A stretch of DNA of 22,567 bases, from positions 1 to 22,567 of IMG/VR virus record IMGVR_UViG_3300013131_000265; one strand, 5' to 3'. Position numbers and translations under genes: made by a program. This document shows positions 1 through 22,567 of this stretch, piece after piece. Below the pieces are notes generated by a model. The model was not told the DNA's origin, made no database searches, and was given only the letters and a program-made list of their open reading frames with translations. This DNA comes from a virus. Every line of letters starts with the position of its first letter. Position 1 is the first letter of the stretch.

Positions 1-609
1 AAAGCGGAATGCTTCTAGTGCATAGCTAGCGTGAAGTGCTAGGTATATTGACTTAATGTGTTCCTCTTCAGTAACTAGTCCGTCTCCAATTTCTTTTTGG
101 CAGTTTAAGTTATGCAGATAGTCATAATACTTGCCCACGCTACTAGCCATGCTGACAATTTCTTCTGTATCATGAATAGTGTTGAACACTTCTTTTGGCA
201 CGTTATAGATATTACGAATAATGTGACTGTAGCTACGGCTGTGAATGTTAGTTTCAAAGAATGTCCAGTTATATACTAGAGCTTCTAGTTCTGGTAAACT
301 AACAACTGGTGTAAAGATCTGACTAGGACCACGACCTTGTAAACTATCTAGAGCTGTTTGACGTAGTAAATTACTAGTGAAAATATGTTTAACAGCATCA
401 CTAGCATCTTTAAAATCGCCTGCGTCTTTAGTTAGGCTAACTTCTTCCGGCACCCAAAAGAATCCTCTGGCTGTAGCTTCAAAGTCAGCAATCTTCTTAT
501 ACTTAACTTCTTCAAAACGTTGAATGGTTACAGGACCAGCTGGATCGAGAAACATCTTACGGTTAAGATAGTCTGTTTTTGTAGTTAGGTTATATTGTTT
601 TTTACTCAT
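1..609 (-). CDS. nrdB: Ribonucleoside-diphosphate reductase beta subunit NrdB (N-terminal 203 residues; gene runs off the window)
   Basis: Small (radical-bearing) subunit of class Ia ribonucleotide reductase, which with NrdA makes dNTPs in the cytoplasm for phage replication. Visible landmarks are FFWVPEE, VKHIFTSNLLRQTALDSLQGRGP, the PELEALVYNW helix, and HSRSY, whose Tyr aligns with the radical-forming Tyr122 of E. coli NrdB. The ATG at 609 overlaps the nrdA stop as ATGA, so translation is coupled and the two subunits are made together. The C-terminal part, with the second metal-binding Glu/His set and the NrdA-docking tail, lies outside the window. Oddity: between the first metal-ligand Glu and His the spacing is E-T-N-I-H, one residue longer than the ExxH of E. 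coli NrdB as I remember it. The identity is very sure. Confidence 0.96.
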   Translation of the reverse strand, partial: MSKKQYNLTTKTDYLNRKMFLDPAGPVTIQRFEEVKYKKIADFEATARGFFWVPEEVSLTKDAGDFKDASDAVKHIFTSNLLRQTALDSLQGRGPSQIFTPVVSLPELEALVYNWTFFETNIHSRSYSHIIRNIYNVPKEVFNTIHDTEEIVSMASSVGKYYDYLHNLNCQKEIGDGLVTEEEHIKSIYLALHASYALEAFRF

Positions 610-2927
610 AGTTTACAACTCTCGCAATCTTCTTCAATGTATTCTTCAACTAGCTGTGCTGTAGGAGCAACTTCTTGTTCCATCTTAGCACCTTGTTTAT
701 TAATTAAGCTATAATAGAAAGTCTTTATACCCCACATGTGTGCCTGCATTAAATTTTTAGCAATTAGTGTAGTTGGCACTTTACGATCTGCAAAATGTGC
801 CGGATTGTAGAATGTGTTAGTGCTAATACTTTGATCTACATAGGCCGCTAATACAGCCGCTGTTTTTAAGTACCCATCACAATCTTTCTGTTCCCACATT
901 AGTTGATAACGATTTTTCAACTTGTTATATTCTGGAACAACTTGTATAAACGAGCCTGCTTTTGATTCCTTAACTGTAATCAAGCTCATTGGCATTTCAA
1001 TACCGTTAGTTGAGTTAATTACTACACTTGAACTTTCTACTGGTGCCACTGCCATCAAGGTAGCGTTACGTACACCATAGCTACGCATATCGCTACGTAG
1101 TTGTTCCCAATCTAGTTCACGGGTTGGAGTAAAGTCAGCAAGTTTGTTAACTTCTTTAGCTCGACGTTCCCATGGGAAGTGCCCTTGGCCATAACGTGTG
1201 TGTTCGCTATGTTTACATGCACCACGTTCTTTAGCTAGCTCAACAGTTGCTTCTGTTAAGTAGAACGCTTGATGTTCCATCCATGTTTTAACTTCTTGTA
1301 AGGCATCTGCTTCGCCGTAGCGTAAGTTCTTTTTAGCATGCCAGTAGGCTAAGTTGGTAATACCAATACCTAGTGGCTGTATCTCATCGTTACTTAACTT
1401 ACTTTGTATGCTTAAGAAATCTTGATAATCTAAGATATTACATAAACTACGCTGTAAGATACGACAAGCGCGGCGCATGTCTTCCGGGTTACGGAAAGCA
1501 CCCCAATTAATACTGCCAAGTGTACACAATGCTATTCTACCATCTTCATCATCTAAGCGTTTGAAACTCTTAGTTGGGAGTAAAATTTCACAGCACAAAT
1601 TACTTTGATAGATTGTGTGATACTCTGGGTCAAACGGTCCTTGGTTCATAACATTATCAACAAACACCAGATAGATACGACCAGTATCAGTTCTCTCTTT
1701 TAAGATGCCGCTTTTGAATACTTCTTCAGCACTCATAACTTTCTTGCGTAGGCCGCGTTTAGCTTCATACTTGACATATAGCTCTTCAAACAATTTGGTA
1801 TTTTTGTAAAAGGCTTCGTATAAGTCAGGTACTTCGTTAGGATCAAAGAATGTTATGTTTTCTTTGTTTTTGAATCGTCTCCAGAACATAGCGTTAAGCA
1901 CAACGCCATAGTCCATGTGTCTAACTCGAGTTTCTTCTGTGCCTTGATTATTTTTAAGCACGATAAGATCATCAAACTGATGATGCCAAATAGGATAAAA
2001 AACTGTAGCACTAGCATTTCGAATACCACCTTGTGAACATGAACGTAAATCACCAAACCATTTCTTAAGGAACGGAATCATACCTGTGTGCATGATTTCT
2101 CCGCCTCGTATTGGACTACCTAATGGGCGCAGACGACCAATCTCTAAACCAATGCCAGCACGCTTACTGGCATATTTTGCCATCATTTCTCCGCTAGCAA
2201 AAATACTATCAAGATCATCATCGCTACGGATAAGGACGCAAGAACTGAACTGTTTAGTAGGAGTGCCAAGCCCAGCGAGAACAGGAGTGGCGAGAGTAAA
2301 CAAACCATCACTAGCGGCATTGTAGTATTCCTTAATATATTTTAAACGTTGTGCAGATGCTTCGTTATGGAAAACTGTTGCGGCAGCTATGATATAACGA
2401 ATTTGTGGAGTTTCATAAATTTCTTTTGTAGCACGGTTACGTACAAGGTATTTCTCAATGAGCTGTTCAATCGCAGCGTAGCTATATTCTTCGTCTTTAG
2501 TGTGATCAAGCATGTCATTCATCTTATCCCACTCTTCTTCAGTGTACCAACCTAGTAGCTCAGGCGTGTATAAGCCTACCCCAATGTTCTTTTTAACGAT
2601 TTCGTACAGGTGGGGAACCTGATAGTCGCCATATACATCCTTGCGTAGCATAGATAAACGTTGCTTACCTGCTACATATTGATAATTAACATGTCCTACA
2701 TCTGGTTCATGCTCAATATCGATTAAGTCTACGATAGCACGAAGTGTTAGTTCGTCAATTTCCCTTGTTGAAATACCATCGTAAAAGTGTGGTTGTGCTT
2801 TGATTTCAATCATACTCTGACTAACATCTGCTATACCTGCACATACTTTACTAATCTGGGCTTGCCATTTACTTACGTCTAAGGGAACGATGGCTCCACT
2901 GCGTTTTTTGACTTGAATAGTGCTCAC
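606..2927 (-). CDS. nrdA: Ribonucleoside-diphosphate reductase alpha subunit NrdA (class Ia)
   Basis: Large catalytic subunit of class Ia ribonucleotide reductase; reduces ribonucleoside diphosphates to deoxy forms. At 773 residues it is close to E. coli NrdA (about 761). An ATP-cone (about residues 4-90) gives allosteric activity control. Active-site residues visible: Cys230 in FSSCVLI, Asn443/Cys445/Glu447 in SNLCCEILLPT, Cys468 in ALCTLGSINWG, the radical-transfer pair Tyr738-Tyr739 in TFYYSLINKQG, and the C-terminal redox pair Cys768/Cys771 in CESCKL, which shuttles electrons from thioredoxin or glutaredoxin. Starts with GTG, preceded by AGAGG at good spacing. It lies 14 nt downstream of an unknown gene and overlaps nrdB by ATGA. 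No frameshift or missing catalytic residue. Confidence 0.97.
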   Translation of the reverse strand: MSTIQVKKRSGAIVPLDVSKWQAQISKVCAGIADVSQSMIEIKAQPHFYDGISTREIDELTLRAIVDLIDIEHEPDVGHVNYQYVAGKQRLSMLRKDVYGDYQVPHLYEIVKKNIGVGLYTPELLGWYTEEEWDKMNDMLDHTKDEEYSYAAIEQLIEKYLVRNRATKEIYETPQIRYIIAAATVFHNEASAQRLKYIKEYYNAASDGLFTLATPVLAGLGTPTKQFSSCVLIRSDDDLDSIFASGEMMAKYASKRAGIGLEIGRLRPLGSPIRGGEIMHTGMIPFLKKWFGDLRSCSQGGIRNASATVFYPIWHHQFDDLIVLKNNQGTEETRVRHMDYGVVLNAMFWRRFKNKENITFFDPNEVPDLYEAFYKNTKLFEELYVKYEAKRGLRKKVMSAEEVFKSGILKERTDTGRIYLVFVDNVMNQGPFDPEYHTIYQSNLCCEILLPTKSFKRLDDEDGRIALCTLGSINWGAFRNPEDMRRACRILQRSLCNILDYQDFLSIQSKLSNDEIQPLGIGITNLAYWHAKKNLRYGEADALQEVKTWMEHQAFYLTEATVELAKERGACKHSEHTRYGQGHFPWERRAKEVNKLADFTPTRELDWEQLRSDMRSYGVRNATLMAVAPVESSSVVINSTNGIEMPMSLITVKESKAGSFIQVVPEYNKLKNRYQLMWEQKDCDGYLKTAAVLAAYVDQSISTNTFYNPAHFADRKVPTTLIAKNLMQAHMWGIKTFYYSLINKQGAKMEQEVAPTAQLVEEYIEEDCESCKL

Positions 2928-2941
2928 TTGATTGCCTCTTA

Positions 2942-3403
2942 TTAATACTTGTCTAAATGTAAATCTTTACTTGAATATTTGTAAAGTAAATCTAATTTCT
3001 GTTCTTCGATCTGTTGTGTATTTACTATCTCAAAAGGGTAGTAATTAAGAATATATTTTCCACCGTCAATCCAAGCTACATGGTATCTGTTCTTTTCTTT
3101 AAAGTCGTAATATGTGCGGAACTCTAACTCCACTGATTTATGACTAGTGAAGTATATAGTATATAGGATTCCTAGTGCTTTAGCAACATCACAATAGTAA
3201 TTTTCGGCTAATAAAGTCCAAGGATCCGGCCAGGTAGTTGGGTCACTTGGATCTAGGTAATAAGTAACAAATGGAGCCGTGCTCCACATTTGGTTAAGTT
3301 CGTCAACTGCTCTAGCCAATGGCAAGTCACTTAGTTGGTGGCGAAGATCTTTCCACTGCGCGAGCCTATCATTAACTCGCAGATTCCAAAAATTTTGCCA
3401 CAT
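2942..3403 (-). CDS. Conserved phage protein of unknown function upstream of nrdA
   Basis: 153 residues, soluble, rich in Trp and Tyr (e.g. MWQNFWNLRVNDRL at the start, PTTWPDPWTLLAENYYCD in the middle) with an alternating beta-type C-terminal half. No catalytic motif, signal peptide or membrane segment is recognisable. It sits one base after the stop of the tail-type gene upstream and 14 nt before nrdA, so it is part of the same leftward transcript. I recall similar proteins in marine T4-like phages as hypothetical, but cannot verify that here. It could be a virion protein transcribed from the late box at 4033-4040, or a gene associated with nucleotide metabolism. Confidence 0.75.
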   Translation of the reverse strand: MWQNFWNLRVNDRLAQWKDLRHQLSDLPLARAVDELNQMWSTAPFVTYYLDPSDPTTWPDPWTLLAENYYCDVAKALGILYTIYFTSHKSVELEFRTYYDFKEKNRYHVAWIDGGKYILNYYPFEIVNTQQIEEQKLDLLYKYSSKDLHLDKY

Positions 3404-3404
3404 A

Positions 3405-4007
3405 TTAGCTAACAGTTCTTAGATCAGTATATGAATATGTAATATTAGCATTGTCGCCAGTGCTTGTAGTAGTATAACCTAGCACAGCATTTCCGGTATT
3501 TGCATCACCTGTAAAGTATAAAACAACACCAGTTGACGCTGTTTCAGTGTATTCGTCGCTGAATACTACTGTAGTTCCTAGATAGTTAGTTACTGAAATA
3601 CTACCAATACGTATTGCAGTATTTCTGGTAACATTATAGTTAATAATCTGCGAAGTCAATGAGTCAATACTCACATTACCGATGTTAACGATAGAACTTT
3701 GATTGTCAAGAATTTGTTCAGTTGCTGGAGTAATGTTAGAAAGAATTGTAGTTACGTTTGATAGAAGTGCATTTAGGTTAGCTATGTTAGCATTAACACT
3801 GTCAATCTGCACACCTATCAAACCGGCACTGTATTCTGTTAATACTTCAGTAACCCCAATGGTAGGTGCGCCTTCAGATAGTGTACCTTTACCAATGAAT
3901 AATTGTTGTGTGTCAACACACCAACCAAATTCACCAGTATCTAGTGCAGGTAGATCTGATCTTAATCCGTAACGTACTTGTATTTTGCTAATTGTCCAAA
4001 CTGCCAT
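3405..4007 (-). CDS. Tail fibre/structural protein with Mtd-like N-terminal domain
   Basis: 200 residues. Residues about 6-50 (IQVRYGLRSDLPALDTGEFGWCVDTQQLFIGKG) follow the pattern of the short beta domain at the start of many phage tail proteins: positively charged strand, short loop, GE-x-G-x-x-x-DT, IG(K/D)G. This is similar to the Mtd N-terminal domain. A heptad-like segment with repeated N/I/L (about 65-115) could trimerise, followed by a Thr/Ser/Gly-rich beta region typical of fibre tips. ATG start with AAGGTG 5 nt upstream, and a late-type CATAAATA box just ahead (4033-4040) overlapping the previous stop codon. Likely a virion appendage protein; the exact location (fibre, baseplate, whisker) cannot be told. 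Confidence 0.75.
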   Translation of the reverse strand: MAVWTISKIQVRYGLRSDLPALDTGEFGWCVDTQQLFIGKGTLSEGAPTIGVTEVLTEYSAGLIGVQIDSVNANIANLNALLSNVTTILSNITPATEQILDNQSSIVNIGNVSIDSLTSQIINYNVTRNTAIRIGSISVTNYLGTTVVFSDEYTETASTGVVLYFTGDANTGNAVLGYTTTSTGDNANITYSYTDLRTVS

Positions 4008-4032
4008 GGCTTCACCTTAGTTCTTATTCTTA

Positions 4033-4040
4033 TATTTATG
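4033..4040 (-). promoter_or_regulatory. T4-type late promoter box CATAAATA
   Basis: On the minus strand the octamer matches 7 of 8 bases of the T4 late consensus TATAAATA. It overlaps the stop codon of the exonuclease gene and lies about 25 nt ahead of the ATG of the tail-type gene at 4007, which also has its own Shine-Dalgarno sequence. Confidence 0.6.
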
Positions 4041-4734
4041 CTAGCTTGTAATACTGCTCTACTCTCTGAAGCCAACGGTCAGTCCATAGGTCCCACTCAC
4101 TACCTTCCACAGTCCAAGTTTGATACTGTACTGCTTCGTTAGCTTTTGGCGCTACAGCCATTAAAATAACACCTTGTCTAATGTCTGTTCCGTGTGTTTC
4201 GTTATGTGCTAGTCCATATGCTGCTAACTGGAGGAAATAGTCTTCAATCCACTCGGTTTTCTTAGGTTTATTGGTCTGTTTATAGTCTAAAATGGCTGGT
4301 TTTGACTTGTAAATTCCGCAAGCGTCAGTAGTACCAGCGTAGAGGCCAGATACATATAAAGGAACCTCAATTCCCCATACTTCATCAACATGAACTAACC
4401 CTTCATCAATCACAGCTCGAGCCATTTGATGTGCTTGTATGCTGTAAGGATTAGTACCTGGATCATTTAGTATGCGATTGTTCTGCACATAATCTTCTAA
4501 GAACTTGTGCATTCGTGTGCCGCGGCCTGCGGCTTCTGTGGTTATTTCAGTGGCACGTTGCTCGCCAACTGACTTGCGCCAGTTGGCCAGTGCTTCTCGC
4601 TTTTCTTGGGGTTTAGTACGATCTAAGATTGTAGTAACGCTCGGAACTTTACTACCGTCTGGTAAACAATAATGACGTTTGCCATCTACTGTTTCTCTGT
4701 TTATTGGTGTGTAATCATATTTGTTAACTAGCAT
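4036..4734 (-). CDS. PD-(D/E)XK family exonuclease (RecB/Cas4/MGME1-like)
   Basis: 232 residues from the ATG at 4734; a TTG 18 nt upstream in frame would add six residues but lies inside the predicted -10/-35 spacer region. Nuclease motifs are in the canonical order: GRGTRMHKFLE (His/Glu motif I), EVPLYVSGLYAGTTDACG (motif-II Asp), AILDYKQTNK (D-x-K), and DYFLQLAAYGLA (Q-x3-Y motif). These are the RecB-nuclease/MGME1-like signature and predict a metal-dependent single-strand or end-processing DNA exonuclease. Only two cysteines are present, so there is no Cas4/AddB-type Fe-S cluster. It follows erpA and has no Shine-Dalgarno; instead a sigma70-like promoter puts +1 at the ATG. Likely role: recombination, replication-end processing or host DNA degradation. 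Confidence 0.82.
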   Translation of the reverse strand: MLVNKYDYTPINRETVDGKRHYCLPDGSKVPSVTTILDRTKPQEKREALANWRKSVGEQRATEITTEAAGRGTRMHKFLEDYVQNNRILNDPGTNPYSIQAHQMARAVIDEGLVHVDEVWGIEVPLYVSGLYAGTTDACGIYKSKPAILDYKQTNKPKKTEWIEDYFLQLAAYGLAHNETHGTDIRQGVILMAVAPKANEAVQYQTWTVEGSEWDLWTDRWLQRVEQYYKLA

Positions 4735-4740
4735 AGTACT

Positions 4741-4769
4741 AGTATATAGCAAGATTTAACTAAAGTCAA
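4741..4769 (-). promoter_or_regulatory. Sigma70-like promoter TTGACT-17-TATACT for the exonuclease gene (leaderless geometry)
   Basis: On the minus strand TTGACT (4769-4764) and TATACT (4746-4741) are separated by exactly 17 nt. The usual +1, 7 nt past the -10, falls on the A of the ATG at 4734. No ribosome-binding site is visible, so the message would be leaderless. It overlaps the end of erpA. Confidence 0.5.
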
Positions 4770-5086
4770 ATACTAAATGATGAGCCACACCCGCATGTTG
4801 CTTGTGCATTTGGGTTTTTAATACTAAATTGACTACCGGCCAGACTTTCTACATAATCAATCTCTGCACCTTGTAGATATTGACTACTCATACTGTCAAC
4901 TAGTACCGATAGTCCGCCTGCTTCAATTTCAAAATCATCTTCGTTTTTTTGATCATCAATAGTAAATCCATATTGGAAGCCACTACAGCCCCCGCCTTGT
5001 ACAAATACTCGTAGGCGACTTGTACTAGGTTCGTCGCTCATGATGTCTTTGATTTTTCTAACTGCATTTTCACTAATGTTAACCAT
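4766..5086 (-). CDS. erpA: A-type iron-sulfur carrier protein, ErpA/IscA-like
   Basis: 106 residues, full length for the HesB/IscA/ErpA family. It binds and hands on Fe-S clusters to apoproteins. The three ligand cysteines are Cys34 in [11 protein letters not shown] and Cys98/Cys100 in the C-terminal CGCGSSFSI. The overall sequence follows E. coli ErpA ([30 protein letters not shown]) more closely than IscA. The start has TAGGA 9 nt upstream and overlaps the iscU 3' end by 8 nt, so scaffold and carrier are co-translated. It is an unusual cargo gene in a phage; clients could be the radical SAM enzyme encoded just upstream or host/phage Fe-S proteins during infection. Family assignment is sure; ErpA versus IscA is a strong impression. 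Confidence 0.93.
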
Positions 5087-5459
5087 TTTGTTTTTTCCTA
5101 TAATCTTCTATTGCTGATTTAATAGCATCTTCTGCTAGCACACTACAATGTATCTTTACCGGCGGTAACGCAAGTTCATCAGCAATCTGGCTATTCTTAA
5201 TCTCTTTAGCTTGGTCCAACGTTTTGCCTTTAAGGAGTTCGGTAACGAGAGACGAACTAGCAATCGCGCTTCCGCATCCGTAAGTTTTAAATTTAGCATC
5301 TTTAATTATACCATCTTCTACTTCAATTTGTAGTTTCATTACGTCACCGCACGCAGGTGCACCGACCATACCTGTACCAACCTTAGGTGAGTTCTTATCT
5401 AAACTACCCACGTTCCTAGGATTTTCGTAATGTTCTAATACTTGTTGCGAATAGGCCAT
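5079..5459 (-). CDS. iscU: Iron-sulfur cluster assembly scaffold IscU
   Basis: 126 residues, full length. IscU builds [2Fe-2S] clusters from sulfur delivered by the cysteine desulfurase IscS and passes them on through HscA/HscB. Active residues are present: Cys37 and Asp39 ([13 protein letters not shown]), Cys62 ([13 protein letters not shown]), His104-Cys105 ([12 protein letters not shown]). The HscA-binding LPPVK motif is intact at 98-102. The N-terminus [18 protein letters not shown] is nearly that of E. coli IscU. No iscS, hscA, hscB or fdx is in the window, so it must use host partners. The start has GGAG 7 nt upstream and a GATAAATA late-type box at 5494-5501. All catalytic positions are kept, so it should be functional. 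Confidence 0.96.
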
Positions 5460-5493
5460 TTTAAATCTCCAATAGTTGACTATTATTGTAAAC

Positions 5494-5501
5494 TATTTAT
5501 C
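5494..5501 (-). promoter_or_regulatory. T4-type late promoter box GATAAATA ahead of iscU
   Basis: Minus-strand octamer with 7 of 8 matches to TATAAATA, in the gap between the oxygenase gene and iscU, about 35 nt ahead of the iscU ATG and upstream of its GGAG. It implies that iscU-erpA can be transcribed late in infection. Confidence 0.5.
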
Positions 5502-5509
5502 AGGCTATG

Positions 5510-6163
5510 TCAACGATTTGTGATAATATTCGAGTATAAATTAGGGAAGTCATACCAGCTTGGATTAGTCTCAACGATTATAGAAAACATTTTTCTAGTT
5601 GTACTAATATTCTCAACGCTGTGTACTTTTTGTACATTAAATGCTATCCATGTTTCTTTTGGTAGCTGTACTGCATATTCTTTTTTAACTTGATTAATTC
5701 TATAATTAGTTGCTCTACGATGGTACGTAGGATGTTGACGCCTTTCTTTATCATAAAACGTAGTAACTACATCAGGTCCACCTGTGTCTAAAATCCAATT
5801 AATCGCCACATTACGACCACGATCAGTGTGTATAGGCGTGTGACTAACACTATCCGGGTATCTATTTTTCATTAATGCAAACATGCCACGACATTTAGAT
5901 TTGAAGTAGGATCCATAAACATCATCAACAATTTGATTTTGTTCATCTGAATACTCTGTTAGTTTGGTACTATACTGGAACCATATGATCTTACGTTGTC
6001 CGTGATTAAATTGTTCGTTCCATATGGCATTCGACTCTGTATCTGGCTCTCCGTTAGGGAACATTTCTGCCAACATCTTTTCCATTTTGTATATATGGTC
6101 AATAAGTTCCTGTGGAGGAGGAGGCAAATCAAGCGTTAAGATATATTCGTTGTTTAGTTCCAT
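5510..6163 (-). CDS. 2-oxoglutarate/Fe(II)-dependent oxygenase-like protein
   Basis: 217 residues. The iron-binding facial triad of 2OG oxygenases is visible as His112-x-Asp114 (PIHTDRGRN) and distal His181 (KVHSVENIS), with Arg190 nine residues after the distal His, where the 2OG carboxylate-binding Arg normally sits. The region between them (VAINWIL, DVVTTFYD, TWIAFNV) reads as the strands of a double-stranded beta helix. The family hydroxylates proteins, nucleobases or small molecules; the substrate here is unknown. It starts 7 nt after the radical SAM stop, so the two are co-transcribed and likely act in one pathway. No clear Shine-Dalgarno is seen. It could instead act on a glycan or on an arginyl/prolyl residue of a phage or host protein. 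Confidence 0.72.
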   Translation of the reverse strand: MELNNEYILTLDLPPPPQELIDHIYKMEKMLAEMFPNGEPDTESNAIWNEQFNHGQRKIIWFQYSTKLTEYSDEQNQIVDDVYGSYFKSKCRGMFALMKNRYPDSVSHTPIHTDRGRNVAINWILDTGGPDVVTTFYDKERRQHPTYHRRATNYRINQVKKEYAVQLPKETWIAFNVQKVHSVENISTTRKMFSIIVETNPSWYDFPNLYSNIITNR

Positions 6164-6170
6164 GATAAAA

Positions 6171-7001
6171 TTACTTATAAAAATGTAATTCGTGTTCAGT
6201 AACTATTGGTGGAAAGTTAGGTTTGCTTAAATTAGTTTGCTTTGGGCCCAGGGCAGAATGCCATTGCAAATCTTCAGGGCAGAATTCGCACTGTGGTATA
6301 GGACTATCTTTTGTTTCTACAAAGTTCTTTAGATCAGCATCAGTACAATCATAAGATAGTGGGGTAAAACTATACAACAATTCGCGCTGACGATCATTTA
6401 AGTCTAGACCAAACTGTTTGTCAAAATCTGGCAAGTTACTCATTGCTGGACATTTGTAAAGTTTACCCTGATACATAGTGTGGTCATGTTTCATATCGCA
6501 GGCATTAAATGCTCGCTGTACATCACTAGTGTGTAGAGTAAATTTTCCATCTGTTTCTATAACAGAACTTTGATGAAATGTAAATGCTTCAATGAATCCA
6601 GCCATCGGAAATCCGTAATGATGCCATTGCTCTTTAATTTCTTCGGCTGTAGACGGGTCATGCAGACTTAAGCCAAACCCCACACGATACTTAAACCATA
6701 AGTCAAAATGTTTAGGTCTTAGGTACGTGCCATTTGATTGTACCATGATAACACTATTAGGCCACAGTCTGCGCAAGTTGCTGGCCCACAATTCTAAATC
6801 TGGATTAAGAGTAGGCTCGCCACCTAAGATAGTTATACGTGGGATATCCACACGTTTAGACCATTCTTCATAAGCATTAGCGTGGTCTTCCCAACGTTGA
6901 TGACCTTTAAAGTTGTAGTTGTTAAAACGATTACAACCTCGACAGGCAAGATTACACACATTTGTTATGTAAAATTCTACTACGGGAAATAGTTTGATCA
7001 T
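6171..7001 (-). CDS. Radical SAM enzyme with C-terminal auxiliary Fe-S cysteines
   Basis: 276 residues. The [4Fe-4S]/SAM motif is C16-x3-C20-x2-C23 (CNLACRGC), followed by the SAM-contacting GGEP at 60-63 and PNSVIMVQSNG. The C-terminal part has Cys168, Cys184 (GKLYKCPAMSNL), Cys219, and Cys238/Cys241 (QCEFC), resembling a SPASM/twitch auxiliary cluster site. Such enzymes do radical chemistry on peptides, sugars or nucleotides; the substrate cannot be read from the sequence. No precursor peptide is evident next to it, and it is not a QueE-type sequence as I know it. It is followed directly by the 2OG oxygenase-like gene and then iscU-erpA, which could supply its clusters. The ATG is preceded by a 17-nt inverted repeat rather than a ribosome-binding site. 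Confidence 0.88.
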   Translation of the reverse strand: MIKLFPVVEFYITNVCNLACRGCNRFNNYNFKGHQRWEDHANAYEEWSKRVDIPRITILGGEPTLNPDLELWASNLRRLWPNSVIMVQSNGTYLRPKHFDLWFKYRVGFGLSLHDPSTAEEIKEQWHHYGFPMAGFIEAFTFHQSSVIETDGKFTLHTSDVQRAFNACDMKHDHTMYQGKLYKCPAMSNLPDFDKQFGLDLNDRQRELLYSFTPLSYDCTDADLKNFVETKDSPIPQCEFCPEDLQWHSALGPKQTNLSKPNFPPIVTEHELHFYK

Positions 7002-7018
7002 CTAGTATTTAATACTAG
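7002..7018. repeat. Perfect inverted repeat at the start of the radical SAM gene
   Basis: ctagtatt-t-aatactag: two 8-nt arms around one central base. It spans the 14-nt gap between the stop of the preceding gene and the radical SAM ATG and includes that stop codon. It could be an operator-like palindrome or a small RNA hairpin covering the initiation region; no protein is identified. Confidence 0.6.
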
Positions 7019-7401
7019 AATATGCTAGCGTCTCGTTTTTTACCAGCACGTTTAGCCATGTCGCCTACAGTGTCAACTGGGGCTTGTGTAGGATCGCCCT
7101 CTTCAGGGTTGGATGTAGTTGAGTCATCATCGGCGTATTCGCCAGCTGGACGGAGATCTACAGTATCTTTATTAAATGATTTAATAAGATTCTTTACTGC
7201 CGGATTGCTGTCGTTGGCAGCAACAAGTGCATCATAGTCAAAAGTCTTGTCAGTATTTAAAACCATATTAATAAGACTTTGTGTACTAATTTTTGGGAAT
7301 TTATCTTGATCTTTATAACGGTTGCGAATTAACTCCAGAGCCGTTACTAAGTTTGACTCTGGAGTGTTTTTAGGACTGTGTACTAACTCTGTTATTTTCA
7401 C
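7015..7401 (-). CDS. Conserved phage protein with MKITEL leader, unknown function
   Basis: 128 residues from a GTG 2 nt after the stop of the upstream gene. The N-terminal two thirds are helical and charged; the last third is acidic and Pro/Thr/Asp-rich (EYADDDSTTSNPEEGDPTQ), so probably disordered, ending in a basic AGKKRDASIF. The first residues MKITEL resemble the starts of four other proteins in this block (MKLSEM, MKIVEL, MKLFEI, MKINEL). With the upstream gene it forms a tight pair. Probably a virion-associated or head-core protein by context; no motif proves this. Confidence 0.7.
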   Translation of the reverse strand: MKITELVHSPKNTPESNLVTALELIRNRYKDQDKFPKISTQSLINMVLNTDKTFDYDALVAANDSNPAVKNLIKSFNKDTVDLRPAGEYADDDSTTSNPEEGDPTQAPVDTVGDMAKRAGKKRDASIF

Positions 7402-7403
7402 AA

Positions 7404-8090
7404 TTAGCGTAGTTCGCGACCAAGTTCTTCAGCACCGCCAACAGCGGCATCAGTTGCCCCAAATCCGTCTGTTTCTGGTTCTTCTGCGTCTAAATCGCTC
7501 ATTGGACTAACACCAACATCTGCTAACGCAGCATCTGGACCTTCACCGCCCAAATCCATTGGTTGCGGAGCTTGACCTGTTAAAATGCCAACACCACCGT
7601 CAACACCTTCACGTGCTGATTGTAGTTGTCCCATTAAGCCTTCTAATGTAGAGCCAACTGCTTGTTTAAATTGGTCAGCTTGTTCTGAACCAATTTGGTC
7701 ACGGATGCTGTCTAACAACTGTGGTAGTTGTTCGTTTTGCATCTTACCAACTTTCTCAATAACGTCTTGAATCGAGTCAACCATGTCTTTAGCAGCTAAT
7801 AGCACTTCAGCATTGCCAACTTCACCTTCGTTTAATTGACGGCGGCTTTGTTCTAACCATGCAGCAAGGCCTTCACGAACAGTTAGTAATTCCATGTAAC
7901 GTGGGTTACGTTCTGCTGTATGTAGGTTAGCGGAGTGGCGGATTTTATCTAAGTTAGCTTCGATTGTTTCGCTTAAGCGTTCCGCTTTTTCAACAGTTAG
8001 ACTGTCGAAGTTAATTTGAAAACCAAAACGGCTTTCCATAAGTTTGTTAATCTTTTTAGGCGATTTAGATGCCATTTCTGATAGTTTCAT
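7404..8090 (-). CDS. Helical virion/scaffold-like phage protein with acidic Gly-rich tail
   Basis: 228 residues. Residues 1-150 are strongly helical with long amphipathic stretches (SLTVEKAERLSETIEANLDK, QLPQLLDSIRDQIGSEQADQ); residues 165-228 are Gly/Asp/Glu-rich and low complexity. This build is like head-core scaffold proteins, but no gp21 protease, portal or major capsid gene is nearby, so the gp22 identity cannot be claimed. I recall related sequences (RFGFQINFDSLTVEKAE) in cyanophage genomes, unverified. Good start: ATG with AGGA 10 nt upstream. It begins MKLSEM, one of the shared MK-x-x-E leaders. Likely structural or assembly protein. Confidence 0.72.
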   Translation of the reverse strand: MKLSEMASKSPKKINKLMESRFGFQINFDSLTVEKAERLSETIEANLDKIRHSANLHTAERNPRYMELLTVREGLAAWLEQSRRQLNEGEVGNAEVLLAAKDMVDSIQDVIEKVGKMQNEQLPQLLDSIRDQIGSEQADQFKQAVGSTLEGLMGQLQSAREGVDGGVGILTGQAPQPMDLGGEGPDAALADVGVSPMSDLDAEEPETDGFGATDAAVGGAEELGRELR

Positions 8091-8106
8091 TGGTTTTGAT
8101 TCCTAG

Positions 8107-8604
8107 TTACAGTTTTATATATTTAGCCAAATCTAAATTTTTCTTTATTTCTTTTTTAGTGCGTGCTATGCGTTCCATAGTCTCTTGGTAACGGGTCGTA
8201 TAATATTCTTCTCCCCATTGGTCGCCATTCCTAATAGATTTTTTGTAGCGTATGCGGTATAGGGCAGCATCAAACTCTAAACGGCTTAGTAGGCTGTCAG
8301 TTTCGCGGATATTTTGTGCTAGTTTATATTGTTGTTTGTGTAAGGCTATACAATAAAATATAGCATCTTTGCGATTAAAGAAGTCAAACATCTGTAGGCC
8401 GTTTTCTACAACACGCCAAGTGTTATCATCTATCTTAATCACACGATGATTGCCTACTAGAACATCTGTACCTATTTGATAGCACAAAGGCAAGTCGTTA
8501 GATTTTGAAGCTAGTTTAGCTAGTTCTTGTTCTGTAAAACGTTTGATTTTTTCTACGTCAAACGCTTCGTTACTTAATACGCTTTTTGTAGTAGATTTTG
8601 CCAT
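8107..8604 (-). CDS. Conserved T4-like phage protein of unknown function
   Basis: 165 residues from the ATG at 8604 (MAKSTTKSV). An in-frame ATG at 8628 would add eight residues but would overlap the upstream gene by 59 nt; neither start has a clear Shine-Dalgarno, so the choice is open. The middle (LCYQIGTDVLVGNHRVIKIDDNTWRVVENG) looks like a small beta domain, followed by a helical, Lys/Arg- and Tyr-rich C-terminus with likely coiled coil (RYQETMERIARTKKEIKKNLDLAKY). No enzyme motif is seen. It is translated from the same message as the 69-residue protein upstream; probably structural or assembly related. Confidence 0.75.
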   Translation of the reverse strand: MAKSTTKSVLSNEAFDVEKIKRFTEQELAKLASKSNDLPLCYQIGTDVLVGNHRVIKIDDNTWRVVENGLQMFDFFNRKDAIFYCIALHKQQYKLAQNIRETDSLLSRLEFDAALYRIRYKKSIRNGDQWGEEYYTTRYQETMERIARTKKEIKKNLDLAKYIKL

Positions 8605-8779
8605 CTGTATTGGTGCGTAGTAGAACATCTTTAACTGTTAATTGATTAGCTAGCACCTGCTCACGTTCATTTAAGTGAGACTTGGCAATAGGGGTATCAC
8701 CAATGAAGCGTTCAAGTATTTCTGCTTCTTCGTTGGTGATTGGTAAATGTATGTTGTTGACTAGTTCTACTATCTTCAT
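8570..8779 (-). CDS. Small conserved phage protein with MKIVEL leader
   Basis: 69 residues, charged and helical, ending in a basic KIYYKKRIK. No domain recognised. The ATG at 8779 is preceded by the late-type box AATAAATA with only 5 nt between, so the transcript would start at the initiation codon; there is no Shine-Dalgarno. The 3' end overlaps the next gene. The MKIVEL start resembles those of neighbouring genes. Function unknown; late timing inferred from the box. Confidence 0.7.
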   Translation of the reverse strand: MKIVELVNNIHLPITNEEAEILERFIGDTPIAKSHLNEREQVLANQLTVKDVLLRTNTDGKIYYKKRIK

Positions 8780-8784
8780 AAAAC

Positions 8785-8792
8785 TATTTATT
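8785..8792 (-). promoter_or_regulatory. T4-type late promoter box AATAAATA (leaderless geometry)
   Basis: Minus-strand octamer with 7 of 8 matches to the T4 late consensus. Only 5 nt separate it from the ATG at 8779, so initiation at the normal distance would fall on the start codon. It overlaps the stop codon of the upstream gene. Confidence 0.5.
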
Positions 8793-9054
8793 ATTTAAAT
8801 AGGCCGTGGCCAATATAACCTAGTAATGCCGATAGTAAGATACCAAGGATAGAGATAGTCCAGCCCATAACTGACTTGTTACGGTCTTCCAGACGTGTCT
8901 CCAGACTTTCTTTAATACCGATAAGATACATTTCCATCTTATCCATACGTTGTTCTAAGTTGTTTAGTTTTGTATCCAAAGCGCCATACCTCACGGCACA
9001 TATTTCAACGTGGGCTTCTAGACTCTTTTTCTCAATGTCTGATGGTGTAGACAT
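8791..9054 (-). CDS. Small C-terminally membrane-anchored coiled-coil protein (holin/XhlA-like build)
   Basis: 87 residues from the ATG at 9054, chosen because GGAG lies 6 nt upstream; a possible ATG four codons earlier overlaps that site. Residues about 12-60 form a coiled-coil-like helix (LDTKLNNLEQRMDKMEMYLIGIKESLETRLEDR), then one hydrophobic segment at about 63-82 (GWTISILGILLSALLGYIG) and a short tail GHGLFK. A long soluble helix plus a single C-terminal membrane span is the layout of XhlA-type haemolysin/holin accessory proteins, so a role in lysis or membrane attachment is possible, but no holin family is proven. It has a late-type box at 9142-9149 and an 87-nt leader with repeats. 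Confidence 0.7.
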   Translation of the reverse strand: MSTPSDIEKKSLEAHVEICAVRYGALDTKLNNLEQRMDKMEMYLIGIKESLETRLEDRNKSVMGWTISILGILLSALLGYIGHGLFK

Positions 9055-9075
9055 AACTCGCTCCATTCATTCGCG

Positions 9076-9129
9076 ATGCCTTGATGTGTGCCTTAATCAG
9101 TTGCCTATGTGTGCCTTAATAAAATGCCT
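9076..9129. repeat. Imperfect tandem repeats, period about 23 nt, in the leader of the 8791-9054 gene
   Basis: The 14-mer atgtgtgccttaat occurs at 9084-9097 and 9107-9120, exactly 23 nt apart. The flanking tgcct also recurs at 9102-9106 and 9125-9129 (23 nt apart) and again at 9077-9081. The repeats lie in the transcribed leader between the late box and the ribosome-binding site. They could be protein-binding iterons or RNA elements. Confidence 0.65.
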
Positions 9130-9141
9130 GAGCATCAGTAC

Positions 9142-9149
9142 TATTTATA
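9142..9149 (-). promoter_or_regulatory. T4-type late promoter box TATAAATA (exact consensus)
   Basis: Exact match on the minus strand, in the gap between two genes, 87 nt ahead of the ATG at 9054. It would give a long leader containing the 23-nt period repeats. Confidence 0.65.
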
Positions 9150-9151
9150 GG

Positions 9152-9571
9152 TTACAGCAAGGTTTTAAAGTATATGTTATTCCATGGGCCTTTAGGATAG
9201 AATAGGGCACGTTCTGGTTTGGCTGTTTCTGTTAAATTGAGGATTGCTGGGGTAATATTAAAATCATACTTAACAAGACCAAACTTATCTGCACCTTCTT
9301 GATAGATGTCAGAATATTCTACAGCAAATTTAAACGACCAAATCTTTTGGCGGCCTTTATAGTTTACCCCAAAGTAGTATCGATTAACATCATCATCGAT
9401 TACACCTGTACTAATAATAGTAGGTTGGGTGCGTAAACTGATAATCTGCTGTACTGTTTCCCAGTTTCTCTGTTGATTGCGTTCTAATTCTTTTTCAGAT
9501 GTGTGAGTTATTACACCTGTAGGTGTAATATCGATTAACGTAAATCCCTGATACAAAAATTGATAGCTCAC
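9152..9571 (-). CDS. Conserved phage protein of unknown function (late-type)
   Basis: 139 residues, beta-rich (YQFLYQGFTLIDITPTGVITHT, RYYFGVNYKGRQKIWSFKFAVEY), ending in aromatic KGPWNNIYFKTLL. No signal peptide, membrane span or enzyme motif. GTG start at 9571 without Shine-Dalgarno; an exact TATAAATA late box lies only 4 nt upstream, so the message is probably leaderless or nearly so. It stands alone between an intrinsic terminator (9591-9617) and the next late box (9142), which suggests its own transcription unit. Virion component by timing; otherwise unknown. Confidence 0.7.
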   Translation of the reverse strand: MSYQFLYQGFTLIDITPTGVITHTSEKELERNQQRNWETVQQIISLRTQPTIISTGVIDDDVNRYYFGVNYKGRQKIWSFKFAVEYSDIYQEGADKFGLVKYDFNITPAILNLTETAKPERALFYPKGPWNNIYFKTLL

Positions 9572-9575
9572 TTGA

Positions 9576-9583
9576 TATTTATA
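9576..9583 (-). promoter_or_regulatory. T4-type late promoter box TATAAATA (exact consensus, leaderless geometry)
   Basis: Exact consensus on the minus strand immediately after the terminator of the upstream gene and 4 nt before the GTG at 9571. Confidence 0.6.
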
Positions 9584-9590
9584 GCCAATA

Positions 9591-9617
9591 AAAAAGCCCT
9601 TATAAAAAGGGCTTTTT
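9591..9617 (-). terminator. Intrinsic (rho-independent) terminator, possibly bidirectional
   Basis: An 11-bp stem (arms at 9591-9601 and 9607-9617; core agccct/agggct) with a 5-nt loop, A-run on one side and T-run on the other. On the minus strand it lies about 25 nt after the stop of the 9641-10018 gene and ends in U's, so it stops that transcript; the symmetric A/T tracts allow action in both directions. Confidence 0.85.
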
Positions 9618-9640
9618 CTATTCAGTAACTAACTTTTAGA

Positions 9641-10018
9641 TTAGTATGTGAAAGCTGCTACAGTAGCACCTGAAACACCTGAACCGTTAACTGCTGTGTT
9701 GCAGTATGCTTGTAAAGATGTCATACCAGTTGCTGGGCTTGGAGCTGCGCCTGATAAAGCTACGTGGAAAATGTTACCAGATTGTGGAGCACCTAGTAAT
9801 TCGATTGAACCAACTTGTTCAATAGCTAAAACTAGTTTCTCGTAGTCTGAACCAGCTGCTAAGTAGTTTACAGCACCTGCTGCAACACTTGAAGCTGACC
9901 ATACACCAGCTGAAGTAACTGTGTAGTGTGTTAACTGACGACCTGTAACTTGAGCATTACCTGCTGAAGTACCGTCTGCTGGGCGTGCGCCACCATTTGT
10001 ACGTGTAATTGTTGCCAT
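9641..10018 (-). CDS. Small Ala/Gly/Thr-rich probable virion protein
   Basis: 125 residues, poor in charged residues and rich in Ala, Gly, Ser and Thr; predicted mostly beta strands (QLTHYTVTSAGVWSASS, KLVLAIEQVGSIELLG, GNIFHVALSG). No catalytic motif. Expression signals are strong: AGGAG 9 nt before the ATG, a leader of about 47 nt and a clear intrinsic terminator directly after the stop. Base composition is visibly more GC-rich than the neighbours, consistent with a highly expressed structural gene. It could be a head decoration, tail or outer-surface protein; the exact role is not shown. Confidence 0.75.
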   Translation of the reverse strand: MATITRTNGGARPADGTSAGNAQVTGRQLTHYTVTSAGVWSASSVAAGAVNYLAAGSDYEKLVLAIEQVGSIELLGAPQSGNIFHVALSGAAPSPATGMTSLQAYCNTAVNGSGVSGATVAAFTY

Positions 10019-10064
10019 TTTGTATTTCTCCTAATTTATTTTACGCTCTCGCGCATACTATTAT

Positions 10065-11306
10065 TTAGCCTTTTGACAAAAAATTGGTTCTACTAAAGGT
10101 CAAACGATCCACTAATTTAACTGCGCCGCCATTGTGTCCTATAGCAACAAACCCCTCAGGAGTTGTTACTTTGTAACCATCATTTGTTTTTTGGAATGTA
10201 CCTATACCCTCAACTTGGTTTAGTTTGTGTATAAGCATGTGTTTTAGTTCAATAATACGTTTATATGTAGCAAGAATGCCCAATAAACTGTTACTATTAT
10301 CTGCTATCCAGTCCTCACGTTGTTTAATTTTAGCAACACGAGCTTGCGCGGCTTTACCTTCTAGCCCGCCACTTAGTTGTTCGATACCTTTCATCATTTC
10401 CTGTTCATAATAATTGATGAAAGTTTGTAAGAACTTAGTAGGTTCACCTATTTGTGACCCTCCACGGATTTGTTGATTAATAAATGGTTTAATCATACGA
10501 TTAAACTCTTTATCTGCTAGAACAATATCAAAGCGTTGTTGGCCAATTTTGTCCATAGTTGCTACAGTTGCTTCTAGATATTTTTGTATTTTGGCATCTT
10601 CACTAGGTGTTAAACTTGCTACTCCTGTGTAGTCTTTATAGGTAGCGTCATCAAACCATACGTTCTTAGTTTGTGTAAATCCGCTAACATTAACTCCAAA
10701 CTCTGCTGATAAACCATCCCAGCTATCGCCTACATAAGTAGTGTGGAAAATAATGCCTATTTGCGCACCTGCAATACGTTGTCCTAGATGACTTTTTACC
10801 GGCACAGCATAGGTAATTGTGTTAGGTGTAAACACGTAACAATCTTCATTATTAACATTTACCACAGTTAAATCGCCAGGAGTAAACATTAAGTCGCCCT
10901 GTACAATACCACCAATACGCAGTTCACGTAGGTATTTCAGTGCGGCTTCTAGCATGTCTGCTAGTGCAGGCTGATCACTGTACCATGATTGGATATCTTT
11001 GGTTGACTTACATCGACGTGGATTGCCTTTGCTAAACACTGCTTTTGTACCTACAAAGAAGCGACTGTCTTCTGGATCTATACCGCAGATAATCGCAGGA
11101 CTACCGTCCCATTTAACTGTTAGTTGTGTAGTAGTACCGGTACCTTCTGCAAGCATCTGACGTAAACTATCAATATAGTTTAGGGCTTCTTGTGCGCCTG
11201 CCCAGCCTTGATTGAATAGCAAATCTTCTAAATGTTCAAGGTGAGTATTCTTGCTTTCTGTAAGTAAAAAGTCAGGATCTTGATTTTTTATTTCAAATAG
11301 TTTCAT
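10065..11306 (-). CDS. Ligase-fold nucleotidyltransferase-like phage protein (KWDG motif)
   Basis: 413 residues. TVKWDGSPAI (Lys65-Trp-Asp-Gly68) looks like motif I (K-x-DG) of the covalent nucleotidyltransferase/ligase fold, with FFVGTKAVF, IVQGDLMF (136-141), PNTITYAVPVKS (161-172) and IGIIFHTTY (183-191) in the order of later ligase motifs. The usual motif-III Glu appears as Asp in QGDLMF, so activity is uncertain. I recall this as a widespread uncharacterised family of T4-like cyanophages (DUF6267, from memory). The leader MKLFEIKNQDPDFLLTES precedes the conserved KNTHLEHLED, like a capsid-targeting propeptide. ATGA overlap with the upstream gene. A virion-packaged nucleic-acid enzyme or degenerate relative is possible. 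Confidence 0.68.
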   Translation of the reverse strand: MKLFEIKNQDPDFLLTESKNTHLEHLEDLLFNQGWAGAQEALNYIDSLRQMLAEGTGTTTQLTVKWDGSPAIICGIDPEDSRFFVGTKAVFSKGNPRRCKSTKDIQSWYSDQPALADMLEAALKYLRELRIGGIVQGDLMFTPGDLTVVNVNNEDCYVFTPNTITYAVPVKSHLGQRIAGAQIGIIFHTTYVGDSWDGLSAEFGVNVSGFTQTKNVWFDDATYKDYTGVASLTPSEDAKIQKYLEATVATMDKIGQQRFDIVLADKEFNRMIKPFINQQIRGGSQIGEPTKFLQTFINYYEQEMMKGIEQLSGGLEGKAAQARVAKIKQREDWIADNSNSLLGILATYKRIIELKHMLIHKLNQVEGIGTFQKTNDGYKVTTPEGFVAIGHNGGAVKLVDRLTFSRTNFLSKG

Positions 11307-12109
11307 TTACGTTGTTGCGCTAATAGTTGTTCTAAATGGGGCACATCAGTGTCAACAACAAAACCATCTTTGCCGGTATCATCTGGTGTTGTCCAGTGCC
11401 CATCACTCCATTTATCTGCACGAATTCCTTTTGGTGTAGTTACGCTAGCCACCTTAGTTGCATCAGTTTGCGTGACAACATCATTAGAAGTGTTAGGTGT
11501 CTGTGGTTGTAATCTTGCTATATCAATATTATCTCGCTGAGCAGCTTTATCTAATAGTTGTGAGGTGTTAACATCTACCGGAGGTTGAACTTTAGTACTA
11601 CCGGGGAAATATTTTGTCCATTGGTCATTGTCGTTTAATGTGAAAAGATTTGCTTTCCCCCCAAATTGATAAACTAACGGACTGTGATTCATGAATTTAA
11701 TTTGGTCTAACATCGGACCTTGTTGCGATGCTGATTGCTTTGCCATTTGCGTTTTTGCTGTAGCAACATCTTGTTTACTTGGTACTTTACGAGTAGACAT
11801 AAAATTAAGTTGCTGTTGTACTTGTTTAGGTGCAGGTACTGTTTTTCCTGTTTCGGGATTTACTAATCCCCATTGTTGGCCCAACCATTGGTATTCGTTT
11901 CCCTTGTATCGAATATTACCCGGTTTGGATAATCCTTGTTGAGTTGGAGTTTTTGCAGATTTGGCTTGCTTAAATGATTTACTTAATGAGTCATATGCGC
12001 CGGGTGCCACAGTATTAGCTAACCCTTGTCCTACTCCTTTAGCAACTGCTCCTATGCCTTTGCCTAGGCCGCTCCAGAATCCCTCTACTAAAAGTTCGTT
12101 AATCTTCAT
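11303..12109 (-). CDS. Probable virion-associated protein with Gly-zipper N-terminus and MKINEL leader
   Basis: 268 residues. It begins MKINELLVEG, then a glycine-zipper-like amphipathic stretch FWSGLGKGIGAVAKGVGQGL and a long Gln/Lys/Thr/Pro-rich, likely disordered middle. Two short repeated patches (YKGNEYQWLGQQWGLVNPETGK and ADKWSDGHWTTPDDTGKDGF) look like small binding modules. LVE-G fits the T4 gp21 prohead cleavage rule ([I/L]-x-E), which suggests a packaged internal or core protein, by inference only. The start lies within the 3' end of the 82-residue gene, with AGGA 9 nt upstream; the stop overlaps the next start as ATGA. Confidence 0.68.
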   Translation of the reverse strand: MKINELLVEGFWSGLGKGIGAVAKGVGQGLANTVAPGAYDSLSKSFKQAKSAKTPTQQGLSKPGNIRYKGNEYQWLGQQWGLVNPETGKTVPAPKQVQQQLNFMSTRKVPSKQDVATAKTQMAKQSASQQGPMLDQIKFMNHSPLVYQFGGKANLFTLNDNDQWTKYFPGSTKVQPPVDVNTSQLLDKAAQRDNIDIARLQPQTPNTSNDVVTQTDATKVASVTTPKGIRADKWSDGHWTTPDDTGKDGFVVDTDVPHLEQLLAQQRK

Positions 12110-12347
12110 TCTTTAATTTCCTAACACCACGAGTAAACTTACTAGGGTCTTGTCCCTTAATAGCATTAAGAAGACGGCGCTCTAGTTCACCAGCCTGCTC
12201 TGGTTCGTAGTTTTCGTGAATATACTTAATTAGATTAATAGCGCCATTGATGATGTTATTAGCACGAGACTCAAGGAGATTATCCTTGTCTTTGTGTGTA
12301 AGTAGTTCGTCTAATTCTGTAAGAATGCTACGGGTGCGTTTCTGCAC
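12099..12347 (-). CDS. Small helical phage protein of unknown function (late-type)
   Basis: 82 residues, charged and mostly helical (ILTELDELLTHKDKDNLLES, ANNIINGAINLIKYIHENYE), basic end. No domain recognised. GTG start at 12347 with GGAG 8 nt upstream and a late-type CATAAATA box at 12369-12376. It is the first gene of a late operon: the two following genes overlap it or each other. Possibly a small assembly or virion protein. Confidence 0.72.
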   Translation of the reverse strand: MQKRTRSILTELDELLTHKDKDNLLESRANNIINGAINLIKYIHENYEPEQAGELERRLLNAIKGQDPSKFTRGVRKLKNED

Positions 12348-12368
12348 GATAGTTACTCCAATTTATAC

Positions 12369-12376
12369 TATTTATG
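12369..12376 (-). promoter_or_regulatory. T4-type late promoter box CATAAATA
   Basis: Minus-strand octamer with 7 of 8 matches, about 21 nt ahead of the GTG at 12347 and upstream of its GGAG. A second exact TATAAATA lies about 36 nt further up (12405-12412), inside the end of the previous gene, so tandem starts are possible. Confidence 0.6.
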
Positions 12377-12381
12377 CGTTA

Positions 12382-13020
12382 TTATATATATCGATATGGG
12401 AGGTTATTTATAACCTCGTATTCAGCTTCCATAAAGCGTTTCACTGCCCACGAGTCTTCGTTGATCGGATACAACCATGGATTTCGATCCTGCCATTGTT
12501 TAAAATATTCGAGATTTAAACTACTCTCTCTGATAAATTTACCAGATACAATGTCCTGAAATTCTATGTTTTTACACTGCCTGTGTGCAGGAAATTCTAC
12601 AAAAACATTATGTGCCATTCTTCTAATCTTATCGATAGATTCTAAAGAATCAGTTTCTTGCCAATTTGGATACTCTGAGAGATACCATCCGTAATAATAA
12701 CGCAACCAACGTTGAAGTTTGCTATATCGTTCTTGCGTAGTTATAACTATTACTTCATCAAACTCATGTAGATTAGGTATAGCAGATGGATGTGCATGTG
12801 TGCCAAACCACTCGTTACTGTGTTTATGTAATTCTAATTTTTGATACCATTCGTTAATGTCAATAGCATCTTGTATAGTGGGGGTATCTCCAACCTTAAA
12901 CCCATTATGGTGGTCAGAGTTTAATCGATACCCCCCCGGAGCAGTATCAGGAAACACATTATTTAACAAATTGCACATTAGTGCGCCTGCGGTATTATTT
13001 GAAAAGCAAAGTAATTTCAT
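12382..13020 (-). CDS. Unknown phage protein, possibly sulfotransferase/P-loop-like
   Basis: 212 residues. The start MKLLCFSNNTAGALMCNLLN resembles a degenerate P-loop as in sulfotransferases (G-x-x-x-x-G-x-x-L-x-x-L-L), and FDEVIVITTQERYSKLQRWLRYYYGWYL looks like the second nucleotide-binding strand/helix of that fold. The Lys and Ser/Thr of a true P-loop are missing, so this is a weak assignment. Trp, Tyr and His are frequent. It overlaps the preceding pseudo-SGNH gene by 26 nt, so the two are probably translated together. No CTAG tetramer occurs in its 639 bases, unlike most neighbours, which may hint at a different origin. Confidence 0.6.
   Translation of the reverse strand: MKLLCFSNNTAGALMCNLLNNVFPDTAPGGYRLNSDHHNGFKVGDTPTIQDAIDINEWYQKLELHKHSNEWFGTHAHPSAIPNLHEFDEVIVITTQERYSKLQRWLRYYYGWYLSEYPNWQETDSLESIDKIRRMAHNVFVEFPAHRQCKNIEFQDIVSGKFIRESSLNLEYFKQWQDRNPWLYPINEDSWAVKRFMEAEYEVINNLPYRYI
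12400..12417. repeat. Perfect inverted repeat containing an exact late-promoter box
   Basis: gaggttat-tt-ataacctc, 8-nt arms around two bases, inside the last codons of the 12382-13020 gene. The centre carries TATAAATA on the minus strand (12405-12412). Hairpin, operator or chance; it may serve as an additional late start for the 12347 operon. Confidence 0.5.
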
Positions 13021-13750
13021 TTTTTAAAGTAGCCCAGATATGTTCTCTATCTGGATCAAATGGTTTAAACTCTACTTTCTCTATCAATGATCGTATAGCA
13101 TTAAACTTAGTATCGTTAAGATCTGGCAATAGAATTGATTTAATAAAATCTAATTGTGACAGTGTGCTTGGTTGTATTTCGGTTCCTCTACTGGGGTGGT
13201 TTTTTGTCCAGTCATCCATTCCATAAGGGAAATTAACCCATGGCAATTGTTTTAATTGTTCAAAGTTCGAATGTGTTGAATAGTCTGTTGGGTATGTTAA
13301 AAAATACAAATGTCTAATTTGCATTAAACTTAGCATTTTAGATAGTGTAATCATATTCAATACAGATCTATTAATAGATTGTTGTTGCTGAACGTAAAAT
13401 TCTTTGTACTTTGTAATTTCAGGTAACTGTGAAGCACTAGTGGACCACCAATACTGATCAAATACCTGCATTGATATATCTTTATAAACTGGATCACATC
13501 TATGTAAATTGTGCCAAATCTCATCTTCTATTATCTTGTCAAATCTCACAGGATCTGTCCATTGAATTAAAAACATATCCGTTTGTTTTGCAGACAATGA
13601 TGCTTTAGTAGCACAATTATATATGTACTCGTTTCCGGCGCCTATGTGTCCGAAATTCTTAACAGGTTGTTGAGTTAATACTTCTACTAGTTGTGGCCAT
13701 TCGGGCCATATATGCCCTGCAGCAAACCCATCACCAAATGTATAAATCAT
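12995..13750 (-). CDS. SGNH/GDSL-hydrolase-like pseudoenzyme (catalytic Ser replaced by Gly)
   Basis: 251 residues. The SGNH layout is recognisable: block I as IYTFGDGFAAGHIWPEWPQL, block III as NFGHIGAGNEYIYN, the following strand as FLIQWTDPVRFD, and a C-terminal helix PSTLSQLDFIKSIL. In block I the nucleophile Ser of the usual FGDS is Gly8 (FGDGF), and the C-terminal D-x-x-H block is not intact, so hydrolase activity is unlikely. It may bind carbohydrate or serve as a scaffold. Its ATG overlaps the stop of the gp41-type helicase gene (ATGA), so it is translationally coupled to replication, which is odd for a glycan-type protein. It overlaps the next gene by 26 nt. Confidence 0.65.
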   Translation of the reverse strand: MIYTFGDGFAAGHIWPEWPQLVEVLTQQPVKNFGHIGAGNEYIYNCATKASLSAKQTDMFLIQWTDPVRFDKIIEDEIWHNLHRCDPVYKDISMQVFDQYWWSTSASQLPEITKYKEFYVQQQQSINRSVLNMITLSKMLSLMQIRHLYFLTYPTDYSTHSNFEQLKQLPWVNFPYGMDDWTKNHPSRGTEIQPSTLSQLDFIKSILLPDLNDTKFNAIRSLIEKVEFKPFDPDREHIWATLKNEITLLFK

Positions 13751-15132
13751 TCTACTTTCTTGAGTCCTGCTAGCATGTTCTTAAGTTTGCTAGAGTCCAC
13801 AGTAGCATTTACTTTTGGAGTATCTCCCAAAGATTGATTCACTGTGGTGCCCGTTTTAATCTGGCTTAAGATATTAGTCACACCGCTACCTTGCTCACTA
13901 TCACTAGCACCACTGTCTGTAATACGCATGGTGTCAATGTCGTAGTCCAGATCAATCTTTTGACCTACACCAGTTGAACTACGTGACTTCATACACTGGA
14001 TTTGATAACGGCCACGCTCACGCATCGCACGACTAGTAAAGATACCAAACACGTTATCTGCTGTGTTGATCTTACTCAACCCACCTGCGATGTGACTGTG
14101 ATCAAATTCAATTTCTTCAACTGCTCCACGATTAAGTTGTGAAGCTGTTACAAATAACACACCAAGTTCTTTGGCTAAGTTACGCAATTCTTCTGACACA
14201 TATTTGTCTTTAACAAACAGATCATTTGGACTAACTTTAGCACTAACAGGCATAACCAAATCTAAGTAGTCAACCATAACAAAGTCTACTTTACGACCCG
14301 TTTGGATTTGATATTCTTTTAGGTATGCACGAATGTCGTTAACGTTTGACTGTGCTGGGAATCCTTTGATTTGATAGTTACCTGCTTTCTTACTTACTAG
14401 GCGCACTTTCATTGTGGTTGTGTCAATGTCTTTGCGGATATCTTTTGTGCCCATACCCGTAAGCATAGCATCTGTTCTTAATGCGCAAAGTTCTTCACTT
14501 AACTCTAGACTTACATACACCCCACTAAGTCCTTGTTGTAACCAACTAAGTGCGATGTTCATCATAACAAGTGATTTACCTGAACCCGAGCCGCCAGCAA
14601 AGATGTTTAGTTCACCACGACTAAATCCACCATACAGGAGTTTATCAAGTTGTGGCCAACCTGTACTTACTTGTCCGCCACTGTTGTAGTACTTCTCAAT
14701 ACGCTGTTTAGGATCAGCAAAATAATCTGTGCCCATGTCTTTGGTTAGACTGATCTGTACTGCATCTTTGATCAGCTTCTCAACTGGATTGTAGTCACCT
14801 TTTTCCAACATGTCTGCGGCTTTAAGAATAGCACGTTCTAGTTCTTGCTTCTTAGTAAAGCCCTCAAACTCACCCATAAACCACTCATAGTGGCTTTCAT
14901 TTAGATCAGGTACGTGTTTGAGGTCTACGCCTGTGACTGCTTTAACTTGATCAACTGTTGGCATAGTGCGATGTTGGTCTGTGTGTTCTTTAATAAACCG
15001 CGCAACCTCACGTAAACTACGGTCAAAGTTTTCTGGATTATAAATGTTCTGCACTCGCACATATGATTGTGCGTCCTGCATCATCATTTCAATAAAAAGT
15101 TTTTGTAGGTCTGGTGAATAGTCTTTGCTCAT
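13747..15132 (-). CDS. 41: Replicative DNA helicase, T4 gp41-type (DnaB family)
   Basis: 461 residues. Hexameric 5'-3' helicase that moves on the lagging strand with the gp61 primase. RecA-type ATPase motifs: Walker A GSGSGKS at 181-187 (GELNIFAGGSGSGKSL), catalytic Glu210 in YVSLELSEE, Walker B FVMVDYLDL with Asp288, sensor VTASQLNRG (Gln332), and the arginine finger region MKSRSSTGVG with Arg384. The N-terminal 130 residues form the helical linker/collar region. It begins 4 nt after the primase stop; no Shine-Dalgarno, but a TTGAAT-17-CATAAT promoter ends 7 nt before the ATG. The 3' end overlaps the pseudo-SGNH gene. Full length and intact. Confidence 0.93.
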   Translation of the reverse strand: MSKDYSPDLQKLFIEMMMQDAQSYVRVQNIYNPENFDRSLREVARFIKEHTDQHRTMPTVDQVKAVTGVDLKHVPDLNESHYEWFMGEFEGFTKKQELERAILKAADMLEKGDYNPVEKLIKDAVQISLTKDMGTDYFADPKQRIEKYYNSGGQVSTGWPQLDKLLYGGFSRGELNIFAGGSGSGKSLVMMNIALSWLQQGLSGVYVSLELSEELCALRTDAMLTGMGTKDIRKDIDTTTMKVRLVSKKAGNYQIKGFPAQSNVNDIRAYLKEYQIQTGRKVDFVMVDYLDLVMPVSAKVSPNDLFVKDKYVSEELRNLAKELGVLFVTASQLNRGAVEEIEFDHSHIAGGLSKINTADNVFGIFTSRAMRERGRYQIQCMKSRSSTGVGQKIDLDYDIDTMRITDSGASDSEQGSGVTNILSQIKTGTTVNQSLGDTPKVNATVDSSKLKNMLAGLKKVE

Positions 15133-15136
15133 ATAC

Positions 15137-16165
15137 TTAATTATGCAGTCTTTTTCTCATTAATTCAATTTTTAGTCCACTCGTTTCACGTGCATCTAAA
15201 ATACTCTTTAACACGAATAGCTTACCATATTTAACCACAGCTTCATTAACGTCTTTACAGGTTTCTTGCCATACAGGAAAACTAACACTCCAACCATATT
15301 CAATAGCTTTATTTACTAGTTGTGCGCCTGCTTTGTCAGCATCTGGTACAACAATAACTTCACGACCCAAACTGTCGATGATATCGGCTTGTGTTTCTGA
15401 ACAGTCATTGCTCATAACACTTACACCATCTACGCTCATAGCATCAAATGGGCCTTCGCAAACGATGACAAACTTAGCATCAGGTAATTGATTGTTTAGG
15501 TTAAACACTAGATTAGGTTCGTAGTTACTGTAATATTTGGGCTTAACACCATCTGTAAATGCTCGGCTTGTGTAGCCAACGATCTTACCTTCCCAAAGCA
15601 TAGGAATAATCACACGCTGATGTAGGCTATGTTCTGTGCTGTCAGTCCAATAAAAGTCATATTTTTTAGGGTCGATCTTACGTGCATTAACATAGTCAAC
15701 TGCTGAATTTAGTAGGGGCGGCACATCTTGAAAGTTGTTCAAGATATGAAATGATAAAAACTGTTGGAAACTGATAGCATCCTTGGGTAGTTCACGTACT
15801 TTAAACTCAATCTTTTCTTCAGACTCAGCCTTAAGCTCCTCTGGAGCTACAAGTTCACGAACACGAATAGCTTCAATTACTAAGCGTTTGATGTCATTTT
15901 CATCTGCTCCCAACCAACGTAGGAGTTTACGGAATTTAAATGTTAAATGTCTGCCTGGTTGATAGCTGGCTTTAAAATTACAGTTGAAACAATGATAGCT
16001 AACGCTACCATCTGCGTTGGCTGTTAAGCCGCCGCGACCTCGGGTATCTGCACTTTCGCCATTGTGTATACAGCAAGGTGCGTTAAAACTAGTCCAACCA
16101 GTAGGAGTTGTCTTACGTTTTGCGGGTAAGATGCTCTTGATGAAGTCAGAAATAATATTCAGCAT
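15137..16165 (-). CDS. 61: DNA primase, T4 gp61-type
   Basis: 342 residues, same length as T4 gp61. Makes RNA primers for lagging-strand synthesis together with gp41. N-terminal CHC2-type zinc ribbon: Cys32/His34 (APCCIH) and Cys59/Cys62 (YHCFNCNF). Central RNA-polymerase-type region (HQRVIIPML, GKIVGYTSRAF, KPKYYSNYEP). TOPRIM: Glu237 in FVIVCEGPFDAMSV and the Asp pair in VVPDADKAG (275/277). No ribosome-binding site; a sigma70-like promoter TTGATT-17-TAAAAT places +1 at the A of the ATG, so this gene can be expressed early and leaderless, independent of the late tail genes just upstream. Confidence 0.92.
   Translation of the reverse strand: MLNIISDFIKSILPAKRKTTPTGWTSFNAPCCIHNGESADTRGRGGLTANADGSVSYHCFNCNFKASYQPGRHLTFKFRKLLRWLGADENDIKRLVIEAIRVRELVAPEELKAESEEKIEFKVRELPKDAISFQQFLSFHILNNFQDVPPLLNSAVDYVNARKIDPKKYDFYWTDSTEHSLHQRVIIPMLWEGKIVGYTSRAFTDGVKPKYYSNYEPNLVFNLNNQLPDAKFVIVCEGPFDAMSVDGVSVMSNDCSETQADIIDSLGREVIVVPDADKAGAQLVNKAIEYGWSVSFPVWQETCKDVNEAVVKYGKLFVLKSILDARETSGLKIELMRKRLHN
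15140..15168 (-). promoter_or_regulatory. Sigma70-like promoter TTGAAT-17-CATAAT for the helicase gene (near-leaderless)
   Basis: Within the last codons of the primase gene. TTGAAT and CATAAT on the minus strand are separated by 17 nt; the -10 ends 7 nt ahead of the ATG at 15132, which would give a leader of about one base. It is weaker than the two similar promoters because it overlaps coding sequence and the -10 is less typical. Confidence 0.35.
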
Positions 16166-16171
16166 ACTAGT

Positions 16172-16200
16172 ATTTTAGCATACTGACAGAGAAAAATCAA
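16172..16200 (-). promoter_or_regulatory. Sigma70-like promoter TTGATT-17-TAAAAT for the primase gene (leaderless geometry)
   Basis: TTGATT at 16200-16195 and TAAAAT at 16177-16172 on the minus strand, spacer exactly 17 nt, then 6 nt (actagt) and the ATG at 16165. The normal +1 falls on the A of the ATG. Lies in a real intergenic gap. Confidence 0.55.
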
Positions 16201-16209
16201 GAGAATTGA

Positions 16210-16551
16210 TTAGAAAGAAGTGGTGATACTACTACGAACCCAAGTATTAGCCGCTGTACAAACATACATATAACTGCCACTAACAACTACCTGTCCTTTG
16301 ATGCCTACCGCTGAACTACTGGCTGGCGCACTTTGGTTTACTAGGTTTAATCCTGTAAAGCCTAATAGATCATTTACAGTTAAAGTAACATTGCCAGTGC
16401 GACCAGCGACGCTAGTCACCGAATTTGTCAATGCGTTAACATTGTTTGTAACAATTTGAAAGTTATTATTAATTGTGCTAAATGCTGAGCGTAACGGGTC
16501 GCCATCACCTGCTGACGGGCCTGTACCTATGTTAACGTTGGATAAAATCAT
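16210..16551 (-). CDS. Small tail/baseplate-type structural protein
   Basis: 113 residues. The opening VNIGTGPSAGDGDPLRSAFSTINNNFQIVTNNVNAL is the common N-terminal module of phage tail proteins (short beta strand, GDPLR-x-AF-x-x-INNNF helix), followed by SVAGRTGNVTLTVNDLLG, typical of tail-fibre collar regions, and a C-terminal beta part (GQVVVSGSYMYVCTAANTWVRS). Probably trimeric fibre or baseplate attachment protein. Late-type AATAAATA box at 16573-16580; GAGA ahead of the ATG. It lies just upstream of the primase gene, which has its own promoter. Confidence 0.75.
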   Translation of the reverse strand: MILSNVNIGTGPSAGDGDPLRSAFSTINNNFQIVTNNVNALTNSVTSVAGRTGNVTLTVNDLLGFTGLNLVNQSAPASSSAVGIKGQVVVSGSYMYVCTAANTWVRSSITTSF

Positions 16552-16572
16552 ATTAATTCTCTGTTATTTGTA

Positions 16573-16580
16573 TATTTATT
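16573..16580 (-). promoter_or_regulatory. T4-type late promoter box AATAAATA
   Basis: Minus-strand octamer with 7 of 8 matches, 21 nt ahead of the ATG at 16551, in the gap after the glycine-rich gene and overlapping its stop codon. Confidence 0.55.
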
Positions 16581-16884
16581 AGTTTTGAGTGATAATGACA
16601 TAGCCCTGTCCGCGGTTATAGCCTATCTGCGTAGCAGGCAGTTGGCTATAACTACCACCTCCGCCACCTACGTCATTGGCATTAGTTTGCTGACCTCCCC
16701 CACCACCGGTCCAACCACCACCACCTCCACTGACCAGATGACCACCAGCTGTGGTACCATCTTGTACGTACAAGCCCCAGTTATCTGTGTTAATAATTAC
16801 TTCGCCAAGCGGGCCTGTATAGCTACTGATTGTTGTAGTGTTACCGCGTCTTAACTGTAATTGTCGTGGTGAAGGATATGCCAT
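16579..16884 (-). CDS. Small Mtd-N/glycine-rich tail adhesin-like protein
   Basis: 101 residues. Residues 8-52 follow the Mtd N-terminal domain pattern: LQLRRGNTTTISSYTGPLGE, VIINTDNWGLYVQDGTTAGGH. Residues 53-101 are a glycine-rich domain with three runs of five Gly (53-57, 60-64, 73-77) ending in YNRGQGYVIITQN, like the polyglycine sandwich ends of phage adhesins and structural proteins. It is very short for an adhesin: the domain linking head and glycine-rich tip is missing. It starts 1 nt after the stop of the upstream gene, so it is part of a tail operon. Likely receptor-binding tip or decoration; which structure it sits on is unknown. Confidence 0.75.
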   Translation of the reverse strand: MAYPSPRQLQLRRGNTTTISSYTGPLGEVIINTDNWGLYVQDGTTAGGHLVSGGGGGWTGGGGGQQTNANDVGGGGGSYSQLPATQIGYNRGQGYVIITQN

Positions 16885-16885
16885 T

Positions 16886-17386
16886 CTATAGTGTACCTAA
16901 ATCAACATCACCACTGTAGTCTGTGGTGCTGGTAGTAAACATGTCTGTATTGTATGCTGGGTTTACATTCATTTCAGCATAGACCATAAAGTTGTCATCT
17001 GAGTAAACAGGTGTATTGTATGTACCGTCGTGTGCTAAAAATGCTAACTTGTACTTATTCTGCGGTAGTGTATTTAGGAAACTGTCAGTAAGCATGATAT
17101 TAGCTGTAGCAGTGGTAACATTACTTACTGTAACAGCTACGTTAGCAACCACGTTGCCCTTTAGATAATCTACAATGTAGCCATAAAATGTTAGGCCTGC
17201 GATATTAGCAGTTTTCTGGTCTTGGTTTTTGAACTTGATAGTTACTGGATTGTCTGCTCCGCGATAGATTTGTATAGGTCTTTGATACACGACACGGTTC
17301 CTTATATTTTGTATGTCGGGATTACTGTAGTCCAAAAGTTGAACAGTGAAAATATTTTGATATAAATAACTTGTGATTAGTGGCAC
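16886..17386 (-). CDS. Baseplate/tail structural protein (beta-sandwich, BppU-N-like)
   Basis: 166 residues, almost all beta strand, with a layout like the small beta-sandwich found at the start of baseplate upper proteins: IQIYRGADNPVTIKFKNQDQ, GLTFYGYIVDYLKG, ATANIMLTDSFLNTLPQNKYKLAFLAHDG. No enzyme motif. GTG start at 17386 with AGGG about 11 nt upstream and a GATAAATA late-type box at 17408-17415. First gene of the tail operon 16886-16579-16210. Virion structural role is likely; family identity is an impression only. Confidence 0.68.
   Translation of the reverse strand: MPLITSYLYQNIFTVQLLDYSNPDIQNIRNRVVYQRPIQIYRGADNPVTIKFKNQDQKTANIAGLTFYGYIVDYLKGNVVANVAVTVSNVTTATANIMLTDSFLNTLPQNKYKLAFLAHDGTYNTPVYSDDNFMVYAEMNVNPAYNTDMFTTSTTDYSGDVDLGTL
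17361..17368 (+). promoter_or_regulatory. T4-type late promoter box TATAAATA on the plus strand
   Basis: Exact consensus and the only exact plus-strand copy I found in the window. It is placed about 55 nt ahead of the only plus-strand gene (17424) and lies inside the first codons of the minus-strand gene 16886-17386. Confidence 0.6.
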
Positions 17387-17407
17387 TTTGAGTTAATCCC
17401 TTTACTA

Positions 17408-17415
17408 TATTTATC
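17408..17415 (-). promoter_or_regulatory. T4-type late promoter box GATAAATA facing left
   Basis: Minus-strand octamer with 7 of 8 matches, 21 nt ahead of the GTG at 17386. It faces the plus-strand box at 17361-17368, so the two transcripts overlap over about 40 nt. Confidence 0.55.
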
Positions 17416-17423
17416 GTGGTTGT

Positions 17424-17798
17424 ATGGAAGACAGCATCAAGCATTTATTAGATCAATATCCCTTTTTAAGCTTCGTAACCTACGGTGGAAACGACTATAT
17501 CGGCATCATTCAGAACTCAGATGAATTAATCACAACGATCTATGACTTTGCTCTGCTTAAAACCCTAGAACAAAAAGCTCGCTATTTAGATCTAGCAGAT
17601 CAATGGTGGTGGGAAAGTAATAGACTAGTGCCTATCAATGTGTTCCTAAAACAGGATTGGATTGAATTTAGAGTTTGTTTGAAAACATTCAACAGTAAGG
17701 ACGTAGCAATACAGCATGGTCCTTATGTCAGTCTTAAAGAAATCGCACAAAAGCGCAGTAAACGTAGAAGTATTACGCTTGTTCGGAAAGTAAGTTAA
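17424..17798 (+). CDS. Conserved phage protein of unknown function, the only plus-strand gene
   Basis: 124 residues, soluble; beta-rich start (FLSFVTYGGNDYIGIIQNSD), a helical middle with Trp-rich LADQWWWESNRLVPINVFLKQDW, and a basic C-terminus AQKRSKRRSITLVRKVS that may contact nucleic acid. No catalytic motif. I recall related sequences in T4-like cyanophages as hypothetical. Transcribed rightward from the exact TATAAATA box at 17361-17368; only GTGG is near the ATG. The 3' end overlaps the convergent minus-strand SGNH gene by 26 nt. Codon use and conserved look argue for a real gene; the opposite-strand reading frame (60 residues) is a shadow. Confidence 0.78.
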   Translation: MEDSIKHLLDQYPFLSFVTYGGNDYIGIIQNSDELITTIYDFALLKTLEQKARYLDLADQWWWESNRLVPINVFLKQDWIEFRVCLKTFNSKDVAIQHGPYVSLKEIAQKRSKRRSITLVRKVS

Positions 17799-18432
17799 TA
17801 AAATAATCAGCAATAATTTGATTGCCAAGCACGTCAGGGTGTGCTTGTCTGCCTGTTAACTCTAACATATTAAAATCTATCAAATCCATCACATTTTTAT
17901 CTTTTTGTAAAGTTTTATAAAATGTGTCATTGACAACTTCTTCCTTTTTTACCAGGATTTTAGGGGCAGTGTAAATTAAGTATTTGATGTTGTGCTCTCG
18001 AAAAAATGCCGTAAGTGTAATTAAAAACGCCATTATATTCGTTAAAGTTGCAAGCTCATTGTGCACCATAAAACTTGATTTTACATATTGCTGTGCTTCT
18101 GGTGGATTCATAGGATTATCCGGGCCATTTAAACTTTCAAACAAATCTTCATTAGCATATCGCCAAGAGTTTTGCCCAGACCGATCACCAGAATATTCAA
18201 TTCGAGTCAGATGTGTTAGTTGTATCAGTGCAACTATTGGTTCACCCTTGTTAAGTAGTTTTAGACAATCTCTAATAGTGCATCGAATAATACGAGATGT
18301 GCAGCTTCCGGGTATTGCAGCATCTTTGATGTCCCAACCAAACCTCTCAGCAATGATGTACTGGTATCGTTGATTTTTTTGGACTAGATGGTTGTCAGTG
18401 TAACTACATCCGTTACTGTATAATATTGTCAT
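17773..18432 (-). CDS. SGNH/GDSL-type hydrolase-like protein
   Basis: 219 residues. Block I with the nucleophile is YSNGCSYTDN (Ser10), block II/III is AAIPGSCTSRII, the following strand is VALIQLTHLTRIEY, and the C-terminal block is QAHPDVLGNQIIADYF, where His198/Asp200 would complete the catalytic set. Members are esterases, lipases or O-acyl-modifying enzymes of polysaccharides; phage copies may edit glycans on virion or host surface. No signal peptide or membrane span, so cytoplasmic. It follows the PolIII-alpha-like gene with a 20-nt overlap and lies after the glycosyltransferase-like gene, which fits a glycan role. Its 3' end converges with the plus-strand gene. Substrate unknown. Confidence 0.72.
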   Translation of the reverse strand: MTILYSNGCSYTDNHLVQKNQRYQYIIAERFGWDIKDAAIPGSCTSRIIRCTIRDCLKLLNKGEPIVALIQLTHLTRIEYSGDRSGQNSWRYANEDLFESLNGPDNPMNPPEAQQYVKSSFMVHNELATLTNIMAFLITLTAFFREHNIKYLIYTAPKILVKKEEVVNDTFYKTLQKDKNVMDLIDFNMLELTGRQAHPDVLGNQIIADYFINLLSEQA

Positions 18433-18991
18433 TTATTAGATTGAGATTTACAGCAACTAGCTGAGCATACGCTACTGCGTGAGCTTTCTTAAAACTATAT
18501 TGCCCTTCAACTTTGTCCCACACAGTACTGCTAACTTCCTTCCAAGTTTTACCAATTAAATGATATTTTCCTGGACGAATAACTGCTAAGAACATAGCCA
18601 AACGTGGGATAGTATCTACGGGCTCTGGCATCTTTAATAATGTATCATAGTGATTGTTAACGTGAATTAACTGAGCACATATTGCCGGATCATACAACTT
18701 AGTCCAGTCTGGTTCACGCATTAATTCTATTAAGTGTTGTTCATTGCGTACTTGTTTGTATAAGTTAACATTAAGAAAGTCTAGTTTAATATAACCACGA
18801 GATTCTGCGTCATTATAGTCTAAACTCGCATAGCCTGTAAATGGATCTTGAGGTATATCTGTTACATAAACACCTGTGTTATGTTTAACTAATTTACCGT
18901 CACGGATAATACTTGCCGGTGTGGAACTAATAACAGCTAGTGCTTGTTCACGATCAGCAAAGTCAATGTCAATGTCTGAACGAAATTTCAC
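18413..18991 (-). CDS. Miniature DNA polymerase III alpha (DnaE/PolC)-like protein
   Basis: 192 residues, against about 1160 for DnaE. Four motifs of the C-family polymerase core occur in the right order: SDIDIDF (5-11; E. coli PDFDVDF with catalytic Asp401/Asp403), KHNTGVYVTD (36-45; KHAGGVVIA), YIKLDFLNVNLYK (67-79; LVKFDFLGL with Asp555), then LAMFLAVIRPGK (ALVALFRPGP) and GQYSFKKAHAVAYAQL (163-178; GYGFNKSHSAAYAL). All three catalytic Asp equivalents (6, 8, 71) are kept, while the PHP domain, most of fingers and thumb, the beta-binding and OB regions are absent. GTG start with GGGGG upstream; it lies between glycan-type genes. Whether it is active, regulatory or a fossil is unknown. E. 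coli motifs are quoted from memory. Confidence 0.65.
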   Translation of the reverse strand: MKFRSDIDIDFADREQALAVISSTPASIIRDGKLVKHNTGVYVTDIPQDPFTGYASLDYNDAESRGYIKLDFLNVNLYKQVRNEQHLIELMREPDWTKLYDPAICAQLIHVNNHYDTLLKMPEPVDTIPRLAMFLAVIRPGKYHLIGKTWKEVSSTVWDKVEGQYSFKKAHAVAYAQLVAVNLNLINDNIIQ

Positions 18992-19033
18992 ATTACCCCC
19001 TTTGGCAAAATAGCAGGCAGAAGTGTTAGACTG

Positions 19034-20101
19034 TTAGACATTGTATGTTTTTCCAGCAAATTGTTTAATAATAATATCAAACTGTTTTTCCATTAGAAGA
19101 TTGATGTTCATTAATGTCATTTTATTATGATACGCTATTTCTTTTAATTTGTCAATGGTTTGACTAGTCCATTCTTGTGCCGACAATTTATTCACCAAGT
19201 CAGTGACCGCAACAACACGCTGATTAACATTAGCTATTTCATCGTAGTCTTCCGACCATACTTCATTATATGTCCTAAACCCAAGTTGGCGTAGTTGTGC
19301 TAAGAATCTATAAGACCCCATTAGAACAAATGGGGCTCCAGTTACTAATGCTTTAACTGTTTTTTCTGACAGGTGAAAATCATCATGTTCACTCATTGAT
19401 GTTTCACAAACTAGTAAGAATTTAGAACTGTTATAAATCCTAATAGGAATAGAATTTCCAATCCAAAAATGATGATCAAATTGTGCATCATTCAATGAAT
19501 CGCTATGGCTAATTTTTGCAAAATCATAGTTAAAATCTAATTGTCTAGATGGTTGCCCCCATTCTTGGCCTTTATAATTGAGCACATAATTTGTATTAGT
19601 TACATTATTTTTTAATGTATGCGCTAATAAATCTCGCTCAGGAGACTGTCTACCCACAAATGCACTAAATGTAAACGGTTTTGGACCTGTAAAATTATAA
19701 TCTCTGTCTTGAAAATAATCAATATATCTAAAATCCATCAATCTTCTATGTGTACTATACAACATATAGTTCCAATTTAAGAGGTCGTAGTCAAGTCCAA
19801 AATTAAAACGTTCTACATTCCACGTGCCATTTGATAGTAAAATATATTTCTTAGCTGGTGATAGTTTTGCTCTGCTCATGGAATCAAATCCTTCAGTGGC
19901 CATGTCTATCATCACTGTTTTAGCTGTTGAATTGTTTATTTTCTCTACTTCGAAAAAATTAATAACAGGAACACCTTGATCTGCTTTAACAAAAGGTAAA
20001 GTGACTTTTTCACCGTAAACTAATTCTTTATGAAACTTATAAGATGATAGTCCCCAAAGAAGGTCATTAACTATTGATTGCTCATAGACCAGTGGTATCA
20101 T
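19034..20101 (-). CDS. Glycosyltransferase-like protein (GT-B/fucosyltransferase-type motif)
   Basis: 355 residues. The C-terminal half has the donor-binding signature of the fucosyltransferase/exostosin-like GT-B group: KFLLVCETSMSEHDDFHLSEKTVKALVTGAPFVLMGSYRFL (EKT at 246-248, GAPF at 255-258), then LRQLGFRTYNEVWSEDYDEI. The middle FSAFVGRQSPERDLLA (145-160) resembles the strand with R-x-x-LL after the first Rossmann strand. It would transfer a sugar from a nucleotide donor to an unknown acceptor (phage protein, DNA or host glycan). The ATG overlaps the stop of the zinc-finger gene (ATGA). It has only three CTAG tetramers and is AT-rich, consistent with cargo. Donor and acceptor unknown. 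Confidence 0.7.
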   Translation of the reverse strand: MIPLVYEQSIVNDLLWGLSSYKFHKELVYGEKVTLPFVKADQGVPVINFFEVEKINNSTAKTVMIDMATEGFDSMSRAKLSPAKKYILLSNGTWNVERFNFGLDYDLLNWNYMLYSTHRRLMDFRYIDYFQDRDYNFTGPKPFTFSAFVGRQSPERDLLAHTLKNNVTNTNYVLNYKGQEWGQPSRQLDFNYDFAKISHSDSLNDAQFDHHFWIGNSIPIRIYNSSKFLLVCETSMSEHDDFHLSEKTVKALVTGAPFVLMGSYRFLAQLRQLGFRTYNEVWSEDYDEIANVNQRVVAVTDLVNKLSAQEWTSQTIDKLKEIAYHNKMTLMNINLLMEKQFDIIIKQFAGKTYNV

Positions 20102-20796
20102 AGCCCAGCTTCCTTGAGTATCATCTTAACCCACTCAGTATCAGCAACATAGTCACTAAACTTGCGTTGCCAAAAGTCCGGGTCTATCCACGGGAGAACC
20201 ATTGCGATATTTTCTTCGCTGAGATTTCCAAGAAATTCAACACCGCTATCACAATTAAAGACAATCCAAGGACTAATGCGCCCACTGGTAATATGAAAAC
20301 AAATACGATTTGCGTTACCGTATCTAAAGTAGTCCTTGAAGCTGGCAAGGGTTTTAATCTCATCTGTGTATTCCTGCATTTCTGTTAAAGCACGTTCTAG
20401 TGCGTCCTGCACTGCTTCCTTCTTAAGGTAAGCATGTAGGTATTCTAAATAAACTTTCTCATGTGTCCAATGATCGAGTTTCTTATTCTCTTTAATCACA
20501 TAGTCAATAAATGCTCGCGGGTTAACCGCACGGATAGCAACCATGTGCCGTCCAAACTTAACAAAGGCATTATAGTAAGGACTATCTACAAAATCTGTGT
20601 ATGATTTAAGTTTAGCACTGCCCTGTGTCATTTCAAAAAAACGTAAGTATGCTCTTAGACCAAACTGCACACCTGTTTCTTTTTCTTGTTGCCAACGACG
20701 TTTGCTTTCGCAAAGATGCGCCGCAAGAGTACTTTCCTTACGGTATTCTTTACCACAATACTTACACTTAAAGGTCTGACTTGATTCGCTTGTCAT
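20098..20796 (-). CDS. Conserved T4-like phage protein with N-terminal zinc finger
   Basis: 232 residues from the ATG at 20796; an in-frame ATG at 20841 would overlap the upstream gene by 74 nt and put 15 extra residues ahead of the finger. Right after the start is FKCKYCGKEYRKESTLAAHLCESKRRW, a C-x2-C-x12-H-x-C zinc site like a C2H2 finger, followed by a large helical domain (FGLRAYLRFFEMTQ, NAFVKFGRHMVAIRAV, FIDYVIKENKKLDHWT) and GRISPWIVFNCDSG. A nucleic-acid-binding or regulatory role is plausible. I recall it as widespread and unnamed in marine T4-like phages. It lies between the gp62-like gene and the glycosyltransferase gene and is coupled to both. Confidence 0.72.
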   Translation of the reverse strand: MTSESSQTFKCKYCGKEYRKESTLAAHLCESKRRWQQEKETGVQFGLRAYLRFFEMTQGSAKLKSYTDFVDSPYYNAFVKFGRHMVAIRAVNPRAFIDYVIKENKKLDHWTHEKVYLEYLHAYLKKEAVQDALERALTEMQEYTDEIKTLASFKDYFRYGNANRICFHITSGRISPWIVFNCDSGVEFLGNLSEENIAMVLPWIDPDFWQRKFSDYVADTEWVKMILKEAGL

Positions 20797-21244
20797 CCCA
20801 GCCGAGTTTTCTTGCCATGTCTGTAAGATCTCTTTTATCATTGAGCTCTGCTAGTAATTTGATTTCATCGTCTTTGAGTTGAGGAAACTGTTCTGTTAAA
20901 AACTTAATTGCTTTGTTATTGCTGCCTTCTTTTTTCTTTGCACCTTGCCAATAGTGTTTTTGTTTGCCCATGTTAGGGCTAACAGTAGTACACATCAACC
21001 ATTGTAGTTTTGGATGTTTGTTTAGGTCAAAGAAATACTTGTTGACATTTTCATTTGTTGCTAACAAATAATAACTTTGAAAGTCTATATTACCTTCTAC
21101 ACTAGCACCATATCGTAACATTAGATATGTGCTAAACTGTTTACGTTCTTCGTCAGTGAATTTGTCGTAATACTTACGATCCTTGCGATCAAATGCCGCC
21201 ATTTCGTTACCAATGTATAAAGGACTATTAAAGTCTGCGGCCAT
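20768..21244 (-). CDS. 62: Probable clamp-loader small subunit, gp62-like
   Basis: 158 residues; helical, with LYIGNEMAAFDRKDRKYYDKFTDEERKQ, YYLLATNENVNKYFFDLNKHPKLQWLMCTTVSPNMGKQKHYWQG and a C-terminal helix set. T4 gp62 joins four gp44 ATPases to load the gp45 clamp onto DNA. The region LMCTTVSPNMGKQKHYW resembles the FNYLMAAVPRGKRYGKW stretch I remember for gp62, and size and genomic place (next to UvsW and replication genes) fit, but similarity is modest. No gp44 is in the window. It starts directly at the stop of the 79-residue gene. It could be another conserved replication protein. Confidence 0.5.
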   Translation of the reverse strand: MAADFNSPLYIGNEMAAFDRKDRKYYDKFTDEERKQFSTYLMLRYGASVEGNIDFQSYYLLATNENVNKYFFDLNKHPKLQWLMCTTVSPNMGKQKHYWQGAKKKEGSNNKAIKFLTEQFPQLKDDEIKLLAELNDKRDLTDMARKLGWDDKRIKSDL

Positions 21245-21483
21245 TAGTTGTTCCTACGTAATACGTTAATAATTTGATTTATGCTTTCTTGCATCTGTTG
21301 ATACTTATTGCGCAGATTTTCAAGTTCGACTTGTTGACGTTCTACCACACGCAACAGACGCTCAACTGCTTCTGTTTGTTCACGCAACTTTTTGTCATGT
21401 GACATTAAGTTTGGGCGAGGTGGTGCATTTGGGTCTACTGCTCTTTTCTTTTTCTGTTTAAATTGTGCCGGGTTAAATGCCAT
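21244..21483 (-). CDS. Small coiled-coil phage protein of unknown function
   Basis: 79 residues. A basic, Pro-rich start (FKQKKKRAVDPNAPPRPN) is followed by one long heptad helix (LREQTEAVERLLRVVERQQVELENLRNKYQQMQESINQIINVL), a clear coiled coil. AAGGA lies 8 nt ahead of the ATG at 21483; it overlaps the end of the upstream gene by 11 nt and its stop meets the start of the gp62-like gene. Possibly a partner in the clamp-loader/replication group or an oligomerisation adapter; no direct evidence. Confidence 0.68.
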   Translation of the reverse strand: MAFNPAQFKQKKKRAVDPNAPPRPNLMSHDKKLREQTEAVERLLRVVERQQVELENLRNKYQQMQESINQIINVLRRNN

Positions 21484-21724
21484 TATTTGATTCCTTAATG
21501 AGCTTATATGTAATTATACATTGATTAACCTGATTTTGTAAAGTACTATTTAGATTTCTATTTTCATAAAGTTCATTCCATAGTTCTTGTTCAATTTGGC
21601 TTATAGCATAATAACTTTGCCCTATTAAAATCTTCTCGTTGGTGCCTTCTTTACGGGCATAAACAGTATGTCCTCGATCTGGGCTTTCGTAAATGTACGT
21701 TGCACCTGGAGTTAAGCGACCCAT
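21473..21724 (-). CDS. Small conserved phage protein of unknown function
   Basis: 83 residues from the ATG at 21724, which overlaps the upstream stop as TAATG with AAGG before it; a TTG two codons earlier is less likely. The first half is beta (ATYIYESPDRGHTVYARKEGTNEKILIGQSYY), the second half helical (ISQIEQELWNELYENRNLNSTLQNQVNQCI), ending inside the next gene. No domain recognised. Translationally coupled to its neighbours near UvsW. Confidence 0.65.
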   Translation of the reverse strand: MGRLTPGATYIYESPDRGHTVYARKEGTNEKILIGQSYYAISQIEQELWNELYENRNLNSTLQNQVNQCIITYKLIKESNNGI

Positions 21725-22224
21725 TACCAAACCTTCCCATAGTCTACAACTTCGCTTTGGCGACTGATATCTTTAACAAAGTAAGCACACAGTGGACGCT
21801 CACCTTCTGTAATTGGTACTGCTAACATCTGTCCGGGTTTGAGTTTTGGAAAGTACCACTTAACGTCTTGATAAATGTCTACTATCTCTACAGGATGAAA
21901 TTCTGGTTTAAAACTTTCTAATGGATTAAACGTGTAAGCACTAAAGCCGCGGTCATTAATACTAGTCAAAGGAATAACTTCTAGGTCACCAAAGTCTTGT
22001 TCACCTATTAAGATTTGCCAATCTGCAGGCATCTTAACTATGTTGCCGCCAATGCTCAGGACCAACGCCGGGCTGTTAAAAGATTCTAAGAAGATTAACG
22101 GAATAAAGAAGTAATCCGGATTCTTTGGGTCGCTATTATCTAAGATAGCAAAACGCAGGTCGTCGACTTCGTCCGGAATCTCATTCATTTCATAAGCATA
22201 GTTTTCTAAGGTTAAAATATACAA
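21724..22224 (-). CDS. Conserved T4-like phage protein next to uvsW, unknown function
   Basis: 166 residues, beta-rich and acidic, with conserved-looking stretches FFIPLIFLESFNSPALVLSIGG, MPADWQILIGEQDFGDLEVIPL, NDRGFSAYTFNPL and VKWYFPKLKPGQMLAVPI. No enzyme motif known to me; I recall the family as widespread in marine T4-like phages beside uvsW. TTG start at 22224 one base after the uvsW stop, with GGAG 10 nt upstream; the first internal Met is at residue 13. The stop overlaps the next gene's ATG. Probably a DNA-transaction accessory by context. Confidence 0.7.
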   Translation of the reverse strand: MYILTLENYAYEMNEIPDEVDDLRFAILDNSDPKNPDYFFIPLIFLESFNSPALVLSIGGNIVKMPADWQILIGEQDFGDLEVIPLTSINDRGFSAYTFNPLESFKPEFHPVEIVDIYQDVKWYFPKLKPGQMLAVPITEGERPLCAYFVKDISRQSEVVDYGKVW

Positions 22225-22225
22225 G

Positions 22226-22567
22226 TTATTTCCACTCCACTTTTTCTACTTGATACGGATAGTTTGCTTCCGTATAAAATTTCTTACGAGTTGTAAGATG
22301 CCGTTTGGCAAACTTACAGGTTGATGTTACGTCCCAGATCTGTACAAAGTCTTTATCTTCAGCTTTACGAATACCGCGGCCAATACTTTGAATTACCCTA
22401 ACAAAACTTTTACCAGGCTCAACCAAAACCAAATTAAATATACGAGGGATATTAATCCCAACAGCAGCCACACCATACGTGGCAACGATAACTTTATCAT
22501 CACTTGTTGCCACTTCGTCATATTGTTCTTTGCGTTCATCTGCTTTAGTTCCCCCACTAACAAACAC
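22226..22567 (-). CDS. uvsW: UvsW-type SF2 DNA helicase, C-terminal end (5' part outside the window)
   Basis: 113 codons of the C-terminal RecA-like domain. Helicase motif V (VIVATYGVAAVGINIP) and motif VI with the arginine fingers (RVIQSIGRGIRKA) are clear, followed by DKDFVQIWDVTS and the typical end KRHLTTRKKFYTEANYPY. UvsW of T4 is a recombination/repair helicase that unwinds branched DNA and R-loops and controls the switch to recombination-dependent replication. The reading frame is open to the window edge, so the true start is beyond 22567. UvsW is the best fit by context; another SF2 helicase of the XPB/RecG-like group is possible. Confidence 0.88.
   Translation of the reverse strand: MFVSGGTKADERKEQYDEVATSDDKVIVATYGVAAVGINIPRIFNLVLVEPGKSFVRVIQSIGRGIRKAEDKDFVQIWDVTSTCKFAKRHLTTRKKFYTEANYPYQVEKVEWK

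Follow-up and report, generated by a model that had tools for sequence, protein, structure and literature searches.

A phage protein of predicted SGNH fold in which the catalytic serine and histidine are replaced across the sampled family

The catalytic Ser and His of the SGNH/GDSL hydrolases are both replaced, across the whole sampled family, in a phage protein predicted to share their fold, and the position of the catalytic Asp, on an approximate mapping, is seldom occupied by Asp. The gene of this pseudo-SGNH protein lies against the replicative helicase gene in the phage described here, and its steadier neighbour among relatives is a member of a small set of partner families. The protein appears to retain the fold of an esterase without the chemistry that goes with it, strictly selected across the whole sampled phage family, with a swappable transferase-like neighbour. 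It would offer a clean case of enzyme-to-binder evolution, for which intact phage relatives serve as comparison, and a pointer to a modification cassette in relatives of jumbo phages.

Gene order in the window

The window, the whole stretch of DNA that was analysed, is a 22.6-kb virus record whose source is an uncultured phage. The pseudo-SGNH open reading frame begins with ATG and is present, on the minus strand, at the coordinates given in the initial annotation (Table 1). The plus strand reads tcat at 13747–13750, that is, ATGA on the coding strand, where the stop codon of the gp41 gene (13747–13749) overlaps the start codon of the pseudo-SGNH gene (13748–13750); the shared start/stop noted earlier is thus in place. 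Because 4-base overlaps recur elsewhere in the window (606–609, 11303–11306 and 20098–20101), the ATGA junction with gp41 alone says little. The gp41 protein is closest to helicases of jumbo phages such as PA5oct, Atu_ph07 and Phosso (46–52% identity). The 82-aa gene is related to genes of the same three phages, with identities of 48.6% over 74 aa in PA5oct, 46.1% over 76 aa in Phosso and 37.5% over 56 aa in Atu_ph07, and its PA5oct relative is annotated as a virion structural protein.

Table 1. Coordinates of the pseudo-SGNH gene, its conserved blocks and its neighbours in the window
Feature	Position	Strand	Remark
Pseudo-SGNH protein, 251 aa	12995..13750	-	Gly8 in place of catalytic Ser, Gln193 in place of catalytic His
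Block I, residues 6-20 GDGFAAGHIWPEWPQ	13691..13735	-	nucleophile position Gly8 at 13727-13729
Block II, residues 37-41 GAGNE	13628..13642	-	conservation in 86 proteins
Block III position, residues 63-72 QWTDPVRFDK replacing GxND	13535..13564	-	conservation in 86 proteins
Family-specific motif, residues 101-107 WWSTSAS	13430..13450	-	conservation in 86 proteins
Block V position, residues 188-199 RGTEIQPSTLSQ	13154..13189	-	Gln193 at 13172-13174 replaces catalytic His
Partner protein, 212 aa, divergent sulfotransferase-like predicted fold	12382..13020	-	the 3' end of the pseudo-SGNH gene runs 26 bases into this gene
gp41-type DnaB helicase	13747..15132	-	PHROG 19 E 7.8e-72; Pfam DnaB_C 1.6e-20
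DNA primase, gene before gp41	15137..16165	-	PHROG 47 E 2.2e-40
82-aa gene, downstream border of cassette	12099..12347	-	relatives in PA5oct, Phosso and Atu_ph07

Elsewhere on the minus strand the window carries a phage-borne Fe-S assembly pair (4766–5459) comprising IscU (NCBIfam TIGR01999, 223.8 bits) and an ErpA-like protein (NF010147, 154.3 bits), both over cut-off. A radical SAM open reading frame recognised by Pfam lies nearby at 6171–7001, and an open reading frame at 5510–6163 looks oxygenase-like by eye and has no match in Pfam or PHROGs.

Fold, catalytic positions and conservation

The earlier reading had recognised SGNH blocks in the sequence and proposed structure prediction as a check, and the prediction returns an SGNH fold. 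The AlphaFold2 (AF2) model, built from 49 aligned sequences, has a pLDDT of 94.7 and a pTM of 0.91. In a VIA-align comparison with the PDB, the 50 entries shown (Z 11.6–9.5) are, judged by their titles, almost entirely lipases, esterases, thioesterases or acyltransferases, and most carry the name GDSL/SGNH or TesA, with a GDSL protein at the top (Z 11.6) and TesA at about 11. Foldseek likewise places acylhydrolases, TesA and GDSL lipases first among PDB entries (probability 1.00, best E 1.7e-3, TM-scores near 0.44), with no match there at E 1e-3 or below. On this model the protein adopts the three-layer fold of the SGNH superfamily. In BFVD, the matches to the model at E 1e-3 or below include four phage proteins named SGNH_hydrolase domain, and the two viral models nearest to it (identities of 30% and 24%) are probably members of the pseudo-SGNH family. 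A further BFVD entry, A0A6J5LTW5, is a 602-aa radical SAM protein of an uncultured phage in which about 150 columns match the pseudo-SGNH model, perhaps a fusion of both.

The cassette goes unnamed in the family libraries searched. For the window protein, Pfam gives nothing over cut-off, its only row being a tRNA synthetase at E 0.014, below the cut-off of that family; PHROGs has no match at E 0.1, NCBIfam none at 0.05 and PADLOC none. The Pfam model Lipase_GDSL_2 matches two of the 49 members, with E 0.029 for the better one, and has no match in the window protein. Other Pfam rows in the 49 members are weak and scattered, the commonest being Fn3_Dep-1_5th (11/49, best E 0.0015), and were set aside as chance, as were 11 PHROGs that each match a single member of the 49 (best E 0.0041). 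Sequence searches of the PDB with the pseudo-SGNH or partner profile give nothing below E 0.09. Among named phages, the search for pseudo-SGNH relatives gives a single partial match, in Mosig (absent from one further search and found again at E 0.9 in another), and no relative of the partner or of the second SGNH-like open reading frame described below. The 37 pattern matches in genome contigs include no relative of the pseudo-SGNH protein, and in the open-access literature searched we recognised no such phage protein or its pairing with the partner.

Structural alignment places Gly8 at the position of the nucleophile, as the initial annotation had proposed from the sequence. VIA-align pairs residue 1 of the model with chain residue 31 of ChoE, 8 of Axe2 and 27 of AnAE; assuming ungapped residues 1–8, these start offsets set Gly8 against Ser38 of ChoE, Ser15 of Axe2 and Ser34 of AnAE. 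These are the residues mutated (S38A, S15A and S34A) in the titles of entries 6ur1, 4jko and 9l2j, and therefore, given an ungapped first strand, Gly8 takes the nucleophile position. If residues are instead counted back from the far end of these alignments, where the mapping is approximate, His194 of Axe2 and His288 of ChoE both fall on residue 194, one off Gln193, while Asp191 of Axe2 and Asp285 of ChoE fall on residue 191, adjoining 190.

The family was gathered by three retrievals. The first used the peptide HIWPEWPQ and took the best 80 of 99 relatives, from which 51 distinct proteins were obtained; two were cut by contig ends and left out, giving 49 distinct full proteins, of which a subset of 33 was used in one analysis step. 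Since this retrieval leaned on HIWPEWPQ, the invariance of block I within it is partly selected. The second used the block III peptide only (best 80 of 129 relatives), and the new members it brought in all read GDG. The third searched viral contigs with a DNA pattern in which codon 8 was left wholly free; it gave at least 119 stretches, and the 115 read among the matches listed yield 77 distinct proteins, all with Gly8. This pattern tests position 8 alone, because GD, His13 and WPxWP are still fixed in it. When the loci of these three retrievals and of the A3 partner retrieval described below are pooled with the window, and profile HMM hits spanning 150 residues or more are kept, 86 distinct proteins result, whose identity to the window protein falls as low as about 30%; hits with an envelope below 150 residues were left out of the neighbour, conservation and charge counts. 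Over all retrieved loci, short fragments included, position 8 is Gly in 85/85 distinct stretches.

Block I of the window protein reads GDGFAAG, and the catalytic Ser of GDS is absent from the family: Gly8 is found in 86/86 proteins, which between them use every Gly codon at this position (GGA 42, GGG 21, GGT 12, GGC 11). The C-terminal block, described earlier as degenerate, reads GTEIQPSTLSQ in the window, where neither Gln193 nor the later Gln199 is His; Gln193 is again found in 86/86 with both codons (CAA 52, CAG 34), while position 199 is His in 81/86. Position 190 is mixed (T 20, N 19, Q 12, S 9, K 9, D 7), so that block V lacks the His of DxxHP throughout and, on the approximate mapping, its Asp in most proteins, and position 191 is mostly Glu (63) or Gln (20). 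Block II keeps its Gly (G39 86/86, with G37 85/86, A38 84/86 and E41 84/86), whereas GxND of block III gives way to QWxxxxR (Q63, W64, R69 and D71 in 86/86, K72 in 83/86).

Nineteen positions are invariant in the 86 proteins (G6, D7, G8, W15, P16, W18, G39, Q63, W64, R69, D71, D86, Y89, W101, W102, Y115, Q124, Q193 and P194), and the three whose codons were read (7, 8 and 193) vary synonymously. There is no Ser, Thr, Cys or His among the nineteen, and so the search for a substitute nucleophile, made on the sequences, gave no invariant Ser, Thr or Cys. H13, S105 and S107 come nearest, each in 85/86, and are not finally excluded because single exceptions could be sequence errors. Around the invariant core, block I also holds P19 (85/86) and E17 (83/86), while W101 and W102 together with S105 and S107 form a motif specific to the family. 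The frozen motifs can be written GDGxAxGHxWPEWPQ, QWxxxxRxDK, WWxSxAS and QPxP. Because the invariant residues map to the positions of the SGNH blocks, to one added motif and to one long helix, they likely line a single frozen pocket rich in Trp and Gln. On the model and the family alignment, the earlier suggestion of a repurposed fold that is probably not an esterase fits well, given an SGNH fold in which nucleophile and His are replaced family-wide.

Partner genes and the link to the helicase

In 82 of 86 cases a gene from one of four partner families directly adjoins the pseudo-SGNH gene, on one side or the other: A3 upstream in 50 and downstream in 6, A7 upstream in 10, A5 upstream in 9 and A4 downstream in 7. 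Among the four remaining cases, L248 and L255 adjoin a further protein with a GxxGxxL start, and L256 and L023 are without one. Neighbouring genes were delimited by simply taking the longest ORF, which makes their start sites approximate. Homology of all four partner families was considered and is supported for A4 and A7 alone, for which profile comparison gives 86%; A5–A7 reaches 11%, and A4–A5 and A3 against A4, A5 and A7 stay under 1% (the A5 sample comprised 7 of 11 proteins).

Of the partner families only A3 was folded. The AF2 model of the window partner (pLDDT 92.8) has sulfotransferases in its first 36 VIA-align rows (Z 7.6–6.9), with nucleotide kinases tying at Z 6.9–6.8; all Z are below 8, where by the VIA-align guide a match may be merely a common arrangement. 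Foldseek ranks SULT2A1 first (probability 0.89, E 0.013, its best E). The sulfotransferase rows of VIA-align include Teg12, Teg14 and StaL. Thr74-His75 is invariant in 27/27 A3 partners (26 of 29 distinct A3 partners plus the window), and an N-terminal loop carries G12-G13-L14. The Thr-His pair resembles the catalytic-His motif of sulfotransferases, and the usual PAPS-binding residues are not evident. None of the 27 A3 members has a Pfam sulfotransferase match at E 0.1. The partner resembles PAPS sulfotransferases in its top structural matches, Thr74-His75 and the N-terminal loop, and differs from them in lacking a Pfam sulfotransferase match and in the tie with kinases; its model is consistent with a divergent, weakly matched sulfotransferase-like fold.

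Dependence within the pair is one-sided. A retrieval on the A3 partner (best 80 of 181 relatives) gave 49 distinct partners, of which 26 have an adjacent pseudo-SGNH gene, shortened in two; alongside the other 23 no pseudo-SGNH was detected, and some of these have a radical SAM-like open reading frame instead, confirmed by Pfam in one (L150). The shortened copies adjoin an intact partner in L144 (3490–4023, 177 aa) and in L175 (4605–4754, about 50 aa left), which indicates that loss of the pseudo-SGNH gene need not take the partner with it. All nine A7-type loci mapped have, ahead of the partner, an open reading frame belonging to the radical SAM cluster. When four open reading frames of this cluster were compared with Pfam, two passed the cut-off and two fell below it, and one compared with NCBIfam is a twitch-domain radical SAM protein. 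At the cassette edge in L024, L062, L144 and L175 there are minus-strand open reading frames of about 290–570 aa that by eye look like pieces of DNA polymerase III alpha.

The initial annotation had read the ATGA junction as expression together with the replisome; a specific tie to the helicase does not carry over to relatives, where the partner family is the steadier neighbour. Upstream sequence of 1.5 kb or more is available at 73 loci: gp41 is the abutting gene at 9 of them, is found no more than 2.6 kb upstream at 58 and does neither at 6; 13 further loci are too short for this count. When short loci are counted too, the number with an abutting gp41 rises to 12, of which 11 have a partner on the downstream side and one has none. 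Three loci hold an A3 pair without an upstream gp41 (L243, L041 and L089), and in L243 gp41 is instead found on the opposite strand, 222 bases downstream. The primase and helicase genes of PA5oct, Atu_ph07 and Phosso are accompanied by a relative of the 82-aa gene, which at most one small gene separates from the helicase, and their stretches from primase to 82-aa gene give no match to the pseudo-SGNH or partner profile. Since cultured relatives are without the cassette and the pair is kept without upstream gp41, we regard the cassette as cargo in a replication operon. Over 45 loci, pseudo-SGNH and partner evolve fast, with mean distances of 0.99 and 0.96 against 0.31 for gp41. Pseudo-SGNH distances correlate with those of the partner beyond gp41 (partial r 0.53) and, which speaks against the cargo reading, nearly as strongly with those of gp41 beyond the partner (partial r 0.43), each with 0/2000 permutations as high; shared descent probably accounts for a good part of both.

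Proposed function, alternatives and comparison with known SGNH systems

We favour, at about an even chance for the whole, an explanation in which the protein would be an SGNH pseudoenzyme, with Ser and His replaced family-wide, acting as the ligand-binding subunit of a partner enzyme within a cargo cassette. The emptied pocket, judged from its conserved residues, probably binds a ligand through several Trp, Gln, Asp and Arg side chains; sites for carbohydrates or nucleotide sugars use these residues likewise. Its most likely role would be to hold or select the substrate for a transfer reaction of the sulfotransferase-like or GxxGxxL partner. By comparison of loci, the pair, often joined by a radical SAM enzyme, forms a cargo cassette that sits mostly in the primase–helicase operon of jumbo-phage relatives, and it is from the radical SAM neighbours that we propose a modification cassette whose substrate the pseudo-SGNH protein may bind. 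The cassette is likely expressed together with the replication genes and would probably act outside the replisome; a 4-base overlap with the helicase gene does not make the protein a replisome part. A more detailed version is possible, if doubtful: a two-protein machine in which the emptied pocket presents a glycan, a nucleotide sugar or a peptide to a swappable transferase. Equally tentative is its extension, that the substrate is perhaps altered beforehand by the radical SAM enzyme and that a phage or host molecule is modified in this way during replication.

The strictness of the pocket could also be that of an active site. An enzyme of other chemistry, with the pocket rebuilt around D7, R69, D71, D86, Y89, Q63 and Q193 and with space opened by Gly8 for a cofactor or a bulky substrate, would account for 19 positions unchanged in 86 proteins as distant as these. 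A binding site is also consistent with such conservation, however, and the invariant set holds no Ser, Thr, Cys or His, H13, S105 and S107 each having one exception; we consider this alternative rather unlikely, though far from negligible. Were the protein an accessory of the replisome that binds gp41, primase or nucleic acid, the ATGA overlap, the presence of gp41 next to the gene or no more than 2.6 kb upstream of it in 67/73 loci and the partial correlation with gp41 would be expected. Yet gp41 directly abuts in few loci, nearly all of those have a partner on the other side, the pair persists where gp41 is not upstream, and three cultured phages with related gp41 lack the gene at that place. 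The proteins are moreover acidic overall (median pI 5.7, median net charge -7, 85 proteins), which disfavours a general nucleic-acid binder, and a replisome role appears improbable.

A place in the virion or tail, with the SGNH domain acting like a lectin, would agree with the annotation of PA5oct genes just downstream as virion structural proteins. Against this stand the build of the protein, a stand-alone domain of about 230–260 aa, and cassette neighbours that are transferase-like and radical SAM proteins, and we rate it slightly lower still. The shortened copies in L144 and L175 might suggest a decaying, functionless esterase gene, and single copies could be decaying. For the family, decay is very improbable in view of Gly8, Gln193 and 17 more positions held in 86/86 despite synonymous change in codons 7, 8 and 193.

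Phage SGNH proteins with intact motifs help to place this family. Mosig_00086 of a Pelagibacter phage, a distant relative (hhalign 96.9% over window residues 14–88), keeps SGCSYT and DKHPNG, unlike the pseudo-SGNH family. The window itself has a second SGNH-like open reading frame (17773–18432, minus strand) with NGCS and AHP intact by eye and no library match, which overlaps a short DNA-polymerase-like open reading frame (phrog_11778) at 18413–18991. Several related loci, among them L009, L025, L030, L034 and L044, carry a separate, apparently intact SGNH-like open reading frame upstream of primase, with GDSW in all six N-termini read and HPNE in the two C-termini read, so that in some phages an intact and an emptied SGNH protein flank the primase–helicase genes. 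Because intact phage relatives exist, the triad is lost in the pseudo-SGNH family and not in phage SGNH proteins at large.

Compared with SGNH/GDSL hydrolases such as E. coli TesA, Axe2 and ChoE, the pseudo-SGNH protein has the blocks in the same order and shares the predicted fold from residue 1 to about residue 213 (Z 10–11). It differs in the change of Ser to Gly and of His to Gln, in an Asp position that is mostly not Asp and in the absence of GxND, and it adds the family motifs GHIWPEWPQ and WWxSxAS. The nearest parallel in concept is the OSK domain of the insect protein Oskar, which is described as GDSL-lipase-like with a triad that is not conserved and as RNA-binding, consistent with basic surface residues (PMC8662646), and for which a bacterial GDSL/SGNH-like origin is argued (PMC7250577). 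The two share the idea of a triad-less SGNH fold, a likeness of concept, and the basic surface of OSK contrasts with the acidic whole-protein charge of the phage family.
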